A stretch of DNA of 64,000 bases from Hyphomicrobiales bacterium (GTDB lineage: Bacteria; Pseudomonadota; Alphaproteobacteria; Rhizobiales; Xanthobacteraceae). The position numbers and the translations under genes are program-made. How positions within the stretch are numbered: position 1 is the first letter of the stretch; the number at the start of each line of letters is the position of its first letter. A model generated the notes under the pieces. That model searched no databases, was not told the origin of the DNA, and was given only the letters and a program-made list of their open reading frames with translations. The stretch spans positions 248,001 through 312,000 of the forward strand of contig JAFKKG010000012.1 of the NCBI GenBank assembly GCA_017305715.1. Direction: 5' to 3'. Below, in pieces: positions 1 to 64,000 of this stretch.

Positions 1-2426
1 GCGGCGCGTTGCGTTCGACAGTGAGTGGTCAGATTGCAAACGGCATTAGCTTTGCGAATGGCGCGACCGGCACATTTTCGGCAGCAGCTGCCCACACAGT
101 CACTACAACCGGTTTTTTGACTTTTTCGGACAACAGTATTGCACGGTTCGGTTCGGCAACTGACACCGGGACGGTTGTAATCGGACCTCCCGGTGGAATT
201 TTCATTTCCTCAAGTTCGCAACTCGAAGTGAACGGCGGCATGCTTCGGTCCGCTGTCGGCTCGAATTTCCTGAGCAGCTTGACTGGCGCCAATGCGTCGA
301 CCACCGTCGCAGCCAGCGCCACCTTGGACTTCAACGACCAAATGTCCCCCTCCTTGGGCGGAATCAACAGTTTGCTTGGATCAGGGCGGGTAGTAATAGG
401 CACAAACGCAACAACCGATCTGCGGATCGCGAGTGGCACTTTTGCAGGTGAGATCGCGGGCGCTGGCAGCGTGCACGTCGCAAATTTCTTTCCTGCGGCG
501 TTGAACGGCACGCTTCTCCTGACCGGAGCCAATAGTTACACTGGGGGGACCATCGTCGATGCGAACCATATGCTGCAGATCGGCAGTGGTGGCGCTACCG
601 GCTCGATAGTCGGTAACGTCGTCAATGAGGGCGTATTCGCGATCAATCGCTCCAACGCCTACACTTTCGCGGGCGTGATTTCAGGAAGCGGCGCTTTCCA
701 GCAAAACGGTTCGGGCATTTCTAGTCTCACCAGCGCCAACACCTATACCGGTACAACCTTCATCAACGCCGGCACGCTTATTGTCGACGGTTCGATCGCG
801 TCGTCGTCGCTGACGACGGTCAATGTGGGCGGTACGCTTGGCGGCAACGGCATCGTCGGCAATACAGTCATCAATGGTGGTACGCTGTCGCCCGGCAATT
901 CGATCGGCGTGTTGACCGTGCAGGGCAGCCTCGTGTTCACGGCGGCGTCGAGCTACATGGTCGAGGTGTCGCCTGCGAATTCCGATCGCGTCAACGTCAG
1001 CGGCGCCGCAACACTCGGCGGCGCGACTGTCCAGGCGAATTTTGCCGCGGGCTCCTACGTTGCAAGGCAATACACGATCCTCAGCGCCAGTGGTGGCGTG
1101 ATCGGTACATTCGGTTCGCTGGCGAGCACCAATGTACCGTCAACGCTTGCGGCCAGCCTGAGCTATGACACCAATAACGTCTACCTCAACCTCGATCTTG
1201 CCGTATCCAAACTGCCCGGCCTCAACAACAACCAGCAGAACGTCGGCAATGCGCTTGGCAACTACTTCAATGCGAACGGGGGCATTCCGTTCGTTTTCGC
1301 CACACTGACTCCCACGGGCCTTACCCAGGTCTCCGGCGAAGCCGCCGTCGGATCGCAACAAGCCACCTTCAACGCGATGACGCAGTTTCTCGGCACCTTG
1401 CTCGATCCGTTCATCGGCGGGCGCGGTGAAACATCGGCATCGACAACGAGCGCGACGCCGTTTGCAACGGAAGGCGATGCGAACGGCTACGCTTCCGCCG
1501 GCGGCAGGCGCACGGAAGCGGAACGCGAAGCGTATGCCGCGATCTATCGCAAGGCGTCGACCCGCGACAGCTACGACCCGCGCTGGAGCGTGTGGTCGGC
1601 GGGCTTCGGCGGCTCGCAGTCGGCCGACGGCAATGCGGCGGCGGGATCGAACAACACCACCAGCCGTGTGTTTGGCGTGGCGGCGGGTGCCGATTATGTC
1701 TTCTCGCCGCGCACCATTGCCGGCTTCGCGCTCGCCGGCGGCGGCACCAATTTCAGCGTCGTGAATGGCGGAAGCGGACGCTCCGACCTGTTCCAGGCCG
1801 GCGCCTTCATCAAGCACAATGCGGGCAACGCCTACGTCTCCGCTGCATTGGCCTATGGCTGGCAGGACATCACCACGGATCGCACGGTGACGGTTGCCGG
1901 CGTCGGCCGGCTGCGCGCGGAGTTCAACGCCAACGCGTTGTCCGGGCGCGTCGAAGGCGGCTATCGTTTCGTCGCGCCATGGGTGGGCGGTGCCGACATC
2001 ACGCCATACGCCGCCGGCCAGTTCACCGGTTTCGATTTGCCTGCTTATGCCGAGCAGGTGGTCTCGGGCGCCAATATTTTTGCGCTGAGCTATGCCGCCA
2101 AAACCGTCACCGCGTCGCGATCGGAACTGGGACTTCGTGCCGACAAATCATTCGCGATGCCGAACGCGGTCCTCATTTTGCGCGGACGAGTGGCATGGGC
2201 GCATGATTTCAACGCCGACCGCAACGTCGCCGCCACCTTCCAGACGCTGCCCGGCGCCAGCTTTGTCGTCAATGGCGCAGCGCAGGGGCCGGACGCGGCG
2301 CTCACCACAGCTTCGGCCGAGATCAAATGGCTGAACGGCTTTTCGCTCGCCGGCGTCTTCGAAGGAGAGTTCTCCAGCGTCACCCGCAGTTACGCCGGCA
2401 AGGGCGTCGCGCGCTATGCGTGGTGA
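1..2426 (+). CDS. Autotransporter with beta-helix passenger, C-terminal part (5' truncated by window edge)
   Basis: The reading frame is open to the left edge, so the true start lies outside the window. The visible 800-odd residues are Gly/Ser/Thr/Asn-rich and contain repeats of the type LTGANSYTGGT and LTSANTYTGTT, the autotransporter-associated beta-strand repeat of passenger domains. From about residue 520 (WSVWSAGFGG onward) the sequence changes to alternating amphipathic strands ending in an aromatic residue (VARYAW), as expected for the 12-strand autotransporter barrel (type V secretion) inserted by the Bam complex. The passenger would be displayed on or released from the cell surface. 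The ligand or activity cannot be told. A strong hairpin follows the stop. Confidence 0.9.
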   Translation, partial: GALRSTVSGQIANGISFANGATGTFSAAAAHTVTTTGFLTFSDNSIARFGSATDTGTVVIGPPGGIFISSSSQLEVNGGMLRSAVGSNFLSSLTGANASTTVAASATLDFNDQMSPSLGGINSLLGSGRVVIGTNATTDLRIASGTFAGEIAGAGSVHVANFFPAALNGTLLLTGANSYTGGTIVDANHMLQIGSGGATGSIVGNVVNEGVFAINRSNAYTFAGVISGSGAFQQNGSGISSLTSANTYTGTTFINAGTLIVDGSIASSSLTTVNVGGTLGGNGIVGNTVINGGTLSPGNSIGVLTVQGSLVFTAASSYMVEVSPANSDRVNVSGAATLGGATVQANFAAGSYVARQYTILSASGGVIGTFGSLASTNVPSTLAASLSYDTNNVYLNLDLAVSKLPGLNNNQQNVGNALGNYFNANGGIPFVFATLTPTGLTQVSGEAAVGSQQATFNAMTQFLGTLLDPFIGGRGETSASTTSATPFATEGDANGYASAGGRRTEAEREAYAAIYRKASTRDSYDPRWSVWSAGFGGSQSADGNAAAGSNNTTSRVFGVAAGADYVFSPRTIAGFALAGGGTNFSVVNGGSGRSDLFQAGAFIKHNAGNAYVSAALAYGWQDITTDRTVTVAGVGRLRAEFNANALSGRVEGGYRFVAPWVGGADITPYAAGQFTGFDLPAYAEQVVSGANIFALSYAAKTVTASRSELGLRADKSFAMPNAVLILRGRVAWAHDFNADRNVAATFQTLPGASFVVNGAAQGPDAALTTASAEIKWLNGFSLAGVFEGEFSSVTRSYAGKGVARYAW

Positions 2427-2449
2427 GGTCGGCTTCAGCCCATAAAAAA

Positions 2450-2474
2450 CGCCCGGTGGTCAAACCACCGGGCG
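2450..2474. terminator. Intrinsic terminator, probably bidirectional
   Basis: A perfect 11-bp stem (CGCCCGGTGGT / ACCACCGGGCG) with a CAA loop. Read on the minus strand it is followed by a run of six T, so it best serves the 27-aa membrane peptide gene at 2513-2596. It also lies 23 bases after the autotransporter stop on the plus strand. Confidence 0.8.
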
Positions 2475-2512
2475 ATTAGTGTTTCGATTGGCTTCGAGCC
2501 TGAAGGGGAAGC

Positions 2513-2596
2513 CTAGAACACGCCGATCACAATGGCGCCGACGAAGGCGAATGCGACGTACGCGGTAACAACGCTCAGTCTGCTGACCATGGTCAT
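2513..2596 (-). CDS. 27-residue single-helix membrane peptide
   Basis: A very short gene: ATG, 27 codons, TAG. The product starts MTMVSRLSVV and ends AIVIGVF; nearly the whole chain is one hydrophobic helix. Support comes from a good ribosome site (AAGGGAG, 7 bases before the ATG) and from the perfect hairpin with a T run about 40 bases after the stop. Tiny one-helix proteins like this are often left out of annotations. Its partner or role is unknown. A longer reading starting upstream on the same frame is possible but has no ribosome site and adds cysteine/arginine-rich residues of no evident fold. Confidence 0.6.
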   Translation of the reverse strand: MTMVSRLSVVTAYVAFAFVGAIVIGVF

Positions 2597-2740
2597 GGGA
2601 ATACTCCCTTGGTTCACGTCGTGCCCGCACATAACGCTTGAGGCTAACAAAGCGTTCCCGGCCAAAAAAGTCAGCGTTGCTGTCCATCCCCGATTGTCCA
2701 CAGCCGGGCCGGTTCCATCGCATGGTAAATGATTCATGAA

Positions 2741-2754
2741 ATCAACGCGTTGAT
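2741..2754. promoter_or_regulatory. 14-bp perfect palindrome upstream of the extensin-like gene
   Basis: ATCAACGCGTTGAT is a perfect palindrome in the divergent region between the small membrane peptide gene and the extensin-like gene, 33 bases before the latter's start. It may be an operator; the binding protein is unknown. Confidence 0.35.
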
Positions 2755-2787
2755 AACTCCTTAAATAAATTCACCGAACGTGCGCCG

Positions 2788-4002
2788 ATGACGCGCGGAG
2801 TTCGTTTGTATCTCGTCGGCTCCTTCGTCCTTGTCTCCTTGGCGGGTTGCGGCCGCGGATTTCAGTCCGCCGAGCGCGAACCGTGGCGGGCCGAGGCCGA
2901 GGTAGCATGCCTCAAATCCGGTGCGGTCAAGGAGAGCCCGGAACTGGTCCGGATCGATCCGATTTCCGGTCCCGGCGCCTGTGGCGCGCAATTCCCGCTC
3001 AAGGTCGCCGCCCTCGGCGAGGGCAGCGGCAGCTTCGGTTTCGCCGATGAATTGCGGCCGCCGGGAAACATCGGCAACCAGCCGCGCTGGCCGATTCAGC
3101 CGGCGCCTGCATCGCAGACCTATTCCGGCCAGGCGTTGCGCCAGCCGGGCTATGGCGCACCATCCAATGGACCGATCTCGCTGACGGCGCCCGGCGTGGC
3201 GCAACAGGAAGATGACATCGATCTGCCGGCCGAAGGTGCGCCATCGCGCGACCCGCGCGGCGGCGGCTCTTATATGGCCGCACCCTCTTATTATCCGCCG
3301 GGCGACCGCACCCCGCCATCGGCGCCTTATTCACCGGCACCCTATTCGCAGGCGCCCGCTCAACCGCTGCCGCGGCTCGGGCCGCCGCGCGGCGATCCCG
3401 TCAATACGGTGGGGCCGGTTGCGATCAAGCCGACGGCGACGCTGGCCTGTCCGATCGTCTCGGTGCTCGATCGCTGGTTCGCCGAACAGGTGCAGCCGGC
3501 CGCGCAGCGCTGGTTCGGCGTGCGCGTGGTCGAGATCAGGCAGATATCCGCCTATTCCTGCCGCGGCATGAACGGCAATCCCGGCGCGCATATTTCCGAA
3601 CACGCCTTTGGCAACGCGCTCGATATCGCGTCCTTCACGCTCGCCGATGGCCGGCGCATCACCGTCAAGGACGGTTGGCGCGGCATGCCGGAGGAGCAGG
3701 GCTTTCTGCGCGACGTGCAGGCAACCGCCTGCCAGCAGTTCAACACCGTGCTGGCGCCGGGCTCCAACCGCTTTCACTACGACCATATTCACGTCGATCT
3801 GATGCGCCGTTCCAGCGGGCGAACGATCTGCCAGCCGGCCGCGGTGTCCGGCGATCAGGTCGCATCACGGGCCGGCGGCCGCAATTCCTACGCCGCAACG
3901 CGCGAGCCGTATGTGACGGGTTCGCTCGGCGGCAGCAGAGCGCCGTCGTATCGGCGCTCGTCCGGCAAGGTCAACGAGGAAGACGAGTTCGACAGCCATT
4001 AG
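2788..4002 (+). CDS. Extensin-like family lipoprotein (C-terminal extensin-like/M15-type fold)
   Basis: 404 residues. The N-terminus MTRGVRLYLVGSFVLVSLAGC is a lipoprotein signal with lipobox LAGC (Cys21), so the protein is probably anchored in the envelope. Residues about 95-190 are a Pro/Ala/Tyr-rich low-complexity linker. Residues about 220-345 form the extensin-like C-terminal domain: CRGMNG, SEHAFGNALDIASF and RFHYDHIHVDL resemble the H-x6-D and H-x-H metal ligands of M15/VanY-type peptidases. Such proteins are common in Rhizobiales and are thought to act on the cell wall, though the substrate is not established. The Ser/Arg-rich tail looks disordered. Confidence 0.85.
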   Translation: MTRGVRLYLVGSFVLVSLAGCGRGFQSAEREPWRAEAEVACLKSGAVKESPELVRIDPISGPGACGAQFPLKVAALGEGSGSFGFADELRPPGNIGNQPRWPIQPAPASQTYSGQALRQPGYGAPSNGPISLTAPGVAQQEDDIDLPAEGAPSRDPRGGGSYMAAPSYYPPGDRTPPSAPYSPAPYSQAPAQPLPRLGPPRGDPVNTVGPVAIKPTATLACPIVSVLDRWFAEQVQPAAQRWFGVRVVEIRQISAYSCRGMNGNPGAHISEHAFGNALDIASFTLADGRRITVKDGWRGMPEEQGFLRDVQATACQQFNTVLAPGSNRFHYDHIHVDLMRRSSGRTICQPAAVSGDQVASRAGGRNSYAATREPYVTGSLGGSRAPSYRRSSGKVNEEDEFDSH

Positions 4003-4010
4003 CCTTCGGT

Positions 4011-4112
4011 GTCATCGCCCGCGAATGCGGGCGATCCAGTATTCCGGGGACGTCAGCGATAGAACGGAGAAGCCGCGGCGTACCGGATACCCCGCATGCG
4101 CGGGGGTATGAC
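4011..4112. repeat. Palindromic intergenic repeat (GTCAT...ATGAC ends)
   Basis: The element starts GTCATCGCCCGCGAATGCGG and ends with CCCCGCATGCGCGGGGGTATGAC, so both ends fold as small hairpins and the outer bases are inverted. It lies between two convergent genes. I recognise it as a common dispersed repeat of Bradyrhizobium genomes; a shorter relative lies at 54778-54840. Confidence 0.7.
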
Positions 4113-4139
4113 GACTGATCGTCGAGGCGCCGATCTCGC

Positions 4140-5057
4140 CTAAACCGCCAGCTTCTCCAGCAAATCCCGCACCACGCCTTCCAGCAGGTCGAGCTTGTAA
4201 CCCGTCATCGGCAACGGCCTGGCGCCCGAGCTCGCGAACTTCGCGGCCACTTCGATGTTGAGCGCATTCGCCGCCTTGCCTTGCAGCGCCGCTTCCACGG
4301 TTTTCAGCCGCAATGGCACCGGCGCGATGCCGCCGGCGGCGAGGCGGATGAACTGGAACGTGCCGTCCTTTACGACCGCGCGGGCGCAGACTTCGACCAG
4401 CGGCCACTCGGCATAAGAGCGGCTGATCGCGCGCTTGTAGAACGCGCGCTCGCCCTGCAACGCCTTCGGCAGTTCGATGCCGCGGATCATCTCGCCCGGC
4501 TGCAGCGCGTTGTCGGCAGCGCCGTTCGAACCGTCGCCCAGCACCTGCGGGATCGACAGCCCGCTTCTCGTGTAGGTGATGACGGTCGCATCATAGGCGA
4601 GCAGCGCGGCCGCCATGGTGGACGGATGCGGCGCGATGCAGGGGCCGAGATCGAAGGCGACGTGATAGAGATGATTGCCACCGCGTGCCGGACAATCGGT
4701 GCCGCCTTTCTTCAGGCAGGCGATATGCGGATTGCGGAAATACCAGCAGCGCGAACGCTGCGCGAGATTGCCGCCGAGCGTCGCAAGATGCCGGATCTGC
4801 GGCGTCGCCAGCCCCTGGGCCGAGGCCGCAATGCCGGGATAGGCGGCGGCGATGGCGGAATCGGCGGCGATCGCGGCGATGCTGGTATAGGCGCCGATCC
4901 GCAGCGTGCCATCCGCGCCCCACTGCATTCCCAATATATCGGCCGCGGGCACGATATCCATCAGCGGTCCCTTCGAGACACCGCTGCGGCGGCGTTCGGA
5001 AATATCCGTGCCGGCGGCGCGGAATTCCGGGGAGGCGGTCATGCCGGGCGGGTTCAT
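4140..5057 (-). CDS. FAD-binding subunit of a xanthine-dehydrogenase-family molybdenum hydroxylase (PaoB/YagS type)
   Basis: 305 residues of the FAD-binding type 2 (CO dehydrogenase medium chain) family. It passes electrons from the iron-sulfur clusters of the partner subunit to FAD. RAAGTD near residue 13 and IRHLATLGGNLAQ near 88 are the two FAD signatures. Three extra cysteines follow (C104 in RCWYFRNP, C114, C122 in DCPARGG); this insertion is the mark of the subgroup (PaoB, HcrB) that holds an additional [4Fe-4S] cluster. The ATG overlaps the stop of the large subunit (ATGA), so translation is coupled. The substrate is probably an aldehyde or N-heterocycle, but this is not determined. 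Confidence 0.85.
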   Translation of the reverse strand: MNPPGMTASPEFRAAGTDISERRRSGVSKGPLMDIVPAADILGMQWGADGTLRIGAYTSIAAIAADSAIAAAYPGIAASAQGLATPQIRHLATLGGNLAQRSRCWYFRNPHIACLKKGGTDCPARGGNHLYHVAFDLGPCIAPHPSTMAAALLAYDATVITYTRSGLSIPQVLGDGSNGAADNALQPGEMIRGIELPKALQGERAFYKRAISRSYAEWPLVEVCARAVVKDGTFQFIRLAAGGIAPVPLRLKTVEAALQGKAANALNIEVAAKFASSGARPLPMTGYKLDLLEGVVRDLLEKLAV

Positions 5058-7744
5058 GCGGCGGCCCTCCCTTTCAGCGCTGCTATCAGCCGGTCGGGCC
5101 GGATCGGCAATTCCCTCAGGCGGATGCCGATCGCGTTGTGGATGGCGTTGGCGACCGCAGGCGAGGTCGGCACGGTCGCGACCTCGCCGATGCCGACGCT
5201 GCCGCCGAGCACGTGATCGAAACCGGCTTCATCGAAATGCACGTCGATAGCAGGGGTGTCCGCGATTCCCGGGATCCGGTAATCCTCCAGCCCGCCGCTC
5301 AGCGTTTCGCCGCTGCGTTCATCGATCTCGCGCGCCTCGTAGAGCGCGTAGCCGATGCCCTGAATGACCGAGCCCGCCGCCTGGCTTCGCGCCAGCGCGG
5401 GCGCCGCCACCTTGCCCACCGCAATGCCGGTGTGGACGTTGAGGACGCGGACATGGCCGAGCCAAGTATCGACTTCGACCTCGATCACCTGCACCGAACT
5501 CGGTACGCCGGCGCCGATCGCAAGATTGGACATGCGCCGCATCATGAAGCCGAAGATCCAGCCGAGAATGCCGACCTGTTTCAGCGGCGATTCGACGCCG
5601 GGCGCCGTCGGCTTGCTGTCTTCCGGCCGCACGCTGGTCGCCGTGAGGTCGGGCGAGGCCGCCAGCATTTCGCGCCACGGCGCATTGGAGCCGGGTGCCG
5701 GTTTTCGCTTTGCATTGGTTTCGATCGCGGCCTTGAGCTTCTGGATCGCAAGCAGTGTCGGCGGCACCACCGACGCGGTGGTGCGGCTGCCGCCGGAGCC
5801 CGGTCCCTCCGGCAATTTGGAATCCCCGATCCGAACCTCGACCTCGTGCGGCTCGAGCCCGAATTCGCGCGCCACCGTATTGGCGATCACGGTGCGGCTG
5901 CCGGTGCCGATATCCTGCGTCGCCGTGCTCGCGATCAGGCGGCCGCCCTTGACCGACACCTCGACCTTCGAGCCGGGCTGCCACAGATAAAGCCAGTATC
6001 CGGTCGCAACCCCGACGCCGCGGCGATAGCGGCCGCTCTGCAATTCCGGTGACGTGCGGTGGCGCCACACATCGAGCCCGAGCGCCCAATCATAAAGACG
6101 CCGCCGGTTGGGGTCGTTGTCCCAGCGCTTGCGCAATTCGATCGGATCGACCTTCATCCGCAATGCAGCCTCGTCGATCGCCTGTTCGACGGCGAACGAC
6201 ATCGGCGGTCCGCCGGGTCCACGAAACGCCGCCCCCGGCGGCAGATTGCTGATGACGTCGAAATCGGCGAGCTCTTTTGCCTGCGCCGGATAGATCAGCC
6301 GCGCCAGCGCGGCGATGGTCGAATTGGTCGCGGCCCCCGTGTCAGCATAGGCGGTCAGCGACAGCGCTTTCAATTCGCCCTGTTCGGAGGGCAGCAGCGC
6401 GAGCTTGACCTCCGTCGCCGGCCGATAGCCGGTCACCGAAAGTTCTTCATGGCGGTCATAGGCGACGCGGACCGGCGCCTTGGCGGCGCGCGCCAGCTCG
6501 ATCGCGGTGGTCGTCTCAACGCCGAGGCTGGCCTTCGAGCCAAAGCCGCCGCCGACATGATCAGCGATGACGCGGACCTTGTCGTGGTCGAGCTTGTAGC
6601 GCTTGGCGATCTGCTCCATCAGATGGAAGACGCTTTGCGTCGAGGCGTGCACCGTGAGGCGGTCGCCTTCGAAATGCGCGACGGATGCGTGCGGCTCGAG
6701 ACAGCTATGCGACTGCGTGCCGGTGCGGAAGACGCCTTCGACCAGCAGCGGATCTTTTGCGGCACGCGCGCCTTCGACCCAGCTTCGAACCTGCTTGGGC
6801 TTCCTGGAAAACGCCGCCGATGGCCCGCGGACGTTTCCCTTCCACGGCGCCGGAGCGCCGCCGCCCTCGGAAACATTGCCGGCCTTCTTGCGGTCGGCCT
6901 TTTCGAACACGACCGGCGCACCGGGCTTGCGCGCTTCATCGAGCCCGATCGCCGCCGGCAGGCGCTCGATCGACAGCTTGATGGCCGATATCGCCGCCAG
7001 CGCGGTCTTGCGGTCCTTGGCTGCGACTGCCGCGATGGGTTGGCCGACGAAGCGGACGATGCGGTCCTCGGCGAGCAGCGAGATCGCAGCCCCGACGCCC
7101 GGCAGCGCCAGCGCCGGTGCGAAATCGAGTTCACCGATTTTGCCATGCGCGATCTGTGAGCGCAGGATGACGCCTTCGAGCTGGCCGTCATGATGGATGT
7201 CGACGGTGTATTTCGCGGCACCCGTCACCTTGTCCCGCGCCTCGACGCGCGGCGGAATGATGTCGCCGCCGTCGAACTGGCCGGTGCAGGCGGCGGCCAC
7301 CGCGCTGAAGATGCCGTCATAGGCGCCGCAGCGGCACAGATGGCCCGACAGCGCCGCGCCGATTTCCTCGCGCGACGGCGTCGCGTTTCCCTTCGCCGCG
7401 CGCCAGCGGTCGTGAAACGCCGCGGCCTCGACGACGAAACCCGGCGTGCAGAACCCGCATTGCAGCGCGTCATGCGCCATGAACGCCTTCTGCACCGGAT
7501 GCAGGCCTGAAGCGCCGATGCCTTCGACGGTCGTGACCGCCTTGTCCGCCGCGGCGCGCGCGGGCATCAGGCAACTTGCCACCGGCGCGCCGTCCACCAG
7601 CACGGTGCAGGCGCCGCAGACGCCGGCGCCGCAGACCAGCTTGGTGCCGGTCAAGCCGAGATCGCTCCGGACCACGTCGATCAGCATGGCATCGAGGTCG
7701 TCGGGGAGGGGCGCGACACGGCCGTTGATCGTCATCGTACTCAT
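5054..7744 (-). CDS. Molybdenum hydroxylase large subunit fused to its [2Fe-2S] domain
   Basis: 896 residues. Residues 1-150 are the small iron-sulfur subunit: C38, C43, C46, C58 bind the plant-ferredoxin-type cluster and C96, C99, C137, C139 the second [2Fe-2S]. From about residue 160 the chain continues as the molybdopterin cytosine dinucleotide-binding subunit, with VGGGFGSK, a GPGG loop (AAFRGPGG) and the C-terminal VGIGE that supplies the catalytic glutamate. These are usually two genes; here they are one reading frame with no stop between. The ATG at 7744 was chosen for its AGGAGA site, and it overlaps the TetR stop as ATGA. A longer in-frame start would only add an Arg-rich stretch that belongs to the TetR gene in another frame. 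Confidence 0.87.
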   Translation of the reverse strand: MSTMTINGRVAPLPDDLDAMLIDVVRSDLGLTGTKLVCGAGVCGACTVLVDGAPVASCLMPARAAADKAVTTVEGIGASGLHPVQKAFMAHDALQCGFCTPGFVVEAAAFHDRWRAAKGNATPSREEIGAALSGHLCRCGAYDGIFSAVAAACTGQFDGGDIIPPRVEARDKVTGAAKYTVDIHHDGQLEGVILRSQIAHGKIGELDFAPALALPGVGAAISLLAEDRIVRFVGQPIAAVAAKDRKTALAAISAIKLSIERLPAAIGLDEARKPGAPVVFEKADRKKAGNVSEGGGAPAPWKGNVRGPSAAFSRKPKQVRSWVEGARAAKDPLLVEGVFRTGTQSHSCLEPHASVAHFEGDRLTVHASTQSVFHLMEQIAKRYKLDHDKVRVIADHVGGGFGSKASLGVETTTAIELARAAKAPVRVAYDRHEELSVTGYRPATEVKLALLPSEQGELKALSLTAYADTGAATNSTIAALARLIYPAQAKELADFDVISNLPPGAAFRGPGGPPMSFAVEQAIDEAALRMKVDPIELRKRWDNDPNRRRLYDWALGLDVWRHRTSPELQSGRYRRGVGVATGYWLYLWQPGSKVEVSVKGGRLIASTATQDIGTGSRTVIANTVAREFGLEPHEVEVRIGDSKLPEGPGSGGSRTTASVVPPTLLAIQKLKAAIETNAKRKPAPGSNAPWREMLAASPDLTATSVRPEDSKPTAPGVESPLKQVGILGWIFGFMMRRMSNLAIGAGVPSSVQVIEVEVDTWLGHVRVLNVHTGIAVGKVAAPALARSQAAGSVIQGIGYALYEAREIDERSGETLSGGLEDYRIPGIADTPAIDVHFDEAGFDHVLGGSVGIGEVATVPTSPAVANAIHNAIGIRLRELPIRPDRLIAALKGRAAA

Positions 7745-8409
7745 CTGCGATCTCCTGATTTGCGGGCGGTTTGGCGTGCGACAGGTTTTCTTGGCTGAGT
7801 CTTGCCGGCGGCTTTTTTCGCCGCCGGGCTCACGGCGCCGGCCACCAGCGTGCGCACCATGACGCCGAAATCCCGCAGGAAGGCGTCGGCGGGCTGCATC
7901 GCGGGGTAGGCGGATTTGGTGCCGTTGAACGCCATCTCGACGCATCGGGCAAAATCGGGCGCGGTCATGTCCTTCAGCACGAGGCGTTGCTTGCGGCAGA
8001 CCCGTTCGATGGTGGCGGCGAGCTGTGCGGCATAGCGCGCGGCATATTTCTGGTAGATGTCGCGGGCTTGCAGCAAATGTTCGGAGAACAACTCTTCGAT
8101 ATGCGGCGAGCCTTCGAGCGGCGCGATCAATCGCCCGATCCGCGCGGTGATCTCGGCGATCAGGATGTCGGCGAGGCCGCCGCCGGCCTTTTCAGTGGCC
8201 TCGCCCGCCGCGATCTCGGCGGCCAGCGCATGCTCATGCAGCCGCTCGATCACGGCGCGGAACAATGCTTCCTTGGACTTGAAGTGATGGTACAGCGCCT
8301 GCCGCGTCAGCCCGGCGGCTTCCGCCGCCTGTTCGATCGACGAACGCCGAAAGCCCTGCCGACGAAACACCAGCACGGCGGCGTCGAGGATGCGGTCGCG
8401 GGGCCTCAT
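7741..8409 (-). CDS. TetR-family regulator of the molybdenum hydroxylase operon
   Basis: 222 residues. The N-terminal helix-turn-helix (RDRILDAAVLVFRRQGFRRS, then GLTRQALYHHFKSKEALF) is typical TetR. The C-terminal tail is Lys/Arg-rich. Its TGA overlaps the ATG of the hydroxylase gene, so it is the first gene of a three-gene coupled operon and very likely regulates that operon. No Shine-Dalgarno sequence precedes the ATG, and an inverted repeat overlaps the start, which suggests a leaderless transcript and autoregulation. The effector is unknown. Confidence 0.87.
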   Translation of the reverse strand: MRPRDRILDAAVLVFRRQGFRRSSIEQAAEAAGLTRQALYHHFKSKEALFRAVIERLHEHALAAEIAAGEATEKAGGGLADILIAEITARIGRLIAPLEGSPHIEELFSEHLLQARDIYQKYAARYAAQLAATIERVCRKQRLVLKDMTAPDFARCVEMAFNGTKSAYPAMQPADAFLRDFGVMVRTLVAGAVSPAAKKAAGKTQPRKPVARQTARKSGDRR

Positions 8410-8447
8410 TTGACGATTTTGACAAATTCAAATGAAATGTCAAATGA
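8406..8447 (-). promoter_or_regulatory. Promoter and TetR operator overlapping the start codon
   Basis: A perfect 9-bp inverted repeat (TCATTTGAC at 8406-8414, GTCAAATGA at 8439-8447) with further TTTGAC copies inside. On the minus strand TTGACA (8443-8438), 17 bases, then AAAATC (8420-8415) would place the transcription start at or next to the ATG at 8409. This fits a leaderless, self-repressed tetR. The -10 match is weak. Confidence 0.5.
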
Positions 8448-8525
8448 CGGGAATGTGTTGGGGGAGCGGCTAACGCCCCCATGCCTTTCCGCCGCTCGAA
8501 CCCACGCTTCGGGCAATCACGGGGA

Positions 8526-9026
8526 TCAACGACGTCCGAAAATTCCGCCGACCACGCCGCCCACGACACCGCCGATCGCGCCAACCGGGCCGCCACCGCC
8601 GCGCCCGCCGCGGCGATGGGCCCGATGGCGGGACCTTTCGCTGACGCCGCTGGCGTTTGCCGTTGAGACCGACTCGGCCACCAGCGCCTGATGTTGCAGC
8701 GTGTTGAGGTAGCCGCTCCTGGGGTAGCCGCGCGCCGCCTGCCAGCGCGCGATGACGGCGCGGGTCGAGGCGTCGAACTTTCCGTTGGCCTTGGTGTCGA
8801 AACCGAGACGGGTGAGCCGGCGCTGCACGTCGCGGCGTTTTCGCTTGTCGAGGCCGATCCGGTCTTCGGTTTCCTGAGTGGCTACTTCTTGACTTGCTTC
8901 GTCGGCTGTCGCCGTCTGATCGACGGACGCCGACACGTCGCGGTCGGTCGTGCTCGGACCGGCTTTGGCAGTATTTGCCCCGACGAGAAGGCCGAGGATC
9001 GACAATGCCAGGACCAAGACGCGCAT
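8526..9026 (-). CDS. Exported peptidoglycan-binding domain protein
   Basis: 166 residues. A signal peptide (MRVLVLALSILGLLVGANTAKA) is followed by an acidic spacer, then a PG_binding_1-like three-helix motif at about 60-115 (KRRDVQRRLTRLGFDTKANG, FDASTRAVIARWQAARGYP). The tail is Arg-rich then Gly/Val-rich (GGVVGGVVGG), a pattern seen in several rhizobial exported proteins. It probably sits in the periplasm attached to the wall. AGGGAA lies about 10 bases before the ATG. No catalytic domain is visible. Confidence 0.75.
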   Translation of the reverse strand: MRVLVLALSILGLLVGANTAKAGPSTTDRDVSASVDQTATADEASQEVATQETEDRIGLDKRKRRDVQRRLTRLGFDTKANGKFDASTRAVIARWQAARGYPRSGYLNTLQHQALVAESVSTANASGVSERSRHRAHRRGGRGGGGPVGAIGGVVGGVVGGIFGRR

Positions 9027-9245
9027 GGGCTATTGTTCCCTGATCTTCGGGTTCTCAACGATTTCGTTTTTGAGAATCTGTGCCGGTTCTATTGGCCGAC
9101 ATACGACAACACTTCCCGTTTGAATCAAATCAACGATGGTTTCGTTGAGAGGTAACGGTTGTCCTGATCGCTGGTTCCATGCTGCATCTGCGCCGCATTG
9201 CACGCGTGGGTGGCGTCATCGCGGCGCTCGACGCGCATTGCCCGA

Positions 9246-9500
9246 CTAGACGAACTCGATCCCGATCACGTCGCCCTTTTTCCAGGCGACCTTGCAGGCC
9301 CTGCCCGGCGAGGCGCGGTCGAATTTCAGATGAAAGCGCGGCTTGACGAATTGGGGATCTTCGACCCGGAGCCGCGCGCCGCTTTCCGAGATGTCGATCA
9401 CGGTGCATTGACGCGCGGCAAAGCTGTCGTCGATGGTCATCCAGGCCGGCTGATTGGTCCGTCGGCGAGCAGGGCGGGGCTTTCGACCGAAAATTGCCAT
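9246..9500 (-). CDS. PilZ-domain protein
   Basis: 84 residues, a stand-alone PilZ-like domain. RRRTNQPAW corresponds to the RxxxR region that binds cyclic di-GMP, although spacing is imperfect, and VIDISESGARLRVED matches the D/NxSxxG motif. GGAGG precedes the ATG. Short PilZ proteins of this kind are numerous in Bradyrhizobium. Whether this copy binds c-di-GMP cannot be told. Confidence 0.75.
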   Translation of the reverse strand: MAIFGRKPRPARRRTNQPAWMTIDDSFAARQCTVIDISESGARLRVEDPQFVKPRFHLKFDRASPGRACKVAWKKGDVIGIEFV

Positions 9501-9676
9501 GGCGAATCCTCCCGCGGGTCAAACGCGGTGAGGGGATGCCGGTTGCAGTTGCGGACAATTTGAGCGACCAGAGCGGTCGCGATAAACGGGCTGATATCCG
9601 TGCCGGAGCCGGCCGGGCCCGGAACAAAGTTCCGGTTGGCGCTTTGAACTGCAGCTTTTCGAAAACGGCGGGGCAC

Positions 9677-9862
9677 ATGAAGGCGATCGACCGCGTGATG
9701 ACGGCTTATGGCCGGACGCATCGGCTGACCGAGGCGCAAACCAGCCTGGTCCGCCGGGAACTCGCTATATTCATCGATGAATTGCTTGCCGGGAAGCAAC
9801 TGGATGATCGGGTCGGGCCGTCGGGTCCGAAACAGCCCGGTGCGGCGCTCATTTCGCGATAA
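9677..9862 (+). CDS. Conserved small protein of 61 residues, unknown function
   Basis: Begins MKAIDRVMTAYGRTHRLTEA and continues with a helix ending in IDELLAGKQLDD. I recognise the pattern as a small conserved rhizobial protein without known function. The upstream in-frame residues look non-coding, so the ATG at 9677 is preferred. Its 3' end overlaps the 3' end of the opposing response regulator by 14 bases. Confidence 0.55.
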   Translation: MKAIDRVMTAYGRTHRLTEAQTSLVRRELAIFIDELLAGKQLDDRVGPSGPKQPGAALISR

Positions 9863-10229
9863 AGTCGCGCAGTTCGCTGATCATCTTCTGCACCTCGAAC
9901 GGCTTGCCGAAGAATCGGCTCTGCGAGGGAAGGTCGCTCTGATTCAGCCGGACGTGGCCCGACACCACCACGATCTTGATCGGCGGCCAGCGATCGCGCA
10001 CGGCATGGGCGAGTTTCAGGCCGTCCATCGACCCCGGCATGTTGATGTCGGTGTACAGCAAGGCAATGTCGGATCGGCTTTCGAGGATCGCGATGGCCTC
10101 GTCGGCGTTCTTGGCCTCGATCGCGGTGAAGCCGGCCTCTTCGACGATATCCAGCGCATGCAGGCGAAGGATGGCATCGTCCTCGACGACGAGAACGGCG
10201 CAGGGCCGTCCAGCTTCTGAAGCAGGCAT
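9849..10229 (-). CDS. Single-domain response regulator (CheY-like receiver)
   Basis: 126 residues, receiver domain only. The acidic pair lies in VVEDD, the phospho-acceptor aspartate in YTDINMPGSMDG, the Ser/Thr switch in VVVSGH and the conserved lysine in FFGKPF. The ATG at 10229 has GAGAAG 9 bases upstream; a TTG two codons earlier is possible. It follows the stop of the histidine kinase gene within a few bases, so the two form a unit and this protein is the likely phosphate target of that kinase. With no output domain it may act by protein contact, as in the rhizobial general stress response. Confidence 0.85.
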   Translation of the reverse strand: MPASEAGRPCAVLVVEDDAILRLHALDIVEEAGFTAIEAKNADEAIAILESRSDIALLYTDINMPGSMDGLKLAHAVRDRWPPIKIVVVSGHVRLNQSDLPSQSRFFGKPFEVQKMISELRDFIAK

Positions 10230-10235
10230 ATTCAA

Positions 10236-11625
10236 TTACTTCTCTTGTTCCGCAGCTTCGGCCAGATCGCTCAATCTGGTTTCGAAGCTGCACACGACGC
10301 CCTCGGGCAGATACTCAACTTTGACCGAAGTGCCAAAATCGGTTGACAAGGTGCTTTCGATCAGGCGCGACCCGAAGCCGCGTCGCGATGGCGTTTCGAC
10401 GGTCGGGCCGCCGCGTTCTTTCCAATCGAACCGAAGCATCCGGTCCGGTTCTGACGTTGTACAATCCCAGCTCACATCAATCGTTCCCGCGGGCGCGGAC
10501 AGGGCGCCATATTTGGTGGCGTTGGTTGCAAGCTCGTGAAGGGCGAGCGATAGCGAGAGCGCCTGTTTGGCCGAGAGGTCGACGGCCGGTCCGTTGATAT
10601 GGATGCGTCCCTCGCCGGTGAGATAGGGCGCCAGAACGCCGTGGATGACGATCGACATCGGGGCGCTGGTCCAACTCGACGCCACCAGCACGTCATGCGC
10701 CTGGTTGAGGGCGCGAAGCCGGGCATCGAAGATCGTCCGTGCCTCTTCCTTGGTGCTTGCGGTCCGGAACGTCTGGCTGGCGATGGCGCCGACCATCGCC
10801 ATCGTGTTCTTCATGCGATGCTCGAGTTCGCGGGCCAGGAACTGCTGCTGCGCTTCGGCGGCCTTGCGGTCGTCGATGTCGGTGTTGGTCCCGATCCAGT
10901 GGGTGATGGCGCCTGCGGCATCCCTGATCGGAAGCGCGCGGGCAAGGTGCCATCGCCATGATCCATCCTGTCGCCGTAACCGGAATTCGACCTGGTACTG
11001 CGTTCCGGCTTCGAGCGCCTTGTTCCAGCTTCCGGCCGCCGGGCCGATGTCTTCGGCATGGACCATCTGCGCCCATTTGTTGCCCGCGAGGTCTTCGAAC
11101 GTCAGGCCGCTATAGGAAAACACCTGATCGTTGAACCAGTCGAGCCGGCCGTCCGGTGCTGCCGACCAGACCTGGTTCGGCATCGCCTGCGCATAGGTCT
11201 TGAATCGCGCCTCGCTTTCGCGCAACGCCAGTTCGGCGCGCCGCGATTCCGTGATGTCGCGCGAGACGGAGAGCAATCGTTCCGGCTTGCCGTCGGCATC
11301 GCGGATCGGCGTCACCGTGACGTCCCCACCATTTCGGCGTGCCCGCCATCGTCGTCGCAAAGCCCTGGAAGTGGCCGGTCTTGCCGTCGAGGGCTGCGGC
11401 CACCGCCGCCTTGGCGTCGAGATTGCCCTTGTCCTGCCAGAAGTCCGGCCAAGGGCAGCCCTTGATCGCGCCGAAGTCACTGACCTCCATGATCCGCTTG
11501 CCGCCCTCGGTCATGTAGATGAGGTTGCCGTCGAGATCGAGAATCTTGATGCAGTCGCCCGAGGACGCGAGCAGGGCACGCAACAATGAGGTGGAGTCGG
11601 AAACGGAAGCGGATGAATGATCCAT
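10236..11625 (-). pseudogene. PAS-domain HWE-family sensor histidine kinase, frameshifted
   Basis: From ATG 11625 one frame reads a PAS domain (KILDLDGNLIYMTEGGKRIM) to GTPKWW; homology then continues in another frame with DVTVTPIRDADGKPERLLSV, a second PAS/PAC and the kinase core. The switch lies at a run of four C (11324-11327; GGGG on the coding strand) where three would keep TGG TGG GAC GTC in frame. The total length of 1390 is 3n+1, which fits one extra base. The kinase part has the HWE features: ELEHRMKNTMA phospho-acceptor, HELATNATKYGAL N box and a WKERGGP motif. It could be a real pseudogene, a slippery on/off site, or a sequencing error. The rest of the frame is intact, which favours a recent change. 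Confidence 0.85.
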
Positions 11626-11869
11626 TGAAAACCTGATGATGGCAGCCCGGCTGGCGCGGCCATCGCTACTTTACAGGAAGGACGACGCCCGGGCGCCGCA
11701 AAAGTTCCGGGGTAAGGGGACTTTCCGGCGAAATGTGCCGGATTTCGAGCCGTGGCCCGACGGGCAAATCAGCATTTCTGATTTACGGAATTCGGTCAAG
11801 TCCCAAAATAAAAAATATTTTGCTTTTCAGAAACGGCAAATCAGGGCTACGACCTTGCGCATCCCGCCC

Positions 11870-12250
11870 TGGTCAGAAGGGCGTCGGCCGTCGTCACGGA
11901 CGTTGGGCGGGGAGCGGTGGACGCTGATGTGGCGCTTGACGCGCGCGACAAAGGCGTACGGCAAAGACGTGTGGTCCTGACGCCGCGTTGCTGGCGTCCA
12001 TGCACCTGGAGGCGTTCGACTTCCCAGGGCGCAACGGAGGCAAAAGCGCCGTTCTCCGGGGAGAGCACGTTATAAGCCGTAAAGCCATCGCGCAGGGAAT
12101 GTCGGATGTTCTCCGCTGCCCTGTATGCTCATGTGCATTTTGCTTTGTGCACGACGCACATGAGACCGCGGGTGCAGCGCGCATCCGGCATTCCCTGCGC
12201 CCTCAATTTGGAGAGGGCGAAACGATTTGCAAAACTTCGGGCGCATAGCG
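11870..12250. repeat. Dispersed Bradyrhizobium-type repeat with an internal inverted repeat
   Basis: The gene-free stretch 11626-12415 holds no convincing coding sequence. Its central part resembles a repeat I remember from many Bradyrhizobium intergenic regions. It includes a 19-bp inverted repeat with one mismatch (12090-12108 GCGCAGGGAATGTCGGATG; 12182-12200 CATCCGGCATTCCCTGCGC). Short open frames across it on both strands are by-products. The exact ends cannot be set here. To its left, 11785-11830 is A+T-rich upstream DNA of the kinase gene. Confidence 0.55.
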
Positions 12251-12415
12251 CCGCGAGAGCAATTTTTGTCGTCCCGGCGCGGACCGGACCCCTACGCCGC
12301 GACCCTTGTTGGTGGAAAAGATAACAACCTGCGTACAGGAACAATTATCGCTGATGGCTATGGGTCCCGGCCTGCGCCGGGCCGACGGGCTACGGGGATT
12401 GCCGGTAACTCGCCC

Positions 12416-13057
12416 TTACGCCTGCTTCGCGCGATACGCCGCCAGAAACATCCGCGTCGCGCTGTCGATGACTTCGCCGATGCGCTCGGCCGACGGCGCC
12501 GGCGCGGCCTGAAATACGAAGGGCAGAAACAGCGAGGCCTTGCACACTTCCATGAACTGCGCTGCCGCGAGGCGGCAGTCGTCGATCGCAAGATCGCCGG
12601 GCGCAACATGCGCCCTGAGATAGTCGGCGAGGTGATCGATCAGCTTGTCCAGCACATTTGCATAGTAGCGACGGCCGACATCGGGCATCCGCTCGGCAAT
12701 CGCCATCACGGTGCGGATCCACGAGCCGCCGCCCGGCCGGCACAGCAGCGCCATGTAGGCACGGCCGAATTCCCGAAGCGTGGTCTCGGGATCGCGGAGC
12801 GGATCGAAATTGAAGGCCACCTTGCCCTGTTCGAGCGCTTCGTCCTCGAGGATCGCCTCGAACAGCCGGTTCTTGTCGGCGAAGTAGACATAAAGTGTCC
12901 CCTTGGAGACGCCGGCGGAGCGCGCGATCTCGTTCATGCTGGCGGCGTCAAAGCCGAGCTCCATGAACACCTTGCGGGCGCCGTCGAGGATCTGGCGGCG
13001 CTTGGAGCTGTCTTCATCCGCGACCAGACGGGGCGTGTTCAATGCGTCTGCAACCAT
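12416..13057 (-). CDS. TetR/AcrR-family regulator of the adjacent efflux pair
   Basis: 213 residues. A TetR helix-turn-helix occupies about 18-65 (KRRQILDGARKVFMELGFDA, GVSKGTLYVYFADKNRLFE), followed by the AefR-like C-terminal ligand domain. It is transcribed away from the EmrA-type gene, with a perfect 21-bp palindrome in the shared promoter region. That is the usual layout for a repressor of a multidrug pump. The ligand is unknown. Confidence 0.9.
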   Translation of the reverse strand: MVADALNTPRLVADEDSSKRRQILDGARKVFMELGFDAASMNEIARSAGVSKGTLYVYFADKNRLFEAILEDEALEQGKVAFNFDPLRDPETTLREFGRAYMALLCRPGGGSWIRTVMAIAERMPDVGRRYYANVLDKLIDHLADYLRAHVAPGDLAIDDCRLAAAQFMEVCKASLFLPFVFQAAPAPSAERIGEVIDSATRMFLAAYRAKQA

Positions 13058-13142
13058 TGGTTTATCTTCTCGGGAAAGATTTCAACCGGGCATACGCGCC
13101 GGCCGGGGTTTTCATTCTATGGTCGGTTCACGCAAATGTATC

Positions 13143-13163
13143 TTGACCGAACGGTTCGGTCAA
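13143..13163. promoter_or_regulatory. TetR operator, perfect 10-1-10 palindrome
   Basis: TTGACCGAAC-G-GTTCGGTCAA lies between the divergent tetR (start 13057) and emrA-type (start 13244) genes. Perfect arms of 10 bp and the position make it the likely operator; it also contains a TTGAC that could serve as a -35 element. Confidence 0.8.
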
Positions 13164-13243
13164 TGCTAATTCTGGAATGACGGTACTCTCGCGGCCGGTT
13201 TTGGCTCGTGCGCGCATCGCAGATTGTCATGAGGAGGCCTTGT

Positions 13244-14539
13244 ATGGCCGCAGCGAGAGACCAGGCCGCACGTGCGGTTCGTCAGGCGCCGGACACGGCC
13301 GCAGACGAAACCTCGCGCGACCCCGCCCAGTTGGCGGAACAGCTTCGGCACCACGTCGCGGAAGAGACCAGGCGTCAGCCGGCAGCTCCGCCGGGCGCAC
13401 CCGAGACCGATCGGCCGGCGGCGCCGGCCGATGCCGCCAAGACGACCAAGCCCGGCAAGCGCAAATTCGTCATGATGGGCGTGTTCGCGCTGCTGGCACT
13501 CGCGGCCGTCGGCTACGGCGTCTACTACACCTTCATCGGACGCTTTTATATCTCCACCGACGACGCCTATGTGCGCGCCAACAACACCACGCTCGGTGCG
13601 CGGGTCTCCGGCCATATCGCGGCAATCATTCCGGCCGACAACTCGATCGTGCGCACCGGCGACGTGATCTACAAGATCGACGACGGCGATTACCGGATCG
13701 CGGTGGATTCCGCGCGCACCAGGATTGCCACCCAGCAGGCCACCATCGACCGCATCGGCCGGCAGGTGGCCGCGATGGAAAGCGCGGTCGAGCAAGCCAA
13801 GGCGCAACTCGTTTCGGCGGAAGCGGCGCTGAAGCGCGCCGGCCTCGATTTCGACCGTCAGCAGGCGCTCAGCACCAAGGGCTTTGCCTCGCGCGCCACC
13901 TTCGAGGTTTCCGAGGCCGGACGCGACCAGGGCGTTGCGGCGGTGAAATCGGCGCAGGCCGCCTATGACGCCGCGCGCGACAATGTCGAGGTGACGAAGG
14001 CGCAGCAGAACGAAGCCCGCGCGCAACTCGCGGAATTGCAGACCTCGCTGGCCAAGGCCGAGCGCGATCTCGCCTTCACTTCGGTGCGGGCTCCGGTCGA
14101 CGGCACCTTCTCCAACCGCATCGTCAACACCGGCGATTTCATCCAGGCCGGACAGCGCCTCGGCAATGTGGTGCCGCTCAATGACGTCTTCATCGACGCC
14201 AACTACAAGGAAACCCAGCTCAAGCGCATCCGTCCCGGCCAGCCCGTGACGATTTCCGTGGACGCCTACGGCCATCGCAAGTTCGCGGCCGTCGTCGACA
14301 GCATCTCGCCCGCGGCGGGTTCGGTATTCACCCTGCTGCCGCCCGACAACGCCACCGGCAATTTCACCAAGATCGTGCAGCGGCTGCCGGTGCGGATCCG
14401 CGTGCCAAAGGATGTTGCCAGGCAGAACCTGCTGCGCGCGGGCATGTCGGTCTATACGACGGTCAACACCCGTGACGGGGCGGCCGATGCGGACAACGAG
14501 ACCGACCTCGACGCCTCGCCGATGCTGCATCCGAAGTAA
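13244..14539 (+). CDS. HlyD/EmrA-family periplasmic adaptor of a multidrug efflux pump
   Basis: 431 residues. A Pro/Ala-rich cytoplasmic N-terminus of about 70 residues precedes one membrane helix (FVMMGVFALLALAAVGYGVY). The biotinyl-lipoyl half-motif follows (ISTDDAYVRANNTTLGARVS), then a long alpha-hairpin (about 165-275) and the second half (FTSVRAPVDGTFSNRIVNTG). The ATG at 13244 was chosen for its AGGAGG six bases upstream. It would link the inner-membrane pump encoded next (44 bases downstream) to an outer-membrane channel not present in the window. Confidence 0.92.
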   Translation: MAAARDQAARAVRQAPDTAADETSRDPAQLAEQLRHHVAEETRRQPAAPPGAPETDRPAAPADAAKTTKPGKRKFVMMGVFALLALAAVGYGVYYTFIGRFYISTDDAYVRANNTTLGARVSGHIAAIIPADNSIVRTGDVIYKIDDGDYRIAVDSARTRIATQQATIDRIGRQVAAMESAVEQAKAQLVSAEAALKRAGLDFDRQQALSTKGFASRATFEVSEAGRDQGVAAVKSAQAAYDAARDNVEVTKAQQNEARAQLAELQTSLAKAERDLAFTSVRAPVDGTFSNRIVNTGDFIQAGQRLGNVVPLNDVFIDANYKETQLKRIRPGQPVTISVDAYGHRKFAAVVDSISPAAGSVFTLLPPDNATGNFTKIVQRLPVRIRVPKDVARQNLLRAGMSVYTTVNTRDGAADADNETDLDASPMLHPK

Positions 14540-14583
14540 TTTTTGCGCCGGGGCAGACCCGGCGGGCGTGTTCCGGATAGATC

Positions 14584-16179
14584 ATGGCTGACGCCACCAC
14601 CGCTTCGCCGTCGATGATACCAGCCGCCAACGCGCCGGCCGAGCGCATTCCGGCGCGGCGGCTGTTTGCGTTCCTGATCATGGTGTTCGGCATGTTCATG
14701 TCGATCCTGGACATCCAGATCGTCTCGGCCTCGCTGAACGAAATCCAGGCGGGCCTGTCGGCCAGTTCCAGCGAAGTGTCGTGGGTTCAGACTTCGTATC
14801 TGATCGCGGAGGTGATCGCGATCCCGCTGTCCGGATTCCTGTCGCGCGCCTTCGGCACGCGCTTGCTGTTTGCGATATCGGCCTGCGGCTTCACCATCGC
14901 GAGCTTCTTCTGCGGATTTGCCTCGACCATCGAGCAGATGATCCTGTGGCGCGCGCTGCAGGGTTTCCTGGGCGCCGGCATGATCCCGACCGTGTTCGCG
15001 TCGGCCTACATGGTGTTTCCGCGCTCGAAATTCCACATCGTCGGTCCGATCATCGGCCTGGTGGCGACGCTGGCGCCGACCATCGGCCCGACGGTCGGCG
15101 GCATGATCACCGACCTGATGTCGTGGCACTGGCTGTTCTTCATCAACATCATTCCGGGCATCGGCATCACCATCGGCGTGCTGCTGCTGGTCGATTTCGA
15201 TCAACCGAACTTCAAGCTGCTGGAGCATTTCGACTGGTGGGGTCTGCTGTTCATGGCGGGCTTCCTCGGCTCGCTCGAATATGTGCTCGAGGAGGGCCCG
15301 CAATATCAATGGCTGGACGATACCTCGGTGGCGGTCTGCGCCGCGGTCTGCCTGGTTTCCGCCATCGCGTTCTTCTGGCGCGTGCTGACCGTGCGCGAGC
15401 CGATCGTCGATATCCGGACGTTCACCGACCGCAATTTCGGCCTCGGTTGCCTGCTCTCGTTCTGCATCGGTATCGGCCTCTATGGCCTGACTTACGTCTA
15501 TCCGCGTTATCTCGCCGAAGTGCGCGGCTACAGCGCGCTGATGATCGGCGAGACCATGTTCGTCTCGGGCATCACCATGTTCCTTACCGCGCCGATCGTC
15601 GGCCGGCTGATGACCAGGGTCGACATGCGTTACCTGATCGCCTTCGGGCTGATCACGTTCGGGCTCGGCTCCTATCTGATGACGTGGATCACCCGCGACT
15701 ATGATTTCTACGAATTGCTGATCCCGCAGATCCTGCGCGGCATCGGCATGATGTTCGCGATGGTGCCGACCAACAACATCGCGCTCGGCACGCTGGCGCC
15801 GCACCTGTTGAAGAACGGATCCGGCCTGTTCAACCTGACGCGCAATCTCGGCGGCGCGGTTGGCCTTGCCGTCATCAACCAGGTGCTGAACGAGCGCACC
15901 GACCTGCATATCGTGCGCCTGCAGGAGCGGGTGCATTGGGGCAACGCCATGGCGACCGAAACGCTCAACATGTTCACCCAGCGCATGCAGGGCATGGGCG
16001 ACGCCGCGCTGATGGCGATGAAGCAGCTCTCGCAGATCGTGCACCGCCAGGCGGTGGTGATGGGCTATGGCGACGCCTTCTTCATCCTGACCGTGTTCTA
16101 TCTCGGGCTCAGCCTGCTCGTCATGCTGCTGAAGAAGCCCCCGGCGTCGACGGCCGCTGCGGGTGGTGCGGGGCACTGA
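14584..16179 (+). CDS. DHA2-family MFS drug:proton antiporter (EmrB/QacA type)
   Basis: 531 residues with about 14 hydrophobic helices, the size and layout of EmrB. Motif C-like sequence (APTIGPTVGGMITD) and the DHA2 start (MVFGMFMSILDIQIVSASLN) are clear. Together with the preceding adaptor it would export hydrophobic compounds across the envelope, under the divergent TetR regulator. There is a short gap to the adaptor gene, so one transcript is likely. Confidence 0.92.
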   Translation: MADATTASPSMIPAANAPAERIPARRLFAFLIMVFGMFMSILDIQIVSASLNEIQAGLSASSSEVSWVQTSYLIAEVIAIPLSGFLSRAFGTRLLFAISACGFTIASFFCGFASTIEQMILWRALQGFLGAGMIPTVFASAYMVFPRSKFHIVGPIIGLVATLAPTIGPTVGGMITDLMSWHWLFFINIIPGIGITIGVLLLVDFDQPNFKLLEHFDWWGLLFMAGFLGSLEYVLEEGPQYQWLDDTSVAVCAAVCLVSAIAFFWRVLTVREPIVDIRTFTDRNFGLGCLLSFCIGIGLYGLTYVYPRYLAEVRGYSALMIGETMFVSGITMFLTAPIVGRLMTRVDMRYLIAFGLITFGLGSYLMTWITRDYDFYELLIPQILRGIGMMFAMVPTNNIALGTLAPHLLKNGSGLFNLTRNLGGAVGLAVINQVLNERTDLHIVRLQERVHWGNAMATETLNMFTQRMQGMGDAALMAMKQLSQIVHRQAVVMGYGDAFFILTVFYLGLSLLVMLLKKPPASTAAAGGAGH

Positions 16180-16304
16180 GTCAAAACCGCCACAGTGCCG
16201 CGCATTCATCGCGTGGCGCCGCGCTCACGGGCTTGTCATATTGCAAATCGCGCCTGATGCATTTATAAGCACGATGATTGTCACTCGAACCGGGGAGGAT
16301 TTGC

Positions 16305-16376
16305 ATGATTTCGTCTAATTCGCAGACCGTCCGCCCGCGTTCGATGTTCGTGTCGGACGCCGCATCGGGCCTTTGA
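16305..16376 (+). CDS. Possible 23-residue leader peptide
   Basis: ATG preceded by GGGGAGG at ideal spacing, 23 codons (MISSNSQTVRPRSMFVSDAA then SGL), TGA. A 7-bp hairpin (GATCGGG / CCCGATC, 16397-16418) follows 20 bases after the stop. The otherwise gene-free stretch leads to an ABC exporter. The strong ribosome site and hairpin suggest a translated leader; no database check was possible. The peptide may equally be meaningless. Confidence 0.35.
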   Translation: MISSNSQTVRPRSMFVSDAASGL

Positions 16377-16537
16377 GGCTCATTTTCGCCGACGCTGATC
16401 GGGCCTGACGTCCCGATCTCTCAAGCTTCCCAACGCGTTACCAGAATTTTTCAGCGACGCTCGCGCTCGGTCCCGTGCCGCCTGCCCGCGTCTTTCAAAT
16501 GGAGCCGGCGTGCGCGCGAGCGTTGCCGGATGAGGCG

Positions 16538-18340
16538 ATGACCGCTCAAACCAGCAAACGACCCGCGGCGATCCGCGTGGTGCTTCCCTTCGTGTTCCGC
16601 CACTGGCTCGAACAGCCCGCCCGCGCCGCCATCGTCTCCGGCGGGTTGCTCGGCGCGACCGCGGCCGACCTGTTCATGCCGCTGTTCTCGGGCCACCTCG
16701 TCGATGCCCTGACCCAGGGCGCATCGGATCCGGCGGCGCGGCGTTCGGCGATGATCGCCTTTGGCGGCATCGTGGCGCTGGGCGCGCTGTCGATGGTGCT
16801 GCGGCTGATCGGCCTGCAGGCGATCGTGCCGTTCACGCTGAAGATCATGTCCGACGTGTCGCGCGACGCCTTCATGCGCGTGCAGCGCTTCTCGACCGAC
16901 TGGCACGCCAATTCATTTGCCGGCTCGACCGTGCGCAAGATCACGCGCGGCATGTGGGCGCTCGACCTGCTCAACGACACCATCCTGATGGCGCTGGCGC
17001 CGTCGCTCACGGTGCTGCTGGGCTCGATGATCCTGCTTGGGCTGCACTGGCCCTCGCTCGGTGCCGTCATCGCGGTGGGCACGGTGGTCTATGTCTCGAT
17101 GACGATCGCGTTCTCGATGAACTACATCGCGCCGGCCGCGCGCGTCTCCAACGCCTGGGATACCAAGGTCGGCGGCACGCTGGCGGATGCGCTGACCTGC
17201 AACGCGGTGGTGAAATCCTTCGGCGCCGAGGCGCGCGAGGACGCACGGCTGGCCGGCGTGATCGGCCGCTGGAGCAGGCGCGTGCGGCGAACCTGGCTGC
17301 GCTACAACTACACCTCAACGGCGCAGCTCGCGGTGCTGCTGTGCTTCCGCGCATCCGTGATCGGCGGCGCGATCCTGCTGTGGATCGCGGGCCGCGCCAC
17401 GCCCGGCGACGTCACCTATGTGCTGACCAGCTACTACATCATCCACGCGTATTTGCGCGACGTCGGCATGCACATCAACAACCTGCAGCGTTCGGTGAAC
17501 GACATGGAGGAACTGGTTGCAATCCATGCCGAGCCGATCGGCATCGCGGACGCGCCCGATGCCAAGCCGATCGATATCCAGGGCGGCCGCATCGTGTTCG
17601 ACGGCGTGACGTTCCATTACGGCGGGCATCGCGATCCCCTGTATGACGGCCTGTCGGTGGACATCCGCGCCGGCGAGCGCGTCGGCCTGGTCGGCCGTTC
17701 GGGCTCGGGCAAGACGACGTTCGTCAAGCTGGTGCAGCGGCTCTACGATATCGGCGGCGGCAAGATCCTGATCGACGGCCAGGATATCGCCAAGGCGACG
17801 CAGCATTCGCTGCGCAGCCAGATCGCGATCGTGCAGCAGGAGCCGATCCTGTTTCACCGCACGCTGGCCGAGAACATCGCCTATGGCCGGCCCGGCGCCA
17901 GCATGGCGGCGATCGAGCAGGCGGCGAGGCTCGCCAACGCGCACGAGTTCATCCTGCGGCTGCCGAAAGGTTACGGCACGCTGGTCGGTGAACGCGGCGT
18001 CAAGCTGTCGGGCGGCGAGCGGCAGCGCGTCGCGCTGGCGCGCGCGTTCCTGGCGGATGCGCCGGTGCTGATCCTGGACGAGGCGACGTCGAGCCTCGAT
18101 TCGGAATCGGAAGGGCTGATCCAGCAGGCGATGGAGCGGCTGATGAAAGGCCGCACCTCGATCGTGATCGCGCACCGGCTGTCGACGGTGCGCAGCCTCG
18201 ACCGCATCCTGGTGTTCGATCGCGGCCGAATCGTCGAGCAGGGCACCCACGCGATGCTGACGGGGCGCGCCGGCGGCATCTATCGCGGGTTGTTCGAGCG
18301 GCAGGCGACCGAGTTCGGCCGAATCGACGCGGCGGAGTAA
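16538..18340 (+). CDS. ABC exporter, fused permease and ATPase (MsbA/ATM1-like half-transporter)
   Basis: About 600 residues: six membrane helices in the first 330, then the nucleotide-binding domain. Walker A is GRSGSGKTTF, the signature LSGGERQRVALARA, Walker B VLILDEATSSLD, and the switch histidine is in IVIAHRLSTVRS. It would work as a homodimer exporting an unknown substrate. The start is uncertain: a GTG at 16475 and ATGs at 16499 and 16538 share the frame; none has a good ribosome site, and 16538 (MTAQTSKRPAA) gives the usual length. Confidence 0.88.
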   Translation: MTAQTSKRPAAIRVVLPFVFRHWLEQPARAAIVSGGLLGATAADLFMPLFSGHLVDALTQGASDPAARRSAMIAFGGIVALGALSMVLRLIGLQAIVPFTLKIMSDVSRDAFMRVQRFSTDWHANSFAGSTVRKITRGMWALDLLNDTILMALAPSLTVLLGSMILLGLHWPSLGAVIAVGTVVYVSMTIAFSMNYIAPAARVSNAWDTKVGGTLADALTCNAVVKSFGAEAREDARLAGVIGRWSRRVRRTWLRYNYTSTAQLAVLLCFRASVIGGAILLWIAGRATPGDVTYVLTSYYIIHAYLRDVGMHINNLQRSVNDMEELVAIHAEPIGIADAPDAKPIDIQGGRIVFDGVTFHYGGHRDPLYDGLSVDIRAGERVGLVGRSGSGKTTFVKLVQRLYDIGGGKILIDGQDIAKATQHSLRSQIAIVQQEPILFHRTLAENIAYGRPGASMAAIEQAARLANAHEFILRLPKGYGTLVGERGVKLSGGERQRVALARAFLADAPVLILDEATSSLDSESEGLIQQAMERLMKGRTSIVIAHRLSTVRSLDRILVFDRGRIVEQGTHAMLTGRAGGIYRGLFERQATEFGRIDAAE

Positions 18341-18402
18341 ATGTCATTGCGGCACGCGGCCTTCCGGTGTTTCGGGGGCTGCGTGCCGGATATGGATTTG
18401 AA

Positions 18403-19764
18403 ATGAAGGACCTCACCCAGGGCTCCATCGTGAGCCACATCCTGAACATGGCGCCGCCGATCGTCGCCGGCATGGTCACGATCATGATCTGCCAGCTCGT
18501 CGATCTGTATTTCGTCGCCGGGCTCGGCGAAGCGGCGATCGCGGGTGTCTCGGCAGCAGGCAATCTGGGATTCCTCATCAACGGGCTGATGCAGGTGCTG
18601 GGGGTCGGGACCGTCGCGCTGATTGCGCATGCCGTGGGCCGCAAGGATCGGGCCGACGCCAACCTGGTGTTCAACCAGGCGCTTGGCCTCGCCGCCGCAA
18701 GCGGGCTACTGACGTGGGTCATCGGGGCCGCGCTCGCCGGCGGTTACATGCGGATGGTGGCCGCCGATGAGGCCACCGTCGCGGCGGGAACGACCTATCT
18801 GCTCTGGTTCATGCCGGCACTGGCGCTGCAATTCGCCAACCAGGTGGTGGGCGCCGCGCTGCGCGCGACCGGAATCGTACGGCCCAGCATGATCGTGCAG
18901 GCGATCGCCGTGGCCATCAACATCGCGCTGGCGCCGGTCCTGATCACGGGCTGGGGCACCGGTCATGCGTTCGGTGTCGCCGGCGCGGGGCTTGCAAGCT
19001 CGATGGCGATGCTGATCGCCGTGCTGATGCTGTGGGTCTATTTCCGCAGGCTGGAGCGCTATGTCGGCGTCGATCTTGCGCAATTGCGTCCGCTGCTTCC
19101 GCAGTGGAGGCGTATCGTCGATGTCGGCCTGCCGGCGGGCGGCGAGTTCGCGATCATCTTCATGTGGATGGGCGTGATCTACTACGCCTTGCGTGACTTC
19201 GGCGCGGCGGCGCAGGCCGGGTTTGGCATCGGGACGCGGGTGCTCGGCCTGATCCAGATGCCGGCACTGGCGATTGCGCTCGCCGCCGGACCGATCGCCG
19301 GGCAGAATTTCGGCGCCGGCAACGCCGCGCGCGTGAGGGAAGCCTTCACCAAGGCGGCGGTGATCGCCACCGTGGTCATGATCGCATTCACGATTCTCGC
19401 GCAATGGCAGCCGGGACTGCTGCTCGGTGGCTTCGCTGATGACCCCGAGACGATCGCGGTCGCCACATTGTTCCTGCAAATGGTCTCGCTCAACCTCGTC
19501 GCGCAGGGATTTACCTTTGTGTGCTCCAGCATGTTCCAGGGGCTCGGCAACACCAAGCCGATGCTGCTGAGTTCCGGCGCACGTTTGGTCACCTATGCCT
19601 TGCCGGTACTCTGGCTGTCCGCAAGACCGGGGTTTCGCATGGAGTACGTGTGGTACCTGTCGAACCTGACGACGACGCTGCAGGCTGCGTTGAGTCTGTG
19701 GTTGCTGCGCCTGGAATTCAGGAAGCGGCTGGCGCCCCTCAAGTCCGGGTTGCCGGCGGAGTGA
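18403..19764 (+). CDS. MATE-family efflux transporter
   Basis: 453 residues from MKDLTQGSIVSHILNMAPP, the usual MATE start, with about 12 hydrophobic helices in two halves. It would export cationic compounds with Na+ or H+. An ATG 12 codons earlier is possible but lies inside an 8-bp inverted repeat (CGGCACGC at 18350-18357, GCGTGCCG at 18381-18388) in the gap after the ABC exporter. The 3' end overlaps the opposing EamA gene by 26 bases. Confidence 0.9.
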   Translation: MKDLTQGSIVSHILNMAPPIVAGMVTIMICQLVDLYFVAGLGEAAIAGVSAAGNLGFLINGLMQVLGVGTVALIAHAVGRKDRADANLVFNQALGLAAASGLLTWVIGAALAGGYMRMVAADEATVAAGTTYLLWFMPALALQFANQVVGAALRATGIVRPSMIVQAIAVAINIALAPVLITGWGTGHAFGVAGAGLASSMAMLIAVLMLWVYFRRLERYVGVDLAQLRPLLPQWRRIVDVGLPAGGEFAIIFMWMGVIYYALRDFGAAAQAGFGIGTRVLGLIQMPALAIALAAGPIAGQNFGAGNAARVREAFTKAAVIATVVMIAFTILAQWQPGLLLGGFADDPETIAVATLFLQMVSLNLVAQGFTFVCSSMFQGLGNTKPMLLSSGARLVTYALPVLWLSARPGFRMEYVWYLSNLTTTLQAALSLWLLRLEFRKRLAPLKSGLPAE

Positions 19765-20683
19765 CGGCTGAAACCGACATCCGCTCGGGATGCCGGGGCA
19801 CCTCGCTCCCGCGCGTGCGCGCCGAGATCGCAACCGTCGCGACCACGCCGGCGGCGAACAGCATGATCTGCGGCGTGATGATCTCGTCGTTGAAGACGGC
19901 CGCGAGCGCAAACACGACGAAAGGCTGCAGCAATTGCACCTGCGAGACGCGGGCGATGCCGCCCATCGCCATGCCGGCGTTCCAGGCAAAGAAGCCGATC
20001 CATTGCGAGAACAGCGCGACGTAGAGCAGCCCCAGCCACGGCTTCAGGGGGATCTGGCTGAGTTCGGCCGGCATCGTCAGCGCGGTGGCGGGGATCGAGA
20101 ACGGCAGCGCGATCACCAGCACCCAGCTGATGACTTCCCAGCCCGGCATCTGCGCGGTGAGCCGGCCGGAGAAGGCGTAGCCGATCGCGGATACGATAAC
20201 GGAGGCAAGCAGGAACCAATCGCCGGTCGACAGCGCTCCGCCGCCCTGGCGCAGCGCAAACGCGATCACCAGGGCGGCGCCCGCGAACGAGGCGATCCAG
20301 AACAGCGGCCGCGGCCGTTCATGGGTGATGATGACGGCGGCGAGCGCCGTGCCGATCGGCAGGATGCCCAGCACCACGCCGCCGTGCGAGGCGTCGACGG
20401 TTTGCATCCCGACGGCCATCAGGAACGGGAACAGGACGGCGACGCAGAGCATCGTGATCACGAGTTGCGGCAACAATGCGCGAGGCGGCAGCGGGCGACG
20501 CAGCACGAGAAGCAACACTAGCGAGCACAGCCCGGCGATCGCCGTGCGCAACGCGGTCAGTGCAATCGGATCAATCGCCGACACCGCGAGCCGTGTCGCC
20601 GGCAGCGTGCCGCCAAAGATCAGCACGCCGACAAAGCCCAGCAACAGACCGAGACGTGCGCGCGAGACATGAGGGGAGGTCAT
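19739..20683 (-). CDS. EamA/DMT-superfamily transporter
   Basis: 314 residues with ten hydrophobic helices and two EamA repeats: residues about 13-140 (LGLLLGFVGVLIFGGTLPAT) and about 155-290 (LLASVIVSAIGYAFSGRL). Proteins of this superfamily export metabolites or amino acids; the substrate cannot be inferred. It is convergent with the MATE gene. Confidence 0.88.
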   Translation of the reverse strand: MTSPHVSRARLGLLLGFVGVLIFGGTLPATRLAVSAIDPIALTALRTAIAGLCSLVLLLVLRRPLPPRALLPQLVITMLCVAVLFPFLMAVGMQTVDASHGGVVLGILPIGTALAAVIITHERPRPLFWIASFAGAALVIAFALRQGGGALSTGDWFLLASVIVSAIGYAFSGRLTAQMPGWEVISWVLVIALPFSIPATALTMPAELSQIPLKPWLGLLYVALFSQWIGFFAWNAGMAMGGIARVSQVQLLQPFVVFALAAVFNDEIITPQIMLFAAGVVATVAISARTRGSEVPRHPERMSVSAVTPPATRT

Positions 20684-20755
20684 GGTGCGACTGGTTAGCT
20701 GCTTTGCCGGTCAGCGTACAGCAATCTACTCGGAGCACATGGCGGCCATGCGCCG

Positions 20756-21499
20756 CTAGCTCGGAGCAATGCTGCTCCATACCAATCCGAGCCCGGACAG
20801 AAACAGCAGGCCCAGCACGATATCGTAGAAATTGCGATCGCTGAGGGCCTGATAGGTGCGCATGCCAATCCGTGCGCCGATCAGCGTGCCCGGCATGGCG
20901 AGCAGGGCGAGCCAGGCCACCTCCGGTTTGACGAAGCCGCTGGCGATTTGCAGCAGCAAGGCGGCGCCGAGCACGGAGCCGTTGAAAATCTGGAACACGC
21001 CGCGGCGCTGCTCCTTGGTCCAGCCGCGCACGCTGGCCCACAAGGTCGGCAGCGGGCCGGACAGGCCGGCGAGCCCGCCGAGGATGCCGCCGGCGAATCC
21101 GACCACGGCGTCCGCCGGCTTGCCGCCGAAACGAAATGCCATCGGCTTGCGGACGAAAAAAAGAGCGGTCGGAAACAGCAGCAGCATCGCGCCGATGCTC
21201 AGCTTGAAGTGCTGCGGATCGGCCCGTACCACCAGCAGCGCGCCGACGGGCATGCCCGCAAGGCCGCCGATCACGAACGGCGCGGCGAGCCTGAAATCGA
21301 GCACCTTCCACATCGACGGCAGCGTCGAAATCTGCGAACTGACCGAGCAGATCAGCACCAGCGGCACGGCGAGCGCAGGCGGCAATATATAAAGCCAGAT
21401 CCCCAGCGCCATCAGCGCGGTGCCGAAACCGGCGAGCCCGGACACGAAGCCGCCGGCAAGCGCGCCAAACAGCAACACCGCATAGGTGGACGCTTCCAA
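20756..21499 (-). CDS. TSUP-family (TauE/SafE) membrane transporter
   Basis: 247 residues, about eight helices, with the glycine-rich repeat pattern of the sulfite exporter TauE/SafE family (GFVSGLAGFGTALMALG and GFAGGILGGLAGLSGPLP). The start is taken as TTG at 21499, which has GGAGAG about 8 bases upstream. An ATG upstream in frame at 21577 would add 26 residues encoded by the palindromic repeat at 21513-21592, so that extension is rejected. The substrate may be a sulfur or carbon oxyanion. Confidence 0.85.
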   Translation of the reverse strand: MEASTYAVLLFGALAGGFVSGLAGFGTALMALGIWLYILPPALAVPLVLICSVSSQISTLPSMWKVLDFRLAAPFVIGGLAGMPVGALLVVRADPQHFKLSIGAMLLLFPTALFFVRKPMAFRFGGKPADAVVGFAGGILGGLAGLSGPLPTLWASVRGWTKEQRRGVFQIFNGSVLGAALLLQIASGFVKPEVAWLALLAMPGTLIGARIGMRTYQALSDRNFYDIVLGLLFLSGLGLVWSSIAPS

Positions 21500-21512
21500 T
21501 TTTTTCTCTCCG

Positions 21513-21592
21513 CCATTCCGGGATGGCCCGAAGGACCAGACCCGGAATCTCGAGATTCCGGTTTCGATGCTGCGCATCGCCCCGGAATGACG
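21513..21592. repeat. Palindromic repeat, CTCGAG family, copy 1
   Basis: The ends (CCATTCCGGG and CCCCGGAATGA) are inverted and the centre is the perfect palindrome GGAATCTCGAGATTCC. Relatives lie at 41849-41927 and 57496-57576. This copy abuts the TTG start of the TSUP transporter gene. Confidence 0.85.
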
Positions 21593-21682
21593 TCTGTGAA
21601 TTGAGCGCCGACATTTACACGACGCTGCCAGCAGGTACTATCGCAATTCAAGCCTTCAACAGTAACTTCATGGAAGCGGCCA

Positions 21683-22390
21683 ATGAGCTCAAAGACTTTC
21701 CTGGTGTGTCATGGTGCGTGGTCGGCGGGTTGGGCGTGGAAGAAGATGCACCCGTTGATGCAGGCCGCCGGACATCGGCTGGTGACGCCGACCTATACCG
21801 GGCTCGGCGAGCGCGCGCATCTGGCAACTCCCTCGATCGACCTCGAATCCCATATCGAGGACGTGCTCAACGTCATCACATATGAAGACCTGCACGACAT
21901 CGTGCTGGTCGGCCACAGCTATGGCGGCATGGTCGCAACCGGCGTCGCCGATCGCGCGCGGGACCGTGTCGCGCAGCTGATCTTTATCGACGCCTTCGTG
22001 CCGGAGGATGGCCAGTCGCTGTTCGACATCAATGAACCCGGGCGGCAGCCGATGCTGGACGGCGCCAGGAAGGGTGATGGCTGGCGCATTCCGCCGATGA
22101 CGTCGCCGCCGGACACCTCGGCTGAAGACGTCGAATGGCTGGCGGCGCGACGCGTCGCGATGCCGGTCAAATGTTTCGAGACCAAACTCAAGCTGCGGGG
22201 TGGCAAACTGAGTTTGCCGCGCAGCTATATCTACGCCACCCGCTTCCCGCCGGCGGACACCTTCGGTCCGTTTGCGCGGAGGGCGAAGAGCGATCCGGCG
22301 TGGCGCTATTTCGAGATCGACGCCAGCCATTCGCCGAACGTGACCGCGCCGGAAACGCTGATGGCGCTACTCGAGAAGATCGTCGCCTAG
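21683..22390 (+). CDS. Alpha/beta hydrolase (EstC/salicylate-esterase-like)
   Basis: 235 residues. The oxyanion-hole region is LVCHGAWSAGWAW, the nucleophile elbow VGHSYGGM (Ser), and the catalytic histidine in DASHSPN near residue 219. This matches the small esterases related to plant methylesterases (methyl salicylate/pyrethroid type). Probably cytoplasmic. Its stop codon is followed immediately by the left 32-bp repeat of the accessory island, which shows that the island joined directly behind this gene. Confidence 0.88.
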   Translation: MSSKTFLVCHGAWSAGWAWKKMHPLMQAAGHRLVTPTYTGLGERAHLATPSIDLESHIEDVLNVITYEDLHDIVLVGHSYGGMVATGVADRARDRVAQLIFIDAFVPEDGQSLFDINEPGRQPMLDGARKGDGWRIPPMTSPPDTSAEDVEWLAARRVAMPVKCFETKLKLRGGKLSLPRSYIYATRFPPADTFGPFARRAKSDPAWRYFEIDASHSPNVTAPETLMALLEKIVA

Positions 22391-22422
22391 AAAATGGCGA
22401 GGGGTCCGGCGCGTTACGCCGA
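22391..22422. repeat. Left 32-bp direct repeat (attachment-site-like) of the accessory island
   Basis: Identical over 32 bases to 27747-27778 (begins AAAATGGCGAGGGGTCCGGC and ends GCGTTACGCCGA). The right copy is part of the rnpB terminator; this left copy lacks the ACCCCTC that completes the hairpin. It therefore looks like the second att site created by insertion. Confidence 0.8.
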
Positions 22423-22619
22423 TTTCGGCTTTGGGCGATGTCGGATCGGATCGTTTCTTAACGGTCGTGAAACACAATAACCATAGGCTCAACTGCAATT
22501 TTAGAGGAGGTCGAAATGGGTCGTTTCGATCCATAACGAACTCGATCAGATTGCACGATTGTTGTCACCAATGTTGTCACCAAATCAGGCCCGGACGAGA
22601 TGACCGAGAAGACCTTGGA

Positions 22620-22778
22620 GCATATCAGCGTTCGGAACATCTGGAGGCGAGGCGCAAGCTGGCGGGAGCTTGGGAAGCGTTCGCACTGAGGCATCTCGAC
22701 GCGCCGCTCGTGCCGAGCCTGCCGGCCCGGGTGGAGCCAAGCCGGAAAAGGGTGAAAGCTGCCGGAGGCGTCACATGA
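22620..22778 (+). pseudogene. C-terminal fragment of a tyrosine (P4-type) integrase
   Basis: In frame, AYQRSEHLEARRKLAGAWEA resembles the final helix of phage/P4-type integrases (AY-R-x-[DE]-x5-RR-x-L-M-x-x-W). No catalytic R-H-R-Y box remains: only about 200 bases lie between the left repeat and this scrap, too few for the enzyme. The fragment lies just inside the left att-like repeat, where such integrases usually sit. The rest of 22423-22964 shows nothing else but a short tandem TTGTCACCAA repeat. Confidence 0.5.
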
Positions 22779-22964
22779 GCGGGCCGGGCGAGGGCACGAA
22801 AAGCCTCTTGGGGACCCGGCCGCCTGAAGTGGCCGACGATAGAGAGCTCATCGTCGAAGCATAAGAAGATCAAGACAACCCCCACGCATTCCACGTCTCG
22901 CGCGGTCGCCCGACCGCGATCATCTTGCCTTTCGCTACGACGCTCCGTTTGCGACCGACTGTTG

Positions 22965-23465
22965 CTACTCAGTATCTGATTTAGAGGCCGCGCGTGTCAC
23001 ACGGGTTTGGACAGTCACGTTACTCTCTATTGTCATGTTAAGCGCGCTCGCGGGCAATACATAGGCGTTGAAGAACTTTACGATACCGTCAAATATTGTA
23101 CCCGTGGGGATTTCAATCCTTATGTGGAAACGCCGCTCATTCAGGTCTGCTGATTGTCGGGTGTGATGGCCCGAATATCCGCCTTTGGCAGCCTTGAACA
23201 GTTTGATCGCATTCTTGGTCGTTCCAAACATATCGATGTCGAGATGTTCTGGCTTCTGATCCCATCTTGCTATGAAGTAAGGGCCGTGCCCGGATTTCGG
23301 TGCAACTTTTAAAACCTCCAGCTTCCCAGTCTCGGAAAGAACCCCGTCGCAGGGCTCCGACCTGTAATCTGGGTGCACGATTGTCGGATGAATTTCTACA
23401 TCGCTCACTTTAGCGACGCGACCGCGCTGGTTGATCTGATCAATCTTTTGCTGCCGGTCCTTCAT
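22965..23465 (-). CDS. Unknown 166-residue protein, third gene of the SIR2-like set
   Basis: No family recognised. The chain is soluble and mixed alpha/beta, rich in His, Lys and Thr. Its C-terminal third has hydrophobic alternation (FHIRIEIPTGTIFDGIVKFF). It starts 9 bases after the stop of the SIR2-like gene on the same strand, so it is almost surely co-transcribed. Codon use and base composition match the rest of the island, not the chromosome. The repeated co-location with the SIR2-like gene in other genomes would have to be checked by search. Confidence 0.65.
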   Translation of the reverse strand: MKDRQQKIDQINQRGRVAKVSDVEIHPTIVHPDYRSEPCDGVLSETGKLEVLKVAPKSGHGPYFIARWDQKPEHLDIDMFGTTKNAIKLFKAAKGGYSGHHTRQSADLNERRFHIRIEIPTGTIFDGIVKFFNAYVLPASALNMTIESNVTVQTRVTRAASKSDTE

Positions 23466-23474
23466 GCGGTGGCC

Positions 23475-24377
23475 CTAGCTAAACTCTACAATCTGTCGCA
23501 TCAGATCGAGCGTCTGAAAATTATTGAGCCTTATCTGACCTCCGCACATTGCGGCGCAGCCACCAATCTCTTTTCCCGTTAAGCCGTATGCCGTGCCTTG
23601 ATACGCTTCGGGCGCAATACTGTCTAAGCCCAATCTCTGGACATTTCTTGACCCGAAGCCGAACCCCGCAAGGTAGACCCGCTTTGCTTTTGCGAGCAAC
23701 TCCTTGGCTTGCGCAAAATCTTTGTCACGACCGTCAGTCAGTTCCTCATGAACGACTTTGATCTCTTTCATAACTATACCCATCTTTCGTGCGTCAATTT
23801 GGCTGTCGCCGAAGTCAACAGCACTGCCGCCGTTCTGCCACGATAGATGGCCTAATCGGCCATGCAAGTGGACTATAGGTATTCTGCTCACAACGGCGGC
23901 AGTCTCATCTGTCGTTCGGCCGAAAGCGTTTTGAAGGCTGATGAATAGAAAGTGCTCGACACAGCGATCATAGTTGAAAGTTACAAACGATACCTGGTTG
24001 TCAGCGAACTCTTCTAGCGAGCTTCCGATCATATTTCCGTAAAGGTACGTCAGCCAATTTCTATCATTCTGCCAAAGCCGCTCGTGGTTCTCGCCATGAA
24101 GAAGCTCGATGCCCATCATGGCCTTCCCAATATCCATGAACTCCGGGCGGCGCTCTAGAAATGCATCGACGGATGAGAGCCCAGAATACTTCAACGCTTC
24201 CACAAATTGATTAATGGCCTTTCGCACGAACGGCGTTGTGTTCGTGAGATGGGCTGTATGCCCCGTGTCAGAATTGTATTTTTCCAAAATGTTCAGGCGT
24301 AGTTGGTAGCCCAGCGGCAAACCATAAGGCTCGCTTGCGCCTGCCCCGAGGACAAAAACGGTAGGGGTTGATATCAA
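23475..24377 (-). CDS. SIR2-like NAD-binding domain protein
   Basis: 300 residues with the SIR2-like pattern found in antiphage proteins: FVLGAGASEPYGLP (residues 8-21, dinucleotide loop), FVTFNYDRCVEHFL (131-144, the NYD element) and IVHLHGRLG (168-176; His172 at the catalytic-histidine position), then VYLAGFGFGSRNV near 235 for the distal nucleotide site. It almost fills the whole protein, with no obvious extra domain. SIR2-family proteins in Thoeris, DSR and SIR2-Argonaute systems cleave NAD+ when a phage is sensed. Function here is inferred from those families. Middle gene of a minus-strand set of three. Confidence 0.75.
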   Translation of the reverse strand: MISTPTVFVLGAGASEPYGLPLGYQLRLNILEKYNSDTGHTAHLTNTTPFVRKAINQFVEALKYSGLSSVDAFLERRPEFMDIGKAMMGIELLHGENHERLWQNDRNWLTYLYGNMIGSSLEEFADNQVSFVTFNYDRCVEHFLFISLQNAFGRTTDETAAVVSRIPIVHLHGRLGHLSWQNGGSAVDFGDSQIDARKMGIVMKEIKVVHEELTDGRDKDFAQAKELLAKAKRVYLAGFGFGSRNVQRLGLDSIAPEAYQGTAYGLTGKEIGGCAAMCGGQIRLNNFQTLDLMRQIVEFS

Positions 24378-24433
24378 GGATTGTCTCCGGTTCGCGCCGT
24401 ATGTCGCGTAAATATACCGCTTTTAGACCGGCT

Positions 24434-25414
24434 TCACTTTACGTCCTTCACACTTTTGATCAGATCACTCAGTTGAGCCAACGGCGGCGGCGGCGATTTT
24501 CCGAACTCCAAGTGCGGAGTTAGCCCGGTGGCCAAAAGTGCGAAATCTGATACGGATGTATGTTCGCCACTCAAGCGCAGAAGGTCCGCTCTGGCCATGT
24601 AGAACGCAGATAATCGAATATTGTAGCGATAGAGCGAGACCAGAATGCTCACGAGAAAGCCGATGACGGCCAGTACGCCGAACCGCGTGATGCTGGTCTG
24701 TAGGAGCCGAAGAAGCAGGTTATTATTATCTGCGTCTGCTGCCGGCGGCCGGTTTGTGCCGCCTAGTGCGACAGCCTGCACCTTGGCTTCGTAGATAGAG
24801 TTCCGAACGGACTGTAGAAAGTTGAGTTTCTCCGATATTTCTTGACTGCGTTTTTCCGCCGCCAGAAGAGCGGTTGGATCGAACAAGATGTTCTGCGCCT
24901 CCAGTGCGGCCGTCGCCTCATCGAAGGCGGACTTCGTCAACCGCAAGTCAACACTTGACGGATCGCAACCATCAAAAGTCAAACGCAGAGTGTTCATGAG
25001 CGAAGATAGTTCGGGCTTCTGCAGCAATAAGGATATTTGACTAGCTATTTCTTTACCGGTGGGCGGAGGATCGTTCCGAAAGCTGATCTGATGGATCGGA
25101 GGGACGGCGGGTTGAGATTGCCACCTGCGAAAGAATTCCGCATGAGCCTTGCCGCATGCGATTCTCTCCTTCTCTGCCGTCCCTCCTACGGACGTATTCT
25201 CTTGGTTGAGTTTTGTAAGTTCCGCTTGGGCATTTTCGAGCCGCTTGTCGAAGTCTTGGACGCCGATGTCTCGCGCCGTTAAACTTGAAGCCGTGAAGAC
25301 TACATACCCACCGAATGCCATAAGGATGACCACCATGAGCAGGAAGAGCCATGCCTGCCACTGCAAGACTTCACTGCGTCTTTCAAATCGTTTTATGGCA
25401 GTGCCAATTCTCAT
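24434..25414 (-). CDS. Two-helix membrane protein with a coiled-coil loop
   Basis: 326 residues. Membrane helices lie at about 21-43 (AWLFLLMVVILMAFGGYVVF) and 244-263 (RFGVLAVIGFLVSILVSLYR). By the positive-inside rule both ends are cytoplasmic and the loop of about 200 residues is periplasmic, with heptad-like stretches (DFDKRLENAQAELTKLNQEN and LLAAEKRSQEISEKLNFLQS). The C-terminal 60 residues are cytoplasmic. No family recognised. It is the first gene of the set, 56 bases before the SIR2-like gene, so it may be the membrane partner (sensor or effector) of that protein. Confidence 0.7.
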   Translation of the reverse strand: MRIGTAIKRFERRSEVLQWQAWLFLLMVVILMAFGGYVVFTASSLTARDIGVQDFDKRLENAQAELTKLNQENTSVGGTAEKERIACGKAHAEFFRRWQSQPAVPPIHQISFRNDPPPTGKEIASQISLLLQKPELSSLMNTLRLTFDGCDPSSVDLRLTKSAFDEATAALEAQNILFDPTALLAAEKRSQEISEKLNFLQSVRNSIYEAKVQAVALGGTNRPPAADADNNNLLLRLLQTSITRFGVLAVIGFLVSILVSLYRYNIRLSAFYMARADLLRLSGEHTSVSDFALLATGLTPHLEFGKSPPPPLAQLSDLIKSVKDVK

Positions 25415-25585
25415 CTCTTAGCCCCAACAAACGATTGTGCGTCCGGCGCGCAGCTTTCTCGGCGCGGCTTAGCTCATTAGCCCAAAGCAAACCCCTCTGA
25501 TTGCCGGCACGTAACGTAGCGGAACTCGCCCCGCGCGCAAGTGGGCAAGTTTCAAGCCCGGCGGGAAACGCTCTGAATGAGAAAA

Positions 25586-25621
25586 AGCCGCCGCGCCGGG
25601 TTGAGGTTCGGCGCGACGGCT
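25586..25621 (-). terminator. Terminator-like hairpin in a gene-poor stretch
   Basis: AGCCGCCGCGCC / GGCGCGACGGCT form a 12-bp stem with one mismatch, followed on the minus strand by TTTTTC. No intact minus-strand gene now lies before it, so it may belong to a gene lost by decay. Confidence 0.5.
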
Positions 25622-25763
25622 CTTCAGAAGGATGGCCCGTGATACGCAAGGCCGAATGCGACTGTCGCTGCTTCCCGTGAGGAAACCATTAGCGAACGAC
25701 GTTGTGAGCTTGAGCCGGTTGTGAGAAGCGATCTTGAGGAGACTTTCAACCGAGGGGCAACCA

Positions 25764-25887
25764 ATGATCAGATGCGGCTGTGTCGCTGTGCTGCTGGCGT
25801 TGACCTTTTCGACCCCCGCTTTTTGCGCAAGACGTTAGTCCCGCATTGACCCAAGCGGATCATATCGTTCAGTCCATCGATCACTGA
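25764..25887 (+). pseudogene. Relic of a small exported protein with a homopolymer frameshift
   Basis: ATG opens a signal peptide (MIRCGCVAVLLALTFSTPAF). A run of five T then pushes the frame to an early TAG. With four T it would read AFAQDVSPALTQADHIVQ and end at TGA 25885, giving an AFA-QD signal-peptidase site. It lies in the 25415-26374 gap, which otherwise holds only the hairpin above and a doubtful 43-codon frame. Confidence 0.35.
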
Positions 25888-26057
25888 GCTATCCATATCG
25901 AGCCGCCCCTGATCTCTTCCTCTATGCCCCATTAATCATCTGCTGACCGGTGTCGCTGGTGCGGCGTTAGTGCAAGAGCGTGGCCGGCGGGCACTTCCCC
26001 GCCTTCTTGCACTTCTGACACACGAGCACTCGCCAGATCGTGCACGCACGTCGTGGA

Positions 26058-26189
26058 TTAGTGCCTCTCCCTCGATACTGCCGCTCGCTCGGCGAGGATG
26101 GTGGTCATCGCACGGCTCTTCGCAAGCTCCTTCTTCAGCGCCTTGCGGTCGCCGGCGGACAGCGGGGTCGGGTGGTGCTCCGGGGCCAT
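26058..26189 (-). CDS. Doubtful 43-residue open frame
   Basis: ATG to TAA, 43 codons, charged and helical (AGDRKALKKELAKSRAMTTI). The amphipathic pattern looks protein-like, but no ribosome site is visible and no family is recognised. It may be a remnant of an element gene. Confidence 0.25.
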   Translation of the reverse strand: MAPEHHPTPLSAGDRKALKKELAKSRAMTTILAERAAVSRERH

Positions 26190-26374
26190 GAAGCCATCAT
26201 GCGCGCGCTGCCGGGTCTGGCGCAATCGCCCAAGATGTCGGGCACGACCTACGTGGACCTCTACTGCCTGTCGTAATAGTCGAAAAATTCAGGGAACGGG
26301 CTTCCCAGACCTCTTTACAATCCAAGTCCTCCAGAGTTGTGTGCGTTGGGGAACAAAACTGGGGAGAGGGGTCA

Positions 26375-26848
26375 ATGACCGCGAAGCTGCGCATCAAGGC
26401 AAAGGGGATCGAGATCGAATGGGAGGGCGAAGTCGACTACCTAAAGAACGATTTGCCCGATCTCATCGCAGCTATTGTTGCCGCGCTTGGAATTAGTGCA
26501 GGCGATGATGGCGACGACGATCCGAACGAGATCGAGAATACTCCACTCAATCCGGCGATGAAATTCACCACAGCCGCGTTGGCGGCAAAAATTCAACCGG
26601 GAACCGCACAAGACCTTTTCAAAGTTGCTCTCGCGAAACTGCAACTGAGCGACAAGATTGAGCCCGCCGAGCGCGCACAAATTCATAATGAGATGAAGAA
26701 CGCGCCAAAATTCTACAAGCCCGCAATGAGGACCAATTTAAGCAAGACGATTGACGCGTTGCTTACGTCAAACAGTATCAATGAACCTTCAACCGGCAAA
26801 TTTGCGCTCACTCCAAAAGCGCAGGCGGAAATTGAGAGCAAGATTTGA
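26375..26848 (+). CDS. Unknown 157-residue protein, partner of the HEPN-motif gene
   Basis: Start ATG at 26375 has GGGGAGAGG upstream. The first 40 residues look like a small beta/alpha element (AKLRIKAKGIEIEWEGEVDY), then an acidic spacer (DDGDDDPNEIE). The C-terminal half ends in a pattern like a winged helix (NLSKTIDALLTSNSINEPST, FALTPKAQAEI). Three bases separate its stop from the GTG of the HEPN-motif gene, so the two are one operon. No named family recognised; it may sense a signal or restrain the HEPN protein. Confidence 0.65.
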   Translation: MTAKLRIKAKGIEIEWEGEVDYLKNDLPDLIAAIVAALGISAGDDGDDDPNEIENTPLNPAMKFTTAALAAKIQPGTAQDLFKVALAKLQLSDKIEPAERAQIHNEMKNAPKFYKPAMRTNLSKTIDALLTSNSINEPSTGKFALTPKAQAEIESKI

Positions 26849-26851
26849 TCC

Positions 26852-27565
26852 GTGACAGAGCTTCGCGATGCGTTGACACGCAAAGATATTTCGAAGACGG
26901 ACAAGTATCTTCTGATCGTCGCACATCACGACGGGCCGGTAAGGAATGCTGACATCAAAGCCATAGCGAAGGAGAACGGCTGGAAGGATGGCGCGAGGTC
27001 GGCCCCGGCTTCATTCCTGTCCAAAACAGCGCACGCACTGGCGCTTCCTCTCGGCTGGACCCTCACAGGCCCCGGCCGAGCAGCGATGGAGGATCGAGGT
27101 CTCATATCGCGGATCGGCGTTTTGACGCCAGTCACTCAGACGCTGGAAAAATATATTCTTGACCTTCACGACCCGGACAAAGCTCGCTTCGTCGAAGAAG
27201 CTATCGCCTGCGTGAAAAACAAATCGTACCGCGCGGCAATCGTGCTCACGTGGGTCGGCGCGCTCTACCTGCTGTATCAACATGTGCTGCATCAGAAGCT
27301 CGCAGAGTTCAACGCAGAGGTTTATCGGAGATTTCCTAAGAGCAAGGCCGCGAGCAACATCGACGATCTTGCAGGATTAAAAGAGGCCGAATTTTTGAAC
27401 GTGCTGGAGCACATCCAAGTACTGACGAAGGCGGAGGCGAAGGAACTCGTAGGCTGTCTTGATCGACGTAACACCGCCGGACATCCGAATTCGCACACGT
27501 TCACCGAGGTCGGTGTAGGAAATCACGTCGAGACATTGATCACGAGTGTTTACCGACGCTATTAG
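26852..27565 (+). CDS. HEPN-motif protein with N-terminal winged-helix-like domain
   Basis: 237 residues from GTG. Residues about 15-85 look like a winged helix (TDKYLLIVAHHDGPVRNADI, SFLSKTAHALALPLG, LTGPGRAAME). Residues 108-235 look like a HEPN four-helix domain: SYRAAIVLTWVGALYLLYQH is a typical HEPN helix, and R206-N-T-A-G-H211 fits the R-x4-H ribonuclease motif. HEPN proteins with this motif act as RNases in toxin-antitoxin and abortive-infection systems. An MNT nucleotidyltransferase remnant, the classical HEPN partner, begins 14 bases downstream. Activity is inferred from motif and context only. Confidence 0.65.
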   Translation: MTELRDALTRKDISKTDKYLLIVAHHDGPVRNADIKAIAKENGWKDGARSAPASFLSKTAHALALPLGWTLTGPGRAAMEDRGLISRIGVLTPVTQTLEKYILDLHDPDKARFVEEAIACVKNKSYRAAIVLTWVGALYLLYQHVLHQKLAEFNAEVYRRFPKSKAASNIDDLAGLKEAEFLNVLEHIQVLTKAEAKELVGCLDRRNTAGHPNSHTFTEVGVGNHVETLITSVYRRY

Positions 27566-27579
27566 CACAGTGAGGACGG

Positions 27580-27746
27580 ATGACCATCCAGATGGAAGAC
27601 GAATGGTTGTGCGGCTTGCGCGACTGGGCAGGCAAGAACGGCAATGTTCGCGAGTTGTAGTTATTCGGCAGTCGAGCCGATGGCACTGCGACGCAGGACA
27701 GCGATGTCGATCTCACCGAACGCAAAAAGTGGCGAAAACCTGCACA
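27580..27746 (+). pseudogene. MNT-type nucleotidyltransferase remnant with amber codon
   Basis: ATG 27580 with GAGG upstream reads MTIQMEDEWLCGLRDWAGKN then GNVREL and TAG (27658-27660). Past the TAG the same frame continues LFGSRADGTATQDSDVDL, the GSR-x10-SDVD catalytic motif of minimal nucleotidyltransferases, where family members have a residue such as Trp at the TAG. The frame ends against the right 32-bp repeat, so the 3' part is missing as well. It was probably the antitoxin of the preceding HEPN gene. Confidence 0.7.
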
Positions 27747-27778
27747 AAAATGGCGAGGGGTCCGGCGCGTTACGCCGA
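27747..27778. repeat. Right 32-bp direct repeat (attachment-site-like), within the rnpB terminator
   Basis: Identical to 22391-22422. Here the repeat runs into ACCCCTC (27779-27785) and so completes the rnpB terminator hairpin, which marks this side as the native junction with the chromosome. Confidence 0.8.
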
Positions 27779-27785
27779 ACCCCTC
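27755..27785 (-). terminator. Intrinsic terminator of rnpB
   Basis: Stem GAGGGGT-C-CGGCG / CGCCG-A-ACCCCTC, 13 positions with one mismatch, loop CGTTA. On the minus strand it is followed by GCCATTTTTG. It lies just past the 3' end of rnpB. Confidence 0.8.
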
Positions 27786-27789
27786 ATTC

Positions 27790-28221
27790 ACAGATATCAG
27801 CCAGCCTGTAAGCCGGGTTCTGTAGGGCACCGCCACTTGCGCGGACGGTACGTGACGGCCATTCCTCTGGGACCATGTTCGCACATGGCCTCGAGCAACC
27901 TACCCGGACGGCGAGCCTGACATCGCCCTGCGGTGTTATCGCCTTGCGACGAACTTACCGCGTTGCCGTCCCTATTCGGTTTTGCTCCCGGTGTGGTTTG
28001 CCATGCCGGCTCCGTTGCCGGACCCGCGGTGCGCTCTTACCGCACCTTTTCACCCTTGCTGCCCCCTCCCTTTCGGGTGGAGGAGCGGTTCGTTCTCTGT
28101 GGCACTTTCCCTGGGGTCGCCCCCGCCGGACGTTATCCGGCACCGTATGTCGATGGAGCCCGGACTTTCCTCTCCCGCAGCCTTTCGGCCCTAGCGGGAG
28201 CGGCCGTCCGGCCGACTGACG
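27790..28221 (-). ncRNA. rnpB: RNase P RNA (class A)
   Basis: Catalytic RNA of RNase P, which trims tRNA 5' ends. On the minus strand the conserved elements occur in the right order: GAGGAAAGTCCGGGCTCC near the 5' end (P4 side), AGGGTGAAAAGGTGCGG with TAAGAGCGCACC in the middle, and ACAGAACCCGGCTTA near the 3' end. The ends AGTCGGCC and GGCTGGCT pair as P1 (with G-U pairs). Length of about 430 fits alphaproteobacteria. Ends are estimates to within a few bases. Open frames drawn across it on the plus strand are not genes. Confidence 0.95.
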
Positions 28222-28226
28222 CCTTA

Positions 28227-28255
28227 CGCATGGAGGCTGGGGGGCGTGGCGTCAA
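28227..28255 (-). promoter_or_regulatory. Candidate rnpB promoter
   Basis: On the minus strand TTGACG (28255-28250), 17 bases, CATGCG (28232-28227), placing the start near 28221, where the RNA begins. The -35 match is good and the -10 match poor. Confidence 0.4.
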
Positions 28256-28358
28256 GTCACTAAACCTGCGCAAAATAAACTATCCTGAAGATGTCGTTTC
28301 GCGGCCGGCCCGTTCGACCGGGTGTCGGCGATCCAGCCGATCAAGAGGGAGTAACGCG

Positions 28359-28709
28359 ATGCAATATCTGTTGTTGATCTATCGGAACGATGCCGAATAC
28401 GCCAAAATGGATGCCGCCGAACGGAAGCAGGTGAGCGCCGAATATGGCGCGTTCACGCAGGCCATCGTGCAGAGCGGCCATTTCAAGGCCGGCGACGGCT
28501 TGCAACCGACGAGCACGGCAACCACGGTGCGGGTCCGCGACGGCAAGATGCTGACCACGGACGGTCCGTTCGCGGAGACGCGCGAGCAACTCGCAGGCTA
28601 TTATCTGGTCGAGGCCAAGGATCTCGACACCGCGCTTTCGATCGCCGCGCGAATTCCGGGCGCCAAGACCGGCTCGATCGAGGTGCGGCCGGTCATGATT
28701 TATGACTGA
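28359..28709 (+). CDS. DGPF/YCII-related domain protein
   Basis: 116 residues beginning MQYLLLIYRNDAEYA, with LTTDGPFAETREQLAGYYLV, the DGPF motif that names this YCII-like family. GAGGGAG precedes the ATG by about 7 bases. These proteins are regularly encoded beside ECF42-type sigma factors, as here (76 bases upstream). They are thought to act with that sigma factor; the activity is not known. Confidence 0.88.
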   Translation: MQYLLLIYRNDAEYAKMDAAERKQVSAEYGAFTQAIVQSGHFKAGDGLQPTSTATTVRVRDGKMLTTDGPFAETREQLAGYYLVEAKDLDTALSIAARIPGAKTGSIEVRPVMIYD

Positions 28710-28785
28710 CGGCGAAGCCGTCATTCCCCGATGCGCAATTGCGCATCTGAGGGCGCGAAGCGAACCGGATAGGTAGCGCAGCCTT

Positions 28786-30030
28786 ATGACCCCTACCGAG
28801 GTCGAAAAAATATTCCGCGACGAGGCGGGCAGGGCGCTGGCAACCCTGATCCGCCTCGTCGGCGATTTCGATCTCGCCGAGGATGCGTTGCAGGATGCCT
28901 TCGCCGTGGCGCTGGAGCGCTGGTCCAGCGCGGACATGCCGTCCAATCCGCGCGCCTGGCTGGTCAATGTCGGGCGCAACAAGGCGATCGATCGCATTCG
29001 CCGCAGCATCACGCTTCGCGGCAAGCAGCAGGAACTGACGCGCGAAATCCTGCTGAATGCGTCGGCGCCTGACGAAGCTGCGGACCATGTGCTCGACGAC
29101 GACATGTTGCGGCTGATCTTCATTTGCTGCCACCCGTCGTTTGCCGCGGAAGTGCAGGTGACGCTGACGCTGCGTACGGTGTGCGGACTCTCGACGGCGC
29201 AGGTGGCGCGGGCGTTTCTCGCCAGCGAAGACGCGATGGCGCAGCGGCTGGTGCGCGCCAAACAGAAAATCCGCCTCGCCGGCATCGCCTATGAAGTGCC
29301 GGAACGCGAAGCGCTGGAGCCGCGGCTGCGCGGCGTGCTCGCGGTGATCTATCTGGTCTTCACCGAAGGCTATGCCGCTACCTCGGGCGAGGACCTGATG
29401 CGGCCGGATCTGGCGCGCGAAGCGATCCGGCTGGCGCGGTTGCTGGATGGGCTGATGCCCGGCCGCGGCGAGATCAAGGGATTGCTAGCCCTGATGCTGC
29501 TGCACGATTCCCGCCGTGCCGGGCGCCAGACCGCCGGCGGCGACATCGTGCTCCTGGAAGAGCAGGACCGTTCGCTGTGGGATCAGGTCCAGATCGCGGA
29601 AGGATTGAAGCTGGTGGAAGAGGCGTTGCGGTTGCCGGGGCGACCGCAATCCTATGCCGTGCAGGCGGCCATCGCAGCGCTGCATGCGCGCGCGCCGAAT
29701 TATGCGGACACCGACTGGCGGCAGATCGCCGGGCTTTATGAGGTGCTGCTGCGGATCAGCCCGTCGCCGGTGATCGAACTCAATCATGCCGCCGCGCTGT
29801 CGATGGTCGACGGGCCGGCGCGGGCGCTCGACCTGATCGATGCGCTGGAGGCGCGGGGCGGGCTGAAGGGATATGAATTGCTGCCGGCCGTCCGCGCCGA
29901 TTTGCTGCGCCGGCTTGGGCGGCGCGACGCCGCGCGTGCGGCCTATCTGGCGGCCGCGGCCGCCACCCAATTAGAGCCGTTGCGGCGGCTCTATGCGCGG
30001 AGGATCGCGGAACTGGGCCAGGGCTGCTAA
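28786..30030 (+). CDS. ECF42-type RNA polymerase sigma factor with long C-terminal extension
   Basis: 414 residues. Region 2 is at about 10-75 ([33 protein letters not shown]) and region 4 at about 110-160 ([20 protein letters not shown]). A helical, TPR-like extension of some 200 residues then follows ([34 protein letters not shown]). This layout and the DGPF neighbour define the ECF42 group, in which the extension and not a classical anti-sigma factor is thought to control activity. No anti-sigma gene is present nearby. Confidence 0.9.
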
Positions 30031-30066
30031 CTCCCGCGAAGGCGGGCCGACATCGATGCACCAGCG

Positions 30067-31188
30067 TCACGCGATTGCGATCGCCGCCTCCAGATTCTGG
30101 TGAAAGTGACGGATCGCGCCTTCGAACAGGCCGAATGTGAATACGTGGTTGGCTTTGCTCGCCAGGCCGCGTTGCGCGGCGCAAGCCATGTCACGGTCTT
30201 CCGCGGCGCCAGCGGTGACAAAATCCCTGCCTTGCGAGATGGCAGCTCGGCCCTCGCGGTCTTCCGTAAGGTTTGACAGCGTGTAGGTGACGAGGCGGGT
30301 GCGGTCGACGGCGAGCGGCTCCAGAACCGTCATGATCGTGTTGGTCGGAAAGGTCGCGATCATCACGTTCGGGAAAATGTGATAAACCTGCGTCAGCATG
30401 CCGGCGGTTCTTCGCTCGGCCGGCGCAACGCTGCGAAGTTTCTCGATCCGCCGATACGGGAAACTGATGCGGCTGTTTCTACCGAATGCCTCGATGACAT
30501 TGATGTTGTCGTACTGCAGCGGATAGAACGTGTCCTGATGGGTTGAGCGGATATGATACCCCTCAAGGAATCCTTCAGCGACGATTTTCCAGTTGGCGGC
30601 GAACTCCTGTTCGACGGTCGTGAAGAGACGCCATCCCGATCCGAACAGGTCCGGCATCGAAGCGATATCGGCGTCCGGCGCTTCCGGCCCATCCTGGGTC
30701 ACGAAGATCATTCCATGCTTCTCGACCGTGGCGACCGGAATGAGGCCGTACGAGTTCTTGTCGATGCCGGGGAAGCCGTGCTCGTCGGGAATTCCGCGCA
30801 GTCTGCCGTCGAGGCCATAGGTCCACGCATGATAGCGGCAGGTCAGGGCTTTCTTGCAGCCTGAGCCCTCGACGAGTTGTACGCCGCGGTGGCGGCAGGC
30901 ATTCCTGAATGCCCGAACGGTCCCATCGCTGTCGCGCATCGCCACGATGGGAACGAGTGCCGCGTCACGCGCCAGATAAGAGCCGGCATCCGGCAGTGCA
31001 GCGGACGGACAGAACGGTGTTGGAGTCCTGCGGAGCACCCGATTGATTTCCGCCGAGAAGCGCGCCTGCGAAACGTAGTGATCGACGGGCTCGTGCCAGA
31101 CGCCGCTGCTGAGATCGGTCGACTTGTGGTCGATGTGATTCAGTATTCGTTCGACGATCGTGCGATCATCCGCCAACGTCGCGCTCAT
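30067..31188 (-). CDS. Rieske-type aromatic-ring oxygenase, alpha subunit
   Basis: 373 residues. The Rieske cluster ligands are C98-x-H100 (CRHRG) and C117-x2-H120 (CRYHAW). The mononuclear iron site includes H212 and H217 in EGYHIRSTH. It would hydroxylate or demethylate an organic substrate using electrons from a reductase not encoded here. ATG 31188 was chosen for GGAGAA upstream; earlier in-frame codons overlap the crotonase gene. The crotonase-family gene ends just before it on the same strand, so the two form an operon. Confidence 0.88.
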   Translation of the reverse strand: MSATLADDRTIVERILNHIDHKSTDLSSGVWHEPVDHYVSQARFSAEINRVLRRTPTPFCPSAALPDAGSYLARDAALVPIVAMRDSDGTVRAFRNACRHRGVQLVEGSGCKKALTCRYHAWTYGLDGRLRGIPDEHGFPGIDKNSYGLIPVATVEKHGMIFVTQDGPEAPDADIASMPDLFGSGWRLFTTVEQEFAANWKIVAEGFLEGYHIRSTHQDTFYPLQYDNINVIEAFGRNSRISFPYRRIEKLRSVAPAERRTAGMLTQVYHIFPNVMIATFPTNTIMTVLEPLAVDRTRLVTYTLSNLTEDREGRAAISQGRDFVTAGAAEDRDMACAAQRGLASKANHVFTFGLFEGAIRHFHQNLEAAIAIA

Positions 31189-31219
31189 GACGATTCTCCG
31201 TCTGTCTGCCTCGGCGATC

Positions 31220-32008
31220 CTAGGTGGCCGCGGCGCCATGCCGTCCGATGCCGGCGGCGAACCGGCGGGCACCGTGCTCGGTCTCCCCGGTTGCGACCGT
31301 CGCGAGACCGAGCCTGAATTCGTTGAGGGTAGCCTGCTCCCAGCCGAGTTCCCACTGCTCGATGGCGGATAGCCGGTCGCTGCGAAGCGCGGCCTGCGGA
31401 AGCAGCGCCAATTGCGCTGCGAGCGCGCGTGCGTCTGACAGTGCGGAGCCAGGCTCGCTCACCCGGTTGGCCAGACCGATTCTCTCGGCTTCCTCGCCGG
31501 AAACACCGCGGCCGGTCAGGATGAGATCCATGGCGCGGCTGTGGCCGATCAGCCTCGGCAGCCGTACCGTGCCGAGGTCCATCAGCGGTACGCCGAAGCG
31601 ACGGCAATAGACGCCGAACGTGGCGTCGCGGGCGGCCACGCGCAGGTCGCACCACAGCGCGAGTTCAAGGCCGCCGGCCACCGCGTGACCTTCGACCGCG
31701 GCGATCACCGGCTTGCCGAGCTTGAACCGGCTCGGTCCCATCGGCGCGTCGCCGCGTTCGATGCGATGTCCCCGGCGTCCCGCCGCCGTTTCCTTGAGGT
31801 CAAACCCCGCGCAGAAGGTACCCTCGGCGCCGGTGAGAATGGCGACAGCCAGCGCGGCATCCGCGTCGAAGCTGCGAAAGGCCTGGGCCAGCGCCCGTGC
31901 GGTCGCCGGATTGACGGCATTGCGCGCAGCAGGCCGGTTGATGGTAACGATGGCGATCGGGCCATCGGTTTCATAGCGGACAAGGTCAGGTTGGTCAGGT
32001 TCGGTCAT
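31220..32008 (-). CDS. Crotonase-family protein (enoyl-CoA hydratase/isomerase-like)
   Basis: 262 residues from MTEPDQPDLVRYE. The CoA/oxyanion elements are CAGFDLKE and EGHAVAGGLELALWCD, the latter with the first catalytic-type glutamate. Where true hydratases have a second Glu (PE-x2-LG), this chain reads GVPLMDLGTVRLPRLIG, a pattern of a sub-group whose reaction is not settled. It is upstream of the Rieske oxygenase gene and divergent from the LysR gene, suggesting a small catabolic unit acting on a CoA thioester. Confidence 0.85.
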   Translation of the reverse strand: MTEPDQPDLVRYETDGPIAIVTINRPAARNAVNPATARALAQAFRSFDADAALAVAILTGAEGTFCAGFDLKETAAGRRGHRIERGDAPMGPSRFKLGKPVIAAVEGHAVAGGLELALWCDLRVAARDATFGVYCRRFGVPLMDLGTVRLPRLIGHSRAMDLILTGRGVSGEEAERIGLANRVSEPGSALSDARALAAQLALLPQAALRSDRLSAIEQWELGWEQATLNEFRLGLATVATGETEHGARRFAAGIGRHGAAAT

Positions 32009-32057
32009 GTCGGGATGGTCTCGCGCCAACCGCCACGGCGCAAGAGAAACCGCGGCC

Positions 32058-32086
32058 ATTACGGATGAGCTGAATTCATCCGTAAT
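32058..32086. promoter_or_regulatory. Perfect inverted repeat in the LysR/crotonase promoter region
   Basis: ATTACGGATGA and TCATCCGTAAT, 11-bp perfect arms with a 7-base spacer, midway between the divergent starts at 32008 and 32134. Likely binding site of the LysR regulator. Confidence 0.7.
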
Positions 32087-32133
32087 CCAGATTCGGGGCG
32101 ACAGGCGCAGCTTCGCTGCTGTAAAACCGCCCG

Positions 32134-33111
32134 ATGAAACGCCCGCGTCAGCCCGGCAGATCCGCATCGGCAACGTCGCCCCGGCGCCTGTTGCAGGCGG
32201 TTGAGCCTGTCATCGCCGCTGCGACCCTCAAGCCCTCCCAGCTTCTGGCGCTGCAGGCGTTCGAGGTCGCGGTTCGGCTAGGAAGCTTCAAGGCTTCGGC
32301 GCAATCGCTCAATCTAAGTCCATCGGCTGTCAGCCACCGCATCCGCAAACTCGAGCAGGCGCTTGGCGTAGTGCTGTTTGCGCGCACGCATCGCGCGATC
32401 GAGCCGACTGCGGAGGGAAAGGCACTGGCGGCCGCAACCGGCCGGGCCTTTTCCGAACTCGCGCGGGTGGGATCGCCGGCCTTGGGCAGACCGGGCCGTC
32501 AAAGGCTCAGGCTCAAGGTGCTTCCGATGTTCGGATCGGCGTGGCTCATTCCGCGGCTCGCCGGCTTCATGACGAAGCATCCGGACGTCGACCTTGCGAT
32601 TGAAAGCTCCAGCCGCAATGTCGACTTCGACACCGAGGCGTTCGACGCCGGAATCAGTGTCGGAGACGGAAACTTTCAAGGCCTGACCGCTCACCACCTC
32701 GCCGAAATCAGAACCACGCCTGTTGCCGCGCCGGCGTTCGCGCGTCGTCTGAAGTTGCGTGAACCACGAGACCTCCGTCGCGCCGCGCTGATTCATGTGA
32801 CGACGTTTCCGGCCGCCTGGCCGCTATGGCTGAAGCATGCCGGCGTTCCCGAGCTCAAGCCGGTCAGGACGATCTCCGTCGATAGTTTTGTCGCGGCAAT
32901 ACAGGCAGCCGAGCAGGGGATCGGGGTTGCGCTCGGGCTGGAGCCGTTCATCATCGAGCGCGAACGTCTTGGTGCGATTTGCCGGCCGTTGCCCTTCGCG
33001 CATCCGACAGGGAGCTATTGGCTCGTCCATCCGCCGGGGGCGCAGCGCAATCGTGCGCTTCAGGTGTTCAAGCGCTGGCTGCTCAACGAACTGCCGGAGC
33101 AACGCGCTTGA
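32134..33111 (+). CDS. LysR-family regulator (GcvA-like)
   Basis: 325 residues. The winged helix-turn-helix lies at about 38-95 (LQAFEVAVRLGSFKASAQSL, SAVSHRIRKLEQALGVVLF), followed by the two-lobed effector domain with GSAWLIPRL of the GcvA-like group. It is divergent from the crotonase-Rieske operon and probably controls it through the palindrome at 32058-32086. Confidence 0.88.
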   Translation: MKRPRQPGRSASATSPRRLLQAVEPVIAAATLKPSQLLALQAFEVAVRLGSFKASAQSLNLSPSAVSHRIRKLEQALGVVLFARTHRAIEPTAEGKALAAATGRAFSELARVGSPALGRPGRQRLRLKVLPMFGSAWLIPRLAGFMTKHPDVDLAIESSSRNVDFDTEAFDAGISVGDGNFQGLTAHHLAEIRTTPVAAPAFARRLKLREPRDLRRAALIHVTTFPAAWPLWLKHAGVPELKPVRTISVDSFVAAIQAAEQGIGVALGLEPFIIERERLGAICRPLPFAHPTGSYWLVHPPGAQRNRALQVFKRWLLNELPEQRA

Positions 33112-33139
33112 TCGATGCGTTCCCGATATCCAGCGGCTG

Positions 33140-33919
33140 CTATCTCGCCGCCGGCGTCGCGTCGGCCGGCAGGCTCGCCAGCAGGGCGTGCAGCGTGCTC
33201 ATGGTCGAATGATCGGCGACGCCGTCGACGCGGGCCGGGCGGAAGTGGCGCTGGAAGGCGGTCACCACTTCCATGGTCGGGCCGTCGAACTTGCCGTGGG
33301 TCGGCACGCTGTAGCCGTAGCGGGAAAGCGCCGTCTGCAGGCCGGCGACGTCGTCACCGATGCTGCCGAGCTTCAGCGCTTCGCTGCGCACGATCGGCGC
33401 CGGCTGCACCCAATGGCCGACGCCGGAATTGGCCAGCGAATGCCACGGGAATTTCTCGCCGGGATCCTTCTTGCGCCCCGGTGCCACGTCGGAATGCGCG
33501 AGTACGCGATGGGGGGCTACGTTGCGGCGGAGCATGATGCCGCGGCACAATGCGATCACGGCGGCGATCTGGCGCAGCGGGAACTCCGGATAGCCCCAAT
33601 CGTGGCCACGATTGATGATCTCAACGCCGATCGAGCACGAATTGATGTCCTCTTCGCCGGCCCAGAACGACACGCCGGCATGCCAGGCGCGCTTGCTCTC
33701 GGGCACGCATTGCACGATGCGGCCGTCTTCCAGCACGATGTAGTGGGCCGATACGTCGGTTCCCGCGGTGCAGAGCTGGGCGATCGCGCCCTCCACATCC
33801 GGCATGCCGGTGTAGTGCAGCAGGATCATGTCGGGCAAACGGCCCTTGTTGCGCTCGCCGAAATTCGCCGACGGGATCACGTCGGAAGCGATCGAGGAGT
33901 CCGGGGTAAAGGTCTGCAT
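33140..33919 (-). CDS. N-acetylmuramoyl-L-alanine amidase (AmiD type) with PG-binding domain
   Basis: About 259 residues. The amidase_2 domain (residues about 25-175) has ILLHYTG (Zn ligand His), IGVEIINRGHDWGYPEF, and HRVLAHSDVAPGRKKDPG (second His and the Asp). A PG_binding_1 domain follows (GDDVAGLQTALSRYGYSVPT). It would cut the bond between MurNAc and L-Ala of peptidoglycan or its fragments. No signal peptide is evident. ATG 33919 (MQTFTPDSS) is preferred; an ATG at 34003 would add 28 residues. It lies next to the dcw cluster, transcribed away from it. Confidence 0.87.
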   Translation of the reverse strand: MQTFTPDSSIASDVIPSANFGERNKGRLPDMILLHYTGMPDVEGAIAQLCTAGTDVSAHYIVLEDGRIVQCVPESKRAWHAGVSFWAGEEDINSCSIGVEIINRGHDWGYPEFPLRQIAAVIALCRGIMLRRNVAPHRVLAHSDVAPGRKKDPGEKFPWHSLANSGVGHWVQPAPIVRSEALKLGSIGDDVAGLQTALSRYGYSVPTHGKFDGPTMEVVTAFQRHFRPARVDGVADHSTMSTLHALLASLPADATPAAR

Positions 33920-34151
33920 GTCCGCGTTGGCCCTGGGAACAGGAAGGGCGCGTTGACGCTTCGAATCAATACGAGCTGACGTGAACGAACCAGCAGCCAT
34001 CATATAAGCTCAAACCGCGGAGGAGAACGACTAACGCAAATTTTAGATAACAACGATCTTTACTATTCCTTTACCATGTCGTCCGCGCAATCCGGTAACC
34101 ATGTCCGGTTTCGCATTTTGCCGGAGTGTGTGCGCCGGGCATCACCGCTTT

Positions 34152-34196
34152 GCAGCGAGCCGGGGCATCACGGCTGCGCAGCGAGCCGGGGCATCA
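34152..34196. repeat. 19-bp direct repeat upstream of rsmH
   Basis: GCAGCGAGCCGGGGCATCA occurs at 34152-34170 and 34178-34196. It lies in the 519-base gap between the amidase and rsmH (34004-34522). That gap holds no mraZ and no other supported gene; it must carry the dcw promoter, but no clear motif is visible. Confidence 0.6.
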
Positions 34197-34522
34197 ATTG
34201 CTTCGCCAAGTGACGACAAAGCGCGCTAAAGCCGCATCAGATCATCAACGTTTTCTTAACGCTAAGTGCCGTTACTAAGTGATGAAAAGCCGAACCGGAT
34301 TTGGGGGCGGCCGAGGCCCTCTTTCGCGTTCGAAATGCCATGGCAGCCCAGCAAATTCCGTCCGGAAAACAGCGGCTGCCGGCGCAGGCGGGGAGCGGCA
34401 GTCGCACCTCGCAGCGGTTTCTTGGCCGGAAAAGTCCGGCGAAGCGCAGAGATTTGAGGCGCAATGGGCCCGTTGGCGTCCAGTTTGTTTATCGTAGGTC
34501 GGGATACGCTGCAGGCCGGCGC

Positions 34523-35518
34523 ATGACCCCGGCTGCGCCGCGTCATATCCCGGTTCTCGGCCGCGAGGCGGTCGAGATGCTCAACCCCCGCGACGGCGGC
34601 ATCTATGTCGACGCCACGTTCGGGGCCGGCGGCTATAGCCGCATGATCCTCAAGACCGATGGAACCCGCGTCATCGGCATCGATCGCGACCGGTCGGCGA
34701 TTTCAGGCGGCTTCGATCTGGTCGACCAGGCCGACGGCCGGCTGATCCTGGTCGAGGACCGCTTCTCCAACCTCGCCGAGGTCTGCGCCGCACAGGGTGT
34801 TGGAACCGTCGACGGCGTCGTGATGGATGTCGGCGTCTCCTCGATGCAACTCGATCAAGCCGAGCGCGGCTTTTCGTTCCGGCTTGGCGGCCCGCTCGAC
34901 ATGCGGATGGGCCATGACGGCCCGACCGCGGCCGACGTGGTCGCGAAAGCCTCCGAGGCGGACCTCGCCAACATCATCTACATCTTCGGCGAAGAGCGCC
35001 ACTCCCGCGCCGTCGCGCGCGCCATCGTCGCTGCGCGCAAGGAAGCGCCGATCACGACCACGCAAGGCCTGGCCGATATCGTCGGCCGGGTGGTTCGCTC
35101 CAAACCGAACGAGATTCATCCGGCGACGCGGACGTTCCAGGGCCTGCGGATCTTCGTCAACGCGGAACTCGACGAATTGCATCTGGCGCTGTCGGCGGCC
35201 GAACGCGTGCTGAAGCCGGGCGGCCGGCTCGCGGTGGTCTCGTTCCATTCGCTGGAAGACCGCATCGTCAAGAATTTCCTGATCGAGCGCGGCAAGGCGG
35301 CAGGTGGCTCGCGGCATCTTCCCGAAATCGCGCAGGCGGTGCCAAGCTTCCAGATCCTGACCAAGCGTCCCGTGACGCCCGGCGAAGCAGAGGTCTCGGC
35401 CAATCCGCGCGCGCGCTCGGCAAAACTGCGCGCCGCCGAACGCACGGCCGCGCCCGCGCATGCGGCGGGTGCGCTGCCGGCCTGGCCAACCATCGACAGC
35501 GTCATGAGGGGAGGCTGA
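34523..35518 (+). CDS. rsmH: 16S rRNA (cytosine1402-N4)-methyltransferase, first gene of the dcw cluster
   Basis: 331 residues. It methylates C1402 of 16S rRNA using SAM. Starts [20 protein letters not shown]; the SAM loop is [13 protein letters not shown] and the family motifs [18 protein letters not shown] and [15 protein letters not shown] are present. The open frame extends further upstream, but those residues are unlike the family, so 34523 is used. Usual first gene of a rhizobial dcw cluster; mraZ, which often precedes it, is absent. Confidence 0.93.
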
Positions 35519-35520
35519 TC

Positions 35521-35913
35521 ATGCGGATCATCCACCTCCTCGTGATCGGCATGCTGGTGTTCGCCGCCTCTTATGTCTACCGGATCAAGATGGAATCGAC
35601 CTCGCGCACCGAACGCGTGCTGCGGCTCAATGCCGAAATCCGCGAACAGCGCGACGCCATCGCCAGCCTGCGGGCCGAATGGGCCAAGCTCGATGCGCCG
35701 CAGCGGCTGCAGGGCCTCGCCGACCGGCATTTGCCGCTGAAGCCGCTGGTCGCGATCCAATATGACCAGTTGAAGAACCTGCCCGAGCGCCCGCCGCGCC
35801 TGGTCAGGCCGGGCGAACCCGACCCGATCGGCGCGATGATCAACACCATCGAGGCGGCGACCGACGCCCAGTCGGTGACGGGTTCGATACCTGCGTCTGG
35901 AGATCAGCAATGA
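35521..35913 (+). CDS. ftsL: Cell division protein FtsL
   Basis: 130 residues: a short N-terminus, one membrane helix (IIHLLVIGMLVFAASYVY), then a coiled-coil periplasmic segment (RTERVLRLNAEIREQRDAIA, LRAEW). FtsL joins FtsB and FtsQ in the divisome. Identified by size, topology and position between rsmH and ftsI; sequence similarity in this family is always weak. GGAGG lies just before the ATG, and the 3' end overlaps ftsI by four bases. Confidence 0.88.
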   Translation: MRIIHLLVIGMLVFAASYVYRIKMESTSRTERVLRLNAEIREQRDAIASLRAEWAKLDAPQRLQGLADRHLPLKPLVAIQYDQLKNLPERPPRLVRPGEPDPIGAMINTIEAATDAQSVTGSIPASGDQQ

Positions 35914-37667
35914 CCGATCAGGCGCTCATCACGGCCAAGCCTGCAAGGCCCGCGGAACCCTGGCGGCAGCGGCTGATCCGCAGCCTGCTCTACGGGCGCA
36001 ATGTCGATCGCGCGGCGAAGGCGCGGGCGCGCGTCGGATTTGCGGTACTGGCGTTCGCCGTGGTGTACGCCATTCTCGCCGGACGTCTCGTGATGTTTGC
36101 GATCGGCGCCGACAACCACAGTGCCGGCCGTACCGGCTCGCGCGACGCGATCGCCACCGCGCGGCCCGACATCGTCGATCGCAACGGCGCGATCCTGGCG
36201 ACCGACGTCAAGGCGCCGAGTCTGTTCGGCGAACCCCGGCGCATCATCGACAAGGACGAGGCGATCGAGCTCTTGACCGCGACCTTGCCCGATCTCGACA
36301 CCGGCGAAGTGCGCGACCGGCTGTCGTCGCGCAAGGGCTTTGTGTGGCTGAAGCGCGAGATCACGCCGAAGCAGCAAGTGGCGATCCATCGCCTCGGCAT
36401 TCCCGGCATCGGCTTCCTGCGCGAGAACAAGCGGGTCTATCCCACCGGCGCCTCGGTCGCGCATCTGATCGGCCTGGTCAATATCGACAACCAGGGCATC
36501 GCCGGGATGGAGAAATGGCTCGACAATAATGGCCTGGCCGATCTGCACCGCGCGGGCTTTGCCACCGACCGGCTGCAGAAGCCGGTGGAATTGTCGGTCG
36601 ACCTGCGCGTCGAACATGCGCTGCGTGACGAACTGATGAAGGCCAAGGAGAAGTTCAAGGCCAAGGCCGCCTCCGGCCTCGTCTCCAATGTCAGGACCGG
36701 CGAGATCGTGGCGCTGGTGTCGTTGCCGGACTTCGATCCGAACAATCCGAAAGAGGCGCACGACCCCGACCGCATCAACCGCCTGACCACCGGCGTGTTC
36801 GAAATGGGCTCGACCTTCAAGACGCTGACGCTGGCGATGGCGCTGGATTCCGGCAAGGCCAACCTCAACACGCTGTATGATGCGCGCGGCGCGCTGCGTT
36901 ACGGCAAGTTCGCGATCCACGACACCCATCCGCTCGGGCGCTCGATCACGCTGTCGGAGGTGTTCACGTTCTCCTCCAACGTCGGCGCGGCGCGGGTTGC
37001 GCTGGCGCAGGGCGTCGAGGCGCACAAGGCGTTCCTGAAGAAGGTCGGGCAGCTCGACCGGCTGCGCACCGAACTGCCGGAAAGCGCCTCGCCGATCGTG
37101 CCGAAGCGCTGGGGCGAACTCAACACCATCACTATCTCGTTCGGCCACGGCATCGCGGTGGCGCCGTTGCAGGCGGTGATGGGAATCAACGCGATGGTCA
37201 ATGGCGGCCTGCTGATTCCGCCAACCTTGCTGAAGCGCTCGGAAGAGGAAGCCAAGGCCGTCGCCAAGCGGGTGATCAGGCCCGAGACGTCGGACAAGAT
37301 CCGTTATCTGATGCGGCTCAACGCCGAGATCGGCACCGCCAAGAAGGCCGACGTGAAGGGCTACTATATCGGCGGCAAGACCGGCACCTCGGAAAAGGTC
37401 GTCAACGGGCGCTATTCCAAAAAGCAGGTGCTCAACTCGTTCACCGCCGTGATTCCAGCCGATAATCCGCAATATCAGCTCCTGGTCATGCTGGACGAGC
37501 CGAAGGCGCTGCCGGAGACGCATGGCTTCATCACGTCGGGCTGGAACGCGGTGCCGACCGGGGGCAAGGTGATTGCCCGCATCGGGCCGCTTTTGGGTAT
37601 CGAACCGCGCTTCGATTTGCCGACGTCCGATCGCCTCATTCTTGCGGCATCGAAGACAACCCAGTAA
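35910..37667 (+). CDS. ftsI: Peptidoglycan transpeptidase PBP3
   Basis: 585 residues. Septal transpeptidase cross-linking peptidoglycan at division, with FtsW as its glycosyltransferase partner. One membrane helix near 45-65, then a PBP dimer domain and the penicillin-binding domain: S301-T-F-K304 (active-site serine), S355-S-N357 and K490-T-G. Starts within the ATGA overlap with ftsL. Confidence 0.96.
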
Positions 37668-37713
37668 GGCGTAGGATGACGCGCCTAGCTGCGCCGCGCC
37701 GGACCGGACGACC

Positions 37714-39174
37714 ATGAGACTTCGCGACCTCTTCAGCAATGATGCCGCGATCGAGCCGCAGGCGGAAGCGGTCGAGATCAAGGGCCTCGCCGTGGACAGC
37801 CGCGCGGCAAAACCGGGCGATCTGTTCTTCGCGCTCGCCGGCAGCAAGACCGACGGCTCGCGCTTCATTGATGCGGCGATTGCCGCCGGCGCGGCCGCCA
37901 TTGCCTGCGAGCACCCGCCGTCGGGCGAGCATCGCGTGCCGTTTGTATCGACCCCAAATCCGCGCCGCGCGCTGGCGCTGGCCGCGGCAAGGTTCTATCC
38001 GAAGCAACCACAGACGATCGCGGCCGTTACCGGCACGAGTGGAAAGACCTCGGTGGCCGCGTTTACGCGCCAGGTCTGGCAGCGGCTCGGCCATGTCTCC
38101 GCCAGCATCGGCACCATCGGTCTGGTGTCGCCGAAGCGCACCGTGTACGGCTCGCTGACGACGCCGGATCCGATCGCGCTGCATCGCCAGCTCGACGAAA
38201 TCGCGAATGAAGGCGTCACGCATCTTGCCTTCGAGGCGTCGTCGCACGGCCTCGACCAGTACCGGCTCGACGGCGTGCGCATCGCGGCCGGCGGCTTTAC
38301 CAATCTGACGCGCGATCACATGGATTACCATCCCGATGTCGCGCATTACCTCGCCGCCAAGCTGCGGCTGTTCCGCGATCTCGTGGTGGCCGATGGCGCG
38401 GCGGTGATCTCGGCCGATCATGATTGTTCGCAACAGGTGATCGAGGCCGCGCGCGGGCGAAAGCTGCGGATCATCGCCGTCGGTCGCAACGCGGATGGTG
38501 CGGCCGAGGGCATTCGCCTCGTTGAAGCGGTGGTCGAGGGCTTTGCGCAACGGCTCACGCTGGAGCATCGCGGGCGCAAGCACCTGATCAAGCTGCCGCT
38601 GGTCGGCGAATTCCAGATCGAGAACGCGCTGGTGGCCGCGGGGCTCGCGATCGGCACCGGCAGCGACGCCGATGCGGTGCTGGCCAGCCTCGAACATCTC
38701 GAAGGCGCCAAAGGGCGTCTGGAACAAGTCGGCGAACATCAGGGCGCGCCGATCTTCGTCGACTACGCGCACAAGCCGGATGCGCTGGCGAAAGCGCTGC
38801 AGGCGTTGCGGCCATATGCGAAGCGCAAACTGGTGGTCGTGTTCGGCTGCGGGGGCGACCGCGATGCGGGCAAGCGCCCCCTGATGGGCGCGATTGCTGT
38901 CGAAAACGCCGATCATGTCATCATCACCGACGACAATCCGCGCAGCGAGAATCCGGCAGCCATTCGTGCCGCTATCATGGCCGCCGCTGGCGGCGCGGAG
39001 GAGATCGGCGATCGCGCGAAGGCCATCAAGGCCGGCATTGCCGGGCTGCAACGCGGCGATGCGCTATTGATCGCCGGCAAGGGCCATGAGACCGGCCAGA
39101 TCGTCGGCGACAAGACGTTGCCGTTCAGCGATCACGACGCGGTGGCGGCCGCACTCGCGGAGAGGACGACATGA
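37714..39174 (+). CDS. murE: UDP-MurNAc-tripeptide synthetase (meso-diaminopimelate adding)
   Basis: 486 residues. Adds meso-DAP to UDP-MurNAc-L-Ala-D-Glu with ATP. The P-loop GTSGKT is at 107-112 and the DNPR motif at 407-410, which selects DAP over lysine. Overlaps murF by four bases. Confidence 0.97.
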   Translation: MRLRDLFSNDAAIEPQAEAVEIKGLAVDSRAAKPGDLFFALAGSKTDGSRFIDAAIAAGAAAIACEHPPSGEHRVPFVSTPNPRRALALAAARFYPKQPQTIAAVTGTSGKTSVAAFTRQVWQRLGHVSASIGTIGLVSPKRTVYGSLTTPDPIALHRQLDEIANEGVTHLAFEASSHGLDQYRLDGVRIAAGGFTNLTRDHMDYHPDVAHYLAAKLRLFRDLVVADGAAVISADHDCSQQVIEAARGRKLRIIAVGRNADGAAEGIRLVEAVVEGFAQRLTLEHRGRKHLIKLPLVGEFQIENALVAAGLAIGTGSDADAVLASLEHLEGAKGRLEQVGEHQGAPIFVDYAHKPDALAKALQALRPYAKRKLVVVFGCGGDRDAGKRPLMGAIAVENADHVIITDDNPRSENPAAIRAAIMAAAGGAEEIGDRAKAIKAGIAGLQRGDALLIAGKGHETGQIVGDKTLPFSDHDAVAAALAERTT

Positions 39175-40553
39175 GCGCTGCGCCGTTGTGGACGATAGCC
39201 GAAATCGCAAAGGCGCTGGGGCTCTCCGGAACATTTCCGGATACGGCGGTCGATTTCGTCACGCAGGACAGCCGCCTGGTCAAACCCGGATGTCTGTTCG
39301 TGGCATTGAGCGGCACGCCGAGCGGCGGTTTCATCTCCAGTTTCGCCAGCGCGCGTGACGGCTGGGAATTCGCCGACAAGGCGGAAGCCGCCGGTGCGGT
39401 GGCGATGATCGTCCCGCATAAAATTGACGGCGTCAGCGTTCCCCAACTGATCGTCAAGGATACGCTGATCGATGGTCTGTGGGGCCTCGCGCGCGCCGCG
39501 CGGGCGCGGTTCAAGGGGCCGGTGATCGGTCTCACCGGCAGCGCCGGCAAGACCAGCACCAAGGAATTTCTCGCCGCGTATCCTGCCGCCTATGCCAGCC
39601 CGAGCAGCTTCAATAATTTCTGGGGCGTGCCGCTGACGCTGTGCAATGCCAGCCCAGGCGCGTCGTTGTGGGTGGTGGAAATGGGCATGAACCAGACCGG
39701 CGAGATCGCGCGGCTCAGCGAGTTGACGCGACCGACCGTGGCGCTGGTGGTGAATGTCCAGCCGGTGCATCTGGAAAAACTCGGCAGCCTGGAAGCGATC
39801 CGGCGCGAGAAGGTGAGCATCGCGCAGGGGCTTCCCAGGGATGGCGTGCTGGTGCTGCCTGTTGATGTCGAGGCGCCGGAATGGAACGGCAAGCTCGTGC
39901 GTTTCGGTGGCACTTCCGAGGTGCGGGAATTGAATCATACATCGCATGGCGAAAGCTGGGAAGTATCGGCGCAGGTCGGCGGCAGGCAAGTCGCGTTCGA
40001 CCTGACGCCGGGCGCCCCGCATCGCCTGCAGAACGCACTCGCCGCGCTGGCGTCGATCCATGCGGCTGATCTCGATGAATTGGCGCTGGCGCAACAGCTC
40101 GGCAAGGTCGGCATCATGACCGGCCGCGGCGTCGAGCAGACCGTTGGTGGCGTGACCGTGATCGACGACAGTTTCAACGGCAACCCGGCCAGCATGGTCG
40201 CCGCCATCGACAGCCTGAAGGCGCGGCCGGTCACATCGGGCCGGCGCATCGCCATCATGGGCGACATGCTGGAGCTCGGCGCCGATGCGCCGGCCTATCA
40301 TGTCAGGCTTGCCGGGGACCTGCCCGGGATCGATGGCGTCTATTGCGTGGGCCCGCTGATGCGCCATCTCTACGACCTGCTGCCGGCCGATCGCGCGCTT
40401 GGCTGGCACGAAGACCCCGCCACGCTGGAGCCGCAGAAAGTCGCCGCATTGTTGCAAAGTGGTGACGTGGTGGTGGTCAAAGGCAGCAAAAAGATGTTCT
40501 GGATCAACAAGTTTGTGCCCAAGCTGCTGGCCGCCCTACAGGCAAAAGCGTAA
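39171..40553 (+). CDS. murF: UDP-MurNAc-tripeptide:D-Ala-D-Ala ligase
   Basis: 460 residues. Adds the D-Ala-D-Ala made by Ddl to UDP-MurNAc-tripeptide. The P-loop GSAGKT is at 123-128, with EMGMNQTGEIARL and DDSFNGNPASM motifs. Starts inside the murE stop (ATGA overlap). The 167 bases to mraY hold no gene. Confidence 0.97.
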   Translation: MSAAPLWTIAEIAKALGLSGTFPDTAVDFVTQDSRLVKPGCLFVALSGTPSGGFISSFASARDGWEFADKAEAAGAVAMIVPHKIDGVSVPQLIVKDTLIDGLWGLARAARARFKGPVIGLTGSAGKTSTKEFLAAYPAAYASPSSFNNFWGVPLTLCNASPGASLWVVEMGMNQTGEIARLSELTRPTVALVVNVQPVHLEKLGSLEAIRREKVSIAQGLPRDGVLVLPVDVEAPEWNGKLVRFGGTSEVRELNHTSHGESWEVSAQVGGRQVAFDLTPGAPHRLQNALAALASIHAADLDELALAQQLGKVGIMTGRGVEQTVGGVTVIDDSFNGNPASMVAAIDSLKARPVTSGRRIAIMGDMLELGADAPAYHVRLAGDLPGIDGVYCVGPLMRHLYDLLPADRALGWHEDPATLEPQKVAALLQSGDVVVVKGSKKMFWINKFVPKLLAALQAKA

Positions 40554-40720
40554 ACTGACCGGGTCGACCCCGCTCGTGATTGCCGCGGTGATTCGCCGAC
40601 GCACCGCCGCGATCATGACCAGGATTTGCTTGGTTCGAGGATGAAAACGATTGTCAACGCACCGCCAATGCGCTTACCCGGCAAGACGGCGCAAGCAAGC
40701 CGCGCAATAGGGCATATTGA

Positions 40721-41827
40721 ATGTTTTACTGGCTGATCGAGCTTTCCAATACCGTCCCCGGTTTCGCCTTTCTGCGTGGCCTGCTGAACGTCTTCCGCTA
40801 CATCACTTTCCGCACCGGCGGCGCCATGGTGACGGGCGCGCTGTTCGTGTTCCTGTTCGGGCCCTGGATCATCGATAATCTGCGGCTGCGGCAGGGCAAG
40901 GGCCAGCCGATCCGCACCGACGGCCCGGCGTCGCACATCGTCGCCAAGAAGGGCACGCCGACGATGGGCGGGCTGATGATCCTGTCCGGCCTCGTCGTCT
41001 CGACGCTGCTCTGGGCCAACCCGCTCAACCCCTATGTCTGGATCGTGCTCGCGGTCACGCTCGGCTTCGGCTTCGTCGGGTTCTATGACGATTATCTGAA
41101 AGTGACGAAACAGACCCATAGCGGTTTTGCCGGCAAGTTTCGTCTCGCCATCGAAGGCTTGATCGCGCTGATCGCGTGTTACGCGCTGGTGCGGCTCGGG
41201 CGGGACGTGACCTCCACCTCGCTCGCCATTCCCTTCGTCAAGGACATGGTGATCAATTTTGGCTGGTTCTTCGTGATCTTCGGCGCCTTTGTCATCGTCG
41301 GCGCCGGCAACGCGGTCAACCTCACCGACGGTCTCGACGGCCTTGCGATCGTGCCGGTGATGATCGCGGCCGCAAGCTTTGGCATGATCGCCTACCTCAC
41401 CGGCAACGCCGTGTTCTCCGACTACCTGCAGATCCGATACGTCGCCGGTACCGGTGAACTCGCGGTGCTGTGCGGCGCGGTGCTCGGCGCCGGATTGGGG
41501 TTCCTCTGGTTCAACGCGCCGCCGGCGTCGATCTTCATGGGCGACACCGGCTCGCTCGCGCTCGGCGGCATGCTCGGCGCCACGGCCGTCGCGGTCAAAC
41601 ACGAGATCGTGCTGGCCGTGATCGGCGGCCTGTTCGTGCTGGAGGCTGTGTCCGTCATCGTACAGGTGGTGTCGTTCAAGCTGACCGGCAAACGCGTATT
41701 CCGGATGGCGCCGCTGCATCATCATTTCGAACAGAAGGGCTGGACCGAACCGCAAATCGTGATCCGGTTCTGGATCATCTCGGTGATGCTGGCGCTGGCC
41801 GGCCTCTCCACGCTGAAGCTGCGGTGA
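40721..41827 (+). CDS. mraY: Phospho-MurNAc-pentapeptide translocase
   Basis: 368 residues, about ten membrane helices. Transfers phospho-MurNAc-pentapeptide to undecaprenyl phosphate, giving lipid I. Catalytic motifs DDYLK (123-127), NLTDGLDG (from 200) and [12 protein letters not shown] are intact, as is the MAPLHHHFE loop near the C-terminus. Confidence 0.97.
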
Positions 41828-41848
41828 GTATGTTGATTTCCTATCATG

Positions 41849-41927
41849 GTCATTCCGGAAACCGCGCAGCGGTTATCCGGAATCTCGAGATTCCGGGTTC
41901 GATGCTGACGCATCGCCCCGGAATGAC
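41849..41927. repeat. Palindromic repeat, CTCGAG family, copy 2
   Basis: Same family as 21513-21592: inverted ends GTCATTCCGG / CCGGAATGAC and central GGAATCTCGAGATTCC. It fills the gap between mraY and murD. Confidence 0.85.
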
Positions 41928-41937
41928 GGGCTAAGTC

Positions 41938-43338
41938 ATGATCCCCGTCACTTCCTTCGCGGGCAAGACTGTCGCCGTCTTCGGGCTCGGTGGTTCCGGG
42001 CTCGCGAGCTGCCACGCGCTGAAGGCGGGCGGCGCCGAAGTCATTGCCGCTGACGACAGCGCCGACAACGTCGCCAAGGCGGCGGAAGCCGGCTTCATCA
42101 CGGCTGATCTGCGCAACGTCTCCTGGGATCATTTCGCGGCGCTGATCCTGACACCGGGCGCACCGTTGACCCATCCGGCGCCGCACTGGTCGGTGCTGAT
42201 GGCGCGGCAGGCCGGCGTCGAGGTGATCGGCGACATCGAACTGTTCTGCCGCGAGCGCCGCCGTCACGCTCCCGACGCGCCGTTCGTCGCCATCACCGGC
42301 ACCAACGGCAAATCGACCACCACGGCATTGATTGCGCATCTGACGAAGGTCGCCGGTTACGATACCCAGATGGGCGGCAATATCGGCACCGCGATCCTGT
42401 CGCTGGAGCCGCCGCGGATGGGGCGCGTGCATGTGATCGAGATGTCGTCCTACCAGATCGATCTGGCGCCGTCGCTCGATCCGTCGGTCGGCATCCTGCT
42501 CAATGTCAGCGAGGACCATATCGACCGGCACGGCACCATCGAGCACTACGCCGCGGTGAAGGCGCGGCTGGTCGCCGGCGTGCAGCCGCAGGGCACCTCC
42601 ATCGTCGGCGTCGACGACGGCTGGTGCCGCAACATTGCCGACCGGCTCGATCAGGCCGGCAAGCGCGTGGTGCGCATCTCCGTGAAAAACCCGCTGCCCG
42701 ACGGCGTCTATGTCGAGCGCGAAACCATCGTCCGCGCCTCCGGCGGCGCGCGCAGCGAGATCGCACGGCTCGGCGGCATCGGCTCATTGCGCGGCCTGCA
42801 CAATGCGCAGAATGCGGCGTGCGCCTCGGCCTGCGCGCTGGCGATGGGGATTTCAACCGACATCCTGCAGAACGGCCTGCGCAGTTTTCCAGGGCTCGCG
42901 CACCGCATGGAACAGGTCGGCCGCCGCGGCAATGTGCTGTTCGTCAACGATTCCAAGGGCACCAACGCGGATGCCGCGGCCCACGCGCTGTCGTCCTTCG
43001 GCGATATCTTCTGGATCGCCGGTGGAAAACCGAAACTCGGCGGCATCACCTCTCTCACCGAATATTTCCCGCGCATCCGCAAAGCCTATCTGATCGGCGA
43101 AGCCGCGCCGGAATTTGCCGGCACGCTGGGCGAGCGAGTGCCGCACGAGATATCGCAGACGCTCGATGTCGCCGTCGCCAATGCCGCGCGCGACGCGGAA
43201 GCTTCAGGCCTTGCCGACGCGATCGTGCTGCTGTCGCCGGCCTGTGCGTCGTTCGACCAGTACCGCAATTTCGAAATCCGCGGTACGAAGTTCCGCGATC
43301 TCGTCACCGCGATGCCGGGTGTGAAGCCGGTGGTGTGA
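41938..43338 (+). CDS. murD: UDP-MurNAc-L-Ala:D-Glu ligase
   Basis: 466 residues. Adds D-glutamate to UDP-MurNAc-L-Ala. The N-terminal nucleotide-sugar fold has [12 protein letters not shown], the P-loop is GTNGKST (121-127), and [11 protein letters not shown] and [19 protein letters not shown] are family motifs. The stretch 43339-43624 after it holds only a doubtful 32-codon frame. Confidence 0.96.
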
Positions 43339-43624
43339 GGGTAGCACGGACGGGCAGAGCCGCGCTCCACCCATCCCGGAGCAGACACCGCGTCTCTGTC
43401 CTCGCAGCAAGCGCGATCCATGCCGCAGCCCAGACCGGGCATTCCGGATATCGCTTTTCCACGCTCGATCCTTCATGTAGCTTGGCAAGAGAGAAGGGAG
43501 CGGCTGATGAAGTGCCCGGGAACCTTTGTGACACCTGACTGCGAACCACATTTCGGCGAGCGCGTGCGCGCGGCGGCGGTTCGCTCCGGCCAGAGGACAC
43601 AATAACCCGGCAGGGAGCATAACA

Positions 43625-46600
43625 GTGACGTTCCGTGTACCGCTGTTCTTCGTCAGTTTGTTTGGGATGTTGATGCGATCGGGCTGGTTGAGCGGACTGG
43701 CCGCCTTTCTGGTCGCCGCCGGCGTCGCCCTGGCGCCAGCCGCCGCGCAGAAGATCGATATCGCGGCTGCGCAGAAGCGTTTTCTGGAGCTCTATGCCGC
43801 CGGCAACTATTCCGGCGCCCTTGCCGAAGCGCAGTCAACCGAGGCCGCCGCCAGGCGCGCCGGCACGAACAACATCACTTACATTCTCGCACTCAACGAC
43901 CTTGCCCGTGCCCATCAGGAGTTAGGCCATTACGCCGCCGCCGCCGCCATGTTCAAGCGGGTGGTCGATGCCCTGCAAAAGAATGTTCCGCCGTTCGACC
44001 CGCGCACCGGGCAGGCTCTCGCCAACCTTGCCACGGTTTATCTGCTGCAAGGCAACAGCGGCGAGGCCGAGAGGCTGTACCAACGGGCTCTCGATATCGC
44101 GACAAGATCGCTCGGATCGAATGACCCCGCCGTGGTCAAGTTGATCGGCAATCTTGGAGATGTCTACACGAGCCAGGCGCGTTATGCGGAGGCGGAGGCG
44201 CAGTACCACCGTGCGCTCGATATGGCGGAGAAGGTCAGTGGGCCCGATAGTCTGCAGGTTGCGCTGATCCTGAACAATCTGACCAAGATCTACGAGGACC
44301 AGAGCCGTTTCGCCGAGGTCGAGAAAGCCAGCAAGCGGGCGCTCGCGATTCGCGAGCAGGCGCTTGGTCCAAATCATCCCGATGTGGCCGCAAGTCTCAA
44401 CAATTTGGCGCATGTCTACGAGCGGATGGGCCGCTATGCCGAGGCGGACAGCCTGTTCCGGCGCGCCATCGAGATTTGGGAGAAATCCCTGGGCCCGAAC
44501 CATCCGCGCCTTGCTACCTCGCTGCTCAACCTTGCCAGCGTGTATGCGGACGAAGGTCGGCTCGACGAGGCCGAAGCCCTGTACAAGCGCTCTCTCGTCA
44601 TCCGGGAAGCGGCGTTCGGCTCCGACAATATCCAGGTGGCCACCGTTCTCAACAATCTCGCTGCGATATATGAATCCCAGGAGCGCTATGAGGACGTGGA
44701 AAAATTCGCCAAGAAGGCGCTCGCCGTTGTCGAGAGGTCCCTCGGCAAGGAAAATCCCGACACCGCGAAAGTGCTGCGCAAGCTCGGCGTCGCCTACGAC
44801 GGACAGCGCCGCTACGCCGAGGCGGAAATGCAGTTCAATCGGGCGCTCGCCATCTTCACGAAGGCATTCGGACCGAGTCACCGTTTCGTTGCCACGGTTC
44901 TGATCAGCCAAGGCCACCTGTTCGAGCACCAAGGCCGCTATGCGGAGGCTGAACAGGCCTACAAGCGCGCTCTCACGATCAACGAGGCAGCGCGCGGGGT
45001 GAACCATCCGGACGTTGCGAGGGGACTCAACGATCTCGCTCTGTTGAGCATCTCCCGCGACAACCCTGACGATGCGGTTGCCTATTCTCGCAAGGCAACC
45101 GCAGCCGTCCTGGCGCAAGCCGATGGCGATGTATCGGCGGGAAGGTTGTCGAGCGCCGGCGCGGACGGCTTGATCGAGCAGCGCAGCAGCATTTTTGTGA
45201 CGCATGTGGCCGGCCTCGCGGCGGCTGCGCGTGCCGGAAGCGGTTCCGCGCGGGCGCTCGGCCAGGAGGCGTTCGAAGTGGCGCAGTGGGCCATTCAATC
45301 GTCGGTCGGCGCGGCCCTCCAGCAGCTTGGGCCCCGGTTTGCGGCGGGCAATGATGCGCTGGCCGCGCTCGTGCGTACGAACCAGGATCTCTCCGCCAAT
45401 TTGCGTGATCGCAACAAGGCACTGGTCGGGGCGCTGTCGAACCCGGATGGGCAGTCAAACAGGAGCAAGGTCGACGAAATCCGCAAGCAAATCGTCGATA
45501 CCGAAAGCAAGCTGGCGGCCAACTCGGCACAGTTGCAGGAGCAGTTTCCCGAATTCGCCAAGCTGGCCACCCCAAAGCCGTTGCAGATCGACGACGCACA
45601 GAAGTTGCTGGGGCCGGACGAGGCGCTGGTCCTCCTTCTGACCGCCGACAACAAGAGCTATGTTTTTGCCCTGACGGCCAATGATTTCGACTGGCATACG
45701 ATTCCCGTCGGCGGAGGCGATCTTGCCACTGAGATCGAGAAGTTCCGCAAGGGACTGGACGTCGACCGGCTTCAGCCGTTCGATCTCGACCTCGCGTACC
45801 GATTGTTTGAGCAACTGATCGGTCCGGTCGACGGGCTTGTCAAAAACAAGCGCCACCTGCTTGTCGTATCATCGGGGGTGTTGACGGCCCTGCCGTTTCA
45901 CCTGCTGGTGACGGAAAAACCCGCCAAAGCGCCGCCACAGCCCGATAGCAAAGCACCCGAGCAGGATGCGGCCGCGTATCGCGACGCTGCATGGCTGATC
46001 AAGCGTCAAGCGCTCACCGTTCTGCCCTCGGTCGCAAGCTTGCGGACGCTGCGGTCGTTCGTTCGCAGAGACGTGAACCCGAAGCCGATGATCGGATTTG
46101 GCGACCCGGTATTCAGCCAGGACCCCGCGCCGGGAAACAACAAGGACGCCGCCCAGACGCGAGGAGGCGCCCGATCCTACACCGATTATTGGCGCGGCGC
46201 CGGTCTTGATCGCTCGATGCTTGCTTCTGCGCCACGTCTTCCAGACACCGCAGATGAACTCAAGGCGGTGGCATTGGACGTTGGCGCGGCCGCCTCTGAC
46301 ATTCATCTCCGGCGTGACGCGAGCGTGACGACCGTGAAGCACGCGTCGCTCGAGAATTTTCGTATCGTCTATTTTGCGACGCACGGTCTTGTCGCCGGCG
46401 ATGTCAAAGGGCTCGCCGAACCGGCCCTGCTGCTAACTCTGCCGGCTAACCCGACCCCGGACGATAACGGCCTGTTGACAGCGAGCGAGGCCGCACAACT
46501 CAAGCTCAATGCCGACTGGGTTGTGCTTTCGGCATGCAACACCGCGGCGGGCGAAAGGCCGGGCGCGCCGGCGCTTTCCGGCCTCGCCCGGGCATTCTTC

Positions 46601-46831
46601 TATGCGGGAGCGCGGGCCCTTCTGGTGTCGCACTGGCCCGTCGCCACCGAAGCGGCAACGCGTTTGGCCACCTCGACGTTTGCAACGCTCAGAGACGAGC
46701 CGACGCTTGGACGCGCTGAAGCCTTGCGGCGCGCCATGCTTGCCTACCTCGGCGATCCGTCGTCGCCGAAAAATGCCCACCCTGCGTATTGGGGGCCGTT
46801 CTCGCTGGTTGGGGAGGGCGCCAAGCGATAG
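43625..46831 (+). CDS. Exported TPR-CHAT protein inserted in the dcw cluster
   Basis: 1068 residues from GTG with GGGAGC upstream. An N-terminal signal (two hydrophobic stretches ending VALAPAAAQ) is followed by about ten Kinesin-light-chain-type TPR repeats of 42 residues (pattern YAEAD-LFRRAIEIWEKSLGPNHP) over about 90-480. After a linker and a helical segment comes a CHAT protease domain from about 660 to the end. The catalytic pair is intact: His920 in YFATHGLVAGD and Cys971 in VLSACNTAAGE. CHAT proteins are caspase-like peptidases, mostly cytoplasmic; export is unusual for the class though seen in several rhizobia. Target unknown. Confidence 0.88.
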   Translation: MTFRVPLFFVSLFGMLMRSGWLSGLAAFLVAAGVALAPAAAQKIDIAAAQKRFLELYAAGNYSGALAEAQSTEAAARRAGTNNITYILALNDLARAHQELGHYAAAAAMFKRVVDALQKNVPPFDPRTGQALANLATVYLLQGNSGEAERLYQRALDIATRSLGSNDPAVVKLIGNLGDVYTSQARYAEAEAQYHRALDMAEKVSGPDSLQVALILNNLTKIYEDQSRFAEVEKASKRALAIREQALGPNHPDVAASLNNLAHVYERMGRYAEADSLFRRAIEIWEKSLGPNHPRLATSLLNLASVYADEGRLDEAEALYKRSLVIREAAFGSDNIQVATVLNNLAAIYESQERYEDVEKFAKKALAVVERSLGKENPDTAKVLRKLGVAYDGQRRYAEAEMQFNRALAIFTKAFGPSHRFVATVLISQGHLFEHQGRYAEAEQAYKRALTINEAARGVNHPDVARGLNDLALLSISRDNPDDAVAYSRKATAAVLAQADGDVSAGRLSSAGADGLIEQRSSIFVTHVAGLAAAARAGSGSARALGQEAFEVAQWAIQSSVGAALQQLGPRFAAGNDALAALVRTNQDLSANLRDRNKALVGALSNPDGQSNRSKVDEIRKQIVDTESKLAANSAQLQEQFPEFAKLATPKPLQIDDAQKLLGPDEALVLLLTADNKSYVFALTANDFDWHTIPVGGGDLATEIEKFRKGLDVDRLQPFDLDLAYRLFEQLIGPVDGLVKNKRHLLVVSSGVLTALPFHLLVTEKPAKAPPQPDSKAPEQDAAAYRDAAWLIKRQALTVLPSVASLRTLRSFVRRDVNPKPMIGFGDPVFSQDPAPGNNKDAAQTRGGARSYTDYWRGAGLDRSMLASAPRLPDTADELKAVALDVGAAASDIHLRRDASVTTVKHASLENFRIVYFATHGLVAGDVKGLAEPALLLTLPANPTPDDNGLLTASEAAQLKLNADWVVLSACNTAAGERPGAPALSGLARAFFYAGARALLVSHWPVATEAATRLATSTFATLRDEPTLGRAEALRRAMLAYLGDPSSPKNAHPAYWGPFSLVGEGAKR

Positions 46832-46865
46832 GACGAAGGCATGCCTGATACGCCACGCGCCGTGT

Positions 46866-47771
46866 TCAGAAGTCGAAGCCCAATCCCACCCGAACGGTAT
46901 GGAAGGATTCGCGCAGGTCGATGGTCGCGCTGCTGGACGGTGCGCTACAGCCGGTCGGCGCGGCGCAAACGGTGTTCACCGCGACGGTCTTGGTATAGCT
47001 GCCATAGTCGGTATAGCGGTATTCCAGCCTTGCTTTCCATCGCCCCCAGAGAGCGGTTTCGACGCCCGCACCGACCGTTCCACCGACCCGTGTGTCGGAC
47101 CAACTTGCCGAGGCCGTCGCTGTGCTGCCGGCGGTCAAGATCGGGATAGGGGTGCCGGCGAACGTGTAGAGTTGGCCCTGGAACGCAAACGAACCGCTTA
47201 TTTGCCCGATCGCGACGCCGGCGGTGCCATAGACCAGTGTATCGGGAGTCACCAGCCATCCGTAACGAAGGCGAAGCGAACTGTCCCAGGTTTGCTTGAC
47301 CGAGCCGTACTTGTTGTCAGTCCGATAGTTGGCGCAGCCGGCGTCGAAACAGACGAAAGGCATCGACACCAGGGCAGAGTTCTCGGCCCGCTTCCACGAC
47401 CAATCGCCTTCAACGCCAAACACGGTGTTTCCGAATTGCCAGCGGTATCCCACGAAGGGGCCGACCGTGTAGCTCAGCGGATGGCCGCGAAACGCGAAGT
47501 CCGATTCGAAGCAGCTCACGCCAAACGGAAAAGCGGCAGGGCAAACATAGGCGCCCGGCTCGACGAAGTTATTGTTGACCGAGCTGGTGCCATTGGACCC
47601 GCCGACCTGCCCGCCGGACCAATTGCTCTTCGCGGTTTGCGGCTCCGCCCTTTTCGGCGCGGCTTCCTTCCTCGATTTCTGAGTGGAGACAGGCAGGTCC
47701 GCTGCAAAGGCCGGCGCCACTGCCGCAATCGCCAATACGGAAATGATTGCTGATGAGAGGAATCCCCTCAT
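46866..47771 (-). CDS. Outer-membrane beta-barrel protein (Omp25/RopB-like)
   Basis: 301 residues from the ATG at 47771, which begins a clear signal peptide (MRGFLSSAIISVLAIAAVAP then AFAADLP). A basic linker follows, then an eight-stranded barrel pattern with FVGYRWQFGNTVFGVEGDWS and the terminal GLGFDF typical of the opacity/OmpA-like porin families of rhizobia. It lies convergent to the CHAT gene. The 303 bases upstream of it contain no supported gene. Confidence 0.82.
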   Translation of the reverse strand: MRGFLSSAIISVLAIAAVAPAFAADLPVSTQKSRKEAAPKRAEPQTAKSNWSGGQVGGSNGTSSVNNNFVEPGAYVCPAAFPFGVSCFESDFAFRGHPLSYTVGPFVGYRWQFGNTVFGVEGDWSWKRAENSALVSMPFVCFDAGCANYRTDNKYGSVKQTWDSSLRLRYGWLVTPDTLVYGTAGVAIGQISGSFAFQGQLYTFAGTPIPILTAGSTATASASWSDTRVGGTVGAGVETALWGRWKARLEYRYTDYGSYTKTVAVNTVCAAPTGCSAPSSSATIDLRESFHTVRVGLGFDF

Positions 47772-48074
47772 GGTCTCACCCCATCGATCGGTCATCGAGT
47801 ATGGCATGAGTCTTAAGCCCGAACCTCGAGGACTCTCAAGCCCGAATCGCCAGAACCGCCACCCAAGAGATGGGAACCTCGTATTCCCAGACCTTTTTTC
47901 AAAGCAGTGTCTCCGCTGGGCCACACCCGGGGGCGAGCCACGCCGAAGCGCGATGCCGATGCCGCCTATTTCGGCGGCAAGCTGCCGGCCGACCGGACAG
48001 AGTGCTCGGTGCGCCTTCCCTGCGCGAGCCTCGACATCAGGATGCGTCGCGCGGAGCTCCACTCATCCGTGCGA

Positions 48075-49424
48075 TCATTCCTTGCGCTTCGCATTCCGGC
48101 TGGCGCGCACCGGCTTGAACAAATCCAGGTCGATCGCCTGGCCCATCGCCAGATAGCCGGTGCGGTTCGGATGCAGCTTGTCGCCGGCGCTTCCCGTCGT
48201 GCTGTCGGGAACGAATTCTGCCTTGAGGCTTCCCGTCTGCGGATCGAGCGTTGCCTGATCGAAATCGATCACGCCGTCGAACGTGCCCGAGGCGCGGATG
48301 AAATCGTTCAGCGCTTTCCGTTTGGCGTCCTGCTCGGGAAAACCATGCGCGGCGCTGGTACTTCCCAATGCCGTCGTCACGGTGGCGCCGATCACGCGAA
48401 TCTGCGGCCATTTCGCGCGCAGCCGCGCGACGCCGTCCTTCATGGCCGCGATGACCTTGTCGGTTTCGGCGTTGCCGTTCTTGCTGAAATCGTTGATGCC
48501 TTCGAGCCAGATCACGCTGGAGATGCCGGAGAGCGACAGCACGTCGCGCTCGAGCCTCTGGCCTGAAGCGGGGCCGCCGGGAAACGGTTTGTCGGGGCCG
48601 TATTCGGCAGGGCCCGCGATCTGGTTGCCGCCGATGCCGCCGTTCACGACCGCGACCTTGTTGCCATGGATCGCTTTCAGGCGCCGCGACAGCACGTTGG
48701 GCCAGCGGTCGTCGCCGTTCATGGTCGACGCCGTACCGTCGGTGATGGAATCGCCGAACGCCATGATGGCGAAGGCATCGCTGGGCGCGGTCATCTCGAT
48801 CGCATCGAGGAAGAACCAAGAGGCAGTCGTGTACGGGAATGCGGCCTCGTCCTCCGACGTCCCCTTGGATCCCGCGCCGGGCGCGGTGACGTAAGATGTG
48901 GTCAGCGCCTTGGCGTGCCAGGTCATCGGGCCGCTTTCGCCGGCGATGTGAAAGCTCACCGCGAGGCGGCGGCCGGCGAGGCTGTCGGACTGCCCTGCGA
49001 ACGGCAGCGTGACAGGGTCGCTCCAGACTGAATCGCCGGGTGGGACGGTGACGGACATCTTGCCACCAAACGTCACCAGGCGATTGGAGCCGCGGAGCAG
49101 CGCCGCGCTGCCCAGTTGCAGGCCGGCACAAACGCCGTCGAACGTCACGGGCCTGGTGCCGAAAGCATTGCTGAGCCTGATGCGGGCCTGGCGGCCCCAC
49201 AGATCGGGCCGCACGATCAGGCGAAAGGTCTGGTCCCGCGCGCCCACTGCGGGGTCGGGAAAGGCAAATCTCTGGTCGGGCTGGGCGGAGGGGTTGCCGA
49301 CGGGATAGGGGCCCTGGACCGAGCCGGTCCATGACACCACCCAGTTCTCATTATCCCTGGCGGATGCGTTCTGATGCGATGCGACCAACAGCGATGCCAC
49401 GACGAGCCATTTGAAAGACCGCAT
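48075..49424 (-). CDS. Exported SGNH/GDSL hydrolase
   Basis: 449 residues. ATG 49424 follows GGGAGG; the N-terminus is a signal peptide (MRSFKWLVVASLLVASHQNA). A beta-sandwich-like region (30-190) precedes the SGNH domain: FGDSITDG (Ser nucleophile), NGGIGGNQ (Gly), WLEGINDF (Asn) and DKLHPNRTGY (Asp/His). It would deacylate an ester or sugar in the periplasm. The substrate is unknown. Confidence 0.87.
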   Translation of the reverse strand: MRSFKWLVVASLLVASHQNASARDNENWVVSWTGSVQGPYPVGNPSAQPDQRFAFPDPAVGARDQTFRLIVRPDLWGRQARIRLSNAFGTRPVTFDGVCAGLQLGSAALLRGSNRLVTFGGKMSVTVPPGDSVWSDPVTLPFAGQSDSLAGRRLAVSFHIAGESGPMTWHAKALTTSYVTAPGAGSKGTSEDEAAFPYTTASWFFLDAIEMTAPSDAFAIMAFGDSITDGTASTMNGDDRWPNVLSRRLKAIHGNKVAVVNGGIGGNQIAGPAEYGPDKPFPGGPASGQRLERDVLSLSGISSVIWLEGINDFSKNGNAETDKVIAAMKDGVARLRAKWPQIRVIGATVTTALGSTSAAHGFPEQDAKRKALNDFIRASGTFDGVIDFDQATLDPQTGSLKAEFVPDSTTGSAGDKLHPNRTGYLAMGQAIDLDLFKPVRASRNAKRKE

Positions 49425-49570
49425 GGTTCCTCCCAAGCCTTGTGATTTTGCAGCTTACCCTAGAGCCAACGGCGCAATTGGTGAAACCGAAAATTTGACC
49501 GAGCCCATTAACCCCTTGGAAACCATCCTCGGCCACCAATGAACGTTATCTCTGCCATTTGGGGACGCCC

Positions 49571-50722
49571 ATGCTTGCCCGTGACCAACGCACCCCGTTC
49601 TCCGAATGGTGGTGGACCGTGGATAAATTGTTGCTCGCGGCGATCCTTGCGCTGGTGCTGGGCGGCGTCATCCTGTCGCTGGCGGCAAGTCCCCCGGTGG
49701 CAACGCGGATCGGGCTCGATCCCTTCCACTTCTTCAACCGGCACGTGATGTTCCTGCTGCCGTCCTTCATCGTCTTGATCGGGGTATCCTTCATGTCCCC
49801 GAAAAATATCCGCCGCACCGCGCTGCTGGTGTTCGCGGTCTCGATCGTGCTGATCGTGGCGACGCTGATGTTCGGCGCCGAGGTCAAGGGATCGCGGCGC
49901 TGGATCACGCTGCTCGGCGTCAACATCCAGGCGTCCGAATCCGCAAAGCCCGCTTTCGTCGTCATCGCGGCGTGGCTGTTTGCGGAATCGACCAAGCGCC
50001 CGGAAATGCCGGCGACGTCGATGGCGATGGTGCTGCTGTTGTTGCTGGTATCGCTGCTGGTGATGGAGCCGGATTTCGGCCAGACCATGCTGATCCTGAT
50101 GGTGTGGGGCGCGCTGTTCTTCATCGCGGGCATGCGGATGATCTGGGTCGCCGGTCTCGCGGGGGCGGCTGCCGCCGGATTGTTCGGCGCGTATTTGCTG
50201 GTGCCGCACGTGGCGGGCCGCATCAAACGCTTCATGAACCCCGGCTCGGGCGACACGTTCCAGGTCGACATGGCGATGGAGGCGTTCTGGAACGGCGGCT
50301 GGTTCGGGCTCGGGCCCGGCGAAGGCATCGCCAAGCGCAGCCTGCCGGACAGCCATACCGATTTTGTGTTCGCGGTGGCGGCGGAGGAATTCGGCATCAT
50401 CCTGTGCCTGGCGCTGGTGGCACTGTTCGCCTTTGTCGTGATCCGCACCTTGCTGCGTGCCTATGCCAGCGAAGACATGTTCTCGCGCTTTGCCGCGTCC
50501 GGCCTCGCCATCCTGTTCGGCGTGCAGGCCGCGATCAACATGGCGGTCAATCTGCAATTGATCCCCGCCAAGGGCATGACGCTGCCGTTCATTTCCTATG
50601 GCGGCTCCTCGATCATCTCGCTGGCCTACGGCGTCGGCATGATGCTGGCGTTGACCCGGCAGCGACCGCGCACTGAAATCGAGTCCCAAAACAACGCCAA
50701 CGCGGTACGCAGCTACGCGTGA
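49571..50722 (+). CDS. ftsW: Septal peptidoglycan glycosyltransferase FtsW
   Basis: 383 residues, about ten membrane helices, SEDS family. Polymerises lipid II at the septum with FtsI. Characteristic stretches include KGSRRWITLLGVNIQASESA, the HTDFVFAVAAEEFG loop and LPFISYGGSSI. ATG 49571 has GGGGACG upstream; a TTG four codons earlier shares the frame. Confidence 0.95.
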   Translation: MLARDQRTPFSEWWWTVDKLLLAAILALVLGGVILSLAASPPVATRIGLDPFHFFNRHVMFLLPSFIVLIGVSFMSPKNIRRTALLVFAVSIVLIVATLMFGAEVKGSRRWITLLGVNIQASESAKPAFVVIAAWLFAESTKRPEMPATSMAMVLLLLLVSLLVMEPDFGQTMLILMVWGALFFIAGMRMIWVAGLAGAAAAGLFGAYLLVPHVAGRIKRFMNPGSGDTFQVDMAMEAFWNGGWFGLGPGEGIAKRSLPDSHTDFVFAVAAEEFGIILCLALVALFAFVVIRTLLRAYASEDMFSRFAASGLAILFGVQAAINMAVNLQLIPAKGMTLPFISYGGSSIISLAYGVGMMLALTRQRPRTEIESQNNANAVRSYA

Positions 50723-50761
50723 GACGTGACTGGGGCCGCGCCGTCGGCTATTTGAAAAGCC

Positions 50762-51868
50762 ATGAGTACTTCACCTCTCATTCTACTCGCGGCCGGCGGC
50801 ACTGGCGGGCATTTGTTTCCGGCCGAAGCGCTCGGTGTCGAACTGATCAAGCGCGGTTTTCGCGTGCGGCTGGCGACCGACGCCCGCGCGGTGCGCTACA
50901 GCGGGCTGTTCTCCAAAGCCAATGACAATATCGACGTGGTGCCGAGCGAGACCGTGCGCGGCCGCAACCCGATCTCGCTGGCCCGCACCGCCATCATGCT
51001 CGGCCATGGTGGCCTCGTCGCGCTCAATCTGGTGCGACGGTTGAAGCCTGCCGCCGTGATCGGCTTCGGCGGCTATCCGACGCTGCCGCCGCTGCTGGCG
51101 GCGAGGTTGCTCGGCGTGCCCGGCCTCATTCACGACGCCAATGCGGTGCTCGGCCGCGCCAACCGGTTTCTGGCAGGCGGCGTCAACGCGATCGCGACCT
51201 CGCTGCCGGGCGTGCTCGACCGCGATCCGGCACTGGCCGGCAAGGCCACCACCGTCGGCACGCCGATGCGCCCCGCGATCCTGGCCGCTGCCGCGATACC
51301 ATTTGCTTCGCCCGAGGAGAACGGGCCGCTGCGCCTGCTGGTGGTCGGCGGCAGCCAGGGCGCGCGCGTGATGAGCGACATCGTGCCGCCGGCGATCGAG
51401 CGCCTCGCGCCTGCCTTGTGGAGCCGGCTGATCCTGACCCAGCAAGTGCGCGAAGAAGACATGCCACGGGTTCGCGCGGTCTATGACCGGCTCAAGATCA
51501 ACGCCGAACTCGCGCCATTCTTCACCGACTTGCCGGCGCGGCTGGCATCGAGTCATCTAGTGGTCTCGCGCTCCGGCGCCGGCACGGTGGCCGAACTCGC
51601 CGCGATCGGCCGGCCCTCGATCCTGGTGCCGCTGCCCGGTGCGATCGATCAGGACCAGTTCGCCAATGCCGGAGTGCTGGCCAATGTGGGCGGCGCGTTG
51701 CGCATCGCGCAGGCGGAGTTTACGCCGGATCGTCTGGCGGCCGAAATTTCCGCGTTGGCCGGCGCGCCTGAAAAACTGACGGCAATGGCGACCGCCGCGC
51801 GCGCGATGGGCAGGCTCGACGCTGCCGAGCGGCTCGCCGATCTGGTGGTGAAGGTCGCCGGAATCTGA
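50762..51868 (+). CDS. murG: Lipid II synthase (GlcNAc transferase)
   Basis: 368 residues. Adds GlcNAc to lipid I on the cytoplasmic face. The lipid/sugar loop GGTGGH is at 12-17; GFGGYPTLPPLLAA, NAVLGRANRF, GGSQGAR and SRSGAGTVAEL are family motifs. Follows ftsW by 39 bases. Confidence 0.96.
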   Translation: MSTSPLILLAAGGTGGHLFPAEALGVELIKRGFRVRLATDARAVRYSGLFSKANDNIDVVPSETVRGRNPISLARTAIMLGHGGLVALNLVRRLKPAAVIGFGGYPTLPPLLAARLLGVPGLIHDANAVLGRANRFLAGGVNAIATSLPGVLDRDPALAGKATTVGTPMRPAILAAAAIPFASPEENGPLRLLVVGGSQGARVMSDIVPPAIERLAPALWSRLILTQQVREEDMPRVRAVYDRLKINAELAPFFTDLPARLASSHLVVSRSGAGTVAELAAIGRPSILVPLPGAIDQDQFANAGVLANVGGALRIAQAEFTPDRLAAEISALAGAPEKLTAMATAARAMGRLDAAERLADLVVKVAGI

Positions 51869-51877
51869 CGTCGCGCT

Positions 51878-52786
51878 TCAGTCCAACCGGACGTTCGCGA
51901 CGAGGTAATCGAGGAACGCACGGACGCGCGCCGGGAGCTGGCCGCCGTGACCGACAAATACCGCGTGGATCGCCTCGAGGTCGCCGGGATTGAAGTTCTC
52001 CAATATCGGCATCAGTCGTCCGGCCTTGATCTCGTTCTCGACATGGAAACGCGTGAGCCGTGCGATGCCGGTTCCGGCGATGGCGAGTTGCTGCATGGCT
52101 TCGCCGTCGCTGATCAGCACGTTGCCGATGGGGGGCACGGTCATCATGCCGCCCTTGCCATCGAGAAAAGGCCAACCATCAAATTGCTTGGAAAAGCAGA
52201 ACCCCAGCAGATTGTGCCTGGCAAGATCGGCCGGCGTTTGCGGCGTGCCGTTCTGCGCGAGATAGGCCGGCGATGCGAGCACCACCATGCGGCTTTCGCC
52301 GAGCTTGCGCGCCAGCAATCGCGATTCGCGCAGCGGCCCCACCCGGATCGCGACGTCGGCGCGCTCGTCCATCAGGTCGACGACGGTATCGGTGAGCGCG
52401 ATATCGACGGAAATGCCAGGATGAGCCGCGAGAAATGCGGGGACCAGTGGCAACAGGCGATGCAGCCCGAATGGAACGCTGCTGTTGATCCGCAACCGAC
52501 CTCGCGGGGCGGCGCCGATCGCGGCTTCGCGTTCCGCGCCATTGATGTCGTCGAGGATGCGGACCACGCGGTCGTAATAGGCGGCCCCCTCCGGCGTCAG
52601 TTGCAGCTTGCGGGTCGATCGATTGATCAGGCGGACACCCAGCCGCGCTTCAAGTCGCGCCACCAGCTTGCTCACCGCCGACGGCGTCATCCGGAAGGTT
52701 TTTGCCGCGGCCGAGAATCCGCCCAGCTCCACCACCCGGGCGAAAACCTCCATTTCGCCGGACCGATTCACCTCCAACCGTGTCAT
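51878..52786 (-). CDS. LysR-family regulator of the divergent MFS gene
   Basis: 302 residues. Helix-turn-helix at about 10-65 (FARVVELGGFSAAAKTFRMT, SAVSKLVARLEARLGVRLIN), typical of the large group of LysR regulators related to DmlR. The effector domain is complete. It is transcribed away from an MFS gene and separated from it by 112 bases containing two 15-bp direct repeats. Confidence 0.88.
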   Translation of the reverse strand: MTRLEVNRSGEMEVFARVVELGGFSAAAKTFRMTPSAVSKLVARLEARLGVRLINRSTRKLQLTPEGAAYYDRVVRILDDINGAEREAAIGAAPRGRLRINSSVPFGLHRLLPLVPAFLAAHPGISVDIALTDTVVDLMDERADVAIRVGPLRESRLLARKLGESRMVVLASPAYLAQNGTPQTPADLARHNLLGFCFSKQFDGWPFLDGKGGMMTVPPIGNVLISDGEAMQQLAIAGTGIARLTRFHVENEIKAGRLMPILENFNPGDLEAIHAVFVGHGGQLPARVRAFLDYLVANVRLD

Positions 52787-52795
52787 TGTGAATTC

Positions 52796-52841
52796 AATTC
52801 ATAAATGATGTGCCTATTGGCAGTCTAATTCACGAATGTTG
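52796..52841. promoter_or_regulatory. Direct repeats in the LysR/MFS promoter region
   Basis: AATTCATAAATGATG (52796-52810) and AATTCACGAATGTTG (52827-52841), 31 bases apart, i.e. about three helical turns; three mismatches. Candidate binding sites for the LysR regulator. Confidence 0.5.
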
Positions 52842-52898
52842 TCACGTCCACCTTGGTGGGGCCCGGCGCCGTGCCGGGAATTCCACTGGGGATCCTCT

Positions 52899-54074
52899 AT
52901 GCCGCTCGCACTCTACGCGCTTACCGCCGGCGCTTTCGGAATTGGCGTCACTGAATTCGTGATCATGGGATTGCTGATCGAGGTCGGCGCCGATTTCGGT
53001 GTTTCGATCTCCGCCGCCGGACTGTTGATTTCCGGTTACGCGCTCGGCGTCGTCGTCGGCGCGCCGATCATGACCATCGCCACCGGAAAATGGCCGCGCA
53101 AAACCGTGCTGCTGGTGCTGATGGCTGTCTTCACGCTGGGCAACGCGGCGTGCGCGATTGCGCCGGACTATTGGAGCCTGATGGCGGCGCGCGTGCTGAC
53201 TGCCTTTGCCCACGGCACATTCTTCGGGGTCGGTTCGGTGGTAGCCACGACCCTTGTTGCGCCCAACAAGAAAGCTTCCGCCATCGCCGTCATGTTCACC
53301 GGTCTGACGGTTGCCAATATTCTCGGCGTGCCTTTCGGTACATGGCTTGGTCAGGGCTATGGCTGGCGGTCGACCTTCGCCGCGGTCACGCTGGTTGGGC
53401 TGGTCGCATTTGCCATCATCGCGTTTTTTGTTCCAAAGGATAAAGCGCCACCCGTGGCCTCTAACCTTCGCAACGACCTTGCGGTGCTGGCCCGGCCGCA
53501 GGTGTTGATGGGGTTGCTGACGACGGTGCTGGGATGGGTCGGCGTCTTCGCGGTGTTTACCTACATCGCGCCGATCCTGATCCGTATTTCCGGCTTTTCC
53601 GACTCCGCGGTGTCGCCGATCCTGCTGGTCTTTGGTGGCGGTCTGGTGGTGGGTAATCTGCTGGGCGGACGGTTGGCCGATCGATGGTTGATCCCCGCGC
53701 TGCTTGGCAGTTTGTTGACGCTGTCGGCCGTGCTGTTGCTGATGACCTTCGCCGCGCACAACCAGATCGCAATCGTCATGTTCGTGGCCTTGCTCGGTGC
53801 GGCCGCGTTCGCCACCGTGCCGCCGTTGCAGATGTGGGTGCTGGAAAAAGCCGACGGCGCCGGCCAAAGCCTGGCTTCCAGTTTCAACATCGCCGCATTC
53901 AACCTCGGCAATGCGATCGGCGCCTGGCTTGGCGGTTTCGTCATCGACCATGGTCCGGGTCTTGGTGCTGTGCCGTGGGTCGCGGCACTGGTGCCGTTCG
54001 CCGCGGCCGCCGTCGCCGCCGTCGCGATCCATAGCGACCGGAGGCGCCGGCTCACGGTGGTCGCCGCGGAATAG
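52899..54074 (+). CDS. DHA1-family MFS transporter (AraJ/YdhP-like)
   Basis: 391 residues with 12 hydrophobic helices. MPLALYALTAGAFGIGVTEF is the usual start of the arabinose-efflux-like group. ATG 52899 has GGGGATC upstream; 21 in-frame codons before it are not protein-like. Probably exports a drug or metabolite under control of the divergent LysR protein. Confidence 0.9.
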   Translation: MPLALYALTAGAFGIGVTEFVIMGLLIEVGADFGVSISAAGLLISGYALGVVVGAPIMTIATGKWPRKTVLLVLMAVFTLGNAACAIAPDYWSLMAARVLTAFAHGTFFGVGSVVATTLVAPNKKASAIAVMFTGLTVANILGVPFGTWLGQGYGWRSTFAAVTLVGLVAFAIIAFFVPKDKAPPVASNLRNDLAVLARPQVLMGLLTTVLGWVGVFAVFTYIAPILIRISGFSDSAVSPILLVFGGGLVVGNLLGGRLADRWLIPALLGSLLTLSAVLLLMTFAAHNQIAIVMFVALLGAAAFATVPPLQMWVLEKADGAGQSLASSFNIAAFNLGNAIGAWLGGFVIDHGPGLGAVPWVAALVPFAAAAVAAVAIHSDRRRRLTVVAAE

Positions 54075-54220
54075 TCGCGACGCGGCGGTGGCCGACGGCT
54101 TGCATGGCTGTTCTGCCGAAAGCCGGACGGAGCGATTGAACGGCAGGGCAGACTGGAGATACTCACGGTTTGACGGGCGACGGTCCAGCCTGACGTCTCG
54201 AGTCCTGCCGGTACGTTTTC

Positions 54221-54763
54221 ATGACGCAATTCCTGCTGCCGCCGCTGATGCTGTATGCCGCCTGTGGACTTGCGCTTAGTCTGGCGGTGCACATCCTGTC
54301 GTTCTTTGGAATCCAGGTTGGCGGCAAGAACCTGTTCTTCGGGCTTCACATCGGCATTTTTCCACTCTGGATTCCGGTCGTGCTGATCTCCCAAAGAATG
54401 ATCGGCAGTTCGTCGCGGAAGGATTTCTGGAAGGTGGCGCTTGCCGGATGCCCGCCCTGGATGAAGTACATGACCTACGGCTTCTTCATCTATGCCTTCA
54501 TCAATTTTGCGATCTTCTTTATTCTCACGATGGTGCATCCGCCGGCCAAGGGCGGCGCGGAGCCGTCGGTGGAAGTGCTCCACGGTTTCTCCGGTCACTG
54601 GATGGCGTTCTATTCGGCCGGCCTGGCCATCCTGACCACGGCCTATTACCGCGGCCTCTCGAATTTGCAGCCCCGGTGCCGGTACGGTCATGAAATCGGC
54701 TGGAACGACAAGTTTTGTCCGAAATGCGGAACGGCCATCGATTCCGTGCTGGAGCGGCATTGA
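54221..54763 (+). CDS. Four-helix membrane protein with C-terminal zinc ribbon
   Basis: 180 residues. Four hydrophobic segments (about 5-28, 38-58, 82-104, 128-145) precede a cytoplasmic CRYGHEIGWNDKFCPKCG, a single C-x4... C-x2-C zinc-ribbon-like motif (three Cys plus a His). No named family recognised. It lies alone between the MFS gene and murC and is read in the dcw direction. Confidence 0.65.
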   Translation: MTQFLLPPLMLYAACGLALSLAVHILSFFGIQVGGKNLFFGLHIGIFPLWIPVVLISQRMIGSSSRKDFWKVALAGCPPWMKYMTYGFFIYAFINFAIFFILTMVHPPAKGGAEPSVEVLHGFSGHWMAFYSAGLAILTTAYYRGLSNLQPRCRYGHEIGWNDKFCPKCGTAIDSVLERH

Positions 54764-54777
54764 GGCAAATTTGTCTT

Positions 54778-54840
54778 GTCATATCCGGCGAAAGCGGGGC
54801 ATCCAGTATCCGGCGCGGCTGATGTGAGCCGCGGCTTTTG
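54778..54840. repeat. Short relative of the GTCAT...-type intergenic repeat
   Basis: GTCATATCCGGCGAAAGCGG with GGCATCCAGTATCCGGCGCG, similar to the start of the 4011-4112 element but shorter. Lies between the zinc-ribbon gene and murC. Confidence 0.55.
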
Positions 54841-54882
54841 CCAGATGCCGCGGTTGCGGACGATGAGGTCAGGGAACGAAAA

Positions 54883-56286
54883 ATGAGACTGCCGCGCGAG
54901 ATCGGGCCCATCCACTTCGTCGGGATCGGCGGCATCGGCATGAGCGGCATCGCCGAGGTGTTGTGCAATCTGGGTTATACCGTGCAGGGGTCGGACGCCT
55001 CCGAAAGCGGCAACGTCACGCGGCTGCGCGACAAGGGCGTCACCGTCTCGGTCGGTCACAAGGCCGAGAACGTCGCCGGCGCCGACGTGGTCGTGGTCTC
55101 GACCGCGATCAAGCGCGACAACCCCGAATTGATGGCGGCGCGCGCCCAGCGCATCCCCGTGGTGCGCCGCGCCGAGATGCTGGCCGAACTGATGCGGCTG
55201 AAAAGCTGCGTCGCGATCGCCGGCACCCATGGCAAGACCACGACGACGACGATGGTCGCAACGCTGCTGGACGCCGGCGACCTCGATCCGACCGTGATCA
55301 ATGGCGGCATCATCAATGCCTATGGCTCCAACGCCCGGCTCGGGGCCGGCGAGTGGATGGTGGTCGAAGCCGACGAGAGCGACGGCACGTTTTTGAAGCT
55401 GCCGACCGACGTTGCGATCGTGACCAATGTCGATCCCGAACATCTCGATCATTTCAAGACGTTCGAAGCAGTGCAGGATGCATTCCGCAGTTTCGTCGAG
55501 AACGTGCCGTTCTATGGTTTTGCGGTCATGTGCACCGATCATCCCGTGGTGCAGGCCATGGTCGGCAAGATCGAGGATCGCCGCATCATCACCTATGGTG
55601 AAAATCCGCAGGCCGATGTGAGGCTGGTCGACCTCACGCCGATGGGCGGCGGCTCGAAATTCAAAATCGTGTTCCGCAACCGCAAGACCGGCGCCACGCA
55701 CGAGATTTCCGACATCATGCTGCCGATGCCGGGACGCCACAATGCATCGAACGCGACGGCGGCGATCGCGGTGGCCCATGAGCTCGGCATTTCCGACGAG
55801 GCGATCCGCAAGGCGATGTCGGGCTTCGGCGGCGTGAAGCGCCGCTTCACCAAGACCGGCGAATGGAACGGCGTCACCATCATCGACGATTATGGCCATC
55901 ACCCCGTCGAGATCGCGGCCGTCCTGAAGGCGGCGCGTGAATCCACCAACGGCAAGATCGTCGCCGTGGTGCAGCCGCATCGCTTCACCCGGCTGAGTCA
56001 GCTGTTCGAGGAATTTTGTACCTGCTTCAACGACGCCGACGCGGTGGTGGTCGCCGAAGTCTATCCGGCCGGCGAGGCGCCGATCGAAGGCATCGACCGC
56101 GATCATTTCGTGCTCGGCCTGCGCGCGCACGGCCATCGCGAGGTGATTCCGCTGCAAAACGCGTCCGAGCTTGCGAAGGTGGTGCACGGCATCGCCGGGA
56201 AGGGCGACTACGTCGTCTGCCTCGGCGCCGGCAACATCACGCAATGGGCCTACGCACTGCCCGGCGAATTGAAGGCGCTGGGATGA
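54883..56286 (+). CDS. murC: UDP-MurNAc:L-alanine ligase
   Basis: 467 residues. Adds L-Ala to UDP-MurNAc, the first step of the stem peptide. Starts [20 protein letters not shown]; the P-loop GTHGKT is at 114-119. ATG 54883 has AGGGAACG upstream; an in-frame start 15 codons earlier would lie at the edge of the repeat and is rejected. Confidence 0.96.
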
Positions 56287-56347
56287 GGATGATTACTCTC
56301 GCTGCTTTCAAGATCGTCCTCAGCCACGTGCGCCGGCGTATGCCGCC

Positions 56348-56507
56348 ACCCCTCTCCCTAACCCTCCCCCGCAAGGGGGGAGGGAACCCGTGGGCCGGTG
56401 CCTCCCTAACTCGTGCCTCAAACTTCAGGTGCTGCTGTGAGCCGCGTGAGGCGGGCACACTCGTTAGACTCCCTCCCCCCTTGCGGGGGAGGGTTGGGGA
56501 GAGGGGT
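56348..56507. repeat. Long inverted repeat between murC and murB
   Basis: The 38-base arms (56348-56385 and 56470-56507) are complementary with a single mismatch; they read ACCCCTCTCCCTAACCCTCC onward and each contains a CCCCCGCAAGGGGGG mini-palindrome. The loop is about 84 bases. I recall this CCCTCTCC...GGAGAGGG element as dispersed in Rhizobiales. No gene lies in the 286 bases between murC and murB. Confidence 0.85.
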
Positions 56508-56572
56508 AAGCCCCGGGCGCTGGCGCAAATCGTAGCGCGACGCGCTGTCAAACGCAGGTCGATTGGCGCGGC

Positions 56573-57493
56573 ATGACCTTCCCCGACATCACCTCGGACC
56601 TCAAGGCCGCGATGCCGGAGCTGCGCGGGCGGCTCTTGGCGAACCAGTCGCTGGCCGAACTGACCTGGTTTCGCGTCGGCGGTCCGGCGCAGGTATTGTT
56701 CACGCCGTCGGATGAAGACGATCTGGCTTACTTCCTGAAGAACCTGCCGAAGCAATGGCCGGTCTATGTGGTCGGCGTCGGCTCCAATCTGATCGTGCGC
56801 GATGGTGGCATGCCCGGCGTCGTGATCCGGCTGTCGCCGCGCGCGTTCGGCGAGACACGTGCCGAAGGCGACATCGTCAGCGCCGGCACCGCCGCGCTCG
56901 ACAAGCGCGTGGCCGAAACCGCGGCATCGGCCAATATCGGCGGCATGGAATTCTTCTTCGGTATTCCCGGCACGATCGGCGGCGCGCTGCGCATGAACGC
57001 CGGCGCCAATGGCAGCGAGACCAAGGACGTGCTGGTCGAGGCCACCGGCATCGACCGCGACGGCACGAAGCATGTTTTCACCAATGCCGACATGAAGTTC
57101 GTCTACCGCAACAGCGGCGTCGATCCCTCGATCATCTTCACCTCGGCGCGTTTCCGCGGCGTCATGGCGACCCCCGAAGCAATTCGGGCGCGGATGGACG
57201 AAGTGCAGACCCATCGCGAGACCGCGCAGCCGATCCGCGAAAAGACGGGCGGATCGACCTTCAAGAATCCGCCCGGCAACAGCGCCTGGAAACTGGTCGA
57301 CGCCGCCGGCTGCCGTGGCCTGCGCGTCGGCGGCGCGCAGGTGTCGGAAATGCACTGCAACTTCCTCATCAATACCGGCAATGCGACCGGGCATGATATT
57401 GAAACGCTGGGCGAAACCGTCCGCGCGCGGGTTAAGGAAAATTCCGGAATCGAGTTACACTGGGAAATCAAGCGGATCGGAATTCCGATTTAG
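56573..57493 (+). CDS. murB: UDP-N-acetylenolpyruvoylglucosamine reductase
   Basis: 306 residues. NADPH- and FAD-dependent reduction giving UDP-MurNAc. Motifs: [25 protein letters not shown] (FAD), [18 protein letters not shown], and [12 protein letters not shown] with the catalytic Ser. Type I-like layout usual in alphaproteobacteria. Confidence 0.95.
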
Positions 57494-57495
57494 TT

Positions 57496-57576
57496 GTCAT
57501 TCCGGGGTGGTGCGTTGGCACCAGAGCCGGAATCTCGAGATTCCGGGCTCGATGCTTCGCATCGCCCCGGAATGAC
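57496..57576. repeat. Palindromic repeat, CTCGAG family, copy 3
   Basis: GTCATTCCGG and CCGGAATGAC ends with central GGAATCTCGAGATTCC. It fills the gap between murB and ddl and ends 20 bases before the ddl start. Confidence 0.85.
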
Positions 57577-57596
57577 GAAGGAGCAGGGCAGGACTG

Positions 57597-58589
57597 ATGC
57601 GGATTACCATTCTCTTCGGCGGCACCAACAAGGAGCGGCTGGTTTCGGTGGCGAGCGCGCAGGCGCTGCACCGCGCCTTGCCGGAGGCGGATCTGTGGTT
57701 CTGGCACGCCGCCGACACCGTGCATGAGGTGAAGTCGGAAGCCCTGCTCAATCACCAGCGGCCGTTCGAAGCCGAATTCGAGCCGGGCAATCGCGGCATC
57801 GCGCTGGCAGCCGCGCTCGACAAGGCCAAGGCGGAAGATCGCGTGCTGGTGCTCGGCCTGCACGGCGGCAGGGCGGAGAATGGCGAACTGCAGGCGATGT
57901 GCGAAATGCGCGGCGTTGCCTTCACCGGGTCCGGCTCGGCGTCCTCCAATCTTGCCTTCGACAAGACCGCGGCCAAGCGCTTTGTGGCGATCGCGGGCGT
58001 GACGACGCCGGAAGGCATCGCGCTGAACGAGATCGACGCCGCGTTTGCCGAATACGGCAGGTTGATTGCGAAACCGGCGCGGGACGGATCGAGCTACGGC
58101 CTGATCTTCGTCAATGCCAAGCAGGACCTCGTCGCGGTCCGCAACGCCGCCAGAGAGGAAGAATATCTGATCGAGCCGTTCGTCGCCGGCACCGAAGCGA
58201 CCTGCGGCGTGCTGGAGCGCTCCGACGGCACCATCATGCCGCTGCCGCCGGTCGAGATCATTCCGGGCGAGGGTGCGTTCGACTACACGGCCAAGTACCT
58301 GCTCAAATCGACCCAGGAGATCTGCCCGGGCCGGTTTTCGCCCGAGATCACAGCCGCCTTGATGGACCAGGCGCACCGCGCGCACCGGGCGCTGTCGTGC
58401 AGCGGCTATTCCCGGACCGATTTCATCGTCTCGCCCAAGGGGCTGGTCTATCTCGAAACCAACACCCTGCCGGGCCTGACCGCGGCCTCGCTGTATCCGA
58501 AGGCACTCAAGGCCCAGGGAATCGATTTTGCGGACTTCCTGCGCGACCAGATCGTGCTGGCCGGGCAGCGCGCCGGGAGGCGGAACTGA
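57597..58589 (+). CDS. ddl: D-alanine--D-alanine ligase
   Basis: 330 residues, ATP-grasp fold. Joins two D-alanines for use by MurF. Start MRITILFGGTNKERLVSVAS replaces the usual GG-x-S-x-E with GGTNKE, a variant I associate with the Bradyrhizobium copy in this position. GLHGGRAENGELQ, KPARDGSSYG and the metal-binding ETNTLPGLT are present. Between it and ftsQ (58590-58940) lies a gene-free, probably promoter-bearing stretch. Confidence 0.9.
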   Translation: MRITILFGGTNKERLVSVASAQALHRALPEADLWFWHAADTVHEVKSEALLNHQRPFEAEFEPGNRGIALAAALDKAKAEDRVLVLGLHGGRAENGELQAMCEMRGVAFTGSGSASSNLAFDKTAAKRFVAIAGVTTPEGIALNEIDAAFAEYGRLIAKPARDGSSYGLIFVNAKQDLVAVRNAAREEEYLIEPFVAGTEATCGVLERSDGTIMPLPPVEIIPGEGAFDYTAKYLLKSTQEICPGRFSPEITAALMDQAHRAHRALSCSGYSRTDFIVSPKGLVYLETNTLPGLTAASLYPKALKAQGIDFADFLRDQIVLAGQRAGRRN

Positions 58590-58641
58590 TTCGCCGGGTT
58601 AACGCCGCAGGCGAGGGAACCCGGCCCGACCGGATGAAATC

Positions 58642-58657
58642 TTACTAAAATCCTAAC
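58642..58657. promoter_or_regulatory. Possible CtrA-like site upstream of ftsQ
   Basis: TTAC-N7-CTAAC resembles the CtrA consensus TTAA-N7-TTAAC with two mismatches. It lies in the 351-base gap before ftsQ. CtrA controls ftsQA in Caulobacter; the call is a motif guess only. Confidence 0.25.
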
Positions 58658-58940
58658 CAATGCCCGGCAAACACCTCACAAGGCTGCGCAAAACACGTCC
58701 CTGACCGGCCAGATTTACCCTTTGTTTACCAGGAAGTCCGAAGGTTAACGCTGGCGGCGCATGTGGCGTTTGGCTGCCGGGGCGTGAGCTGTTGCGGATT
58801 TCCGCTTCGACGACCGCATCGAGGGAAAAATGGCCTCCTCTCATTCGAGGTCTTGAGCCCCGCCCGGCATCACCGAGACATCACCTGCGTCAGAGCCCGC
58901 AAGCCTTTTTGCGGGAACAACTTTTTGACGAGCTCGTGCA

Positions 58941-59930
58941 ATGGATGGTGCAGGACGCCTCGCCCGATCGCTGCGATCGCTGGGGCCCCAAGCTGACCTG
59001 AAAGCAGCCGCTATCGGAGCGGTCGTGCTGTTGCGCGAGCGGCTGGGCCTGCGGGCCCGCGTGCGGGCGAAGCGGGTGATCGACCGCGAACCGCCGAACC
59101 GCCTGATCCTTTGGCTCGAACGCTATCTTCCCAACCGCGCCGGCCTGGCGCTGACCGTCTTCATGCTGCTCGGCAGCGCCTCGCTCGGCATCGTCAAGGG
59201 CGGCCATGTCGACGAACTGGTGGGCGCGCTCAGCGATACCCGCAATGCGCTGGCGAATTCGGCCGGGTTCCGCATCACCACGGTGGCGATCAACGGCCGC
59301 AAGCAGCTCAGCCAGGACGAAGTGCTCGCGATCGGCGGCGTCAATGGCCGCTCCTCGCTGCTGTTCCTCGATGCCGCCACCGTGCGCGACAGGCTCAAGA
59401 CCAATCCCTGGATCGCCGACGCCACCATCCTGAAGCTGTATCCGGGCCGGCTGCAGATCGACATCGTCGAGCGCACGGCATTCGCGCTGTGGCAGCAGGA
59501 CGGCCGGCTGGCCGTGATATCGGACGACGGCGCGGTGCTGGAGCCTTATATGTCGCGGCGCTTCGCTTCGCTGCCGCTGGTGGTGGGCAAGGGCGCCGCC
59601 GAGAAGGCGCGCGACTTCCTCGCGCTGCTTGATCGCTATCCGCAGGTGCGCAGCGTGACCAAGGCTGCGATCTATGTCGGCGAACGGCGCTGGAACCTGC
59701 GCCTCAAGGACGGTCTCGATATCCGCCTGCCGGAAAACGACGTCGGCAACGCGCTGGCGCTGTTGAGCAAGCTCGACAAGGACGACCGGCTGTTTTCCCG
59801 CGACATCGTCTCGGTCGACCTGCGCCTGCCGGACCGGATGACGGTGCAACTGTCCGAAGACGCGGCGAAAGCCCGCGAGGAATTGTTCAAGGACAAGAAG
59901 CCCAAGAAAAAAGCCGGTGACGCAGCATGA
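58941..59930 (+). CDS. ftsQ: Cell division protein FtsQ
   Basis: 329 residues. A basic cytoplasmic N-terminus of some 65 residues, one membrane helix (AGLALTVFMLLGSASLGIV), then the POTRA domain (FRITTVAINGRKQLSQDEVL, NPWIADATILKLYPGRLQID) and the FtsQ beta domain. Binds FtsB/FtsL in the divisome. Overlaps ftsA by four bases. No clear ribosome site precedes the ATG. Confidence 0.93.
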   Translation: MDGAGRLARSLRSLGPQADLKAAAIGAVVLLRERLGLRARVRAKRVIDREPPNRLILWLERYLPNRAGLALTVFMLLGSASLGIVKGGHVDELVGALSDTRNALANSAGFRITTVAINGRKQLSQDEVLAIGGVNGRSSLLFLDAATVRDRLKTNPWIADATILKLYPGRLQIDIVERTAFALWQQDGRLAVISDDGAVLEPYMSRRFASLPLVVGKGAAEKARDFLALLDRYPQVRSVTKAAIYVGERRWNLRLKDGLDIRLPENDVGNALALLSKLDKDDRLFSRDIVSVDLRLPDRMTVQLSEDAAKAREELFKDKKPKKKAGDAA

Positions 59931-61246
59931 CCGGCCTCGATCGCAACCAGACCCCGAAGACGCGGCCGATGGCGCAGAAGCGCACGGCGCTGGTGGCTTC
60001 CCTCGACATCGGCACCAGCAAGATCGCCTGCATGATCGCGCGGCTGAAGCCGTCGCCGCCGAACGATGCCCTGCGCGGCCGCAGCCACGCGGTCGAGCTG
60101 ATCGGCTACAGCCAGATCCAGTCGCGCGGCGTCAAGGCCGGTGCGGTGGTCGATCTCGCCGAATGCGAGAAGGCGGTGCGCCAGGCCGTGGCGCTGGCCG
60201 AACGCATGGCCAAGGTCCGCGTCGAATCCGTTTTGCTGTCGGTCTCCGGCGGTCGGCTGCAGGGCCAGCTGGTGGAAGCCGCCGCGGACATCAGAGGCGG
60301 CTCGGTCACTTCCGAAGATGTCACCCGCGTGACATCCACCGGCATGCGCCACGCCACCGGCGAAGGCCGCACCGTGCTGCACGCGCTGCCGGTCGGCTAC
60401 ACGCTCGATGGCGTCAAGGGCATCCGTGATCCCCGCGGCATGGTGGCGCGGCAGTTCGGCGTCGACATGAACATCGTGACGGCGGATGCAACGGTGGCCA
60501 GGAACCTGATGCTGGTGGTCGAGCGCTGCCATCTCAACGTCGAAGCCATGGCGGCAAGCCCCTATGTGGCGGGCCTTTCGGTGCTCACCGACGACGAAGC
60601 CGATCTCGGCGCGGCCGTGGTCGAGATGGGGGCCGGATCGACCACGATCGCGACCTATTCGGCCGGCCGCTTTGTCCATGCCTCGGGATTTGCGGTCGGC
60701 GGGCAACACATGACGATGGATCTTGCACGCGGCGTCGGCGCATGCATTGCGGATGCCGAGCGAATCAAGACGTTATACGGCACCGTGCTGACCGGCGGGT
60801 CAGACGCGCGCGAGTTGATGTCCGTACCCACCGCAGGCGATGAGCGCGATGCGCCCCAGATCGTCTCGCGCGCCACGATCGCGAACATCGTCCGGCATCG
60901 TGCCGAGGAGATCTTTGAAATGGTCCGGGACCGGCTCGCGGATTCCCCCTTTGCGGCAGAGCCGAGGGCGCGGGTTGTCTTGAGCGGCGGCGCCTCGCAG
61001 CTCACCGGGACCGTCGAGCTCGCCACCCGCATCCTTAACCGGCCGGTCCGGATCGGCCGTCCGCTCGGCTTCGGCCGGCTGCCGAGCGAGGCCAAGAGCG
61101 CCTCGTTCGCGGTGCCGGCGGGTCTCTTGGTCTATCCGCAATACGCACACCTCGAACACGTCGAACCGCGGCATACGCGGCAGCTCAGGACAGGGACTGA
61201 CGGATATCTCGGAAAGGTCGGACGATGGCTGCGAGAGGGCTTCTGA
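59927..61246 (+). CDS. ftsA: Cell division protein FtsA
   Basis: 439 residues, actin-like ATPase that tethers FtsZ to the membrane. VASLDIGTSKIACMIARL is phosphate 1, EMGAGSTTIATYSAGRFVH phosphate 2, and SGGASQLTGTVELA the adenosine motif. The C-terminus GKVGRWLREGF is the amphipathic membrane helix. Starts in an ATGA overlap with ftsQ. Confidence 0.96.
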   Translation: MTGLDRNQTPKTRPMAQKRTALVASLDIGTSKIACMIARLKPSPPNDALRGRSHAVELIGYSQIQSRGVKAGAVVDLAECEKAVRQAVALAERMAKVRVESVLLSVSGGRLQGQLVEAAADIRGGSVTSEDVTRVTSTGMRHATGEGRTVLHALPVGYTLDGVKGIRDPRGMVARQFGVDMNIVTADATVARNLMLVVERCHLNVEAMAASPYVAGLSVLTDDEADLGAAVVEMGAGSTTIATYSAGRFVHASGFAVGGQHMTMDLARGVGACIADAERIKTLYGTVLTGGSDARELMSVPTAGDERDAPQIVSRATIANIVRHRAEEIFEMVRDRLADSPFAAEPRARVVLSGGASQLTGTVELATRILNRPVRIGRPLGFGRLPSEAKSASFAVPAGLLVYPQYAHLEHVEPRHTRQLRTGTDGYLGKVGRWLREGF

Positions 61247-61360
61247 TGACCGGTCTTCAACCCAAACGACATTCAAGAACCTTTGCACCAACTCCTGCAC
61301 CAACCCCCGCGGCCGCCGGCCGGGGCGAACCAACGCGCGCGTTATAATCGAGAGGCAACC

Positions 61361-63172
61361 ATGGCACTCAATCTGACACCTCCTGACATCAGCGAACTGA
61401 AACCGCGGATTACCGTCTTCGGCGTCGGTGGAGCAGGCGGCAATGCCGTCAACAACATGATCACTGCCGGGCTGCAGGGCGTCGATTTTGTCGTCGCCAA
61501 TACTGACGCGCAGGCGCTGACCATGTCCAAGGCCCAGCGCATCGTGCAGATGGGCACGCAAGTGACGCTCGGCCTCGGCGCCGGATCGCAGCCCGATGTT
61601 GGCGCGGCCGCGGCGCAAGAGGTCATCGACGAGCTTCGCGATCATCTGACCGGCGCCAACATGGTGTTCGTCACCGCCGGCATGGGCGGCGGCACCGGCA
61701 CCGGCGCAGCCCCGGTCATCGCCAGGACCGCGCGCGAAATGGGCATCCTCACCGTCGGCGTGGTGACCAAGCCGTTCCACTTCGAAGGCCAGCGCCGCAT
61801 GCGCACCGCCGAGTCCGGCATCGCCGAACTGCACAAGGTGGTCGACACGCTCTTGATCATCCCGAACCAGAACCTGTTCCGGGTCGCCAATGAAAAGACC
61901 ACCTTCGCCGACGCCTTCGCGATGGCCGACCAGGTGCTCTATTCGGGCGTCGCCTGCATCACCGATTTGATGGTCAAGGAAGGCCTGATCAACCTCGACT
62001 TCGCCGACGTCAGGGCGGTGATGAGGGAAATGGGCAAGGCGATGATGGGCACCGGCGAAGCTACCGGCGAGAAGCGCGCGCTGACCGCCGCGGAAGCTGC
62101 GATCGCCAATCCGCTGATCGACGACTCTTCGATGAAGGGGGCCCGCGGCCTGCTGATCTCGATCACCGGCGGCAAGGACCTGACCCTGTTCGAAGTCGAT
62201 GAAGCCGCCACGCGCATTCGCGAGGAAGTCGACCAGGACGCCAACATCATCGTCGGCGCAACCTTCGACGAAACCCTCGACGGCGTCATCCGCGTCTCCG
62301 TCGTCGCCACCGGCATCGAGCAGGCGCTGATCGCGCGCAACGCGGCGGCGCCTGCCGCTGCCGCGACCGGCACGGCCACCGCGACGACCCCGGACAGCCG
62401 TCTGGCGGATCTCACCGCAAGGTTGCGCGCCGACAATGCGCGCCTGGCCGAGCGGGCCCAGAAGCTGGAGACGCCCGCGCAGCAAGGCGCGCCGATGGCC
62501 GCCGCTCCCGCCGGCGCGGCCCCGCAGCAGCGCGCGTCCAACACCGTCGAGCGTGCCGCGCTCGCCGCGATTGCCGCGGCGGTCTCCCCCGAAGCCCCGC
62601 AGCCCCAGGCGCCGCTACAGCCCGGCTCCTATGGCGATGTCACGGTTCGCCCCATCGCGCAGAAGCCGACGCTGTTCCCGGACCACAATGACGCGGCCCG
62701 CGCCGAGCCCGCAGAGCAGGCCGCGTTGCCGGAGACCTTCATCCCGCAGGCGGCGGAACGGGCGCCGGCCCGCAGCCCGCGGATGCCGAAGTTCGAGGAC
62801 CTTCCGATGCCGGCCCAGGCCGAAATCCGGCAGGCCCGCGGCGAGGGCGAGGAAGATCATCCGCAGAAGACCCGGCTGTCGCTGCTGCAGCGCCTGGCCA
62901 ATGTCGGCCTCGGCCGGCGCGACGAAGAGACCGAGCCGCCGATCGCGGCCCGCGCCTCGGGCCCGGCCATCGCGCCGCTGCCGCCGCTTCCCGAGCGCAA
63001 GCCGCAACGGTCCGTCGCCCAGCAGATGGCGAATGATCCGGTATCCGAGTATGCGCGGCGTCCCGCACCGCAAGGTCTGGACGTCCATGGCCGCCCGGCA
63101 CCTGTTGCCGCAGCGCCACAGGGCGACGACCATCTTGATATCCCGGCCTTCCTCCGGCGGCAGTCGAACTGA
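61361..63172 (+). CDS. ftsZ: Cell division GTPase FtsZ
   Basis: 603 residues, forms the Z ring. The tubulin signature GGGTGTG is at 109-115, and NADQ-type and T7-loop residues ([11 protein letters not shown]) are intact. The GTPase core ends near 320; a Pro/Ala-rich linker of some 260 residues follows, and the C-terminal conserved peptide DIPAFLRRQ. This long linker is typical of Rhizobiales FtsZ (against about 380 residues in E. coli). ATG 61361 has GAGAGG upstream. Confidence 0.96.
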
Positions 63173-63196
63173 GTTTTGTTACAATTCAGGCAACCG

Positions 63197-63231
63197 AAAA
63201 GGCCCCGGCAATTCCCGCCGGGGCCTTTTTC
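63197..63231 (+). terminator. Intrinsic terminator after ftsZ
   Basis: AAGGCCCCGGC / GCCGGGGCCTT, 11-bp stem with a 7-base loop, followed by TTTTTC. It ends the ftsQAZ transcript 25 bases after the stop. The rest of the gap to 63519 is A+T-rich near 63275 and must hold the lpxC promoter; no gene seen. Confidence 0.9.
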
Positions 63232-63519
63232 TTGCGCGCTGCGAAGCGACCGAGCTCCGTAATCAAGTCGCTGATATTAAATGATTAATTATCCATTCCG
63301 TGGTTTGATGAGGTCCCCGGAACCGGGCGTGTCCGCGCCAGAGTTTGGTTAAGCCTTGGCGCGAATACGGCGGAGATGGGGTAACAATCGGTAAAGAAGC
63401 GTGAGTTGGCGCGCTTTAGGGCAGTGACTATGGTCTGCCGTGACTTGGGGATACCTGAAGTGGGAATCAGCGCGTAAGCGGTGGTCTTTGGGTGAAGTCG
63501 GGTAGTGGGCAATTATCGA

Positions 63520-64000
63520 ATGAAATTCAGCCGTCAAACAACGCTTCGGTCGCAAGCCACCGTGACGGGCGTCGGCGTACATTCTGGTTTACCCGTTAAT
63601 CTGACCTTGGGACCTGCGCCTGTCGATGCAGGTTTTATTTTTGTCCGCACCGGTCTCGATCATGCCGATCGCGAAGTTCCCGCGATCGCGGAATCCGTGA
63701 TCGCCACCGAGTTTGCAACCGTCCTCGGCGACCGCGAAGGTCCTCTCGTTTCCACCGCCGAGCATGTGCTTGCTGCGCTGCGGGGCATGGGTGTCGATAA
63801 CGCCACCATCGAGGTCGACGGCCCGGAAGTGCCGATCATGGACGGCAGCGCCGCCGCTTTCGTCGCCGCGATCGATCAGGCCGGGATCGTGACCCAATCG
63901 GCCGCCCGCCGTTTCATTCAGGTGCTGAAGCCGGTGCAGGTCGCGCTCGGTGACAGTTTCGGCGAGCTGCGCCCCTATGCCAACGGCTTCCGTGCTGAGG
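63520..64000 (+). CDS. lpxC: UDP-3-O-acyl-GlcNAc deacetylase, 5' part (cut by window edge)
   Basis: The frame is open from ATG 63520 to the right edge (160 codons visible of about 310). It is the committed, zinc-dependent step of lipid A synthesis. MKFSRQTTLRSQATVTGVGV and HSGLPVNLTLGPAP are the LpxC start; the first zinc ligand is His82 in TAEHVLAAL, and EVPIMDGSAAAFV is a family motif. The usual neighbour of ftsZ in alphaproteobacteria. Confidence 0.95.
   Translation, partial: MKFSRQTTLRSQATVTGVGVHSGLPVNLTLGPAPVDAGFIFVRTGLDHADREVPAIAESVIATEFATVLGDREGPLVSTAEHVLAALRGMGVDNATIEVDGPEVPIMDGSAAAFVAAIDQAGIVTQSAARRFIQVLKPVQVALGDSFGELRPYANGFRAE

Follow-up and report, generated by a model that had tools for sequence, protein, structure and literature searches.

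In the 64-kb window analysed here (the window being the whole stretch of DNA examined), the region between a chromosomal alpha/beta hydrolase gene and rnpB, the gene for RNase P RNA, holds 5,324 bp of inserted DNA (22423..27746) that is a decayed genomic island at the rnpB terminator. As an island it is of an ordinary kind, and rnpB as its target seems to be new, as far as we have checked. We propose that the island, equipped with a tyrosine integrase of its own, probably entered by site-specific recombination at the rnpB terminator and decayed later. An island inserted at this terminator had been suggested in the first-pass annotation, and the repeats, the empty sites of relatives and the composition support it; the role of an integrase we infer, helped by a gene remnant that the annotation did not contain.

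The island is bounded by two identical direct repeats of 32 bp each, at 22391-22422 and 27747-27778, whose starts are 5,356 bp apart, in agreement with the first description of a pair bounding about 5.4 kb. This is the longest exact direct repeat of the window; the longest one in 200 first-order Markov sequences modelled on positions 20001-30000 was 17 bp. A repeat found widely had been named as an observation that would speak against an island, and we find exactly two copies in the genome itself (7.45 Mb, 51 contigs) with up to 3 mismatches allowed, the reversed 32-bp control giving no match there under the same limit. The right, attR-like copy lies within the intact rnpB terminator, a hairpin with 13-bp arms on the minus strand (27755..27785), and is located just past the 3' end of rnpB (27793..28219, minus strand), a class A RNase P RNA by its match to RF00010 (283 bits). 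Besides 6 nt from the 5' arm, it contains the loop, the 3' arm, GCC and the T-run; its first reading as half of the terminator hairpin is confirmed. The left, attL-like copy, also half of the terminator, begins immediately after the TAG of the hydrolase gene hyd1 (21683..22390, plus strand; Pfam Abhydrolase_6, 1.4e-21) and does not include the outer bases of the 5' arm. Folding gives -31.7 kcal/mol (z -5.0) for the full terminator stretch versus -17.7 kcal/mol (z -0.9) and an only partial hairpin for the left-copy stretch, as expected from the earlier remark that this copy misses the bases that finish the hairpin.

The enclosed DNA is of unlike composition, with 54.2% G+C within the insert against 64.9% in the flanking 10 kb on each side. 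When the insert was searched as DNA against 265 Bradyrhizobium genomes, with two candidate places scored per genome, it was complete in its own genome only; the best match in the 264 others covers 743 of 5,324 bp at 68%, in G133, over the SIR2-like gene described below. Foreign composition and sporadic distribution, as well as end repeats of which one completes the target gene, are marks of a tyrosine-integrase island, and all of them are present. In none of the 264 other Bradyrhizobium genomes do the island genes lie between hydrolase and rnpB, and relatives that keep these genes without the left repeat, raised at first as a possible objection, were thus not encountered.

Six Bradyrhizobium genomes present an empty site, in which the hydrolase gene is followed by one terminator copy and rnpB. 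The alignments from the hydrolase side and the rnpB side overlap by 32 bp in G028, 31 in G100, 30 in G115, 33 in G015, 31 in G233 and 28 in G045, and in G028 and G100 this overlap is the 32-bp repeat. The hydrolase stop of G115 runs directly into the terminator; the spacing between the two is 17 bp in G045, 19 bp in G028 and 24 bp in G100. The prediction that close Bradyrhizobium genomes would have an empty site is therefore borne out by these six, with their overlaps of 28-33 bp, but not by the four genomes nearest to the window genome in hydrolase DNA (G207, G012, G085, G240), which form its sister group in a tree of 30 genomes (support 100/99) and carry about 1.9 kb of other genes between hydrolase and terminator. 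By Pfam, the genes in G207 encode a regulator of AraC type and another alpha/beta hydrolase, and G012 has both open reading frames too. The window genome holds no close copy of the G207 AraC protein, the best being 26% identical over most of the protein. Given that the empty arrangement of G028 is nested among genomes with larger gaps in the same 30-genome tree, loss of the AraC and second hydrolase pair seems to recur, and such a loss must be assumed for the window lineage, before or after arrival of the island. A DNA query over the hydrolase region (21600-22422) matches 249 of the 265 genomes (E<=0.001; some of these matches are weak), and the stretch between rnpB and hydrolase is apparently a variable locus in Bradyrhizobium. 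On the 3' side of rnpB, depending on the species, there is the AraC gene with the second hydrolase, a TPR gene, a GntP-like gene, or nothing (L043-L062, L113-L127, L156-L161, L163-L222).

About 200-360 bp inside the left copy, on the plus strand at 22620..22778, lies what probably remains of a tyrosine integrase, a C-terminal piece oriented with its 5' end towards the repeat; it retains a presumed catalytic tyrosine and the stop codon, and the remainder of the gene is missing or unrecognisable. The frame 22620-22775 reads AYQRSEHLEARRKLAGAWEAF and, 4 residues later, DAPLVPSLPARVEPSRKR. The first part (AYQRSEHLEARRKLAGAWEAF) aligns with the extreme C-terminus of the L237 integrase and the second (DAPLVPSLPARVEPSRKR) with the extreme C-termini of the G045 and L225 integrases, and the window piece 22692-22764 matches the C-terminal end of the G201 integrase frame. 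The L237 and L225 enzymes have Arm-DNA-bind_3 and Phage_integrase domains, and from general knowledge of the integrase family we take the tyrosine of the remnant to be the catalytic one. Nine integrases were tried in a shuffle test: none of 300 shuffles reached the score of the remnant against three of them (G045, L237, L225), and 1 to 263 of 300 did so against the other six. Neither the 52-aa remnant nor its enclosing frame of 115 aa has a match in the profile libraries, and among solved structures the remnant finds no integrase, only two unrelated matches at chance level. A genus-wide search with the remnant puts four integrase loci on top, with weak E-values of 3.5e-4 to 1.5e-3; at a limit of 0.1, matches of some kind extend to 103 of 265 genomes, most of them judged to be chance. 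The identification comes, then, from position, frame, stop codon and tail alignments, profiles and structures being silent, and no intact integrase was found in the island.

The tail of this remnant is shared by islands in G177, G053, G045 and G201. The integrases of G177, G053 and G045, complete frames unlike the relic of the window, each lie just past the 5' half of a tRNA-Gly-like sequence that ends in the anticodon loop (judged by eye; ARAGORN calls no tRNA at these halves), and a fourth integrase (L146) likewise lies past a tRNA-Gly-like 5' half. These islands differ from ours in their target, a tRNA-Gly-like sequence in the first three, and in G201 a site beside a tRNA-Glu, which the integrase fragment adjoins. 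The window remnant lies by the partial terminator copy, just as the integrases with the same tail adjoin tRNA-Gly-like 5' halves. Kinship extends as a mosaic over the insert: 25958-26274 and 27592-27714 match DNA in G177, 25584-25668 and 22692-22764 match DNA in G201, and parts of 26376-27493 match DNA in G200, G160 and G050. A tandem repeat of two TGTTGTCACCAA units (22560-22583) was considered as integrase arm sites, which is not supported; in the 256 other Bradyrhizobium genomes searched it does not recur (up to 3 mismatches), and its two exact matches in genome contigs and three in viral contigs have no integrase recognised among the ORF ends inspected.

The cargo begins with an ORF of 166 aa and no family by Pfam, PADLOC and profile searches (22965..23465, minus strand), followed by a SIR2-like protein of 300 aa, a possible phage-defence gene (23475..24377, minus strand). 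The latter has the SIR2 domain by which SIR2 phage-defence systems are recognised (PADLOC SIR2 6.3e-7; Pfam SIR2_2 8.9e-4, under its cut-off), with relatives in 10 other genomes among 297 of the order, in pieces of 24-38% identity. A known partner gene of SIR2 defence was not seen, as neither the 166-aa neighbour nor the 326-aa one (24434..25414, minus strand; probably a membrane protein by eye, of no family, with 74-77% DNA matches in G033) has a PADLOC match (E<=0.01). Further along are an 85-bp piece (25584..25668) that resembles, with 84% identity, the DNA at the end of the G201 integrase fragment, and a broken relative of a short gene common to several islands (25958..26274, minus strand; 72-83% matches in G177, G201 and G053). 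A piece of that short gene, about 100 bp (26092-26189) within 26080-26190, is matched in many Bradyrhizobium genomes. A conserved two-gene unit follows on the plus strand, found in the same order in G200, G160 and G050; its first gene (26372..26848) has 54-57% amino acid identity there and its second (26852..27565, 237 aa) 60-62%, the second bearing a DRRNTAGH motif (RX4H, HEPN-like by eye) and having no PADLOC match. The last feature is the start of a broken nucleotidyltransferase with an in-frame stop (27580..27714, plus strand), of which 27592-27714 matches at 79% (DNA) a G177 gene whose protein matches Polbeta/NTP_transf_2. The two-gene unit (26372-27565) beside this broken gene recalls HEPN/MNT pairs. 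Candidate defence-type cargo is plausible because the G177 stretch with the shared pieces bears a Drt3a/Drt3b reverse-transcriptase pair. This pair (L128:12053-16747 and L243) adjoins one integrase; a second integrase gene of G177, just past a tRNA-Gly-like 5' half, lies about 15 kb away. Shared pieces and integrase are about 20 and 37 kb apart in G177 and G053, where membership in a single island is assumed.

Is an integrase needed at all? Incoming DNA with rnpB, terminator and island could have joined at one end through homologous recombination in rnpB and at the other through an illegitimate junction within the terminator already there, whose 3' half would have stayed in place, and the repeat would then consist of donor and resident terminators. 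We regard this course as unlikely, and it is a duplication in G070 (L043:897-2898) that keeps it alive. There, the whole terminator is present twice, as copies of 66 bp with 95% identity on the two sides of a single TPR gene, which looks like a case of such recombination. By eye, the sequence after copy 1 is like that of TPR-bearing genomes and the sequence after copy 2 like that of GntP-bearing ones, which points to two different sources, and duplication of the terminator at rnpB can apparently arise without an integrase. That the 3' side of rnpB carries different genes in different species fits as well, and the identical 32 bp are present in G207, so that a donor could have had them too. Such recombination, however, leaves unexplained the integrase-like C-terminus at the expected end and in the expected orientation, and the kinship with other islands; in addition, no donor with such an order appears in 264 other genomes (at the two candidate places scored per genome).

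Other elements ending at the same rnpB bases, which the first-pass annotation had proposed to seek, were looked for at 101 other Bradyrhizobium rnpB loci, picked by hand (top rnpB scores, then relatives, then loci with no hydrolase nearby or a distant one). Only G070 has a clear second terminator half downstream (1 mismatch of 22), of a different kind, and the search thus went against that proposal; a 4-mismatch match at 12.4 kb in G039 was taken as chance. The DNA past the terminator was at least 2 kb in 98 of these loci, at least 5 kb in 84 and at least 19 kb in 69, and larger islands escape. A tblastn scan with 9 queries detected no integrase at the 101 loci or at 50 loci from other genera of the order, 30 of them scanned with flanks of 1.5 kb and 20 with flanks of about 9.5 kb; it was positive at all 8 control loci, including some from which the queries had been taken, and it detects relatives of the queries, such that serine recombinases and distant integrases would escape. 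The terminator 3'-half pattern is present in 130 of 265 Bradyrhizobium genomes, of which only G000 and G070 have more than one match. A single one-mismatch match to this half in G014 (G014:C478:27295-27313) is on a contig different from that of rnpB. Phages and plasmids bearing the rnpB end were also considered and set aside, the matches found being complete rnpB genes: the 3'-half pattern hits no viral contig, two rnpB 3'-end patterns hit 3 and 0, and the plasmid collection yields a single match, to a complete rnpB in Methylobacterium. The three viral contigs, from IMG/VR (L247:800-1149, L248:536-887, L249:65-392), carry a complete class A rnpB among many tRNA genes. A broad control used the flank of E. 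coli rnpB, and 3,131 of 5,426 genomes contain 80% or more of this query at a single place; the flank is repetitive (median 36 places per genome), and the count speaks neither for nor against such elements. We count against insertion by an integrase that the enzyme is not intact, that the closest relatives carry other genes and that no integrase was found at the 151 other rnpB loci scanned.

It is very improbable that the island belonged to a different target and inserted close by or at a secondary site, the 32-bp repeat stemming from a duplication of the terminator that came later. Judged by their tails, the nearest intact integrases do lie at tRNA-Gly-like sequences and not at rnpB, yet the empty sites put the junction at the repeat, and 32 bp of identity is a long stretch for a secondary integration site. 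An artefact of assembly or chance is hardly credible, for although the genome is a draft in 51 contigs, the locus lies within a single contig (C36), both flanks are matched in relatives and no chance repeat this long arose in the 200 models.

Returning to insertion by the island's own integrase, the attB site would be the rnpB terminator hairpin and the enzyme a tyrosine integrase of the Arm-DNA-bind_3/Phage_integrase type. The attP site would have borne the terminator loop, 3' arm and T-run, and crossover in or near the hairpin loop would leave rnpB with a complete terminator and move the former 3' half to the opposite end of the island, next to the hydrolase. One limit of the shared block lies 6 nt past the hairpin loop and the other where the T-run ends, both as expected of an attP with a replacement 3' end. 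Most of the integrase gene and some of the cargo would have decayed afterwards, and the present island may be regarded as a relic, probably immobile, that retains the SIR2-like gene and the two-gene unit. The repeats, the empty sites in relatives, the integrase-like C-terminus in its place and the mosaic kinship with other islands are direct observations; from them we infer that the enzyme of the remnant made the insertion, that the crossover fell in the loop, and the order of events. Since the three integrases with the same tail (G177, G053, G045) lie next to tRNA-Gly-like 5' halves broken in the anticodon loop, the comparison invites the idea that a hairpin loop may be the preferred crossover of these enzymes.

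The arrangement is like that of islands in tRNA and tmRNA genes, in which direct repeats duplicate the 3' part of an RNA gene and an integrase lies near one end (PMC7921747). It differs in that the block lies wholly in the terminator, beyond the 3' end of the mature RNA, in that the target is rnpB and in that the integrase is a relic. In Haloferax islands the integrase lies by the complete copy (PMC7921747), whereas here the remnant lies by the partial one. The TIGER/Islander set, for which an integrase gene is required, assigns 33.8% of sites to tRNA/tmRNA genes, 43.4% to coding and 22.8% to intergenic DNA, and rnpB is not named (PMC12424338). A report on fis-targeting PICIs (PMC10111431) describes identity blocks that can reach into a rho-independent terminator and an attP that usually bears a replacement for the end of the target; terminators in att blocks are therefore already known. 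The fis target described there is the end of a protein gene, unlike the RNA-gene end and the integrase relic found here. No report of an element at rnpB was found in the literature searched, and prior reports are possible.

The weight of a single decayed case is modest. We tentatively raise the possibility, to which we do not fully lean, that the intrinsic terminator hairpin of an essential non-coding RNA may serve as a ready symmetric core site for integrases, its loop being the crossover region as in an anticodon stem-loop, and that rnpB terminators may form a new class of island target. If the reading holds, island finders limited to tRNA and tmRNA genes would overlook sites at the terminators of other RNA genes, the locus would be an example of insertion at an essential RNA gene with its terminator retained, and it would provide a testable link between hairpin symmetry and the target choice of integrases.
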